Assembly (NCBI GenBank): GCA_003645085.1 | Contig: QNEE01000003.1 | Location: 1 to 35,685 of the forward strand | Source: a bacterium | GTDB lineage: Bacteria; UBP14; UBA6098 | Length of the DNA stretch: 35,685 nucleotides | Reading direction: 5' to 3' | Part shown: positions 1-35,685 of the stretch, in pieces | Layout: every line of letters starts with the position of its first letter | How positions within the stretch are numbered: the stretch's first letter is position 1 | The notes under the pieces: model-generated | The model's database searches: none | Seen by the model: the letters and a program-made list of their open reading frames with translations, nothing else | Told to the model about the DNA's origin: nothing | Translations under genes and position numbers: made by a program

Positions 1-1
1 C

Positions 2-1657
2 CAAAATAACTATGTCGGCACAGAGGACGGAATAGGTATCTACGCCGTGAGCGTTCCTATAGATTATTACGGAATCGGCGTCATCGGCGAAGGTGGTTAT
101 ATCGGCGTCGAAGGTGATGTCTATCCGACCGGCAGCGATTATTATTATGGTGTCTACGGTTATATCGACGGCGGCGACGGATATAACTACGCTTTATACG
201 GTGAAAGCTACGGTGATGGCGAAAACTACGGCGCTTACCTAAACGCTTTCGATAACGGTTCTGGATTTAGCATAAACTATGGTGTTTATGCCGATGCCTG
301 GGGCGGCGACGAAAACTATGGTATATACGCTACCGCGGGTGGCGGAAGCATTAATTTCGCTGGATATTTCGATGGCGACGTCTATATCGCCGGATGGTCC
401 GAATTCGATGACGATGTAGATTTCAACTTCGATATCTACATTTCCGGTGGTATCAACGATGGTGTCGGGTTCGGTAGCGCGGGCGAGGTTCTCACAGCCG
501 ATGGCGCCGGGAACTTCTCGTGGCAGGTTCCCGCAACGGCTCGGTTCGACACATTGAACGCTACAGCTCACGACACGGTGGTTGTATCCGAAGCGCTCAA
601 AGTTATGGGCGAACTTATCGCCGACTCTATACAGGCCGTTATCGACACCGTTTATATCGATGACGACATCCTGATAGACGGCAGCGGGGTTTTCCAGACC
701 GCAAACACACCTACTATCCTGTATACGGAGAGTTTCGAATCTGGAGACCCGCCGACAGGTTGGGCAGAAACCGACGTTGTCGGAACGGCAGACCTTTCAT
801 ATCTTGGCGCCAGTCAGAATCCTGCTGGATACTCGCCGACCGACGGCGCCACATTAGTTAATTTCAACTCGCATACCTGTGCAAACGGCGACCAGATACA
901 ACTCGAACAAACATCGAGCTTCTCCACGGTTGGCTATAACTTGGTGATTGTCTATTTCGATATGCTACACGATACAGACTACTCCGGAAATAACGACAAA
1001 GTTGTTGTCCGTTATTCGACGGACGGCACCGTCTGGAATAACGCCGCGACCTGCTTCCGCCACGATGGCACTACTGGTTGGTCTACCGAATCCGTTACGC
1101 TGCCGGCTGGAGCGAATAATCAACCTACGTTGTTCATCGCGTTCTTGTTTATCTCATACAATGGCAATGATATGCATATCGACAATATGGTTGTCCAGGG
1201 TTATACATCCGCGTCACCTATGGGCGAGGTCACTATCGCTAACGGCGATATCGATGCTAACGGTATAATCACCGCGAGCGGCGGAAACTCCGATGAATGG
1301 AACACAGCTTATAGCTGGGGCGACCACTCGACTATGGGGTATATTACCTGTGCCGATGTCCCCGGATGCGAAACCGACCCTCAGGTCGGCGCAAATTCGC
1401 CCAACTATATACCGAAATGGAACGGCACGGCACTTGTTCAGGGCACCCTTTTCGACAACGGCAACATCGGTATCGATGTAATCCCCAGCAGCAAGCTCGA
1501 TGTCGACGGCGATATCGAGGTCGGTGATGCCGATGCGTTTTATTTCGGCGACCCGAATACTGACGGGACCTGGCGAATTATAAGAGTCGGTAATAATCTG
1601 GAATTCCAAAGAAGAGAAAGTGGCGTGTGGAATACAAAAGACACAATGACTCCATAA
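2..1657 (+). CDS. Modular extracellular fibre-like protein, 5' end cut by window
   Basis: The frame is open to the left window edge, so the GTG at 47 is probably an internal valine and the gene starts upstream. The first ~130 residues are very rich in glycine and tyrosine, with repeated NYG(V/I/A)Y-type units ending in a FAGYFDGDVYI-like unit. This pattern is common in fibre and cell-surface proteins of FCB bacteria. A middle domain (~residues 230-400) starts ILYTESFESG and ends with HIDNMVVQG, resembling a MAM-like/choice-of-anchor J jelly roll. The segment WNTAYSWGDHS followed by a PNYIPKWNG-type unit resembles phage tail-fibre-like repeats. No C-terminal sorting domain follows; the protein ends in DTMTP. 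The next gene starts 48 nt downstream with no terminator between, so the two are probably co-transcribed. The domain reading is by eye and the function is unknown; a surface or secreted structural role is inferred. Confidence 0.75.
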   Translation, partial: QNNYVGTEDGIGIYAVSVPIDYYGIGVIGEGGYIGVEGDVYPTGSDYYYGVYGYIDGGDGYNYALYGESYGDGENYGAYLNAFDNGSGFSINYGVYADAWGGDENYGIYATAGGGSINFAGYFDGDVYIAGWSEFDDDVDFNFDIYISGGINDGVGFGSAGEVLTADGAGNFSWQVPATARFDTLNATAHDTVVVSEALKVMGELIADSIQAVIDTVYIDDDILIDGSGVFQTANTPTILYTESFESGDPPTGWAETDVVGTADLSYLGASQNPAGYSPTDGATLVNFNSHTCANGDQIQLEQTSSFSTVGYNLVIVYFDMLHDTDYSGNNDKVVVRYSTDGTVWNNAATCFRHDGTTGWSTESVTLPAGANNQPTLFIAFLFISYNGNDMHIDNMVVQGYTSASPMGEVTIANGDIDANGIITASGGNSDEWNTAYSWGDHSTMGYITCADVPGCETDPQVGANSPNYIPKWNGTALVQGTLFDNGNIGIDVIPSSKLDVDGDIEVGDADAFYFGDPNTDGTWRIIRVGNNLEFQRRESGVWNTKDTMTP

Positions 1658-1705
1658 TTTGGTATAAGTCAAAATCATACAAAGACTAACCAAAAAGGAG
1701 TCAAA

Positions 1706-3802
1706 ATGAGAAAGCAAAATACAAAAATAACAAAGAAACGAGGCCCGGGGTTTTGGCCACTGTTTCTTTTACCGCTCCTTATCGCGGGCGTTATCGCCGA
1801 AGGCATACCGGAGATGACCGGAACGAGCCATATCCTGGTGCGTGATGTTTTCGGCACAGCCGGCAACTTTGGGCGCACAGGAGCTTCCTATGTTGTTCAT
1901 GACGCTATCGGGCAACCGTATCCGGTCTTCTACCCCGATTCCTCTCTGGGAGCTTCTAACGAACTTCTCGTAGGGTTTCTTCCACCTGACCAATACGACA
2001 ATATTCCACCGCAAAGCTGGGTCTGGGTCGAACATCGTTATAATCCAGATACAATGATAATAGTCCACTGGCTCGGCGACGATTACGACCCGATAACAGG
2101 CTCCGATAACGGTATTTTCTGTTACGATGTCGATTACCGTGTCGACGGAGGCGGATGGCTCAACTGGCTCGTTTGCACAACGGATACCGTGGACACATTC
2201 GGGCCGGGACTGATGGCTCACGATTACGAATTTCGGGTTCGCGCAACAGATGGAGTCGGTAACGTCGAACCGTGGCCTATCGACCCGGATAGCTTTGCTC
2301 TAACAACAATAGACTATCTTATAAACCTAAAAGTGCCAGTAGCGGTTGGTGGATTGCCGCTCGATGCCGCGAACTATATCAATTACTCCCACTACGACAC
2401 TTCAGCTACTATCTTCAGTTCGGGCAATACCTACGATAGCGCTTTCGTATGGTGCGTTCCGGGTTCCGAATTAATTCTATCCCTTACTTCGGTGGGCTCC
2501 GGTTTCAGTGAGCAGTGGATTACAAACGACCCTACGAATCGGACTATTATCGGTCCTGGAACTGAGACCGCGACGTATTACCACCAGTTCAAAACCTATC
2601 TCGAACTAATCGGCACTGACGCCGTCCATGTGGCGACTCTCGAAGAATTGACCCAGTTCGCAACGACGATATCCGGGCTACCTTACTTCGGCTTTTTCGA
2701 CGATTGGGTGGACCGCCTCGGGACGCTCCGGTTCTCCGAATATACGGCAGGAGTTCCGCCGAGAAGGACCTACGATGTTCGCGAGTGGACTAATATCACT
2801 ACCTCGATTTACGACACGATTTGCTACGGTGTGTCGATGGTTACTATAAAAAACGATTTCGGGGTTTCCGATACGGGTTATGTAATCGTCGATTGGGACA
2901 CGTTCCCGTCCCCTTACGTAACCTACTGGACGATTGGAACTCGGCACGTAATCGAGACGATTACACCACAGCTTACAACCGAGTTCGACCGCTATGTTTT
3001 CAATGCGTGGAGCGACGGCGGCGGAATTAGGCATACCGTCGATTTCGACGGAACGACGTCAGAATACATAGCCTATTTCGATAAACAATACCCCGTAACG
3101 ATTTCCAAGACACCCGAAGAGCCTTACGGCTGGATAGCGTTCGACGAAGATACCGCCTGGGGAACGGCACAGGAGACCTTCTGGTCATACCCATCCGAGA
3201 CGCACACTATAGCGGTATCCGATTCGGACGCATATATGGATTCGATATGGACGTTCAGTCATTGGCTCGATGGAATTTCCACCCCGCAACGCGTCGTAAC
3301 GATACATTCCCACGTCCATTATGTCGCTATATACGATGAGTCCATTGCTCCGTATATCCTATCTTTCGATATGTCGGATACCGTTTGGAATATAGGTATT
3401 GTCAATATCGGCGAAACCCGCGTTATGAACGATTACGAGTCGATTGTGCTGACAAATACCGGCGATATATCGCTCGATTGGGGACTTTGGATACGCACTA
3501 CCGGTGAGCATTGGTCCACAGGATTTACACCCGGTTGGGATAGGTTTACACTCAGGGCGCGTTTTACTGGGTCGAGTATCGCTCCTACACCGTTCGAATA
3601 CCACGCTGTAAACGACTGGGTAAAAGAGAGTATGATATGGTCCACGACATCGATATTCGGCCCGGGTGGCAGCGACGTTCCGCCCACTGGCACGAATTGG
3701 GCATATTCCTGGTTTATGTTCAAAGCGCCGACCTGGTCTACATACGGAACGGTAAGCGAGGTTCTTCGCGTAGGAGTTCTCGCGAGGGCGCATATGCCGT
3801 AA
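1706..3802 (+). CDS. Exported multi-domain Ig-like surface protein
   Basis: 698 residues. The start is supported by AAAAAGGAGTC just upstream of the ATG. A basic N-terminus followed by FWPLFLLPLLIAGVIAEG is a signal peptide. Next comes a module ending in HDAIGQPYPV and LLVGFLPP, which is shared with the protein at 20290-20814. A fibronectin-III-like domain follows (WVWVEHRYNPD to YEFRVRATDGVGN). After that are two or three repeats of an Ig-like type built around FNAWSDGG and FSHWLDG with RHTVDF/HTIAVSD strands. The C-terminal part (VNIGETRVMNDYESIVLTNTG) looks like an Ig-like cap. No PNPFN sorting domain is visible, so how it is retained at the surface is unclear. It lies downstream of the fibre-like gene and is followed by a terminator. 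A secreted structural or adhesive role is inferred; no enzyme motif is seen. Confidence 0.75.
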   Translation: MRKQNTKITKKRGPGFWPLFLLPLLIAGVIAEGIPEMTGTSHILVRDVFGTAGNFGRTGASYVVHDAIGQPYPVFYPDSSLGASNELLVGFLPPDQYDNIPPQSWVWVEHRYNPDTMIIVHWLGDDYDPITGSDNGIFCYDVDYRVDGGGWLNWLVCTTDTVDTFGPGLMAHDYEFRVRATDGVGNVEPWPIDPDSFALTTIDYLINLKVPVAVGGLPLDAANYINYSHYDTSATIFSSGNTYDSAFVWCVPGSELILSLTSVGSGFSEQWITNDPTNRTIIGPGTETATYYHQFKTYLELIGTDAVHVATLEELTQFATTISGLPYFGFFDDWVDRLGTLRFSEYTAGVPPRRTYDVREWTNITTSIYDTICYGVSMVTIKNDFGVSDTGYVIVDWDTFPSPYVTYWTIGTRHVIETITPQLTTEFDRYVFNAWSDGGGIRHTVDFDGTTSEYIAYFDKQYPVTISKTPEEPYGWIAFDEDTAWGTAQETFWSYPSETHTIAVSDSDAYMDSIWTFSHWLDGISTPQRVVTIHSHVHYVAIYDESIAPYILSFDMSDTVWNIGIVNIGETRVMNDYESIVLTNTGDISLDWGLWIRTTGEHWSTGFTPGWDRFTLRARFTGSSIAPTPFEYHAVNDWVKESMIWSTTSIFGPGGSDVPPTGTNWAYSWFMFKAPTWSTYGTVSEVLRVGVLARAHMP

Positions 3803-3826
3803 TAGTCGGGAATTTAAATGTAGAAA

Positions 3827-3852
3827 AAAAGCCCGCTTCTATGCGGGCTTTT
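3827..3852. terminator. Bidirectional Rho-independent terminator
   Basis: The stem AAAAGCCCGC / GCGGGCTTTT has the loop TTCTAT. A-tract and T-tract flank it, so it can work on both strands. It sits between the convergent genes ending at 3802 (+) and 3839 (-) and overlaps the stop codon of the latter. Confidence 0.9.
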
Positions 3853-5047
3853 GATATTTATCTTGGACAGGTTCTATCCTTATTTTCAAAATTGACCTGG
3901 GGTTTCGCTTCAACACCAAAAACGACCAATTGTTCCAATAGACAGTTTCGCCTTCGGCCGGTATATTGTGGTTTAGCTCTTCTATAAACCCGGCTATAGT
4001 CTTATAGGGACCTTGAGGAATCTCGGTTTGAATAATAGATTCGAGTTGTTCGATATTCAAGAAGCCATCGACGATATAGCCAGTGGCCGTCCGTCCGCAT
4101 ATAGCTCGCCTGCTTCCCCGCGGAACCCCGGAAAGAAAGTCTATTAAGGACTCGAATGAAACACCGCCAGTAACGCTACCGTGTTCATCGACAACGAAAG
4201 CGAAATCGGTATCCGAATCGTCCATTTCCGCAAAAAGATTTATAACCGATGTCCCTTCGGGGACAAAAAACGGCTCGGTAATCGCATCTTTCAATATGCT
4301 GTATTTACCTGAGATTAAATCTCTTGTGTCGACGGCGCCTTCTATTTCACCCAATTCGCTTTCTACTATAAGCCTTCCGACCTTCCTGCGCTTAGCAAAT
4401 TCTACGACTCGAGGAAGCGGTGTATCCTCCGAAACGACCGTGAATTCCGTTCTGGGCAGCATAATATCAAACGCAGTCCTGTTTGCGAACTCGAATATTA
4501 AAAGTAATAACGCGTTCCTGCTACTCCCAAGGTCGATTTTTCCCTTTCTTGTTACTAATTCCAAATCGCTCCAATCGGGTGGCGGTGCCGGTTTCACAAT
4601 CCTGTGGACAATTTTAACCACCGCGCCGGAAAGCGCGTTTGTAACGGAAGATGCCGGTTTCAGCAACATAGCGGCCAGATTGAACGGCTTCGAAGCGAAC
4701 ATAGCGAATGACTCCGGCGCCGAAAGCGCGCGGCTTTTCGGCAAGACCTCACAGAAAATCAGGCTTATAATGGAGATAGTAATAAGCGAGTAAACTCCAC
4801 CAATCTCCCCGAAAAACCGAATAAACAGTGCCGCCGATATAGAGCTGGCGACAATAATAGATATATTCGTCCCAATAAGTGTAACCGAGAAAATATTCTC
4901 CGGCATATCGAGCCACCGGCTTATAGAGGAAGGCAAATTCTCCAAACGCTTTTTATCGCGAAGAAGCGCAATTAGGGCTGTTTCGGTCCCGGCAAAAAAG
5001 GCCGTTCCGAGAAGCCCGATAAGTATTATAACTATCGATAGTATCAT
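3839..5047 (-). CDS. CNNM/CorC-family (HlyC/CorC) membrane protein, second of tandem pair
   Basis: 402 residues. The N-terminal CNNM (DUF21) transmembrane domain (~1-170) contains FFAGTETALIALLRDK and CEVLPKSRA, the counterparts of the family's SGxETA and GEIxPK motifs. A CBS-pair region (~190-310) contains IMLPRTEFTVV and DFAFVVDEHGSVTGGVSFE. A CorC_HlyC-type C-terminal domain ends the protein (~320-400). The family is linked to Mg2+/Co2+ or Na+/Mg2+ transport at the inner membrane. The ATG overlaps the stop of the upstream paralogue in ATGA, so translation is probably coupled. It is the last gene of the operon and its stop lies inside the terminator. The CEVLPK variant and shorter CBS segment make it the more divergent of the pair. 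The transported ion is not known. Confidence 0.88.
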   Translation of the reverse strand: MILSIVIILIGLLGTAFFAGTETALIALLRDKKRLENLPSSISRWLDMPENIFSVTLIGTNISIIVASSISAALFIRFFGEIGGVYSLITISIISLIFCEVLPKSRALSAPESFAMFASKPFNLAAMLLKPASSVTNALSGAVVKIVHRIVKPAPPPDWSDLELVTRKGKIDLGSSRNALLLLIFEFANRTAFDIMLPRTEFTVVSEDTPLPRVVEFAKRRKVGRLIVESELGEIEGAVDTRDLISGKYSILKDAITEPFFVPEGTSVINLFAEMDDSDTDFAFVVDEHGSVTGGVSFESLIDFLSGVPRGSRRAICGRTATGYIVDGFLNIEQLESIIQTEIPQGPYKTIAGFIEELNHNIPAEGETVYWNNWSFLVLKRNPRSILKIRIEPVQDKYQKPA

Positions 5048-6264
5048 TCCGTCAATTCTTTAACCGCCACGCGGTCGATTTTCTGGGAATCCGCATAAAT
5101 AACCCTGAAAAGAAATCCTTCGACTTCTATCGAATCGCCCGGCGACGGCACTTCCCCAAACGCCTCTATTAGGTATTCTCCGAGATTACTACTGCTATCG
5201 CTCTTGAAGTCTACCCCAAAAGTTTCATTGAATTGAGCTAGTTGAATTGTGGCCGGTAGAAGATAAAATCCCCCGATTCTCGACAGCCGGGAGATATCAG
5301 CCTTACGACCGGTGTCCCCTTTCCCAAATACGGCCTCTAATATACGGTTACGGGTTACTATCCCGACCATATCTCCCTTTTCATTTACTACTATAACCTG
5401 CCTACATTTCGTCGTTCGAACATCGTCCAGCAGGTTCGGCAGTGAGCGGTTTAGAGGGGCGAATATCGGTTTTTCCGCAAATTCCGATATTTTCTTTGTG
5501 CCGCTTTTGAAAAGGAGTTTGTCTCTTTCGATTATCTTTGGTTTTTCTCCCGGTTTGCCCTTTACTATCGCATACTTCGCGTGAATCTCCTGTAATTTCG
5601 TTTGCGCTTCTTCGATGGTCGTCGAAGCATCCAGGAAATGGATTTGCGACCTCGGAACCATTATATCTTCCGCCATAACATTGTCCAGGGCCAGAACGTG
5701 AAGAAGCAATTCTTTGGAGCGTTCCTTTATAGCGCCTCTTTGTTGAGCGAGTTCCAGCGTGCTTTCAATATCGACCTCACCTAAACGCATATCATCTTCA
5801 ATCCGGGGACCGAGGAAAAAAGTTTGTATAACCCTCAAAACCCACACGAAAGGTGATGCAATAATAAGAACAACCTCGAGTGCTCGCGAACCCATTCTCG
5901 CCCATAGCTCGTTATGTTCGACGGCGATTACCTTTGGGGTAATCTCGCCAAAAATGAGTATCAAGACGGTCATAACAGCCACGGCAACAGGGACGCCACC
6001 GGGGCCGAGCAATTCCAAAAACGCACTCGTAGTCAGAGTCGTTGCCGCTACGTTCACAACCATATTGCCAACCAGAATACCCGCCAGAAGCCGCGCCGGG
6101 TCGCCTAACAAACGGGCAACTTCGCTTCCTCCGCGGAGCTTCCGAACGGTCATCCTCTCGACATCGAAACGCGAAAGCGAAAAAAAGGCGGTTTCCGAGC
6201 CGGAGAAAAAAGCGGACATAGCGAGCAGTATTCCGAGACAGATTAGTTCGATAAAGATAACCAT
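5044..6264 (-). CDS. CNNM/CorC-family (HlyC/CorC) membrane protein, first of tandem pair
   Basis: 406 residues. The CNNM domain carries FFSGSETAFFSLSRFD and GEITPKVIAVEHNE, close to the family consensus, with about four membrane segments in the first ~150 residues. CBS motifs follow (DIMVPRSQIHFLD; QVIVVNEKGDMVGIVTRNRI), then a C-terminal CorC_HlyC domain (GFLFRVIYADSQKIDRVAV). The start codon follows the stop of the PfkB gene by one base (TAAGATG), and no good Shine-Dalgarno is present, so expression is probably coupled to that gene. It is likely an inner-membrane divalent-cation transporter or transport regulator acting with, or as a heteromer of, the overlapping paralogue. Confidence 0.9.
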   Translation of the reverse strand: MVIFIELICLGILLAMSAFFSGSETAFFSLSRFDVERMTVRKLRGGSEVARLLGDPARLLAGILVGNMVVNVAATTLTTSAFLELLGPGGVPVAVAVMTVLILIFGEITPKVIAVEHNELWARMGSRALEVVLIIASPFVWVLRVIQTFFLGPRIEDDMRLGEVDIESTLELAQQRGAIKERSKELLLHVLALDNVMAEDIMVPRSQIHFLDASTTIEEAQTKLQEIHAKYAIVKGKPGEKPKIIERDKLLFKSGTKKISEFAEKPIFAPLNRSLPNLLDDVRTTKCRQVIVVNEKGDMVGIVTRNRILEAVFGKGDTGRKADISRLSRIGGFYLLPATIQLAQFNETFGVDFKSDSSSNLGEYLIEAFGEVPSPGDSIEVEGFLFRVIYADSQKIDRVAVKELTE

Positions 6265-6265
6265 C

Positions 6266-7201
6266 TTACAACGACAACTCCTCTGTCTTTATCTGCGAAC
6301 GCAGGTTTTCGATGTCCTCCAAACTACCCTGAGCTGTGCCTTCTGCCATAGCCGTAGCGGTTCCGCAGGCAACGCCGAGACAGACAGCATCTTCTAATGA
6401 AAGCCCGTTCTCGAGGCCCCAGGCGATTCCTGCGACGAGGCTATCTCCGGAACCCACTGTGTTCACAGTTTCGACTTCGGGGGGATAACAATGGAACCCG
6501 GTTTCGGCGGTTAAAACATAAACCCCGTCGGCGCCGCAGGAAATCACCACAATGCTGAGTTCTCCTTTGATAAGTTCTTTCGAGGCTTCTATTAAATCCT
6601 CTGGATGCGGCAATTCGCGGCCGATAAGTCTTTCGAGTTCATGCCGATTCGGTTTAATCATATATGGTGTCGCGGCGAGACCTCGCATAAGAGGTTCGCC
6701 ATCGGCGTCGAAAATAACCCTCGCTCCGAGACCCTCGAACGTAAGTATTAGTTGCGCGTATATACTCGGCGAAAGCCCCGGCGGGACGCTACCAGAAATA
6801 ACGGCGAACGTCGGCGACGGTCTAAGACTGCGAACCTGTTCGAGAAGCAATCCAAGTTCGACCGGCTCAATCTCCGGCCCAGAGGCATTAACCTTAATTT
6901 CCCGGTCGCTATCGGCGGCATGGATTATTATATTCGTCCGTGTTTCGCCGCCTATGCGGATAAAATCGTGAGGTATCCCCTCGTTAAGAAGCCTACCCTC
7001 TATCTCCAGTCCGGTAAAACCGCCTAAAAAACCGAGAGCCACCGAATCTCCGCCAAGCGTTCTAATCATACGCGAAACGTCTATTCCTTTGCCCCCGGGG
7101 TATCTTTCTTCGCGGATTATTCGGCAGGTGTCGTCGAACTTAAACTCCTCGACCCAGATAGTCCTATCCAGAGCGGGATTTAAAGTAACGGTATATATCA
7201 T
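6266..7201 (-). CDS. 1-phosphofructokinase-type PfkB sugar-phosphate kinase
   Basis: 311 residues, the usual length of FruK/LacC-type kinases. The N-terminus MIYTVTLNPALDRTI is typical of the hexose-phosphate kinase branch of the ribokinase (PfkB) superfamily. PGGKGIDVSRMIRTLGG is the substrate-binding PfkB signature 1. NTVGSGDSLVAGIAWGLE is signature 2, with the catalytic Asp and the anion hole. The motif reads GSGDS where many relatives have GAGDS. It phosphorylates a sugar phosphate (fructose 1-phosphate or tagatose 6-phosphate) with ATP in the cytosol. No fructose PTS gene is adjacent, so the physiological substrate is uncertain. GGGGGAAT just upstream of the ATG acts as ribosome binding site. 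It lies within the leuC-like to CNNM operon. Confidence 0.88.
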   Translation of the reverse strand: MIYTVTLNPALDRTIWVEEFKFDDTCRIIREERYPGGKGIDVSRMIRTLGGDSVALGFLGGFTGLEIEGRLLNEGIPHDFIRIGGETRTNIIIHAADSDREIKVNASGPEIEPVELGLLLEQVRSLRPSPTFAVISGSVPPGLSPSIYAQLILTFEGLGARVIFDADGEPLMRGLAATPYMIKPNRHELERLIGRELPHPEDLIEASKELIKGELSIVVISCGADGVYVLTAETGFHCYPPEVETVNTVGSGDSLVAGIAWGLENGLSLEDAVCLGVACGTATAMAEGTAQGSLEDIENLRSQIKTEELSL

Positions 7202-7241
7202 AATTCCCCCATTTTTCAGTTCTGAATTTCTAATTCACTTC

Positions 7242-7922
7242 CTAACCGCTTTCCGCAAACGGGCTTTTCGCCTGAGCCTCTGCGACCATTCTCAAGAGCA
7301 TTTTCCGCAAGGTGGTCAGAACCAGATATACAGCCAGCGCGGCCAGGACCTTCGTAAAAAGAAGGAAATCGTAAAGCCCGTGGAAAAAAGCGCTCAATAT
7401 AAAGCCCTTCGCAAGAAGGGATAGTCTATTTTCCCTGCCGAATTTAGCTTTTCCAATAGCATAGCCCCAGATACTGGAAAAAAGCATATGTCCAAGGGTC
7501 GAAAGCGGGCCACGAAGGAGAATAACAAAAGCTCCAAATTTTTTAATATATATAATGTTTTCAGCCGAGGCAAACCCCAGCGCTGCTGCGGCAGCATAAA
7601 CTATTCCGTCCATCGGCTCGTTGAAAGTCCGCCTATACGACACAAGCCCGATTACAAGCAAGAATTTAGCTCCCTCCTCGACAAGTCCGGCCACAAACCA
7701 GCTAACCTTTGCGGCATCGGCGGTCGTTCTTATTGTATCGACACCTAATCCGCTGGATAGAGGTTTTTCGATAAGAACGCACAATGGCACCAATAACGCA
7801 CCACAGATAAAGACCAGAATGACCCATCCGATAGGTTCCGGTTCGAGTTTATCCTTTTTATAGACATATACGAGCCAGATTATCCCGGGGACAAATGCCA
7901 GTATCCATACGAGTATGCCCAC
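7242..7922 (-). CDS. prsW: PrsW-family intramembrane metalloprotease
   Basis: 226 residues with about seven hydrophobic segments. The family's catalytic motifs are present in order: VEEGAKF (EExxK), GFASAENIIYI (FxxxEN), LGHMLFSSIWG (HxxFSS type) and FFHGLYDFLL (HxxxD). In Bacillus, PrsW makes the first cleavage of the anti-sigma factor RsiW; in other phyla the substrate is usually unknown. No anti-sigma factor is seen nearby. The start is GTG with AAGGGA seven bases upstream. The leuC-like gene ends only 8 nt before it, and the PfkB gene follows after 40 nt, so all are probably one transcript. Confidence 0.9.
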   Translation of the reverse strand: MGILVWILAFVPGIIWLVYVYKKDKLEPEPIGWVILVFICGALLVPLCVLIEKPLSSGLGVDTIRTTADAAKVSWFVAGLVEEGAKFLLVIGLVSYRRTFNEPMDGIVYAAAAALGFASAENIIYIKKFGAFVILLRGPLSTLGHMLFSSIWGYAIGKAKFGRENRLSLLAKGFILSAFFHGLYDFLLFTKVLAALAVYLVLTTLRKMLLRMVAEAQAKSPFAESG

Positions 7923-7930
7923 AATTTCCC

Positions 7931-9169
7931 TTAGAAACTACCCTTATTGGCAACCTTACCCGCAGTCGAAGCGCTTGCCAGGAATGTCTCTCCGGCACCT
8001 TGTTTCCCCTTGAAATTACGGTTTCCGGTGGAAACCTGGACCTCGCCCGACCCGGTCATCCCTATCTGTCCACTGGCACACCCTCCGCAGGCGGCGTGAC
8101 TTATAACAGCCCCGGCATCGAAAAGTTTCTGGTATATACCCTCTTCTATTGCGAGCCTTAATGTCCGTTTTGTCGCGGGAACAACGCGTAAATTCAATCG
8201 GGGCGCTATTTCGTTTTCTATATTTTCCGCCAGCGCTTTGAGGTCCGATATTCTCCCACCGGTGCAACTTCCTACAAAGACGCTATCGACTCTTCTACTC
8301 TTAAAATCGCTAACAGGATGGATATTATGGGGCTCGAAAGGCGCCGCAACCAGCGGCTCGAGGTTTCCTATATCGATTGTATATTCCGCCTGGTAATGCG
8401 CGTCCGGGTCCGCACTGATAATCCGGTAATCGCCCGAGGTCCACCGGCTAAGCTCTTCTACCAACGAATCTTCGGGCGGGATAATAATGCTAACCAAGCC
8501 CATCTCTGTGGCCATACTCGCTATGGTAATTCTATCATCGAGACCGGCGGCGGACACCCAATCACCATAAAGTTCGACAACATATCCGAGTAATCCGCTG
8601 GCGCCGAATCTTCGGATTATCGCCAAAACGACATCTTTAGCGGAAACGTCTTCCCTGTTGGGCGTTCCTTTAAGGTTCAGTCTGACGACCGGTGGAACCT
8701 CGAACCAGACCCTCCCTGTTTTGAACGCGAACGCGATGTCCCTATCGCCCATACCCTGACCGAAAGCTCCTATAGCGCCCATAATATTGAAATGCGAATC
8801 CGTTCCGACCGCTGTCATACCGGGTTTAATATGACCGTTCTCGATAAGAATATGCGTGCCGATACCGTGCCCAACATCGTAAAGATGCGTTCCCTGTTCG
8901 TGCGCGAAAGTCCTGGCTATGTGCTGATTTTCGGCATAGGGTATAGTATTAGCCGGTGAAACGCAATCGAATGTAAAGTAGGTTTTCTTGGGGTCGTCGA
9001 GCATTTTCGCGCCTCCGTATTCGCGTCGCAGATGCGCAACTACATTCGCTCCGCCGAAATCTCTCGCGCTTCGGATATCGATATCGAGCCATATAGTATC
9101 TCCCACCGAGAATTCCCAGGGAGGTTTTGTATGTTCGGAAAATATTTTTTCTATAATCGTTTTACCCAT
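7931..9169 (-). CDS. leuC: 3-isopropylmalate dehydratase/homoaconitase large subunit (LeuC type)
   Basis: 412 residues, the length of the shorter LeuC2/homoaconitase type rather than the ~466-residue enterobacterial enzyme. Aconitase-family features are clear: GIGTHILIENGHIKPGM, VGTDSHFNIMGAIGAFGQGMGD, and Fe-S ligands in GSCTGGR and ACGGCASGQ. The C-terminus STGNRNFKGKQGAGE matches the family's NRNF(K/E)GR segment. The enzyme isomerises 2-isopropylmalate in leucine synthesis, or a homologous 2-hydroxyacid. It needs a small LeuD subunit, which is not beside it; PrsW follows instead. The N of the usual SCTNGR is Gly here. It is the first gene of the minus operon, with CGGGAG as ribosome binding site. 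The exact substrate (isopropylmalate, homoaconitate or methylmalate type) cannot be settled by eye. Confidence 0.85.
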   Translation of the reverse strand: MGKTIIEKIFSEHTKPPWEFSVGDTIWLDIDIRSARDFGGANVVAHLRREYGGAKMLDDPKKTYFTFDCVSPANTIPYAENQHIARTFAHEQGTHLYDVGHGIGTHILIENGHIKPGMTAVGTDSHFNIMGAIGAFGQGMGDRDIAFAFKTGRVWFEVPPVVRLNLKGTPNREDVSAKDVVLAIIRRFGASGLLGYVVELYGDWVSAAGLDDRITIASMATEMGLVSIIIPPEDSLVEELSRWTSGDYRIISADPDAHYQAEYTIDIGNLEPLVAAPFEPHNIHPVSDFKSRRVDSVFVGSCTGGRISDLKALAENIENEIAPRLNLRVVPATKRTLRLAIEEGIYQKLFDAGAVISHAACGGCASGQIGMTGSGEVQVSTGNRNFKGKQGAGETFLASASTAGKVANKGSF

Positions 9170-9224
9170 TTCGACTCCCGGACATTTTTATGATTGAATT
9201 ACCGATACAAAATAAACTAATAGA

Positions 9225-9372
9225 ACGTCATTGCGAGTTATACGAGCCATAGAAGAAGCAAAAGCGACGAGGCAATCTTGTTGAGTCATTACCAGACAAT
9301 AAAATGATAAAATGAGATTGCCACGCCCAAATAAATTGTGGCTCGACCCGTAACCAGTATGTGCAACGACGT
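9225..9372. repeat. Palindromic intergenic repeat, GTCATTGCGAG family, copy 1
   Basis: This lies in the 522-nt gap between leuC and the lipoprotein gene. The ends ACGTCATTGC (9225) and GCAACGACGT (9363) pair with one mismatch. Nested pairs follow: CGAGCCA (9243) with TGGCTCG (9339), and GGCAATCT (9271) with AGATTGCC (9315). It shares GTCATTGCGAG and ACCAGACAATAA with the copy at 18229. No gene is visible in the rest of the gap; the 69-aa ORF at 9188-9397 (-) is a by-product of the repeat. Confidence 0.7.
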
Positions 9373-9640
9373 AATTATCTAATTTCGCAGAACCCATATT
9401 CGGTTAAAAATAAGGAGAACCTTCTTTTTTTGCAAGAGGAGAATAATCGAGGAGTGTCGGGTAATGGGACAAGGTATTTAGTATGCGACCAAAGGGGGTT
9501 CGTGAGGCCTCAAATTTAAACGCAATTCTGTTACCCGCTTTAAAACCGTGGACTTATTCCCTTCACCCGTCTGGAAAAGGTTACGAAGGCCTGATGAAGG
9601 ATAATATAATTTTTCGAGAAACTTATCATCCATTATTCGC

Positions 9641-9669
9641 TTGACAATACATTGATAAATAATTATTCT
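9641..9669 (+). promoter_or_regulatory. Sigma-70-type promoter for the lipoprotein gene
   Basis: TTGACA (9641-9646), a 17-bp spacer and TATTCT (9664-9669). Transcription would begin near 9676. AAGGGGG at 9681 then serves as ribosome binding site for the ATG at 9692. Confidence 0.65.
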
Positions 9670-9691
9670 ATTACTAAATTAAGGGGGCCTA

Positions 9692-10507
9692 ATGAGAAAA
9701 TTCATTATTCTCGCTATTTTAACGATGCTTGTCGGGGCGATTGTTATCGGTATCGCCTGCACTAATAGCACAGATATTCCGGTCGAACCTCAAAATCCGG
9801 ATGTACCTCCGGTATCGAGTATGAGAATATGTATGACCACCTTTCCGAGTATGGAACGTGCGCGTGTAGCCGAGCATTGCGAGCATTTCGAGGCGGCATT
9901 CGTAATCGTAACCGTATGGGTAACTATAACGGAAGCTGCGTTTCTTATACCGCGGCTTGTCTTCGCTTTAGCGCTAACACAGACACCGGAATATGAAGGA
10001 GATTCTACGTGGTGCTGGACGCTCGGCGTCGATACTAACAACGTAAAGCTATACGCTCAACTTCTTCCGACTGACAGTGTCGATTGGGCTATGCACGTTA
10101 CGAATAACGAACTGGACGACTTTTTATGGTATACCGGTCGTTGCGATTTTCACGCCACAGGAGGTTGGTGGGAATTCTACGACCCGAATTTACCAGCCGA
10201 TTCTAATACCGTTATTTTTGCAGATTGGGAGAAGGACACCGACGATACAACCGCGCACTTTACAATTGTTAATGAGAATATTTACGATGTCGACGGTGCC
10301 GGCGATACTCTTAGATATCAGCTTTATGGAACAATCGCCGAGGTGGTTGTCCACGATGTCTGTGGCGCACAGGTGGAACGGTGGACTATTAACTGGGATA
10401 TAAACGACGGTTTCGGTCGAATAATTTATCCCGATTACTCTGAGGGTTGCTGGGACGAGTGGCTGGAATGTATCGATTGCGACAGCCTCTCTTTTCCGAC
10501 CTACTAA
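9692..10507 (+). CDS. Unrecognised lipoprotein
   Basis: 271 residues. The N-terminus MRKFIILAILTMLVGAIVIGIAC is a lipoprotein signal peptide with lipobox GIAC, so the mature protein starts at Cys23. A Pro-rich linker follows (VPVEPQNPDVPPV type). The rest has no domain I can name. It is rich in Trp and Asp (WTINWDINDGFG) and contains several cysteines, including CWDEWLECIDCDS at the C-terminus. The hydrophobic run around residues 70-95 (FVIVTVWVTITEAAFLIP) may be buried beta structure or a helix. It is a single-gene unit with its own promoter and terminator. An envelope location is well supported; function is unknown. Confidence 0.75.
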   Translation: MRKFIILAILTMLVGAIVIGIACTNSTDIPVEPQNPDVPPVSSMRICMTTFPSMERARVAEHCEHFEAAFVIVTVWVTITEAAFLIPRLVFALALTQTPEYEGDSTWCWTLGVDTNNVKLYAQLLPTDSVDWAMHVTNNELDDFLWYTGRCDFHATGGWWEFYDPNLPADSNTVIFADWEKDTDDTTAHFTIVNENIYDVDGAGDTLRYQLYGTIAEVVVHDVCGAQVERWTINWDINDGFGRIIYPDYSEGCWDEWLECIDCDSLSFPTY

Positions 10508-10526
10508 AAACCAAAGTTATTGGATA

Positions 10527-10554
10527 AAAAAGCCCGGCAGAACCCGGGCTTTTT
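10527..10554. terminator. Bidirectional Rho-independent terminator
   Basis: The stem AAAAAGCCCGG / CCGGGCTTTTT has a 6-nt loop. It lies between the convergent lipoprotein gene (+) and the last gene of the lolD operon (-), and serves both. Confidence 0.9.
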
Positions 10555-10571
10555 GTGTTTTGATATAGATG

Positions 10572-10934
10572 TTAATCCCCCTCATCTATCATTTCATCTA
10601 TTTCCTCCATCGGCGAATACCCCACGACATCAGCGTGAGCTTGAAGATGCGCACGCTCGTTTTCCTCGATAAACTTGATGAAACTCTCTTTAAGATTCTG
10701 CCAGAGAGTATCGTCAGGGAAACAACCGATTTCCTCGAGAATTTCTTCTATATGTGCGTAATCCGTTTCTTCGAGGTCGTAGACGATATATAACACCCCT
10801 TTTTCTTCATCGAATTTCGCAGAGATTATACCTTCGGTTTTTGATAAAAATCCCGGCAGTTCGTCGATATCGCATTCTATTCGGGAGAAATCGTGAACGC
10901 TAATCGCGCGCCTCTTTATAGTATCCTCCGACAC
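10572..10934 (-). CDS. Small acidic protein with HMA-like (ferredoxin-fold) N-terminal region
   Basis: 120 residues, no signal peptide. Residues ~15-70 (IECDIDELPGFLSKTEGIISAKFDEEKG and VLYIVYDLEETDYAHIEEILEEIGC) follow the beta-alpha-beta-beta-alpha pattern of heavy-metal-associated domains. The metal-binding CxxC is absent, so metal transfer is not supported. The C-terminal half is acidic and helical, ending in EEIDEMIDEGD. The start is GTG directly after the TAG of the upstream gene, with AGGAGGT inside that gene. It is the last gene of the lolD-mcsA-mcsB-panD operon. The HMA-like reading is an inference from the fold pattern; the function is unknown. Confidence 0.6.
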   Translation of the reverse strand: MSEDTIKRRAISVHDFSRIECDIDELPGFLSKTEGIISAKFDEEKGVLYIVYDLEETDYAHIEEILEEIGCFPDDTLWQNLKESFIKFIEENERAHLQAHADVVGYSPMEEIDEMIDEGD

Positions 10935-11396
10935 CTATTCTACCTCCTTTTCTGGGTTTTCTTCGGGAATAAATTCCTGAATCAATATTGCGAGAATAAC
11001 GGCGTGCCGTGTCGCTCGTGTAGCTGCAGCCTCGAGAGTAGCGGCGAATTCCTTTTCATCTCCTCCTTCTATAGATTTCGCCCAGGCGAGTTTCGCCTCG
11101 CTGTATTCTTTGAGTTGATTTAACGCAAAAGTCGCCATATATGCATCCTCGATGATTGCGGTCTTAATCGGCTCGAGGTCTATCTCCTCTTCTTCGGCAA
11201 CACCCTCGATACTCTCGAATGTGAATTCAACATCGATGCTGTCAAATAATCCATCACAGGCTTCCAGCAGCGGCAAAGCGACTTCGTATATCTCGATTGC
11301 GACGGCTTCCCCCGCCGTGAAAGGTTCTACTTCGATTTCGGCGGCGGGAATTATTGCTGCCAACATTAACGAACATACTACGAATATCTTTATCAT
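10935..11396 (-). CDS. Unrecognised small exported acidic protein
   Basis: 153 residues. MIKIFVVCSLMLAAIIPAAE is a signal peptide with a likely cleavage after PAA, so the protein is periplasmic. The mature part is strongly acidic, predicted helical, and rich in Ala and Glu (EAVAIEIYEVALPLLEACDG; EEEEIDLEPIKTAIIEDAY). The start overlaps the stop of the GlmU-like gene (ATGA) and has AGGAGG just upstream, so translation is coupled. It does not match any family I recognise. Confidence 0.6.
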   Translation of the reverse strand: MIKIFVVCSLMLAAIIPAAEIEVEPFTAGEAVAIEIYEVALPLLEACDGLFDSIDVEFTFESIEGVAEEEEIDLEPIKTAIIEDAYMATFALNQLKEYSEAKLAWAKSIEGGDEKEFAATLEAAATRATRHAVILAILIQEFIPEENPEKEVE

Positions 11397-12172
11397 CGGC
11401 CCTCCTGTAGTTGATATTCCAAAAGTGGTTTTAGATTTTTGGCAACCCTCGCTGCCAGCGCTTTTTCGGCCTGTTTAAGTTGTTCGACCGAATTAATGCC
11501 GAGTATTTCTGCGTTGTCTTCTGCCGCCATTGCAGCTACAATCTTGTTCTCTTTTTTAAGAACTTCTATAACATCGGTCAGGTAGAATTCGCCCTGCATA
11601 TTATCCATATCGACCTTTTCCAGTGCAGGCCACAAATCGTTCGCTTCGAAAATATATGTTCCGCTATTGACCTCGGCGATTGCACGAATTTCCTCGTCTG
11701 CGTCGGCGAACTCGACTATTCGTTCCAGATTTCCCGAGGTGTCTCGGATTATCCGGCCATACTGCGCGGGGTCGTCGAGAACCGCTGTCAGCACTGTAGC
11801 CGATGCAGTTTTATCGATGTGGTGCTTTAACAAAGCTTCGATAGTCTCTGTTCTAAGAAGCGGAGTATCACCACATATTACGATTATCTGACCGCCGAAT
11901 CCCATAAATGGGCCGTGCGCCGAGAGAACGGCGTCCGCGGTCCCGCGCTGCCTTTCCTGAACACAGAATATGACGCGTTCGCCTTTAAGATGAGATATAA
12001 CCTGCTCCATTCTATTGCCGACGACAACGGCTATTTTCGCCGGCTGGAGCTTGCGGACAGTCTCGATAACGTAATCGACCATAGGTCTTCCGGCCAACCT
12101 ATGAAGGACTTTCGCTTTATCGCTCTTCATCCGCTTCCCGGCCCCTGCGGCGAGTATTATTACTCCGAGCAA
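11393..12172 (-). CDS. GlmU-like N-acetylglucosamine-1-phosphate uridylyltransferase domain protein
   Basis: 259 residues. The nucleotidyltransferase signature LAAGAGKRMKSDKAKVLH at the N-terminus, VICGDTPLLR, RGTADAVLSA, GRIIRD and QGEFYLTDVIEVL all follow the pyrophosphorylase domain of GlmU. The protein stops where the left-handed beta-helix acetyltransferase domain of full-length GlmU (~450 aa) would begin; only a short helical tail remains. It would make UDP-GlcNAc from GlcNAc-1-P and UTP, in the cytosol, but not GlcNAc-1-P from GlcN-1-P. The start is TTG preceded by GAGAGGGGAT. It follows panD by 4 nt. A related sugar-1-phosphate substrate is possible. Confidence 0.82.
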   Translation of the reverse strand: MLGVIILAAGAGKRMKSDKAKVLHRLAGRPMVDYVIETVRKLQPAKIAVVVGNRMEQVISHLKGERVIFCVQERQRGTADAVLSAHGPFMGFGGQIIVICGDTPLLRTETIEALLKHHIDKTASATVLTAVLDDPAQYGRIIRDTSGNLERIVEFADADEEIRAIAEVNSGTYIFEANDLWPALEKVDMDNMQGEFYLTDVIEVLKKENKIVAAMAAEDNAEILGINSVEQLKQAEKALAARVAKNLKPLLEYQLQEGR

Positions 12173-12176
12173 AAGG

Positions 12177-12527
12177 TTATCCCCTCTCTACCAGTCGGTT
12201 GTTATCATCGACAAAAACGACCTTCGGCGGGCCGACCTCAGACGTTTCACCGATAGCGTATGATAAAACCATTATTTTGTCTCCGGGCATCCCTTTGCGA
12301 GCGGCAGGGCCGTTAAGCAGTATTTCGCCAGTTTCGGGTGCGCCTTCTATCACGTATGTTTCGAGCCTCTCGCCGTTATTCAAGTTAACTACCTGAACCT
12401 TCTCCCCGGCCTTGATATCTGCGGCTTCCATTAATTCCGGGGGCAAAGTTATACTGCCCTCGTAATCGAGTTCCAACCCTGTTATCGTAGCATTCGATAT
12501 CTTTGTTCTACACCATATTCTAAACAT
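12177..12527 (-). CDS. panD: Aspartate 1-decarboxylase
   Basis: 116 residues, slightly shorter than the ~126 of E. coli. The self-cleavage site is visible as YEGSITL near residues 23-29, in which Gly-Ser is cleaved to make the pyruvoyl group. NGPAARKGMPGDKIMVLSY is another family hallmark, with the Gly/Ala-rich turn and GD. The enzyme makes beta-alanine from aspartate for pantothenate and coenzyme A, which connects it to the coaBC gene about 4 kb away. ACGGAGGTG ahead of the ATG is a strong ribosome binding site located at the end of the mcsB-like gene. Confidence 0.93.
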   Translation of the reverse strand: MFRIWCRTKISNATITGLELDYEGSITLPPELMEAADIKAGEKVQVVNLNNGERLETYVIEGAPETGEILLNGPAARKGMPGDKIMVLSYAIGETSEVGPPKVVFVDDNNRLVERG

Positions 12528-12528
12528 T

Positions 12529-13578
12529 CTACACCTCCGTATTCAAATATTCTCTGAAAAGGTCAGCCCTATGAGTATCCATAATAACCCGGTTACCTTC
12601 TCCTGTAATCACCTTCAGATGTGCCGGTTGTCCCACTACAAAAAGCTCCGTAGCGGACATAACATCTATAGTGTCGTTCAGGATGCCTTCGGCGGCACCC
12701 AATCTAAGGGCGTTGGCAAGCGCATAGCCCTCCTGGCAGGCTATCATCCGGGCGTGAGTAAGAACCCCTATTCCTCTTAATATCCTATCCTCTATCTGAT
12801 AACGAGCCTGCGTCATAAGTGAATCCCGTGCTTCGTATTCTTTCTCTATCAGTCCTTCTATCATATTTTGCGCCGATGTAAGTATCTCTTCCTCGTCGAT
12901 TCCAAGGGTATGCGCGGTCTGTATCACAAAGAGATGCCCATCGGAACTCATTGCTTCGTCGGCAACAGACCTTAAAACGGACCCGGTTTTTAATAGGCTC
13001 TCCCTCAGATTTCTAAAGCCGTTAGAGAAAATCACTCCCGGTATATGCACCAGGAACCTGAGCATCAAGCCGGTTCCGCATTCTGCGGGTTTCGCCGTAA
13101 GGAAACCGTAACGGTCGGAATAGGCGAAAGGTAAACATTGCTGGAGTTCCTCCTCGATATTTCGGGCATTGCGATACGCTGTTTCTATGTTACTACCGGC
13201 AATTGCGAAACGGAAACGGAGGTAATCGGTGGTATTCAGACAAAGCCAGCTTGCCTCGTTTTCGGTTAAAAACAACCCGGTTCCGCGAGAGCGTTTCAAT
13301 AACTCCGACGGTGCGCTCATCCGCTCCGTCAAGTATTTACGTTCAGCGCCGTCTAAAGCGTCGGTTTCCCAGAAACGGTAGTCGGAAAAAAGCTCTCCGG
13401 TTGCATCGACAAACTGGCGGCGTGTTTTCTTAAGGTCGTCGACCTTGAGTCTGTCTGGAAACGGACTCCCGACCAGATTGCGGATATACAAGGCCTCGGA
13501 GGCAATAACGACCTCGAAATTATCTCCGCCCGTTGAAATCCAGTCGGGCAATCTCGGTGGATAGTTTTTTTCTATCAA
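12529..13578 (-). CDS. McsB-like protein-arginine kinase homologue, probably catalytically inactive
   Basis: 349 residues, the length of McsB, aligned end to end with the phosphagen-kinase fold. It keeps structural landmarks such as FLTAKPAECGTGL, PFAYSDRYGFLT, IEDRILRGIGVLTHARMI and VHIPGV. Key catalytic positions differ from B. subtilis McsB. SSRIRLARN reads ASEALYIRN, losing ATP-binding arginines. NEEDHIR reads NTTDYLR, losing the catalytic Glu. SCPTN reads AKPAE, losing the Cys. GTGLR reads GTGLM. The C-terminal phosphoarginine-sensing RDxxRA-like segment is also degenerate. It follows the McsA gene with a TTGA overlap (TTG start, GAAGGA upstream). In Firmicutes McsA/McsB tag proteins for ClpCP. 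Here a regulatory or scaffold role is inferred. Residue matching was done by eye from memory of McsB. Confidence 0.85.
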   Translation of the reverse strand: MIEKNYPPRLPDWISTGGDNFEVVIASEALYIRNLVGSPFPDRLKVDDLKKTRRQFVDATGELFSDYRFWETDALDGAERKYLTERMSAPSELLKRSRGTGLFLTENEASWLCLNTTDYLRFRFAIAGSNIETAYRNARNIEEELQQCLPFAYSDRYGFLTAKPAECGTGLMLRFLVHIPGVIFSNGFRNLRESLLKTGSVLRSVADEAMSSDGHLFVIQTAHTLGIDEEEILTSAQNMIEGLIEKEYEARDSLMTQARYQIEDRILRGIGVLTHARMIACQEGYALANALRLGAAEGILNDTIDVMSATELFVVGQPAHLKVITGEGNRVIMDTHRADLFREYLNTEV

Positions 13579-14042
13579 TTATTATCCTTCTCGATTCGCC
13601 TAATCTCGTCGCGCAGCTCGGCCGCTTTCTCGAAATCCTCCGCTTCGACCGCTCCGAACAATTTCCACTTAAGTTGCGCTATATCGAACTCGCGCTCCTT
13701 ACCGGGGCCTCTTCCGCGATGAAAACTGGTTGAATGAAGCCCTTTGAGTATGTCGGCTAGTTGCTTATCGAACGCCGAATAACACACCGGGCAACCAAGA
13801 AGTCCCGTTTTAAGAAACTGCGAGAAGCCGAGTCTACATTCCGGACAAACCGGGTTAGCCTTTTCGAACCCCAATTCCAGAAGTTTACGTGTCTTTTTTC
13901 GGCTCATCCGGGATTGTTCTTTGAAACCAGCTGTCCGTGCGCATTCCACACAAAGATATCTGACCACTCTTTCTCCGTCGACCATAATAACGCAGCGCAC
14001 TTCTGCAGGGTTTTTCTTACATGCCTGACACTTCTTTTCCAT
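13575..14042 (-). CDS. mcsA: McsA-like zinc-binding, UVR-motif protein
   Basis: 155 residues from the ATG at 14042, chosen over the listed TTG at 14063 because AGGGAGA lies six bases upstream and the family begins MxKxCxxC. Four CxxC pairs are visible: CQAC, CVEC, CPEC and CPVC, likely binding two zinc ions. The C-terminal ~40 residues (KWKLFGAVEAEDFEKAAELR) form a UvrB/UvrC-type UVR motif. In Bacillus McsA activates the arginine kinase McsB and modulates CtsR and ClpC. Its partner gene is adjacent here, but ctsR and clpC are not in the window. All cysteine pairs look intact, in contrast with the altered McsB. Confidence 0.9.
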   Translation of the reverse strand: MEKKCQACKKNPAEVRCVIMVDGERVVRYLCVECARTAGFKEQSRMSRKKTRKLLELGFEKANPVCPECRLGFSQFLKTGLLGCPVCYSAFDKQLADILKGLHSTSFHRGRGPGKEREFDIAQLKWKLFGAVEAEDFEKAAELRDEIRRIEKDNN

Positions 14043-14069
14043 AGTTCTCCCTAATATCTGCAAATCGAG

Positions 14070-14753
14070 TTAACCGCCGGTGATATCCTTTATCCCGCCG
14101 CTTTCGAGTAGGAAAACCCTATCCGCTTTCGATGCGAGTTTTCGATTGTGCGTCGCGAGAACGACCGCCAGCCCGTTTTCTTTCGCGAGAGAAAACAGAA
14201 GTTCCGTAAGGTGTTCCGCGCTTTTCATATCCAGATTGCCTGTCGGTTCGTCGGCGAGCAGAACCGACGGGTTACATATTAGCGCACGAGCGAGAGCCAC
14301 TCTTTGTTGCTCCCCTCCGGACAGGGTATTCGGTAAATGGTCCGAACGGTCGATAAGATTCACTTTCGAAAGAAGTTCCTCAGCCTGAACCAAAGCCTTA
14401 CTTTCCGGTATTCCCGCAAGTCTGGCCGGAATAGCGACATTCTCGAGCGCGCTGAATTCGGGGAGCAAATGATGAAATTGAAAAACAAAACCAATCTCGC
14501 TACCACGCAATTTTGCACGCTGCGATTCAGTAAGCATCGACGTCTCCCTGCCGTCGAATAACACATTTCCTTTGTTTGGTGTATCCAGAAGGCCCAGAAG
14601 GTGAAGCAATGTCGATTTCCCGACCCCCGATTCTCCTGTAACAGCTACAATTTGGCCTCGCCCAACAGATATCGAAACACCATCCAGAACCGAAAGCCAG
14701 CGGCTTTCTCCTTCAGGATACCCCTTTTTGATATTTACAGCTTCCAGTATCAA
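14070..14753 (-). CDS. lolD: LolD-type ABC transporter ATP-binding protein
   Basis: 227 residues. Walker A is GESGVGKST, the Q-loop segment is FQFHHLLPEFSALENV (a hallmark of LolD), the signature is LSGGEQQRVALARAL, Walker B is LLADEPTGNLD, and the H-loop is ATHNRKLA. The protein powers release of lipoproteins from the inner membrane for delivery to the outer membrane. Its LolC/LolE partners are not adjacent. The start is TTG without a Shine-Dalgarno, 8 nt downstream of a TATAAT box, implying a leaderless message. The family alignment (MILEAVNIKKGY) supports this start. A MacB-type role is possible but the FQFHHLLPEF motif favours Lol. Confidence 0.88.
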   Translation of the reverse strand: MILEAVNIKKGYPEGESRWLSVLDGVSISVGRGQIVAVTGESGVGKSTLLHLLGLLDTPNKGNVLFDGRETSMLTESQRAKLRGSEIGFVFQFHHLLPEFSALENVAIPARLAGIPESKALVQAEELLSKVNLIDRSDHLPNTLSGGEQQRVALARALICNPSVLLADEPTGNLDMKSAEHLTELLFSLAKENGLAVVLATHNRKLASKADRVFLLESGGIKDITGG

Positions 14754-14761
14754 ATCTTATA

Positions 14762-14790
14762 ATTATATAGAATTAAAATCCGTTTGGCAA
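14762..14790 (-). promoter_or_regulatory. Promoter of the lolD-mcsA-mcsB-panD operon
   Basis: On the minus strand TTGCCA (14785-14790), a 17-bp spacer and TATAAT (14762-14767). The predicted transcription start lies at or one base before the TTG start of lolD, so the mRNA would be leaderless. Confidence 0.7.
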
Positions 14791-14922
14791 GAATCAAATT
14801 GAAAAGAATATCTTCGAAAAAATAGTCCCATAAAGAATTATTTTAAAACACCGTATTCCGCGGATTCAATCGAAGCAACAGAAATTTCCGAAATGCCCGA
14901 CCTTTACGGTCTCCCTACGTAT

Positions 14923-15043
14923 TCTCTCACGTCGCTGGCGCGAGGGTGGTCTTCGGGATATTTGTGGGGAATCCGTGCTTCCGATATATAGTTTCAATAG
15001 ACCTTGTGAGGAACTCGCACGGAGCGTGCCAGCGACCGAGAGA
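14923..15043. repeat. Structured 100-bp intergenic element with pairing flanks, copy 1
   Basis: The core is 14934-15033 and is a near-identical inverted copy of 33468-33567 (4 differences seen over 100 bp). It starts GCTGGC and ends GCCAGC. The full stem reads TCTCTC - AC - GTCGCTGGCGCGAG on the left, pairing with CTCGC - ACGGAGCGT - GCCAGCGAC - C - GAGAGA on the right. The bulged ACGGAGCGT can form its own small hairpin. The rest of this ~400-nt gap holds the lolD promoter and no gene; the 86-aa ORF at 14866-15126 (-) runs through the repeat. Confidence 0.75.
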
Positions 15044-15152
15044 CCTAAAAAAACCCATAGCAAATAGCTTGTGACTGAAGGAAATCCCAAGATAATCGAA
15101 TGGAGCGAGGATACCGGTTGGAACAACTGGGCATTCGTAACTGCTACCGCGA

Positions 15153-16259
15153 CTATTCGACTAATAATAACCGTCTTGTCGAACGCCGACCGTCAGCAAA
15201 GAGCGTGAAAAGATACATCCCTGTCGGGAGTTTCCGGGCAAAATCGTCTCTGCCGTCCCATATTATATTATAATCACCACAGACTAACCGCTCGGGTTCG
15301 GCGTGCTTTACAACACGACCGCTCAGATTATAAATATTCCAGCTAACATACCGCTCGCGGCCCATAATTTCGAAAGGAACGGTAACGCGTGAATTAAACG
15401 GATTCGGTCTCGGCAGTCCTATCGAGAAAAATTCCGGATTAAAATCCCGCTTTTCTTCTATCCCGAAACCCGGATAACCACCCCCATAATATGTTTGCAC
15501 GATATACCAGTCATAACCGGAGAGGTTTATTGAATTCCATCGTATAGCTATCGCCAAATCGCTTAGAGGGAATCCGGGCAATATATTTAGCGGCCATTCA
15601 TCGGTTTCTAACAAAGAAGCGTCGGCAAAAGCCACAATATCAGGGTAAAGCATCGAACTTCCGAACGGAACGCCCTGAGCCAGCGCGAATGTCGTATCTT
15701 GATGGATAGAGTTCTCGTATAATGTCCAATAAGCCGGTATATCCGCGTCTGTAAACCTTTGTGAAGTCGTCTCGACACCGGTTGCAAATTCCAATACCGG
15801 GTTATCGTTTACCCCCACCCGGGGGTCTATATAGAGTAAAAAACCGACAGAATGCGAATCCGGGGAATCGTTATAAGCCAAAAACTCTATATCACAAAAG
15901 GCATCTAGAGACTCCTCGGGCATTAAATAGAATTTCTCCCAGATTCGAATCGGGTCGCGAATCCACTGGATTGACATAAAAAAATCCTCGACAACGCGCC
16001 CGGTATCCAGAAGAGTGAAGGAGGTGCCCAGACCGGGACGGTTAGAAAGGGTAACACCGTCTATATGCGCGATAAAATGTGCGCCGGTTACCTCTGTCGG
16101 GAATCCATCGATATAGGGAGTTCCGTCCGGTTTCCCGATACCAAAACGTCCTTCTACATCGTCCATAACTACTTTAACCCATCCGTTATCGATTTCGATA
16201 AGTTCGGCGGGAACAGTCAGCACAAGGAAAATCAATGTGATTATAACAATTCTAAACAC
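15153..16259 (-). CDS. Exported protein with FlgD-like/type IX C-terminal sorting domain
   Basis: 368 residues. MFRIVIITLIFLVLTVPAELIE is a signal peptide. The central ~250 residues are beta-rich, with a run such as YIDGFPTEVTGAHFIAHIDG, and match nothing I recognise; the Trp-rich WIRDPIRIWEKFYLMPEES suggests a carbohydrate-like or propeller fold. The last ~85 residues start GLPRPNPFNSRVTVPFEI and continue through WDGRDDFARKLPTGMYLF to RRLLLVE, the FlgD Ig-like sorting module used for secretion or surface attachment. The start is GTG with AAAGGA five bases upstream. It has its own promoter in the 64-nt gap after coaBC. Confidence 0.8.
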   Translation of the reverse strand: MFRIVIITLIFLVLTVPAELIEIDNGWVKVVMDDVEGRFGIGKPDGTPYIDGFPTEVTGAHFIAHIDGVTLSNRPGLGTSFTLLDTGRVVEDFFMSIQWIRDPIRIWEKFYLMPEESLDAFCDIEFLAYNDSPDSHSVGFLLYIDPRVGVNDNPVLEFATGVETTSQRFTDADIPAYWTLYENSIHQDTTFALAQGVPFGSSMLYPDIVAFADASLLETDEWPLNILPGFPLSDLAIAIRWNSINLSGYDWYIVQTYYGGGYPGFGIEEKRDFNPEFFSIGLPRPNPFNSRVTVPFEIMGRERYVSWNIYNLSGRVVKHAEPERLVCGDYNIIWDGRDDFARKLPTGMYLFTLFADGRRSTRRLLLVE

Positions 16260-16288
16260 CGTTATCCTTTAACCGGTTAAACAATGGT

Positions 16289-16316
16289 AAAATATAAAAC
16301 GTTTATTATGTGTCAA
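16289..16316 (-). promoter_or_regulatory. Probable promoter of the sorting-domain gene
   Basis: On the minus strand TTGACA (16311-16316), a 16-bp spacer and TATTTT (16289-16294). The 5' UTR would be about 20 nt and contains AAAGGA. Confidence 0.5.
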
Positions 16317-16323
16317 TCGGTTT

Positions 16324-17526
16324 TTACCCGTTTTTCAAGCGGAGGACTACTCTGTTAATGATTACGCGCGCGAGTTCGTTTTTCGAAACCAGAGGGATAT
16401 TCTCTTCTTCCTCGGCAGTAATTAGGACTCCCGAATTGGTCTCCGCGGCGAAACCCGTGCCCTTATCTTTCGGGTTATTGACGAAAATCATATCGAGGTT
16501 TTTTGCTGCCAGTTTTTTTCGCGCGTTTTCCACCTCGTTTTCTGTCTCGACAGCGAATCCAACCAACAGCTTATTCCCCTTATTTTGTCCCAGACTAAAA
16601 AGTATATCCTCTGTCGGTTTAAGCTCTATAGCCAGGGCTTCGCGTCCGGATTTCTTAAGCTTACCTTCGTGCTTATCGACAGTCCAATCCGCCACCGCTG
16701 CGGCCATAATTATTATATCCGCGTCCTCGAAATGAGTTTTAACTGCTTCGCTCATCTCCGCCGCTGAGGTAACCGGTATCGAATATACAGCATCGGGAGG
16801 CTCCAGTCCGGTTTGCCCGTATATAAGAATAACTTGTGCATCCATACTCGAAGCAACTTCGGCTAACGCGAACCCCATTTTTCCCGTGGATGGATTCGAC
16901 AGAAAACGGACGTCGTCGATATATTCTCGTGTAGGCCCGGCGGTTACGACTACTTTCTTTCCAGATAAAGGTCCCGGGATAGCAAGTATCTCCTCGATAG
17001 TCCGGTAGATTTCGTCTATTTCTGCCAACCTTCCTTCACCGCTATCGCCGCTGGCAAGTTCGCCCACTCCCGGCCCCACGAACCTCACACCATGCTTACG
17101 CAAAGCCTTGATATTAGCCTGAACGGAAGCATCGTTCCACATACGGTTGTTCATCGCCGGTGCGATAACCACCGGGACGTCCATTGCGAGATAACTCGTG
17201 GAAAGTAGGTCGTCGGCAATTCCAGACGCAGCTTTCCCGATAAAATTCGCTGTCGCCGGCGCAACGACAAACAGGTCAGCCCAATCGGAAAGGTTTATAT
17301 GACTCATCGGGCTTTCGCGTTTATCGGGAAACATCTCTACATAAACTGCGTTTCCGGTCAATGTTTCGAACAACGTCGGCCGAACCAGTTCTGTCGCATG
17401 CTCGGTCATAATCGCACGGACTTTTGCGCCGCTTTTGACGAGTATCCTTACGAGTTCGCAGGCCTTATATATTGCCACCGAAGCGGTAACGCCCAAAACT
17501 ACATGTTTGCCGGTTAACTTACTCAT
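16324..17526 (-). CDS. coaBC: Bifunctional phosphopantothenoylcysteine decarboxylase/phosphopantothenate-cysteine ligase
   Basis: 400 residues from the ATG at 17526; the listed start 18 codons earlier lies inside the upstream regulator gene, and the family begins at KHVVLGVTASVAIYKA. The CoaC half (~1-175) has the flavin-binding GVTASVAIYKACELVR and APAMNNRMW. The clamp reads ELASGDSGEGRL where E. coli Dfp has an ACGD motif with an essential Cys. The CoaB half has VVVTAGPTREYIDDVRFLSNPSTGKMG and NNPKDKGTGFAAETN. It adds cysteine to phosphopantothenate and decarboxylates the product on the way to coenzyme A. It lies 2 nt after the DtxR-type regulator and is probably co-transcribed. Confidence 0.92.
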   Translation of the reverse strand: MSKLTGKHVVLGVTASVAIYKACELVRILVKSGAKVRAIMTEHATELVRPTLFETLTGNAVYVEMFPDKRESPMSHINLSDWADLFVVAPATANFIGKAASGIADDLLSTSYLAMDVPVVIAPAMNNRMWNDASVQANIKALRKHGVRFVGPGVGELASGDSGEGRLAEIDEIYRTIEEILAIPGPLSGKKVVVTAGPTREYIDDVRFLSNPSTGKMGFALAEVASSMDAQVILIYGQTGLEPPDAVYSIPVTSAAEMSEAVKTHFEDADIIIMAAAVADWTVDKHEGKLKKSGREALAIELKPTEDILFSLGQNKGNKLLVGFAVETENEVENARKKLAAKNLDMIFVNNPKDKGTGFAAETNSGVLITAEEEENIPLVSKNELARVIINRVVLRLKNG

Positions 17527-17528
17527 TT

Positions 17529-18032
17529 TTATACATCTTTCCGGTCTTCGAAATCCTCCAGCTCGCGTAGTTTCTGGCATCGAATACAGGCATCGGGCAA
17601 AATACCGTCCTTAAGATAACGATGGAACATCCGCAGCCATTCTGGTTTTTTATTCTCGGCATCGACGAAATGCACGAAGGCGGCGAACCTCGCGGTCGTT
17701 TCAGGGCCTATAGCATGCTCGAGGAGGCAGGCTTCTTTGTCCGCTATTCCGGACGGCACGCCGAGTATATCGCATAAGAACTCGTTAAAAAGGCCGTGTC
17801 GTAAAGCTATGGTTTTCGCTATTTCCCGCCCTTTTTCTGTAAGTCTAACATCGCCGTATGGTTCATGGGTAACCAATCCGATTTCCGTAAGTTTGCCGAC
17901 AATCTGCGTTACGGATGGACGCGAAACACCCATCAACCGCGCGATATCGCTAATCCGCGCACGTCTGCCGCCATCGAGCAAGTTCCCGATGATTTCGAGA
18001 TAATCCTCGAGGTTTGTTGACAGGCGATTCAT
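17529..18032 (-). CDS. DtxR/MntR-family metal-dependent transcriptional regulator
   Basis: 167 residues from the ATG at 18032. The listed start at 18050 falls inside the promoter, whose predicted transcription start coincides with this ATG. The N-terminal winged helix (RISDIARLMGVSRPSVTQIVGKLTEIGLV) is followed by the dimerisation and metal domain (ALRHGLFNEFLCDILGV; EACLLEHAIGPET). The metal ligands look mixed: LEDYLE resembles the MntR Asp/Glu pair, while the C-x-x-E-H order resembles DtxR. The C-terminal tail has CIRCQKL. It is likely an Mn(II)- or Fe(II)-sensing repressor. No transporter gene is adjacent; coaBC follows in the same transcript. Confidence 0.85.
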   Translation of the reverse strand: MNRLSTNLEDYLEIIGNLLDGGRRARISDIARLMGVSRPSVTQIVGKLTEIGLVTHEPYGDVRLTEKGREIAKTIALRHGLFNEFLCDILGVPSGIADKEACLLEHAIGPETTARFAAFVHFVDAENKKPEWLRMFHRYLKDGILPDACIRCQKLRELEDFEDRKDV

Positions 18033-18039
18033 AGGTATT

Positions 18040-18068
18040 AATTTAAGCATTTAACGCCACGATGTCAA
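18040..18068 (-). promoter_or_regulatory. Promoter of the DtxR-type regulator-coaBC operon
   Basis: On the minus strand TTGACA (18063-18068), a 17-bp spacer and TAAATT (18040-18045). Only 7 nt separate the -10 box from the ATG at 18032, so the transcript is probably leaderless. Confidence 0.65.
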
Positions 18069-18228
18069 ATAGATTGAGAATTTTCTCGCGGAAATTTGGG
18101 GATTGCGAGTTCACTGATTAGCACAGATTAAAGCCGTTACCGCACCATTATCTATTACCTCTTGCAAACCGAAATCTGGTTAATTATCTTTATCTATGAA
18201 TAAATCCTGCAAAATAGACGAATTATAT

Positions 18229-18342
18229 GTCATTGCGAGAACGTAGCGATAAAGCAACCTCGATAAATTAACCAGACAATAAGATTAAGTTGTCGCGCTA
18301 CAACCGATTGGGGTTTATCCAAAGACCCTTCCGGACAATGAC
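18229..18342. repeat. Palindromic intergenic repeat, GTCATTGCGAG family, copy 2
   Basis: It starts GTCATTG (18229-18235) and ends CAATGAC (18336-18342). Inner arms AGCGATAAAGCAAC and GTTGTCGCGCT pair imperfectly. ACCAGACAATAA in the middle is shared with copy 1 at 9225. It sits in the 342-nt gap between divergent transcripts; a short CCCGA/TCGGG hairpin follows at 18350-18363. No gene is seen in the gap. Confidence 0.65.
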
Positions 18343-18392
18343 AGGAAACCCCGATTTTTCGGGATACGCTATCTCCGAATGAAAGGAGTATT

Positions 18393-18944
18393 ATGAATAG
18401 GACTGAAGCATTAGAACTAGTCAAATCGAACGTTAGTAAAGAAAACCTGATAAAACATATGCTTGCCACCGAGGCCGCGATGAAGGCTCTCGCAGAACGT
18501 CTCGGAGGCGACGTCGAAAAATGGGGCATGGCCGGGCTGTTGCACGACTTAGATTACGACCAAACCGAGCACGATTTCCCGAAGCATGGCCTTCTATCGG
18601 CCGAAATACTCGAAAGAAAAGGGGTCGACACGGAGATAGTCCGCGCTGTAAAAGCCCATCCGGCGCACGAGGGTTTTCTACCGGAGTCGCCTATGGATTG
18701 GGCTCTCTATTCGGTAGACAGCCTTACCGGCCTGATTATCGCCGCGGCATTAATGCACCCGGAGAAAAAACTGAAAGCCATTAATACCGACTTCGTTATG
18801 CGACGTTTCAAGGAAAAAAGGTTCGCGGCAGGCGCAAATCGCGACCAGATAAAGAAATGCTCCAAACTCGGCCTCGAATTAGAGGAATTCGTCGCCATAA
18901 CCCTCGAGGCGATGCAGTCCATTAGCGAATCCCTGGGATTATAA
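18393..18944 (+). CDS. HD-domain (HDIG-type) phosphohydrolase-like protein
   Basis: 183 residues, cytosolic. The HD metal-binding motif is AGLLHDLDYD at residues ~47-56, with a preceding His22 in LIKHMLATE, a later AHPAHEG and an Asp in YSVDSLTGLI. This is the arrangement of small stand-alone HD hydrolases, which remove phosphate from nucleotides or similar compounds. The substrate cannot be told. GAAAGGAGTATT is a strong ribosome binding site for the ATG. The gene is followed after 2 nt by the MFS transporter, so the pair is an operon. It could instead be a degraded regulatory HD domain, but the His-Asp pair is intact. Confidence 0.85.
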   Translation: MNRTEALELVKSNVSKENLIKHMLATEAAMKALAERLGGDVEKWGMAGLLHDLDYDQTEHDFPKHGLLSAEILERKGVDTEIVRAVKAHPAHEGFLPESPMDWALYSVDSLTGLIIAAALMHPEKKLKAINTDFVMRRFKEKRFAAGANRDQIKKCSKLGLELEEFVAITLEAMQSISESLGL

Positions 18945-18946
18945 AC

Positions 18947-20215
18947 ATGAACGAAAACGGGGAAACTAAACACGCCGGCCGTATTTTGGCCTGGGGAATG
19001 TATGACTTCGCGAATACGATATATTCTATGAACGTCGTTTCTATCTATTTCCCCCTGTTGGTCGTTCTCAATCTGGGCTATCCCGACATATATGCCGGCG
19101 GCGCGAATAGTCTTTCTATGCTGATAGTTGCGCTTTCCGCACCGTTTCTCGGCCAATTGACAGATTCTACCGGCCGGAGAATGCCTTCGTTAATAGCCGC
19201 TACTATTATATGTTGCCTTTTTACGGCGGGAATCGGTTTCGCCGCCGGAGGGAAACTCCCCATATTAAGCGTGCTCGCTTTTTTTGTGGTCGCCAATGTC
19301 GGTTTTCAACTCGGTCTCGTATTCTATAACTCCCTCCTCCCTATTGTCGCCCCGAAAGGCCTTATTGGCCGAGTAAGCGGGATAGGTGTCGGACTCGGTT
19401 ATCTAGGCGCGATTGCCGGAATGATACTCGTTATGCCATTCAACGAGGGCGCGATATTCGGAATCGATATCCCGTGGGTTCACGCCGGAGGCCGTTCTGC
19501 GACGTTTTTGCCTACCGCGACGCTCTTTCTGCTGTTTTCGCTCCCCACTTTTATTGTCATCCGTGAGAGGAAACCCGCAACCCGAATCGAGCCTCGAGGC
19601 AGGCCGCTGCAAAGGATTATCGAAACCCTACGCGACTCGAAGAAATACCCCGGCATAAGGAGATTCCTTGTTGGCAAATTTCTATTTCAGGAAGGTATCG
19701 AAACGGCGATTATTTTTATGGCGGTATATTCGGAAAAGGCTATGGGAATGCCCGATTCCGCGAAAATACCGTTTTTTATTGTAGCGACTTTAGGTGCCGC
19801 TATCGGGTCGAACGTTTTCGGGCACCTCGTAGACAGGATAGGTCCCGGAAAAACGTTGAATATCGTCCTTGTCGGCTGGATTATTGCTCTTTTATTATTG
19901 CTCCCTATAACCGGTAGATTGCCGTTTTTCGGATTGGGAATCGTAATAGGTGCGCTTCTCGGCGGCGTTTGGACTGCCTCGAGGCCGCTCCTGCTGGAGC
20001 TTTCGCCTATCGAGGCTGTCGGCAGGTATTTTGGGCTTTATTCTCTATCCGGTAAGGCCGCCGCGATAACCGGGCCTTTAATATGGGGCGCGATAGTATG
20101 GGTTTTGAAGCCGTTGGGTGATTTTATAGCATACCGAAGCGCCGTAATCGTTTTGATAATCCTAATAGGTGCTGGTTGGCTCGTCATCAGGCCGCTATGG
20201 TCGGGAACAAAATAA
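18947..20215 (+). CDS. UMF1-family (Atg22-like) MFS transporter
   Basis: 422 residues with ~12 membrane segments. The N-terminal AWGMYDFANTIYSMNVVSIYFP is the UMF1/Atg22 hallmark. Further landmarks are LGQLTDSTGRRMP after TM2-3, FYNSLLPIVAP, IGRVSGIGVGLGYLGAI and a charged loop around residues 200-230. Relatives are inner-membrane exporters; the vacuolar yeast member releases amino acids, but the bacterial substrate is usually unknown. The start follows the HD-protein stop by 2 nt. No plus-strand terminator with a T-run is found; the hairpin at 20217 suits the opposite strand. Confidence 0.88.
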   Translation: MNENGETKHAGRILAWGMYDFANTIYSMNVVSIYFPLLVVLNLGYPDIYAGGANSLSMLIVALSAPFLGQLTDSTGRRMPSLIAATIICCLFTAGIGFAAGGKLPILSVLAFFVVANVGFQLGLVFYNSLLPIVAPKGLIGRVSGIGVGLGYLGAIAGMILVMPFNEGAIFGIDIPWVHAGGRSATFLPTATLFLLFSLPTFIVIRERKPATRIEPRGRPLQRIIETLRDSKKYPGIRRFLVGKFLFQEGIETAIIFMAVYSEKAMGMPDSAKIPFFIVATLGAAIGSNVFGHLVDRIGPGKTLNIVLVGWIIALLLLLPITGRLPFFGLGIVIGALLGGVWTASRPLLLELSPIEAVGRYFGLYSLSGKAAAITGPLIWGAIVWVLKPLGDFIAYRSAVIVLIILIGAGWLVIRPLWSGTK

Positions 20216-20216
20216 A

Positions 20217-20247
20217 AACAGGCGCCGTTATATCAAAAGCGCCTGTT
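20217..20247 (-). terminator. Terminator of the small sorting-domain gene
   Basis: The 9-bp stem AACAGGCGC / GCGCCTGTT has a 13-nt loop. On the minus strand it is followed by TTTTTATT, so it terminates the gene ending at 20290; it may also weakly slow the transporter transcript. Confidence 0.75.
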
Positions 20248-20289
20248 CCCCTCCATCCTGCATTACACAGGTATCATTCGTTCGATGAA

Positions 20290-20814
20290 CTACTTGATAA
20301 GGACCATTTTGCCGTTAAAGCTCTTATTTCCAAACGTTATCCTGTAGAGATATGTCCCGCTGGGGAGGTTTCCGGACTCGAAATCGAGAACGTGTTTACC
20401 GGGGACGACATCTTTGTTTTCGCCGTAGACCATTCTTCCGCAAACATCATAAAAACGGGCTTTAAGCAGGCCGTTCTGCGGGATTTCTATGGAAAATCGA
20501 GTTATAGAGTTAAACGGATTCGGCGAGGGCAGGCCTACGCTGAACTCTCGGGGAACCTTGGCGTTGTCGTCCGGCTGCTCTTCGATAGCCACAATCGCGC
20601 CCATTATCGAACCGAGAAATCCCGCGCAATTGTCGTAGGCCCCGCCGGAACTCATACAGATTACCGCCTGTCCGATAGACGCCACATTGTCGTATGCACC
20701 TCCAGAGGTTCTCCCCCCTCCGTTGTCCTGCACATTATTTTTCTCCTCTACGGTGGCAAATAGGCACGATGCTGAAATTAAAACTAACATCATTATAAAA
20801 ACCAGAGCCTTCAT
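20290..20814 (-). CDS. Small exported protein with FlgD-like/type IX C-terminal sorting domain
   Basis: 174 residues. MKALVFIMMLVLISASCLFA is a signal peptide; the Cys near its end could also serve as a weak lipobox. Residues ~30-70 contain GGAYDN twice and IGQAVI ... CAGFL, the same module as in the exported protein at 1706. The C-terminal half starts GLPSPNPFNSITRFSIEI and ends GTYLYRITFGNKSFNGKMVLIK, a complete FlgD-like sorting domain. Little passenger is left between the two modules, so it may be a minimal anchor or structural subunit. AGGAGG lies upstream of the ATG. It is a single gene with its own terminator. Confidence 0.8.
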   Translation of the reverse strand: MKALVFIMMLVLISASCLFATVEEKNNVQDNGGGRTSGGAYDNVASIGQAVICMSSGGAYDNCAGFLGSIMGAIVAIEEQPDDNAKVPREFSVGLPSPNPFNSITRFSIEIPQNGLLKARFYDVCGRMVYGENKDVVPGKHVLDFESGNLPSGTYLYRITFGNKSFNGKMVLIK

Positions 20815-20982
20815 ATCGGCCTCCTATCGGTTCAGACTATTTTTTCACGCATAAAATATAATTATTCGATATGTTTATACAAGGACTTTTTATAACCGCA
20901 AATATCGACGTAAAATTGGGTCTTTTTTACTTTAGTGGGTCCTTCTGCCGTAGTATCCCGCAAGAATCCCTATTTATATGTA

Positions 20983-22998
20983 TCAATTACCTGGGTGAAG
21001 TTCCATAAGAAGGCTGTTGTTGCCGACAATCCAACCGTAATTCGAACCCATCAGGAATATATCGTTCAGGGTTTCTTCGGTGAATCCTTCGCTCTGGCGA
21101 TACCAGCTCTCGCCGCCATCGACGGTGTGCAATACATATCCGAATTTGCCGACTACCCAACCGACCTCGCTATTCTGGAAAGCAACAGATTTGAAAACGG
21201 ATTCGCAATAGGCTGGCATATCGAGCTGGGTCCAGTCCGCGCCGCCATCGGTCGTTTTAAGTATCGTGCCCATACTTCCGCAAGCGTAACCCGTATTGGA
21301 ATCGACCATATCTATATCCATTAAAGATTGTTCGGTTCCGCTCGGTAGGACATCCCACGTCGTCCCGCCATTAGTCGTCTTAAGAATAGTCCCGTGCTGA
21401 CCGACCACAAATGCTTTTCCAGTGTCGAAAACATCGAGGCCGAACAACTCCGCCGAGACACCCGCTTCTTGAGGCGACCAGGTTAATCCACCGTCCTCGG
21501 TTCGCAGGATAAGTCCTTCGTTGCCTATCGCCCAGCCGGTATTCTCATCTGCTAACTCGACTTTATTGAGTCTATATCCGTCGAGGCTATCGACCGCTGT
21601 CCAAAGTTCCCCACCGTTTTCAGTGTAAAGGATAGTCGCGAAAGTATCGACGGGGAGTTGAACGGAGAAACCGACTACCCAGCCTAGATTTTCATCTGCG
21701 AAATAAACGTCCTGGAACGTTTTATCCGTGTTAGCATCCTGATGAATCCACATCGCGCCGCCATCGGTAGTATGCGCGATACGGCCGGATTTACCTACCA
21801 CCCAACCCTCGCTCGAACTTACGAAATGAACCCCATACAGCGAAATACCGAGACCGTAACTTCGGAAACTCCAGGTTTCTCCTCCGTCGTGAGTAACTTT
21901 GATAGCTCCCGTCCCACGCGAAACATCGTCGCCGACAACCCACCCTTCGGTTTCATCGAAGAAACCGATATCTGTTATATCCCCGGTTATATCGACATCG
22001 ACAAGGCTCCATACGCTGCCCCCGTCGGTAGTCTTCGCTACTGTGCCCCCCGTCCCGATAGCCCATCCTATAGTGGCATCGGTAAACTCTATTTCCATTA
22101 AATCGCGTCCCGAACCGACATTAGCGAGACTCGCGGTAGATATCGAGGACTCTGCCACCGAAATAGTATATACGTAGCCTCCGTCACCAACCATAATCCC
22201 GTTCGTTTCGTCGAAGAAATACATATCGGCGAAATGCCCGACAAAAGGATACATTTCCCAGCTACCGCTATCTCCCCCATCCATCGAGCGGAAGAATAAT
22301 AGTGTATCGCCGCTGCCGACGGTGTCGCCAAGCAGGTAAATCAGGTCCTCGGTCGGGGCGTATCCGCCGTAGAATGTAATCTGGTCCTGAGTAACATAGA
22401 GAGTCGTATCATAGAACCAGGTAGTTACTCCGGAATCTACAACCGCGAGGGAATCGAAAAACTCACCGATGTAAAGGTCGATATATTCCCACGAATCGCC
22501 GCCGTTTTCGGAGCGAAGAAGAACCCCTTCGTTGCCGCAAATAAATAGAGGATTATCCTCTCCGGTCGCAGGGTATATTATGTCGTATAAATCCCCATCT
22601 CTGACGCCTGCTGGAAAAACATCCGACCAGTTTTCGCCGTTATCGGAAGATATATAAAGCATACCGCGTTCGCCGACCATAATACCCTTGCTAGAGGTAA
22701 AATAGAAATCGGTCGCTTTACGGCCTGTCTCGGGATTAAGGGTTTTGGTAACCCAGCCATGGCCGTCGTCCTCTGTGATGTATAGATGTTCGTTGTCTGC
22801 GCCGACAATCGCTTTTTCGTGTGCGAGAGGCCAAACCGCGCCGGGGTTTTCCAGTTCTTCGGTAGTAACGACGCTCCAATAACTGCCGTCCTGTAAAGCC
22901 TCCTCTTCTTCCTCTTTCGAACAACCGGAGAAAACGAACAACGAAGCCATAATTAATGTAAATAGTGCGACAGATTTAGTTCCGAGAATGCGACGCAT
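20983..22998 (-). CDS. Lipoprotein with Ycf48/BNR-type beta-propeller repeats
   Basis: 671 residues. The lipobox FSGC follows a hydrophobic stretch (MASLFVFSGC), so the mature protein is a lipoprotein starting at Cys25 with an acidic EEEEE run after it. The rest consists of about eleven ~45-residue repeats centred on TTDGGxxW (KTTDGGSVW, HTTDGGAMW, KTTNGGTTW, KTTDGGADW) with GWxVG strands between them. This is the pattern of Ycf48-like/BNR propellers, here probably two propellers. Such proteins commonly act as assembly or binding scaffolds; the name photosystem II assembly factor is inherited from cyanobacteria and does not imply photosynthesis. AAGGAGG precedes the ATG. There is no sorting domain. 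Confidence 0.85.
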   Translation of the reverse strand: MRRILGTKSVALFTLIMASLFVFSGCSKEEEEEALQDGSYWSVVTTEELENPGAVWPLAHEKAIVGADNEHLYITEDDGHGWVTKTLNPETGRKATDFYFTSSKGIMVGERGMLYISSDNGENWSDVFPAGVRDGDLYDIIYPATGEDNPLFICGNEGVLLRSENGGDSWEYIDLYIGEFFDSLAVVDSGVTTWFYDTTLYVTQDQITFYGGYAPTEDLIYLLGDTVGSGDTLLFFRSMDGGDSGSWEMYPFVGHFADMYFFDETNGIMVGDGGYVYTISVAESSISTASLANVGSGRDLMEIEFTDATIGWAIGTGGTVAKTTDGGSVWSLVDVDITGDITDIGFFDETEGWVVGDDVSRGTGAIKVTHDGGETWSFRSYGLGISLYGVHFVSSSEGWVVGKSGRIAHTTDGGAMWIHQDANTDKTFQDVYFADENLGWVVGFSVQLPVDTFATILYTENGGELWTAVDSLDGYRLNKVELADENTGWAIGNEGLILRTEDGGLTWSPQEAGVSAELFGLDVFDTGKAFVVGQHGTILKTTNGGTTWDVLPSGTEQSLMDIDMVDSNTGYACGSMGTILKTTDGGADWTQLDMPAYCESVFKSVAFQNSEVGWVVGKFGYVLHTVDGGESWYRQSEGFTEETLNDIFLMGSNYGWIVGNNSLLMELHPGN

Positions 22999-23048
22999 CG
23001 CGCCTCCTTATAAGTATTAAACGCTGTAGTTTTATAATAAATCTAATG

Positions 23049-23077
23049 AATATAAATCTGTTATATATTCGAGTCAA
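23049..23077 (-). promoter_or_regulatory. Promoter of the Ycf48-type lipoprotein gene
   Basis: On the minus strand TTGACT (23072-23077), a 17-bp spacer and TATATT (23049-23054). This predicts a leader of about 43 nt before the ATG at 22998, with AAGGAGG. Confidence 0.65.
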
Positions 23078-23136
23078 CCTTTTTTTCGTGATAATGAAGT
23101 TTAGATTAAATTCTGAAAACGGTCAAACCTTCTTTT

Positions 23137-23298
23137 ATGAACGGAGCCGCACGCGTTTTCGATTTGGGTTGCGGTTTGCCAAACTACAATCAATCGGAAA
23201 GCGGCGAGGAAGCCGATTACAAAGCTATCCTGAACGATTGGTTGATGGTAGGAAGAGATATTAAAAGCGCTACAAATCGATTCGCCGATGAGCAATAG
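23137..23298 (+). CDS. Candidate 53-codon ORF overlapping the DUF2335 gene
   Basis: This ORF is too short for the supplied track. It starts ATG at 23137 (MNGAARVFDLG) and ends TAG at 23298, overlapping the first codons of the DUF2335 gene by 11 nt in another frame. Its C-terminal half reads ILNDWLMVGRDIKSATNRF, a charged amphipathic helix, which looks like a real protein. The overlap suggests translational coupling: neither ORF has a clear Shine-Dalgarno, and the DUF2335 start would then be reached by termination-reinitiation. No membrane segment is predicted. Function unknown; it would pair with the DUF2335 protein in a two-gene cassette. Confidence 0.45.
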   Translation: MNGAARVFDLGCGLPNYNQSESGEEADYKAILNDWLMVGRDIKSATNRFADEQ

Positions 23299-23719
23299 AA
23301 GCAAAAAGAGCGATTCAAACCACCCGGCTAAGTTTAACAAGAAGCAAGGAGCTTATCTTCAGGCTTTATCGTCTTATAGCGGACCAATCCCTCATCCGGA
23401 TATTCTCGCTCACTACGATGAAATCTATCAGGGAGCCGCTAAAATAATAATAGATAGAGCCGAGAAACAGTTAGACCATAGAGTGGATATGGAGAAAAGC
23501 GTCGTTAAGTCGAATATCCTCAACGAGAAGCTCGGGATAATCTCGGCATTTCTGATAGCGCTTGCGTTTGGCTATATCGCTTATAGATGTGCGATAGCCG
23601 GACATGACTGGCCAGCTTCGATAATTGGTAAAACGGACGTTGTGGGCTTGGTTGCGACTTTTATCAATGGCGGGGGTCGAAATATCAAAGAGCTGTCGCA
23701 AAAAAGAAATGCCGAATAG
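23288..23719 (+). CDS. DUF2335 family predicted membrane protein
   Basis: 143 residues. The family core is clear: YSGPIPHPDILAHYDEIYQGAAKIII, then AEKQLDHRVDMEKSVVKSNI, then two hydrophobic segments (LGIISAFLIALAFGYIAYRC and IIGKTDVVGLVATFINGGG), ending in a charged tail. Family members are annotated only as predicted membrane proteins and are often found in prophage-like or other accessory regions; no activity is established. The start at 23288 has no Shine-Dalgarno but lies inside the 3' end of the short ORF at 23137. A terminator begins directly after the stop, so this is the end of a small transcription unit. Insertion in the inner membrane with the N-terminal ~95 residues in the cytoplasm is inferred. 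Confidence 0.82.
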   Translation: MSNRSKKSDSNHPAKFNKKQGAYLQALSSYSGPIPHPDILAHYDEIYQGAAKIIIDRAEKQLDHRVDMEKSVVKSNILNEKLGIISAFLIALAFGYIAYRCAIAGHDWPASIIGKTDVVGLVATFINGGGRNIKELSQKRNAE

Positions 23720-23739
23720 AAGCCCCGATAGGGGCTTTT
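23720..23739 (+). terminator. Terminator after the DUF2335 gene
   Basis: The stem AAGCCCC / GGGGCTT has loop GATA and is followed by TT; it starts one base after the TAG stop. Confidence 0.85.
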
Positions 23740-23914
23740 CAATTTCGAGGAGAAAGAAACCGCTTGACCTGGTTTGGGTTTTTGGGTAGGTTGGTTTCGA
23801 GATAGGTTGTTCATTAAAAACGCGAGGATTTTAGGTCGAAGTTCTCGGTTTGGTCTCGAAAAAATTGGATTTGGGGGCAAAACCGGGATTTAGACGGGAG
23901 TGCCGGGCTTTTAG

Positions 23915-24235
23915 ATGGCGTTCCCGAACACGGTGGAGTTCGCGAACTGGCTGCGCTCCGGGCTATATTACCCGGACGCGGATTCCCATGACGCACCAGT
24001 TACCGTAGGGGTGGCGAACATCGCGCAGGAGAACGCGACCAAGGTCTGGAACGAGGCGGTCAAGAATTTGCGTAATTTGCTGGTGAGGTTGCGCATCTCG
24101 CTTCCGATGCTCACGCTGGGGACGATTAGGTGCTGGACACGTTGAATTTGCGCGGCGATGTGCCTCTGCGCGACGCCGTTCAACGAGGCCGAGGAGGCGG
24201 GATTACCGACCGAGGAAGAAATTACCGTGAAGTAA
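23915..24235 (+). pseudogene. Disrupted ORF of unknown function
   Basis: From an ATG at 23915 the frame reads MAFPNTVEFANWLRSGLYY and continues convincingly to KVWNEAVKNLRNLL. It then reaches TGA at 24143-24145. The same frame resumes to FNEAEEAGLPTEEEITVK and a TAA at 24233-24235, followed immediately by a terminator. In the middle, another frame reads VLDTLNLRGDVPLRDA, so one or more small frameshifts are likely rather than a single stop. The stretch looks more GC-rich than its neighbours. It probably was a ~105-residue gene. The protein is not recognised. Readthrough of TGA cannot be excluded but is less likely than decay or sequencing error. Confidence 0.5.
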
Positions 24236-24260
24236 CGCAGAATGTATAATGTAGAATTAG

Positions 24261-24282
24261 GGCGCGAGGACGCGCCTTTTTT
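24261..24282 (+). terminator. Terminator after the disrupted ORF
   Basis: The stem GGCGCG / CGCGCC has loop AGGA and is followed by TTTTTT. It lies 26 nt after the TAA of the disrupted ORF, supporting former (or present) expression of that unit. Confidence 0.85.
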
Positions 24283-24287
24283 AATTT

Positions 24288-24457
24288 GCTCTCACCCTCG
24301 CCCCCTCTCTCGCCGAATGGGAAAGGAGGCTCCAAGTCCTTCTCTGCAGGGAGAATGGTTTAAGATGATGGCTAATCCATCGCACTTTGAAGGGCACGGT
24401 TCATTTTTCGGGTGCCCGCAGTCGCCCGTTTTTATCTCTGAACCCTCGAGCCCTTGA
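24288..24457. other. Gene-free stretch with repeat-like and hairpin sequence
   Basis: CTCACCCTCGCCCCCTCTC and the following GGGAAAGGAGGCT resemble a common type of intergenic repeat, whose false translation (HPRPLSRRMGKEAPSP) appears in the ORF track. A hairpin GGGCAC (24392) / GTGCCC (24412) follows. I see no gene here. Confidence 0.35.
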
Positions 24458-24480
24458 ATCTTTTCTTTTTTATTCTTCTC

Positions 24481-24509
24481 TTGTAAATCCGGCTGAACAT
24501 AATTATAAT
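24481..24509 (+). promoter_or_regulatory. Promoter of the nuclease-deoC-rlmH operon
   Basis: TTGTAA (24481-24486), a 17-bp spacer and TATAAT (24504-24509). The GTG start at 24521 lies only 11 nt after the -10 box, so the 5' UTR is about 4-5 nt or absent. Confidence 0.6.
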
Positions 24510-24520
24510 TGGTCTTAACC

Positions 24521-25039
24521 GTGAAAAAACTAATAACAACCCTGATGATTTCGACGTTGTTTTTCAGCGCTTGCGACCGGGGAGCGGCGTCTCCCCCGCC
24601 ATCTAATAACAGTACCGACGAGACGATTACCTACCGCGTCATCGATGTCTATGACGGCGATACTATCGAGCTGGACGACGGCCAGACGGTGCGGCTAGTC
24701 GGTATAAATACGCCGGAGATGAACTATGGCGGAACACCCGAGCCGTGCGCGCAGGAGGCCACGGATTATACGACTGCGGTATCCCTATATAAGGATTGCT
24801 ACCTCGTTTATAATACCTCGGTCGGCGACTCGATAGACCCATACGACCGGACGCTGGCGTTTGTGCATATTTTGCCGGATAGCTTTTGTCTGAATATCGA
24901 GATAGTCCGTGCGGGCTGGAGCGAGGACTGGGATTATTATCCGGTCAGAAGCGATTACGAGGTTCTTTTCGAGGAGGCCGAGGCCGAGGCTATCGCCGCC
25001 GGTAGAGGTATATGGGACCCCGGCGAAAACTGCGACTGA
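24521..25039 (+). CDS. Staphylococcal-nuclease-like (SNase/thermonuclease) lipoprotein
   Basis: 172 residues from the GTG at 24521, which gives the classical signal MKKLITTLMISTLFFSAC with lipobox FSAC; the listed TTG adds four residues. The SNase domain (~residues 35-165) shows VIDVYDGDTIELDDGQTVRLVGINTPEM, with Asp of DGDT, Arg of VRLVG and Glu of TPE, and YDRTLAFVHI with the second catalytic Arg. INTPE has Asn where staphylococcal nuclease has Asp40, a change seen in other family members. It likely cleaves DNA or RNA outside the inner membrane, using Ca2+. It lacks a Shine-Dalgarno and is probably leaderless. deoC follows after 10 nt, so salvage of nucleic-acid breakdown products is a plausible link. 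Confidence 0.85.
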   Translation: MKKLITTLMISTLFFSACDRGAASPPPSNNSTDETITYRVIDVYDGDTIELDDGQTVRLVGINTPEMNYGGTPEPCAQEATDYTTAVSLYKDCYLVYNTSVGDSIDPYDRTLAFVHILPDSFCLNIEIVRAGWSEDWDYYPVRSDYEVLFEEAEAEAIAAGRGIWDPGENCD

Positions 25040-25049
25040 AGGAAATAAA

Positions 25050-25829
25050 ATGAACGACGAACGAATAAGAGCTATTCTCGACGAGGTTGCCGCCGAATTC
25101 GGGATGCCGAATGCGCCGGATGTCGATAATGATTGGGTTTTGACCGAAAGCGCCCGGCGGGTCCTTGTCGAAAACGTGAGCGAACCGCATTGTATCGCGC
25201 CCCTTATCGACCATACTCTACTAAAACCGAACGCGACCGAGAACGACATCCGCAGGATTTGCGAGGAAGCGATAGAATATCGTTTCGCAAGCGTCTGCGT
25301 AAACCCGTGCTGGGTATTATTCGCGGCGGAATCGCTCGGAAATTCGAATTCGATGGTTTGCACCGTCGTCGGTTTTCCGCTCGGAGCCAATACGACAGAA
25401 ATCAAGGCCGAGGAGGCTATCCGCGCGGTCGAGGACGGCGCGGACGAGCTGGATATGGTGATGAACATCGGCGCGGCAAAATCGGCCGAATGGGAGACCG
25501 TCTATGCCGATATCGCCAGCGTTGTCGATGCTGCTTTTCCCGTTCCTGTCAAGGTTATTCTCGAAACGGCGATTCTCATCGACGAGGAGATAATTCGCGC
25601 CTGCGCCATATCCGCAAGCGCGGGAGCGGCTTATGTTAAGACCAGCACCGGTTTCTCAAAAGGCGGCGCTACTGTCGAAGCGGTCGAGATTATGTCGAAA
25701 ACGGTCGGCGATAAACTCGGCGTCAAGGCGTCCGGCGGAATCGGCGATTTCGAGAAGGCTATGTCTATGATAAAGGCCGGAGCGACGAGAATCGGCGCGA
25801 GCCGGTCGTTAACAATAATAGGACTATGA
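25050..25829 (+). CDS. deoC: Deoxyribose-phosphate aldolase
   Basis: 259 residues from the ATG at 25050, which has GAAGGA upstream; the ORF-track start 47 codons earlier overlaps the nuclease gene. The enzyme splits 2-deoxyribose 5-phosphate into acetaldehyde and glyceraldehyde 3-phosphate. Landmarks: LIDHTLLKPNATENDI, VCTVVGFPLGAN, ADELDMVMNIG (catalytic Asp), AYVKTSTGFSKGGAT (Schiff-base Lys) and GVKASGGIGDF (second Lys). The first ~45 residues (MNDERIRAILDEVAAEFGM) are an extra N-terminal helix region compared with the compact ~220-residue type. The stop overlaps the rlmH start in ATGA. Confidence 0.95.
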   Translation: MNDERIRAILDEVAAEFGMPNAPDVDNDWVLTESARRVLVENVSEPHCIAPLIDHTLLKPNATENDIRRICEEAIEYRFASVCVNPCWVLFAAESLGNSNSMVCTVVGFPLGANTTEIKAEEAIRAVEDGADELDMVMNIGAAKSAEWETVYADIASVVDAAFPVPVKVILETAILIDEEIIRACAISASAGAAYVKTSTGFSKGGATVEAVEIMSKTVGDKLGVKASGGIGDFEKAMSMIKAGATRIGASRSLTIIGL

Positions 25830-26281
25830 AAATACGAGTTATACACGTTGGAAAAATATCTCCATTGTTAAAAGAAGCTATCGAACTCTACGAAAAACGG
25901 CTATCGAATTACGAAACGCTCGAAACAATCGAAGTCCGTCAGGTCAAGAAATTACCGCAGGATAAGACAGTCAAGAAAGAGGGCGCGAATATACTCGCGA
26001 TTCTCGACGATGAGGAGACGGTAGTCGCTCTGACCGAAGAGGGCCGCAGATTCAGTTCCATAGGTTTTGCGAAATGGCTCGCCGACGCCCGTATTGTGGG
26101 GCAGCAGGTATCTTTCGTTATCGGTGGCGCATTCGGACTGAGTAACGATGTTAAACTCCGGTCGGACCTCGCTCTCTCTATTTCTTCGATGACAACGCAG
26201 CACGATATCGCATTGCTGGTCTTGATGGAGCAACTCTACCGAGCATCGACTATACTGCGCGGCGAGGAATACCATAAATAG
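25826..26281 (+). CDS. rlmH: 23S rRNA (pseudouridine1915-N3)-methyltransferase
   Basis: 151 residues, close to the family's ~155. It is a SPOUT methyltransferase that methylates pseudouridine 1915 of helix 69 using S-adenosylmethionine. FVIGGAFGLSNDV is the SAM-binding loop and LVLMEQLYRASTILRGEEYHK the C-terminal knot and active-site tail. The start overlaps deoC by four bases and no separate promoter is seen. Downstream is a 110-nt gap with two hairpins before mfd. Confidence 0.95.
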   Translation: MKIRVIHVGKISPLLKEAIELYEKRLSNYETLETIEVRQVKKLPQDKTVKKEGANILAILDDEETVVALTEEGRRFSSIGFAKWLADARIVGQQVSFVIGGAFGLSNDVKLRSDLALSISSMTTQHDIALLVLMEQLYRASTILRGEEYHK

Positions 26282-26337
26282 TTTTGAAGTTTCGCCGGAT
26301 TATTTCCGGCCGTAACCATATCGTTTAAGGAAAATCA

Positions 26338-26364
26338 GCCGGGGGGTCTTTACGACCCGTCGGC
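26338..26364 (+). promoter_or_regulatory. Hairpin in the mfd leader
   Basis: GCCG-GG-GGGTC pairs with GACCC-GT-CGGC around the loop TTTAC, with a small internal mismatch. No T-run follows (AAAAGCTG does), so a terminator is unlikely. A simpler hairpin GCCGGA/TCCGGC lies at 26294-26310. Role unknown; it sits 28 nt before the mfd start. Confidence 0.45.
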
Positions 26365-26391
26365 AAAAGCTGTTTGTGAAAGGAAATTACC

Positions 26392-29300
26392 TTGGCTTTA
26401 GCCGGTATCCGAAGGAAAATTCAGCTTTCCGATAAGTTTGGGGAATTAAGAAACCGTGTGGAGTCCGGCGATATACCCGAATTGGTCGGTATTTCTGGTT
26501 TCGCTACCGCTATAGTTGCGGACTTTCTGGTCCGCGAGCTTAACCGCACTGTTCTCTGGCTGGCCCCGGACGATACTTATAACCGCTGGCGCGATATTGT
26601 AGCAATACTCGGCGAAAAACGCGCTTTATATTTTCCCGAATGGGACATAGAACCATACGAACATAGGCTTCCAACACCGGATATCGTCGCTGCTCGCCTC
26701 GATACATATACGCGGTTAACCTCGGGCGAACCGGTTCTCGTGGTCGCAAGCCCGAAAGCACTTCTTTTCCCGACTATTCACCCCACCGCTTTTTCGGATT
26801 ATACAGCCCATATTTCAGTAGGAGACGAAATAAATCCAATCTGGCTTATCGGTAAACTAATCGGAACGGGTTACGAACGAGAGGACCTCGTGGAGTTTCT
26901 TGGCACGGTTTCGCGTCGTGGGGATGTCGTCGATGTATTCACTCCCACTTATAACGACCCGGTTCGGATAGAGTTTTTCGGCGACAAGGTGGAATCGATA
27001 AGGACATTTTCGGCGCAGAACCAACGGAGCCTCGAGCGTCTCGGAGAGGTCGTTATACCTCCGGCCAACGAATGGGCGAAACATTTCTGGCAACTCGGTG
27101 ATATCGATATCGAGACTCTCCGCGGCGAAACGCTCACCGCGTTCCACGGTTGTTTCAACAAAGACACGGAGGACGAGATTCTCTCGCGGATGCTTCTCGA
27201 CCGGCATCTCCCCGGCGAGATATGGTTCTCTACGGCATTGAAACCGGCACCATCCTGGCCCGACTCCTATTTGCCGGAGAATGCGATAATTCTGTGTGAG
27301 GAGCCGGAAGATGTCTTTTTAGAGGCGGATAATTTGCTGTTTCGCGCGGAGGACTATCATTTTGAGTTAACGCGTGAACACGAGCACCACATTCCTCCCG
27401 ACAGAATATTCGAGGATTCGGAGGCTTTCGCGGAGCGACTTTACCAACATACATTATTGCCTATAAGGCATTTTCAAACGTCGGGGAACGCTATCGACCT
27501 CGGTTTTCGTCCAATAGCGGGTATCTACGAGGGCCCGGTTGCGTTTCGTCGGGCAATCGAGCGTTTCAAGGAACAGGATTATAACCTCTGGATATTCTGT
27601 CAGAATAACTACCAACTGAGGCGTCTCGACGAAATTCTCCCGTCTGAGGAAAGCACACCCGCCGATGTCGCGGATATCTCTAGCAGTATGGTTCACGTTC
27701 CGAGTAAGCAGGTGGCTATCGCGGGAGCGGCGATTTTCGGAAAACGCAGGGCGGTAGCTCCGAAACGTCGTTACCGCGAGGGCAGCTTATACACACTACC
27801 GACCGGTCTTTGCCCGGGAGATTATATAGTCCATACCGACCACGGTATCGGGCTATTTATCGGCACAGAGACGGTAGAAAGCGGCGGTTTTTCCAGCGAA
27901 TGTCTCGTTCTGCAATACGCGGACGAGGAGAAGCTATACGTTCCAATCGAAGATTTCCATCTGGTCCAGAAATATATTGGAGGGGAACACGTAAAACTCG
28001 CTAAACTCGGCGGAGTCGCCTGGTCGCGAGCAAAGGAACGTGCGCGACGCGGGATAATGGCTCTCGCGGGGGAACTCGTTCAGCTTTACGCGCTCCGGGA
28101 GATTAGCGAGGGCTATTCGTTCCCGCCGGAGGACGAACTATCGCGGGCGTTAGCGGAATCGTTCGATTATATCGAAACTCGCGACCAGCTAAGCGCAATC
28201 GAAGACATTATGCGTGATATGGAGAAGGACCGCCCGATGGACCGACTTCAGGTCGGCGACGTCGGTTTCGGGAAGACCGAGGTCGCTATCAGGGCGGCGT
28301 TTAAGGCTGTCCGGGGAGACAAACAAGTTGCGGTTCTGGTGCCGACGACCGTCCTGGCGGACCAGCATTTCAGGACATTTACCGAGCGTCTGGCAAATTT
28401 CCCAGTTAATATCGAGATGTTATCTCGGTTTTGTAGCCCTAAAAAACAAAAAGCTATTATAGAAAGACTCGCGGAAGGCAAAATAGATATAGTTATAGGG
28501 ACACACAGAATTTTGTCGAAAGATATTAGCTTTAAGAATCTGGGGCTTCTGATTGTGGACGAGGAACAGCGTTTCGGCGTCAAACACAAAGAACGCATTA
28601 AGAACTGGCGGGCAAAAATCGATGTTTTAACTATGAGCGCCACCCCGATTCCCAGAACGTTGTATATGTCTTTGGCCGGGGTGCGCGATATGAGCACTAT
28701 CGACACGCCACCCGCCAGCAGACTACCGATATATACGCGCGTTGTGCCGTTTTCCGGCGACATTATCGCCGAGACAATCGAAAGAGAGATTTCTCGCGGC
28801 GGGCAGGTCTATTTCCTTCACAATCGAGTGGGCAGTATCGAAGCGATGGCGCACTGGTTGCGGAAACTCGTTCCGGACGCAAGATTTGCGGTTGCGCACG
28901 GCCAGATGAGCGAAAAAGACCTTTCTACAATAATACTCGAGTTCCTCGACCGCAGGTTCGATGTTCTTGTAACCACAACGATTATAGAATCGGGCACGGA
29001 TATTCCCAACGTAAATACGATTATTATAAACCGCGCGGATAAATTCGGAGTGGCGCAACTATATCAGCTTCGAGGGCGGGTCGGTCGGTCCGATGTGCAG
29101 GCATTCTGCTATTTGATTACACCGCCATACGGTAAAATGACCGCTAAAGCGAAAAAGCGGGTAAAAGCGCTTCTCGAACATTCCGACCTCGGCAGCGGTT
29201 TCGCTCTCGCGATGCGGGATATGGAAATCCGCGGCGCCGGAAATCTACTTGGAGCGCGGCAGCACGGTTTTGTCGAGGAGGTCGGACTCGATTTGTATAG

Positions 29301-29808
29301 CAAAATGCTTTCCGAGGCTGTAGCGGAACTCAAGGGCCAGAAACCGCCACATTTCGTCCCGGTCAACACGCAAGTCGATGTGCCGTTATTTATCCCGAAG
29401 GAGTATATTCTGAGCGCGGAAATCCGTATCGAGTTTTATCAGAGACTTTATATGTCCTCCGATGAAAAACGATTAAACGATATTAGAGCGGAAATGCTCG
29501 ACCGGTTCGGAACGCCGCCGGAAGAAGTTCTGACGCTTCTGGTTTATCTGAAAATGCGGCTGGCGGCGTCGAAAGTAAATCTGCCGCTTAAAGAGGTTAT
29601 ACTCAAGAAGGGCAAAGGGGCGTTTCTGTTCGCGAGAGAATGGCAGCCCGACCTCGCAAAACTCGACCGGGCGATATCTCCGCTCAACCTCGATACGAGT
29701 TTTCGTTGGAATCCTTTCGAGCTAAGATTCAATCTATCGGGCGAAGCGGCGAACGACCTGGTTGTGATGAAACGGATTGCAGAGTGCCTGATGGGAATAA
29801 AATCGTAA
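26392..29808 (+). CDS. mfd: Transcription-repair coupling factor
   Basis: 1138 residues, typical for Mfd. The UvrB-like N-terminal region (~1-350) shows LAPDDTYNRWRDI, FPEWDIEPYEHRLPTPD and RRGDVVDVFTP. The RNA-polymerase-interacting domain follows (GDYIVHTDHGIGLFIGTETV). The helicase motor carries DRLQVGDVGFGKTEVAIRAA (Walker A), VDEEQRFGVKHKE, SATPIPRTLYMSL and TTIIESGTDIPNVNT...QLRGRVGRS. The C-terminal TRCF domain is also present. It pushes stalled RNA polymerase off damaged template strands and recruits UvrA. The start is TTG with GAAAGGAA upstream; no ATG fits better. Confidence 0.96.
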   Translation: MALAGIRRKIQLSDKFGELRNRVESGDIPELVGISGFATAIVADFLVRELNRTVLWLAPDDTYNRWRDIVAILGEKRALYFPEWDIEPYEHRLPTPDIVAARLDTYTRLTSGEPVLVVASPKALLFPTIHPTAFSDYTAHISVGDEINPIWLIGKLIGTGYEREDLVEFLGTVSRRGDVVDVFTPTYNDPVRIEFFGDKVESIRTFSAQNQRSLERLGEVVIPPANEWAKHFWQLGDIDIETLRGETLTAFHGCFNKDTEDEILSRMLLDRHLPGEIWFSTALKPAPSWPDSYLPENAIILCEEPEDVFLEADNLLFRAEDYHFELTREHEHHIPPDRIFEDSEAFAERLYQHTLLPIRHFQTSGNAIDLGFRPIAGIYEGPVAFRRAIERFKEQDYNLWIFCQNNYQLRRLDEILPSEESTPADVADISSSMVHVPSKQVAIAGAAIFGKRRAVAPKRRYREGSLYTLPTGLCPGDYIVHTDHGIGLFIGTETVESGGFSSECLVLQYADEEKLYVPIEDFHLVQKYIGGEHVKLAKLGGVAWSRAKERARRGIMALAGELVQLYALREISEGYSFPPEDELSRALAESFDYIETRDQLSAIEDIMRDMEKDRPMDRLQVGDVGFGKTEVAIRAAFKAVRGDKQVAVLVPTTVLADQHFRTFTERLANFPVNIEMLSRFCSPKKQKAIIERLAEGKIDIVIGTHRILSKDISFKNLGLLIVDEEQRFGVKHKERIKNWRAKIDVLTMSATPIPRTLYMSLAGVRDMSTIDTPPASRLPIYTRVVPFSGDIIAETIEREISRGGQVYFLHNRVGSIEAMAHWLRKLVPDARFAVAHGQMSEKDLSTIILEFLDRRFDVLVTTTIIESGTDIPNVNTIIINRADKFGVAQLYQLRGRVGRSDVQAFCYLITPPYGKMTAKAKKRVKALLEHSDLGSGFALAMRDMEIRGAGNLLGARQHGFVEEVGLDLYSKMLSEAVAELKGQKPPHFVPVNTQVDVPLFIPKEYILSAEIRIEFYQRLYMSSDEKRLNDIRAEMLDRFGTPPEEVLTLLVYLKMRLAASKVNLPLKEVILKKGKGAFLFAREWQPDLAKLDRAISPLNLDTSFRWNPFELRFNLSGEAANDLVVMKRIAECLMGIKS

Positions 29809-29843
29809 TCGAGGTTATAGTCTGGGAAAATAGATACACATAT

Positions 29844-29870
29844 AAAAACGGGAATTCCCTTTCGGTTTTT
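29844..29870. terminator. Weak candidate terminator between mfd and the PLDc_N gene
   Basis: AAAAAC pairs with GTTTTT, enclosing a GGG-AATT-CCC hairpin and an uneven internal loop. A- and T-runs are present on both sides, fitting the convergent genes. The stem is imperfect. Confidence 0.4.
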
Positions 29871-30177
29871 AACCTACAACTCTCATCGGTCGCGGACCGA
29901 GCCCTGGGCTTTCCGGGTCTTTGTATTTCACCGCAAAATAGTAGATTACGCTGCCGAAAGGCACGAGCATAATCACCAGAATCCAGACCACCTGCTCGTT
30001 GGGATTATCGAAACGCTTTCGCGCACAATCGATAATCATAAGGATTTTCAGAATAAAAAGTGCGATACCGAGAGCGACCGCTGTCAACCAGACCATAATG
30101 TAGAATATCCAGAAAATTCCGCAGAATCCCGCGGCTATACCGGGGGCAATATCGGAATTTAAGAAAACCGGGGACAT
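29869..30177 (-). CDS. Small PLDc_N-type membrane protein
   Basis: 102 residues from the ATG at 30177, chosen over the listed start because TATGGAGG lies 4-5 bases upstream and the earlier ORF overlaps the DUF2752 gene. Three hydrophobic segments are present. The last (VVWILVIMLVPFGSVIYYFAV), preceded by MIIDCARKRFDNPNEQ, is the phospholipase D-nuclease N-terminal (PLDc_N) motif, a short transmembrane module common in membrane proteins without enzymatic domains. No catalytic motif is present. It is the last of three membrane-protein genes with DUF2752 and Yip1 proteins. Confidence 0.8.
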   Translation of the reverse strand: MSPVFLNSDIAPGIAAGFCGIFWIFYIMVWLTAVALGIALFILKILMIIDCARKRFDNPNEQVVWILVIMLVPFGSVIYYFAVKYKDPESPGLGPRPMRVVG

Positions 30178-30200
30178 TATTCCTCCATAGATTTCGACCA

Positions 30201-30614
30201 TTAAAAAGCGGTAATCTCGTATATCCAGTTTATAGCAAGAACAGCAATTAAACCCCATCTTTGGGCTTTTTTCCTTTTGTCGGTTATCGCCCATTTTTTA
30301 AGCGGTTTCCCGATGGAATATCCTATGGTCGCGACCAAACTCCATATAACGAACGCGAAGCCGCCTATTACGAACAGCGGATTTGCTTTTACCGCCTCGA
30401 TTATCTGGAATCGAGACAGCGCGACCAGAGCGGAACCGCTTCCGCAACCGACGCATCTTATCCCAAGAAGACTCCGGGAGGGACAAACAAGTATCTCTTC
30501 CGGAAGACGCGGAAGATACCATCTCGCGGCAGCGACCGCCGCAACTCCGGCAATCGCCCAGACACCGTGAATAGGATTAACGAAAGACCGTTCTTTCGCA
30601 TCAATATCCGCCAT
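30201..30614 (-). CDS. DUF2752 family membrane protein
   Basis: 137 residues. The family core CPSRSLLGIRCVGCGSGSAL has Cys residues spaced as in the CP.R...G..C.GCG pattern, followed by LVALSRFQIIEAVKANPLFVI. Three or four hydrophobic segments are present (VWAIAGVAAVAAARWYL; PLFVIGGFAFVIWSLVATI; WGLIAVLAINWIYEI). Where relatives usually have CPGCGxTR this protein has CVGCGSGS. The family is common in many phyla without known function. The start follows the Yip1 stop by 7 nt. Confidence 0.85.
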   Translation of the reverse strand: MADIDAKERSFVNPIHGVWAIAGVAAVAAARWYLPRLPEEILVCPSRSLLGIRCVGCGSGSALVALSRFQIIEAVKANPLFVIGGFAFVIWSLVATIGYSIGKPLKKWAITDKRKKAQRWGLIAVLAINWIYEITAF

Positions 30615-30621
30615 AATTGCT

Positions 30622-31434
30622 CTATCCAGCCATGCCGCCCATTAAGCCGGCGCCGATACCGGTAAATATCAGAAGCCCTGCAGCGAAACAGCAGCAAACG
30701 ATAATCGGGAGCAAGATAGCCAGCAGCGCTTTACCCTGAGAAATATCGTGCGCTTCACTCAGTCCCTTAACGTGGAGAACGAGCGCCCATATACTCGCGA
30801 CTGGCCCGCCGATTATCGGCACGACTTGTAAAACCTGAACACTTTGTGAAAAGGCCACCACCCGGAATGTGGCTTCATAATCCTCGTTCGCGCCGCCGAC
30901 AATCATCAGCATAAGATGATATATGCCGGCCCATACGAACGACCCAATCGCCACACCAATCGGTGCGATTATAATTCCTATAATGGCCCCGGCGATACCG
31001 GAGATAGTGCCCGCGGCAAACGAACCAACATCGGGCTGGATACCCAACATACCTTGTGCGCTAAAACCGATAAGATTCAGTAGAATCCCCCATATCTGGC
31101 CAAGAATCGCGCCGACGGTTCCGAGTATAATCGCGTAAATAAGCGGGCTTCCGAAACCGCCGGATAACGGCATTCGGGCGAAAAACTCCGACGGGCCGGT
31201 GAGAACCTCTTTGACGGTCTCGATTAGCGCGGTCCAGAAACCGAGTTCCTGCTGTTTTTCCCACGGTATTTCTTCTCTCGAATATTCCCCGCGCGGACCG
31301 CTCGGTTCTACTATTGGCGGGAGTTCGGGGGCCTTATCCGGGTCGAGTTGTTGTTCGGCAGGCACCATAGCCCCGCAATGTGTGCACCGGTCGTTCTCGA
31401 TAATGCCGCCGCAATAAGGGCATCGCTTGTCCAT
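30622..31434 (-). CDS. Yip1-family membrane protein with N-terminal zinc ribbon
   Basis: 270 residues. The N-terminus CPYCGGIIENDRCTHCG has two CxxC pairs forming a zinc ribbon (residues ~5-21), followed by a Pro-rich linker. The rest is a Yip1-type domain: ETVKEVLTGPSEFFARMPLSGGF before the first membrane helix, then five hydrophobic segments. Conserved-looking features are WAGIYHLMLMIVGG and FRVVAFSQSVQVLQVVPIIGGPV. Bacterial Yip1 proteins have no settled role. AAAAGGAGCGA lies before the ATG. It is first in a three-gene membrane-protein operon with DUF2752 and PLDc_N. Confidence 0.85.
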   Translation of the reverse strand: MDKRCPYCGGIIENDRCTHCGAMVPAEQQLDPDKAPELPPIVEPSGPRGEYSREEIPWEKQQELGFWTALIETVKEVLTGPSEFFARMPLSGGFGSPLIYAIILGTVGAILGQIWGILLNLIGFSAQGMLGIQPDVGSFAAGTISGIAGAIIGIIIAPIGVAIGSFVWAGIYHLMLMIVGGANEDYEATFRVVAFSQSVQVLQVVPIIGGPVASIWALVLHVKGLSEAHDISQGKALLAILLPIIVCCCFAAGLLIFTGIGAGLMGGMAG

Positions 31435-31522
31435 AATCGCTCCTTTTTCTGAACGCTAAATAGAGTAATCCGTTTTGCTATACACTCTACTCCGGTATAT
31501 ATTCCAAGATGAATATTATTTT

Positions 31523-33316
31523 TTATAAGTCGATTATCTCGAAGACCACTCGCCTGTTGGATTGGCGCCCCTTCTCTGTTCCATTATCTGCGACGGGCTG
31601 AGTTTCGCCGTAGCCGCGCACGCGGAGCCGAGAGGCCTGAATATTATGTTCGATAAGCCAATCTGCAACCGATTGCGCCCGGTCGGTGGACAGTTTCAGG
31701 TTATAAGCTCGAGTTCCGATGCTGTCGGTGTGTCCGGCTATCTCCACGTAGAGGTTCTTATGTTCGAGCATAAAATCTCGGACTCTGTTAAGCTCTCCGA
31801 TAGACTCTGGTCTTAGCGTCGCCTTATCGAAATCGAAGAAAATGTTCTTTAATACCGTTTGTGCGCCCTTCTTAATTGGAGTAATAATGATATCGTGGTG
31901 AACCTCGTCGTATGCGGAGGCTTCGGTCAGGTCGAGGTGTGCGCTCGACGGCAGGTAGTCTTTTTTCTCGGCAACGTAACCGTAAGCTTCGCCTACCGGC
32001 AACACTATCATATACTCGCCGGTAACGTCGTTGCTGCGGGCTGCGCCGATATTTTCGCCGTTAGCGAGCCTTTCCCATGAAATATCCGCTCCCACCGGTG
32101 TCGAATCCGGTTCCATAACCTTGCCGGAAACGGTTACTACCGCGCCCGGTCTGGCGATTAGTGGTAGTGTGATTTTCCAGATATCGCTCATACCGTAACT
32201 GCCCTCGCCACTGGACACGAAGTAGGCGACATCGCCTTGCGCGGGAATCGTATAATATGCGTCCCAGCCGGCGGTGTTAACCTGTTTCCCGAGATTGACC
32301 GGCACAGACCATTTTGTCCAGGAGTCGTCGAGACGTTCCGCTTTGAACATATCTTGGCTTCCCAATCCGATATGACCGTTCGATGAGAAGTAGAGGCTTT
32401 TACCGTCGGGCGCGAGAAACGGGGTTCCGTCGGTTTCCGTGGTATTTATTGTCCGGCCTAAATTAAGAGGCGACGACCAGCTACCGTCAGGTTTCAGGAA
32501 ACAGACATACAGGTCCAAATCTCCGAAACTGTCTTCGCGTTCGAGAGCGAGTATGAGTTCTTTACCGCTGGCGGATAAAAAGGCACTGGTTAGGCGGTTT
32601 TCGTTATAGTAATCGTCGATATCGAGCGCTTCGGGGTCGCGCCAGCGTCCGCCGCGAAGGTGCGCCACGCTGTAACCGTTGTCTTTGTTCCCGCCGGGGA
32701 GGTAGATACCGGCCAGAAGAGCTGTAGTCCCATCGGGGGAAATCGAAAGAATGCCGTCGTGACCATCGGTATTTAGTGGTGGGCCTATATTTTCCGCCGG
32801 GAGCCATTTCCCGTCGGGGCCAAGGCGCGAGAGGTAAATATCCTGTTTCCCTTCACCTCGAGGGGAGCCATCTACGATAAAATACAAGGTTTTTCCGTCC
32901 GGGGATATAACCGGCGCGAGCTCCTCGTATCGGCTATTGACCGCCGGGCCGAGGTTTTCGACAATTATGCCCTTTTCCTCGGGGGCGGTTACTATTTCGA
33001 GAAGGGTTTCTATTCCGGCTTTTCTACGGGCGCCTTTGGTCTTTTTCAAGACCAATCTGAGTTCATCTGCCGCGGAATCCCAATCTTTCAGGCCGATATA
33101 AGCCCGGGCCATAATTTGATGAATCCTGATTTCGTCCTTCGCCTGGACGCCGGGCTTATTCAGACATTGCTCGAATATGTCGAGTGCGTCGTTATAGCGG
33201 CCATCATCGAGGGCCGAAACGCCCTTCTGGAAAAGTAGCGGCAGCCGCGCCTGAACGGTATATACTGGCATAATCAAAAGAGATGCGATTACGATAATCC
33301 TATAATAGTATCGCAT
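31523..33316 (-). CDS. OmpA-family protein with TPR, PD40 propeller and regulatory-like domains
   Basis: 597 residues. A signal peptide (IIVIASLLIMPVYTVQA) leads. Residues ~25-115 look like TPR helices (DALDIFEQCLN; MARAYIGLKDWDSAADELRLVL). Residues ~120-400 carry PD40-type strands (APVISPDGKTLYFIVDGS, LSISPDGTTALLAG, TPFLAPDGKSLYFSSNG). A carboxypeptidase-regulatory-like domain follows (VTVSGKVMEPDSTPVG). The C-terminal OmpA domain (from NIFFDFDKATLRPES) has AGHTDSIGTRAYNLKLSTDRA, the peptidoglycan-binding Asp and Arg. This architecture is common in FCB bacteria and links the outer membrane to peptidoglycan. AAGGAA precedes the ATG. A possible upstream promoter reads TTTACA-17 bp-TAGAAA on the minus strand but is weak. 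Confidence 0.9.
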   Translation of the reverse strand: MRYYYRIIVIASLLIMPVYTVQARLPLLFQKGVSALDDGRYNDALDIFEQCLNKPGVQAKDEIRIHQIMARAYIGLKDWDSAADELRLVLKKTKGARRKAGIETLLEIVTAPEEKGIIVENLGPAVNSRYEELAPVISPDGKTLYFIVDGSPRGEGKQDIYLSRLGPDGKWLPAENIGPPLNTDGHDGILSISPDGTTALLAGIYLPGGNKDNGYSVAHLRGGRWRDPEALDIDDYYNENRLTSAFLSASGKELILALEREDSFGDLDLYVCFLKPDGSWSSPLNLGRTINTTETDGTPFLAPDGKSLYFSSNGHIGLGSQDMFKAERLDDSWTKWSVPVNLGKQVNTAGWDAYYTIPAQGDVAYFVSSGEGSYGMSDIWKITLPLIARPGAVVTVSGKVMEPDSTPVGADISWERLANGENIGAARSNDVTGEYMIVLPVGEAYGYVAEKKDYLPSSAHLDLTEASAYDEVHHDIIITPIKKGAQTVLKNIFFDFDKATLRPESIGELNRVRDFMLEHKNLYVEIAGHTDSIGTRAYNLKLSTDRAQSVADWLIEHNIQASRLRVRGYGETQPVADNGTEKGRQSNRRVVFEIIDL

Positions 33317-33450
33317 TTTATTCCTTTCTAGGCGGTCGATAACTAGGGTTGTTATTCTTTAGTGAACAGTAACTTAAAATAAATTTTTTTCTAACGCAAG
33401 CTTGTTTTGGTGTAAAAATAAATAATAGCTATGTATCGGAGTATTTAGGT

Positions 33451-33581
33451 TCTCCTGCGTAAAACGGGCTGGCACGCTCCGTGCGAGTTCCTCATAATGT
33501 ATATTGAAACTATATATCGGAAGCACGGATTCCCCACAAATATCCCAAAGACCACCCTCGCGCCAGCCCTTTATGTGGAGA
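33451..33581. repeat. Structured 100-bp intergenic element with pairing flanks, copy 2
   Basis: The core is 33468-33567, inverted relative to copy 1 at 14934-15033. The outer stem is TCTCC - TG - CGTAAA - AC - GGGCTGGC pairing with GCCAGCCC - TTTATG - T - GGAGA (one G-T pair). Inside, GCGAG pairs with CTCGC after the bulged ACGCTCCGT. It lies in the 444-nt gap between the divergent OmpA and DUF192 genes, which otherwise holds a small hairpin (33597) and a promoter (33725). Confidence 0.75.
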
Positions 33582-33596
33582 TGTTGAGTGAAAAAT

Positions 33597-33614
33597 TGTC
33601 GAAGCGGTTCGACA
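33597..33614. promoter_or_regulatory. Short perfect hairpin or dyad
   Basis: TGTCGAA-GCGG-TTCGACA is a perfect 7-bp dyad with a 4-nt loop, upstream of the DUF192 promoter. It has no T-run, so an operator or RNA hairpin is more likely than a terminator. Confidence 0.35.
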
Positions 33615-33724
33615 GTTACCGAATATTAAGCGGTCTTCGGACTGGATTCTGGGGCTAGTATTGTGTGTATTGTTTCGGTTGTTGAATTATGTTTTTTAAG
33701 GTAACCGTTCTTTTCAGGTTAGGC

Positions 33725-33751
33725 TTGACAGCCTATCTATGCGCGTATAAT
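33725..33751 (+). promoter_or_regulatory. Promoter of the DUF192-dehydrogenase operon
   Basis: TTGACA (33725-33730), a short 15-bp spacer and TATAAT (33746-33751). The ATG at 33761 follows after 9 nt, so the message would be nearly leaderless. Confidence 0.55.
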
Positions 33752-33760
33752 TTGAATTCA

Positions 33761-34246
33761 ATGAAAAAGACTTGTGCCATCGCGTGGATTGTCGCAATTC
33801 TGCTTTCCGGTTGTAAAGAAGAACCGGAGAGAGTTGGGAATACTCTGGAAATACAACCGGAGACTACTATCGTTAGCCAGCGTTACGAACCGAAACTGCC
33901 TACGAGGATTATCGAAGTCGACGGCAATCGGATTACTGTCGAGGTCGCGGATGAGCAAGCGGAACGGCAGAAAGGGCTGATGTTCCGGTCTCATATTCCC
34001 GATACTATTGGTATGCTCTTTATTTTCGATGAGGAAAAACCTCATTCTTTCTGGATGAGAAACACCTCGATACCTCTGGCAATAGCTTTTATCGCGACGG
34101 ACTCGACAATTACGGATATCAAGTGGATGAAACCACACGACGAGTCGCATTATTTTCCGTCTAAACCGATACTCTACGCCCTTGAGACTAATAGAGGCTG
34201 GTTTGTGAAACGGAATATAAAACCCGGAGCTAAAGTAGATTTCTGA
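33761..34246 (+). CDS. DUF192 family lipoprotein
   Basis: 161 residues from the ATG at 33761. This start gives the lipoprotein signal MKKTCAIAWIVAILLSGC with lipobox LSGC; the ORF-track start 24 codons earlier runs through the promoter. The mature part is a DUF192 domain: ITVEVADEQAERQKGLMFRSHIPDTIGMLFIF, then HSFWMRNTSIPLAIAFI and ALETNRGWFVKRNIKPGAKV. The family is widespread, compact and beta-rich, found mostly as exported proteins; no enzymatic role is established. No Shine-Dalgarno is present. The next gene follows after 15 nt and has one. Confidence 0.88.
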   Translation: MKKTCAIAWIVAILLSGCKEEPERVGNTLEIQPETTIVSQRYEPKLPTRIIEVDGNRITVEVADEQAERQKGLMFRSHIPDTIGMLFIFDEEKPHSFWMRNTSIPLAIAFIATDSTITDIKWMKPHDESHYFPSKPILYALETNRGWFVKRNIKPGAKVDF

Positions 34247-34261
34247 TAGCAGGAGGGGCAA

Positions 34262-34567
34262 TTGCGAATAAAAAATCATCCTATACTCGAGTTTAAGCGG
34301 GGCCGGAAAGTGAATTTTACTTTCGAGGGCCGTCAGATGACCGGTTACGAGGGCGAGCCGATAGCCGCGCCTCTTCACGATGCGGGGATTATGGTTCTTC
34401 GGCATTCGATACGGTATAACCGTCCGCGCGGTTTTTTCTGCGCTATCGGCCATTGCAGCAGTTGCCTAATGGAGGTCGATGGTCGTCCTAATGTCCGCGT
34501 TTGTGTCGAACCGTTAAAGGAGGGCATGGTCGTTCGCCGTCAGAAAGGGAAGGGGGAATTAAAATGA
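34262..34567 (+). CDS. 2Fe-2S ferredoxin-like subunit (Fer2_4 type) of an amino-acid/sarcosine dehydrogenase-like complex
   Basis: 101 residues. The Fer2_4 fold is seen in LKxGR-like FKRGRKVNFTFEGRQMTGYEGEPIAAPLHDAGI, followed by cluster ligands in FFCAIGHCSSCLMEVDG and RVCVEPL (Cys-x4-Cys-x2-Cys ... Cys). This matches the N-terminal module of sarcosine oxidase alpha and the small subunit HcnA-type of split FAD dehydrogenases. It passes electrons from a flavin partner. The start is TTG with AGGAGGGG upstream. The stop overlaps the FAD subunit start in ATGA. Confidence 0.88.
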   Translation: MRIKNHPILEFKRGRKVNFTFEGRQMTGYEGEPIAAPLHDAGIMVLRHSIRYNRPRGFFCAIGHCSSCLMEVDGRPNVRVCVEPLKEGMVVRRQKGKGELK

Positions 34568-35655
34568 TTGAAACCCCCGAAGTCCTTATAATAGGCGGCG
34601 GTCCTGCGGGACTGGCAGCGGCGAGAGAAACTGTTAAGGCCGGTTGCGAAACCGTCATTCTCGACGACGCTCTCGAGCTCGGCGGTCAGTTGGTCAAACA
34701 AACGCATAAATTCTTCGGTTCCGAAATGGAATATGCCGGTGTGCGAGGTATATGGATATCGGAGAAATTACTCGCGGAAATATCGGATAGCCCGAATTTT
34801 AAATATTATCTACATACCGATGCCAGCGGGCACTACGAGGACGGCGTTGTAACGGCGATATACCGGGGCGAGAAGGTTTTAAAATTCAAACCGGCGAAGA
34901 TAATAATCGCGACCGGCGCGACCGAGAAAACTATCCCGTTCCCGAATAACGACTTACCCGGCGTCTATGGCGCGGGAGCCGTCCAAACGCTTATGAACGT
35001 CTATGGCGTTCTGCCGGGAAAACGCGGGCTTATGGTAGGCGCGGGAAATATCGGACTTATAGTGAGTTACCAGTTGCGCCAGGCCGGCGTCGAGGTTGCC
35101 TGTATAGTCGAAGCGCTGGATAAAATCGGCGGATACTGGGTTCACGCCAGCAAAATCGCGCGTCTCGGAGTCCCGATACTCACGAGAACTACGATAACCG
35201 AAGCACTCGGCAAGGAACAGGTTACGGGGGCGATAATAACCGATATCGATGAAAACTGGCAACCAATCCCAGGGACCGAACGAGATGTCGAATGCGATTT
35301 CATATGTCTCGCAGTGGGTCTCTCGCCGCTGTCCGACCTTTTACGGCTCGCGGAATGCGAAATGGTCTATGTCCCGGAACTCGGAGGCGAGGTTCCTTAT
35401 CGAAACGACGAGATGGAAACTACTACAGCCGGAGTCTACGTTGCAGGAGACGCCGGCGGTATCGAGGAGGCTTCGAGCGCTATGATAGAGGGCGCACTCG
35501 CGGGGCTTTCCGCCGCCAATTCGCTCGGGAAAAGCATTCCCGATTTCGGTGAGCGGAAAAACGGCTTTCTCGCGGAACTCGAAAATCTCCGAAGCGGGCC
35601 TATAGGGAGCCACATCCGAGAAGGCTTATCAAAGTGTGTTCTCAAGGAGAAATGA
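34564..35655 (+). CDS. FAD/NAD(P)-binding oxidoreductase subunit (HcnB/sarcosine-oxidase-alpha-like)
   Basis: 363 residues from the ATG at 34564; the ORF-track start is 21 codons earlier, inside the ferredoxin gene. The first dinucleotide motif is LIIGGGPAGLAAARETV and the second MVGAGNIGLIVSYQLRQAG. The segment HKFFGSEMEYAGVRGI is typical of the alpha-type flavin subunits in sarcosine oxidase, HCN synthase and archaeal proline dehydrogenase complexes. GVYVAGDAGGIEEASSAMIEG binds the FAD ribityl chain. With the overlapping 2Fe-2S subunit it should form a split dehydrogenase for an amino acid or secondary amine at the membrane; the substrate is unknown. The stop overlaps the start of a third gene. 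Confidence 0.88.
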   Translation: MIETPEVLIIGGGPAGLAAARETVKAGCETVILDDALELGGQLVKQTHKFFGSEMEYAGVRGIWISEKLLAEISDSPNFKYYLHTDASGHYEDGVVTAIYRGEKVLKFKPAKIIIATGATEKTIPFPNNDLPGVYGAGAVQTLMNVYGVLPGKRGLMVGAGNIGLIVSYQLRQAGVEVACIVEALDKIGGYWVHASKIARLGVPILTRTTITEALGKEQVTGAIITDIDENWQPIPGTERDVECDFICLAVGLSPLSDLLRLAECEMVYVPELGGEVPYRNDEMETTTAGVYVAGDAGGIEEASSAMIEGALAGLSAANSLGKSIPDFGERKNGFLAELENLRSGPIGSHIREGLSKCVLKEK

Positions 35656-35685
35656 TGCCATCGAAAATAGAAAGCACAGGAATCC
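35655..35685 (+). CDS. Start of a third gene of the dehydrogenase operon, cut by window edge
   Basis: ATG at 35655 uses the last base of the previous TGA and is preceded by AAGGAGA. Ten codons remain (MPSKIESTGI). In related operons the third gene usually encodes a DAO-type flavoprotein or another Fe-S subunit, but nothing here shows which. Confidence 0.55.
   Translation, partial: MPSKIESTGI

Follow-up and report, generated by a model that had tools for sequence, protein, structure and literature searches.

McsB is a bacterial enzyme that phosphorylates arginine residues of damaged proteins and so labels them. The McsB proteins of B. subtilis, G. stearothermophilus, and S. aureus (6tv6, 6fh1, and 8gqd) are the closest described counterparts of the protein analyzed here, and the presence of an mcsB gene is usually taken as evidence of phosphoarginine tagging. 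In B. subtilis McsB, whose numbering we use throughout, an R-to-K change at position 29, 31, 34, 125, 176, 207, or 337 abolishes activity, and stimulation of McsB requires residue R96 of McsA (PMC7235348). The kinase-dead C167S variant of this protein nevertheless retained part of its adaptor function for MgsR, as judged from in vivo half-lives for this one regulator, for which kinase activity mattered too (PMC7235348). Roles of the phosphoarginine receptor residues have been described as well (PMC8370763). The idea of a dead kinase serving as a scaffold is also found for bacterial Ser/Thr pseudokinases, which have a different kinase fold, in a review that names McsB in its reference list only (PMC12599244). 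Our search of the open-licence literature, with most subscription papers outside its scope, returned nothing on point regarding an McsB pseudokinase or pseudoenzyme.

The window, i.e., the whole stretch of DNA analyzed (35,685 nt; contig QNEE01000003.1 of assembly GCA_003645085.1, from a bacterium of candidate phylum UBP14), encodes an McsB homolog that resembles the McsBs named above in length, domain order, predicted fold, and McsA operon partner. In contrast to them, it has replacements at active-site residues R29, E121, C167, and R176 and at R31, and it scores below the equivalog cutoffs.

The mcsAB locus and the McsB active site

The genes at this locus are ordered LolD-type ATPase, mcsA, mcsB, panD, and GlmU-like nucleotidyltransferase on the minus strand, a strand that the initial annotation had not given, although its coordinates for mcsB were correct.

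14070..14753, minus strand: LolD-type ABC ATPase; class-wide conserved upstream neighbor of mcsAB and synteny anchor for orthology
13575..14063, minus strand: mcsA, activator/partner, with four CxxC zinc motifs retained (NF053706 McsA, E = 4e-27; UVR motif; PDB McsA 8wtb_B)
12529..13578, minus strand: pseudo-mcsB (degenerate McsB), 349 aa (PF00217, E = 1.4e-28; PDB McsB matches in sequence and fold)
12177..12527, minus strand: panD, downstream neighbor in family f1

The degenerate gene starts with TTG and overlaps the mcsA stop codon by 4 nt. Its product is homologous to McsB over its full length in both sequence and fold. In full-length phmmer comparisons, it matched solved McsBs with E values of 8e-37 (8wtb), 9e-37 (6tv6), and 7e-36 (6fh1), and NCBIfam McsB models matched it at E values of 1e-57 and 2e-51, far under their equivalog cutoffs. 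The best PDB fold matches of its AlphaFold model (pLDDT 87.7, pTM 0.87) are McsB structures 6tv6 and 6fh1, with a TM score of about 0.9 and an rmsd of about 2. The frame is open and full length, and McsB is the top predicted fold, in line with the earlier view that reading frame, length, and fold have been kept.

Two other genes in the vicinity were characterized briefly. The 259-aa GlmU-like protein (11393-12172) has nucleotidyltransferase-type matches in a Pfam scan, with the acyltransferase domain absent, and an apparently secreted protein (15153-16259) has weak, below-cutoff matches to a C-terminal FlgD-Ig/Por-type sorting domain.

We defined seven core residues that act in catalysis or contact ATP phosphates (R29, R34, E121, R125, R176, R207, and E212) and located them, together with the receptor site, in the following motifs.

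13477..13503, minus strand: ASEALYIRN for SSRIRLARN; R29 to E, R31 to L, R34 retained
13216..13236, minus strand: NTTDYLR for NEEDHIR; catalytic E121 to T, R125 retained
13063..13095, minus strand: AKPAECGTGLM for SCPTNxGTGLR; C167 to K, R176 to M
12955..12972, minus strand: RSVADE; R207 and E212 equivalents retained
12565..12582, minus strand: MDTHRA for RDxxRA (phosphoarginine receptor site); R337 to M, D338 and R341 retained

All four replacements quoted in the initial annotation (ASEALYIRN, NTTDYLR, AKPAE, and GTGLM) were found, and they are not alignment slips, because they lie in gap-free stretches of a full-length alignment to solved McsB. The accompanying claim that catalytic residues were lost holds for R29, R31, E121, C167, and R176 but not for R34, R125, R207, and E212, so that four of the seven core residues are still present. 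Because three positions that are each singly essential (R29, R31, and R176) are gone together with the catalytic Glu and the active-site Cys, which is Lys here, the window McsB has very probably lost catalysis, as far as its sequence can tell.

The retained R34, R125, R207, and E212 may possibly support weak nucleotide binding or residual activity, and D338 and R341 are present as well. Slight activity can survive in phosphagen kinases after a change of one catalytic Glu, and it is conceivable that a rebuilt site still lets the protein work as an arginine kinase, perhaps a weak one. We consider this improbable because active-site residues R29 and R176 were lost together with E121 and C167 and because sister copies lose the remaining residues too.

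Loss and conservation within UBP14

McsB was found in 15 of the 17 genomes that make up our sample of the class. In family f2 (G005 and G008), all of the McsB residues are intact. McsBs of families f1, f3, and f4 are degenerate, and what is left of the site varies among them, from 0 to 4 of the seven core residues (0/7 in G007 and G013). Because family members differ in the residues left, down to none, the remnant site cannot be the basis of a function common to them.

The receptor site is retained more widely, and it raises the possibility of a noncatalytic sensor that binds phosphoarginine or nucleotide. D338 and R341 are kept in most f1 copies and in f3, R341 is present in all 11 full-length degenerate copies of the class, and the change of R337 to Met is uninformative because the intact McsB of G005 has Met there too. 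Nevertheless, a sensor role is very unlikely, given that the R337 and S285 equivalents are both changed in the window protein, that D338 is lost in f4, and that a source of phosphoarginine is not known in genomes of the class.

Among contigs that extend far enough, most show the order LolD-mcsA-mcsB, in degenerate and intact families alike; the exceptions are G012, with a seemingly different ABC ATPase upstream, and G011, which lacks one. The window locus is orthologous to the intact McsB locus of sister family f2 in the same class. In a 36-row tree, from which other degenerate sequences and the active-site columns were left out, McsBs of the class form one clade (support, 96/91), with the degenerate copies on one side of a branch (93/92) and the f2 pair on the other. 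The simplest reading is a single loss inside the class, followed by purifying selection. Estimates of dN/dS were restricted to four pairs, the remaining pairs being saturated in dS, and were 0.09 (G007/G013) and 0.14 (G006/G009), along with 0.14 (G012/G015) and 0.10 (G000/G002) for two pairs near saturation.

At reference positions whose conservation among 97 intact McsBs is 90% or higher, degenerate copies from UBP14 retain 20% of catalytic residues versus 58% of other conserved residues (one-sided P = 0.006), a comparison that is partly circular, as copies were classed as degenerate by the same residues, and for which P values are rough, as the rows are related. Conserved positions of the C-terminal domain are 83% retained. 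The fast divergence of the active site might be taken as a sign of a decaying, functionless gene. This reading is barely credible for a gene that is open and full length at an unchanged locus across three families and diverse lineages, with dN/dS ratios of 0.09 to 0.14 and its structural positions retained. For the pairs with measurable dS, the low ratios bear out the earlier proposal that the protein is under selection.

The description of McsA as intact stands in part. The window McsA has all eight zinc-ligand cysteines (four CxxC motifs) and the UVR motif, but it has Leu at the position that corresponds to B. subtilis R96. A basic residue occupies this position in 17 of 20 McsAs that adjoin intact McsBs, among them those of G005 and G008 in f2 (both Lys), and in 0 of 12 that adjoin degenerate UBP14 McsBs, a pattern that, with the caveat of phylogenetic nonindependence, fits a loss of the activator role of McsA. 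The R169 position is variable in both groups and uninformative.

The genome searches proposed in the initial annotation gave a consistent picture. A PF00217 search of the window genome (assembly about 90% complete) found one gene and no second copy, and the lack of a second mcsB copy recurs across relatives. CtsR was found in none of the 17 genomes of the class, in contrast to the CtsR/McsA/McsB/ClpC heat-shock system. The window genome does encode ClpP and a ClpC that carries a UVR M-domain and two GTEH motifs, and Clp_N proteins occur in nearly all genomes of the class, although clpC is not adjacent to mcsB in UBP14. The single copy, the lack of CtsR, the degeneration shared by three families, and the low dN/dS together support the proposed pseudokinase with a retained McsA. 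With no other PF00217 proteins found, it is reasonable to ask, as the initial annotation did, whether proteins receive any phosphoarginine in this lineage.

Two minor observations concern other genes in these genomes. In family f4, pseudo-mcsB is followed by a DivIVA-like gene, judged by N-terminal sequence only (L032:9664-10251, L035:1386-1973, L036:4045-4641, L038:2223-2810, and L039:1572-2207). At the position of the YwlE T11 gate, the best low-molecular-weight (LMW) phosphatase has Thr in both genomes with intact McsB, and the degenerate-McsB genomes (L077 and other LMW phosphatase loci) have T, S, I, or A; this pattern is suggestive only, as the proteins may be other phosphatases.

Distribution outside UBP14 and the likely role of the protein

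The degenerate state extends far beyond the genome of the window, which could not have been seen from one window. In a survey of 386 genomes, McsB was found in 149, and its residues were read in 141, of which 97 have the complete set of seven core residues. A further 23 genomes, all from outside UBP14, have McsBs with at most four of the seven, some of them aligned over part of their length and with entries that need checking. All 10 degenerate copies checked, weak ones included, passed the Pfam cutoff. The single-contig genomes G157, G179, and G318 each have one McsB, which is degenerate. An AU test did not reject a single origin for the degenerate McsBs as a whole (p-AU = 0.22), so the state may have arisen through one loss or several.

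Most of the degenerate copies outside UBP14 are adjoined by mcsA and several by clpC, with a clpC-type gene following pseudo-mcsB in G235, G364, G094, G155, G286, G157, G318, G136, and G032. In two genomes from different families, McsA and a degenerate McsB are naturally fused into a single chain (558 aa in G135 and 541 aa in G272).

L237:2268-3944 and L238:2346-3971: McsA-McsB fusions

Because of this linkage to mcsA and clpC and these fusions, the kept fold, and the adaptor activity of C167S, a role as a ClpC adaptor or regulator is the most likely one. The McsA and pseudo-McsB proteins would form a complex, which, by analogy, may bind clients or control ClpC or ClpCP without labeling the clients. 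Taken as a whole, the statement that a catalytically dead McsB and McsA jointly serve ClpC(P) as an adaptor or regulator that does not depend on phosphoarginine is probably correct. The C167S mutant of B. subtilis is similar in being an inactive kinase with partial adaptor function in MgsR turnover; it differs in carrying a single laboratory substitution, whereas the window McsB has a natural, inherited loss of multiple residues. If this reading is true, such proteins would be natural tools to separate the adaptor role of McsB from its kinase role.

Alternatively, the pseudokinase may have a role unrelated to ClpC, for example, in metal or thiol stress sensing or with another target. The unlinked clpC in UBP14, the LolD-type ATPase as the constant neighbor, the zinc-protein nature of McsA, and the degenerate copies of G211, G342, and G237, which have no adjoining mcsA, all point in this direction. 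Since pseudo-mcsB adjoins clpC in many other lineages and Clp_N proteins are so widespread in the class, we regard such a role as rather unlikely and favor the ClpC adaptor or regulator.

McsB in an order that probably includes Chlamydia

Among the genomes surveyed outside UBP14, G269 belongs to an order in which PF00217 matches occur in 56 of 68 genomes and in which all 36 members read keep at most three of the seven core residues. In G269, mcsAB sits between frr and a secretin gene, with tRNA genes flanking, and the same surroundings have been reported for C. trachomatis (PMC10128030). In four further members of the genus, mcsAB is likewise bordered by tRNA genes at either end, and genomes of this genus are 1.0 to 1.2 Mb in size and mostly in two contigs. 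The synteny and genome size strongly suggest that this order includes Chlamydia.

L233:2814-3884: Chlamydia-type McsB, with most catalytic residues replaced

Chlamydia McsB (CT675) has been treated in publications as an arginine kinase, with its activity untested, and phosphoarginine made by McsB was proposed as a possible trigger of differentiation (PMC11708050, PMC10128030). CT675, as represented in the genomes that we read, resembles the window McsB in being single copy, mcsA linked, and replaced at active-site residues, and it differs in its residue pattern, possibly through a separate loss (p-AU as above). The differentiation proposal is therefore doubtful on the basis of these residues, and it is directly testable. 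On the other hand, C. trachomatis ClpCP degraded phosphoarginine-casein made with the B. subtilis or Geobacillus kinase, so this ClpC can read phosphoarginine even if McsB cannot write it, a point against phosphoarginine playing no part in Chlamydia.

We incline cautiously to the view that dead-kinase McsA-McsB systems without phosphoarginine are widespread and possibly recurrent, the order of Chlamydia included, and that the "protein-arginine kinase" annotations there are wrong on the product. Many lineages would then have the gene but not the chemistry, which puts routine annotations of this kind in doubt; one Chlamydia-type McsB scores 548 bits, above the 381-bit cutoff that NCBIfam sets for "protein arginine kinase."

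Follow-up and report, generated by a model that had tools for sequence, protein, structure and literature searches.

The window, by which we mean the whole stretch of 35,685 nucleotides analysed here, is contig 3 of a bacterial genome of 2.67 Mb in 268 contigs (G000) and carries two copies of a palindromic element, each with a core of 100 nt. Copy A lies on the forward strand (33468..33567), is bounded by the invariant ends GCTGGCACG and TCGCGCCAGC and is matched by a covariance model of the family at 33464-33570 (E = 1.4e-23). Copy B lies on the reverse strand (14934..15033; model match at 14931-15037), and its core is 96% identical to that of copy A. Within copy A, inner helix 1 is formed by TCCGTGC (33478..33484) and GCACGGA (33523..33529), and inner helix 2 by TTCC (33488..33491) and GGAA (33519..33522), the 5' arms of the two helices being separated by the 3-nt bulge GAG (33485-33487). 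Both helices covary, reading ATTTTTGC/GCAAAAAT at helix 1 and GTCC/GGAC, GCCC/GGGC or GTTC/GAAC at helix 2 in other copies. An unpaired, C-rich and purine-poor arm, which varies in sequence and length in the alignments, occupies positions 33530..33559.

Directly outside the core, copy A is closed by a locus-specific GG dinucleotide (33466..33467), which pairs with CC (33568..33569), and both positions covary across the family. Copy B is closed by TC (15034..15035) paired with GA (14932..14933), both on the reverse strand. Pairing continues outward at these two loci, in copy A from GG/CC to CGTAAA/TTTATG (33458-33463 / 33570-33575, with one G.T) and finally TCTCC/GGAGA (33451-33455 / 33577-33581), in copy B from GTC/GAC to TCTCTC/GAGAGA. 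These stem pairings, as listed in a preliminary description of the locus, are present in the sequence of both copies exactly as given; the extended arms of copy A (33451..33463 and 33570..33581, forward strand) are not a feature of the family.

A DNA search recovered 40 copies in G000, and a covariance model built from 38 of these found at least 94 copies in that genome at E <= 0.001, as well as members in four genomes of the same taxonomic family. With a broader model, these relatives (G001-G004) yielded 16, 17, 50 and 8 copies, respectively, and 16 genomes of other families yielded none, so that among the genomes searched the element is confined to one family. Confident model matches among six genomic contigs picked up by pattern scans were limited to two records of a Zixiibacteriota relative, and six viral contigs from the same kind of scan had none. 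One of the element-bearing genomes, G004, is recorded as Candidatus Zixiibacteriota bacterium SpSt-1142, which the NCBI taxonomy places in a phylum of the FCB group. The element has no Rfam match above the gathering score.

Throughout the family the core ends, GCTGKCACG on the left and CGCGCCAGC on the right, are near-invariant, and the anatomy proceeds inward from helix 1 over the 3-nt bulge to helix 2 and an AT-rich loop, followed by the unpaired C-rich arm. The smallest variant is a minimal hairpin of 38 nt (L055:1626-1670), and the largest, in which the apical loop is enlarged, reach about 160 nt. With genes called approximately, by a simple codon-usage score, 2 of 65 and 3 of 70 elements overlap a strong open reading frame (5 of 135 overall), and the element is thus almost wholly intergenic; by the same calls the median distance is 92 nt from the 3' ends of neighbouring genes vs 147 nt from their starts, and orientation relative to the neighbours is unbiased in G000 (++ 13, -- 13). 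Most copies are single, a few close inverted pairs (L059, L117, L056) occur, and the close inverted or tandem pairs are reminiscent of BIMEs.

Several subsets of copies carry additional sequence. In about ten G000 copies, including the one adjacent to the Y1 gene described below, the element is directly followed on its 3' side by another common module, CGATAGTATCGGAACCGACTTGCTCAACGGCTTCGCCGATTCGCTTCTT-like and about 48 nt long (L034, L037, L024, L032, L078, L082, L085, L087, L099, L101). An inserted palindrome resembling GTCGGCGCGTGCCGAC is found within the unpaired arm or the apical loop of L109, L113, L133 and L010:17-123 in G000 and of L048:1612-1701 in G001. The variants L085, L090, L093, L100, L103 and L038 of G000, each about 160 nt long, have in common an enlarged apical loop with conserved segments of its own (GGCGAAGCCGTTGAGC-like). 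In G002 the element is part of a larger repeat, whose left arm (about 100 nt) is conserved and whose right arm varies, in some cases at contig ends (L052, L057, L060, L063, L066, L069, L072, L122-L127). Finally, L160, L182, L184, L188 and L193-L195 of G003 and L163 of G004 have hybrid 3' ends with a right end resembling CTGTCACGAAATTTGC, as if a second element had been joined head to tail.

The flanks were assessed by comparing the own flanks of each copy with flanks swapped between copies, in about 130 copies overall. Immediately outside the core, positions 1 and 2 form Watson-Crick pairs in 92-96% and 66-81% of copies, against an expectation of 38-64% and 32-36%; the corresponding values are 92% and 67% for 75 copies from G000 (expected 60% and 35%), and 93% and 81% for the copies of three relatives (expected 46% and 32%). 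Further out, pairing is at background, save that one set slightly exceeds it at position 4 and the other at position 3, and with the two closing pairs masked the G000 copies fold at -27.99 kcal/mol with their own flanks vs -27.30 kcal/mol with swapped flanks (sd 3.9). The preliminary description had taken long, paired flanks as a feature of the hairpin. The flanks of other copies are unpaired beyond 2 bp, an outcome which that description had itself named as refuting, and on both the swapped-flank and the folding comparison extended pairing is to be rejected as a property of the family. Since the two window copies rank first and sixth of 75 in longer flank pairing, that description generalized from outliers, and the long arms at these two loci probably reflect local chance.

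The two closing pairs themselves do not follow the ancestry of the core. Among 16 pairs of G000 copies with a core identity of at least 0.88, closing pair 1 is common to 44% and closing pair 2 to 12%, compared to a background of 55% and 20%, and the window copies, nearly identical in the core, have different dinucleotides. Moreover, three congeners have an element at the same orthologous site (L046, L047, L180), and one of the three copies retains both closing pairs. The two closing pairs thus covary but belong to each locus and not to the core lineage, and they do not represent a simple case of an inherited stem evolving by compensatory change.

One account of this pattern is insertion into palindromes that are G+C-rich and short (4 nt or more), or now and then long, as at the window copies. 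Their independence of core ancestry, the differing dinucleotides of the two window copies and the lack of a target duplication (the longest direct repeat at the ends measures 2.32 nt with own vs 2.13 nt with swapped flanks, not above chance) all agree with this account, but pairing does not extend past two bases. The lone empty orthologous site found also bears on the question. Element L065 of G003 lies between two genes, and in the congener G004 the same gene pair is separated by about 14 nt without an element. The empty site (CCTTTC/TTACTTG) is not palindromic and a palindromic target thus fails to explain the closing pairs there, though the site has diverged and the closing pairs of the copy are weak. 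A copy also appears to occupy this gap in G000, so that gain or loss of elements may have happened there on more than one occasion. Target-site palindromes are a possible, if rather doubtful, source of the closing pairs; they concern these pairs only and are compatible with the REP-like reading set out below.

The inner hairpin presents a different picture. In 67 diverse copies, double changes occur at 15 of the 20 consensus pairs (203 cells vs 61 in shuffled alignments), none of 500 shuffles reaches the observed value of any covariation measure, and standard pairs make up 94.6% of the pair cells, dropping to 32-48% in slid-structure controls. Because the 67-copy alignment was fitted to the model, its percentages lean in the model's favour; double changes of this kind also occur in an unfitted MAFFT alignment. 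These alignments support maintenance of the hairpin and joint change at its paired positions. The earlier proposal of selection on a hairpin with compensatory changes hence stands for the inner helices, but the long flanks, on which it had been based, provide no evidence for it. A bulged ACGCTCCGT mini-hairpin forming a three-way junction, as also suggested there, is not borne out: the consensus pairs TCCGTGC with GCACGGA, with covariation, and sister copies reading CACGATTTTTGC are unable to form the ACG/CGT stem.

Strong helix covariation is also what a structured RNA family, be it a regulatory or a 3'-UTR element under selection for its transcript fold, would produce, and the shift of the elements towards the 3' ends of their neighbours fits such a role. 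Under selection on the RNA of one strand, however, G.T cells should outnumber A.C cells, and in the inner helices both are equally rare (0/0 of 418, 3/6 of 495 and 8/8 of 690), so that neither strand looks favoured as RNA and the evidence leans towards a hairpin kept as DNA. The outer stem has a conserved A.C mismatch in 126 of 139 copies, which corresponds to a G.T wobble on the opposite strand, and in four copies tested the strand with the G.T version folds slightly better. The unbiased orientation relative to neighbouring genes, the lack of an Rfam match and the presence or absence of the element at an orthologous site likewise speak against an RNA family, which we regard as unlikely.

Covariation without wobble intermediates is the trace expected of template switching during replication (PMC8794818), a mutational process that keeps the arms of an inverted repeat complementary without selection for function. 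Locus-specific closing pairs would also arise by this route. On the other hand, the invariant ends, the conserved A.C mismatch and the 3-nt bulge have not been "corrected" to complementarity, and in each lineage correction would need to end precisely at the second pair beyond the core, making palindrome-maintaining mutation a decidedly improbable explanation.

Few transposases occur in this lineage, and the enzyme acting on the element can thus be narrowed to one main candidate. All five family genomes (G000-G004; L140-L144, L147) encode a 133-residue protein with a Y1 transposase domain, in which the HUH histidines 53 and 55 and Tyr112 are invariant. The gene neighbours are partly conserved and comprise a metal-dependent hydrolase, a TPR protein and a histidine ammonia-lyase-like gene; the same Y1 gene is found on two contigs of G002, and G000 has a second, partial Y1 match within a long, unrelated reading frame. 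An AF2 model of the protein (pLDDT 87.7) finds its best matches among the TnpA structures of IS200/IS605, with E as low as 3.6e-8, TnpA_REP 4er8 being a weaker match (1.7e-5), and its NCBIfam scores lie below the cut-offs for both REP_Tyr_transpos (22 bits; cut-off 80) and IS200 (36.6 bits; cut-off 55). A short Y1 protein with intact HUH motif and tyrosine is apparently inherited vertically across at least two families of the class, including genomes G007 and G011 (L136, L138), and occurs even where searches detected no element.

The physical association of gene and element is loose. In G000 an element begins about 50 nt past the Y1 stop codon, on one side only, in G002 the nearest one lies past the next gene at a distance of about 0.8 kb, and in G001, G003 and G004 no element lies within about 1.5 kb. 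Direct adjacency is therefore found in one of five genomes, for which we estimate a chance probability of roughly 4-8%. The same Y1 subfamily occurs in genomes of family f4 without a detectable element, and no obvious repeat family emerged among hairpins near the Y1 genes of other families. Other recombinases are patchy: of the four families searched in the five genomes, RVT_1 is present in one, DDE_Tnp_1 in two, rve in three and IS110 in none. These counts dispose of retro-mobilization by a reverse transcriptase and of IS110/bridge-RNA mobilization, and leave the IS200-type Y1 HUH nuclease as the likeliest candidate enzyme. Ordinary MITEs of a DDE transposase would explain the size of the element, its terminal inverted repeats and its dispersal between genes, but they are very unlikely, given a target-site duplication not above chance, DDE and rve genes that are fragmentary or absent in at least two of the five genomes, and internal covarying helices that would be superfluous for such elements. 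The copies are dispersed and lack the end motifs that we take to characterize attC-type integron sites, which were likewise set aside.

Among known systems, the RAYT-mobilized REPs, BIMEs and REPINs are similarly high-copy, dispersed, extragenic imperfect palindromes with a bulge and a mismatch, some in close inverted pairs, lineage-restricted and accompanied by a Y1 HUH gene in the genome; compensatory changes have been reported for REPINs as well (PMC3116915). In contrast to the 20-40 nt of a REP, the element measures about 100 nt, and it consists of a single hairpin, whose C-rich arm is long and unpaired, rather than two inverted REPs. The base of the hairpin has no GT[AG]G foot, the conserved ends standing in its place; the GTAG and CGTC types of REP (PMC3733652) are excluded by the lack of such a foot. 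The Y1 protein resembles IS200 TnpA more than it does RAYTs, and an element directly flanks its gene in one of the five genomes. TnpA_Y1 proteins of class 3 / subclass 2.6, described with "atypical secondary structures" (PMC6006769), are alike in their IS200-like Y motif and high-copy non-GTAG hairpins, and the Y...Q motif of the present protein resembles that of class 1/3 TnpA_Y1, a likeness by motif and description; yet the CnGA foot and gene flanking reported for class 3 / subclass 2.6 (PMC6006769) are not found here. The subterminal hairpins of IS200/IS605 and the MITEs derived from them have in common with our element the Y1 transposase fold, imperfect hairpins and no target duplication, but no autonomous IS copy was seen, and up to at least 94 elements are accompanied by one short, vertically inherited Y1 gene. 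ERIC/RU-1 and NEMIS-type bacterial MITEs are palindromic, intergenic and about 100-130 bp long. They carry TA or other target duplications, unlike the element described here.

Taken together, the element is REP-like in behaviour and anatomy, and we favour, with a probability of about 55%, a REP-like family of non-autonomous, dispersed hairpin elements that act as DNA, with the Y1 protein as the likeliest enzyme. This reading draws on copy number and dispersal, helix covariation without an excess of G.T, intergenic placement, the filled and empty orthologous site, BIME-like pairs, the 38-nt minimal version, and a Y1 gene in all five genomes where other recombinases are patchy. We count against the Y1 link that direct flanking is seen in a single genome and that the subfamily occurs in element-free f4 genomes, and further weigh the missing GT[AG]G foot and the non-palindromic empty site. 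Because of its missing foot, its enzyme class and the scarce gene flanking, the family is not classed as a member of the REP/RAYT system.

Under the REP-like reading, the single-stranded state of replicating DNA would let the element extrude as an imperfect hairpin, which an HUH tyrosine nuclease may recognize and copy to, or remove from, intergenic sites; by analogy to TnpA_REP (RAYT), which is thought to spread REPs, this would most likely be the vertically inherited IS200-type Y1 protein. A bolder version, in which a domesticated IS200-type Y1 nuclease rather than a RAYT maintains a new class of REP-like DNA hairpins of about 100 nt, and each insertion determines the closing pairs afresh through complementarity to the target, amounts to a pairing-guided insertion rule and is speculative, its odds being low.

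Compensatory-looking flanks in two copies are no proof of selection, and assessing them requires the whole family and swapped-flank controls. With this element, a REP-like repeat family in which covariation is clear becomes known from an uncultured lineage of the FCB group, a same-family relative of which is labelled Candidatus Zixiibacteriota. Its locus-specific closing pairs give a clue, open to testing, to site choice by REP-like elements, a process that is still poorly understood.
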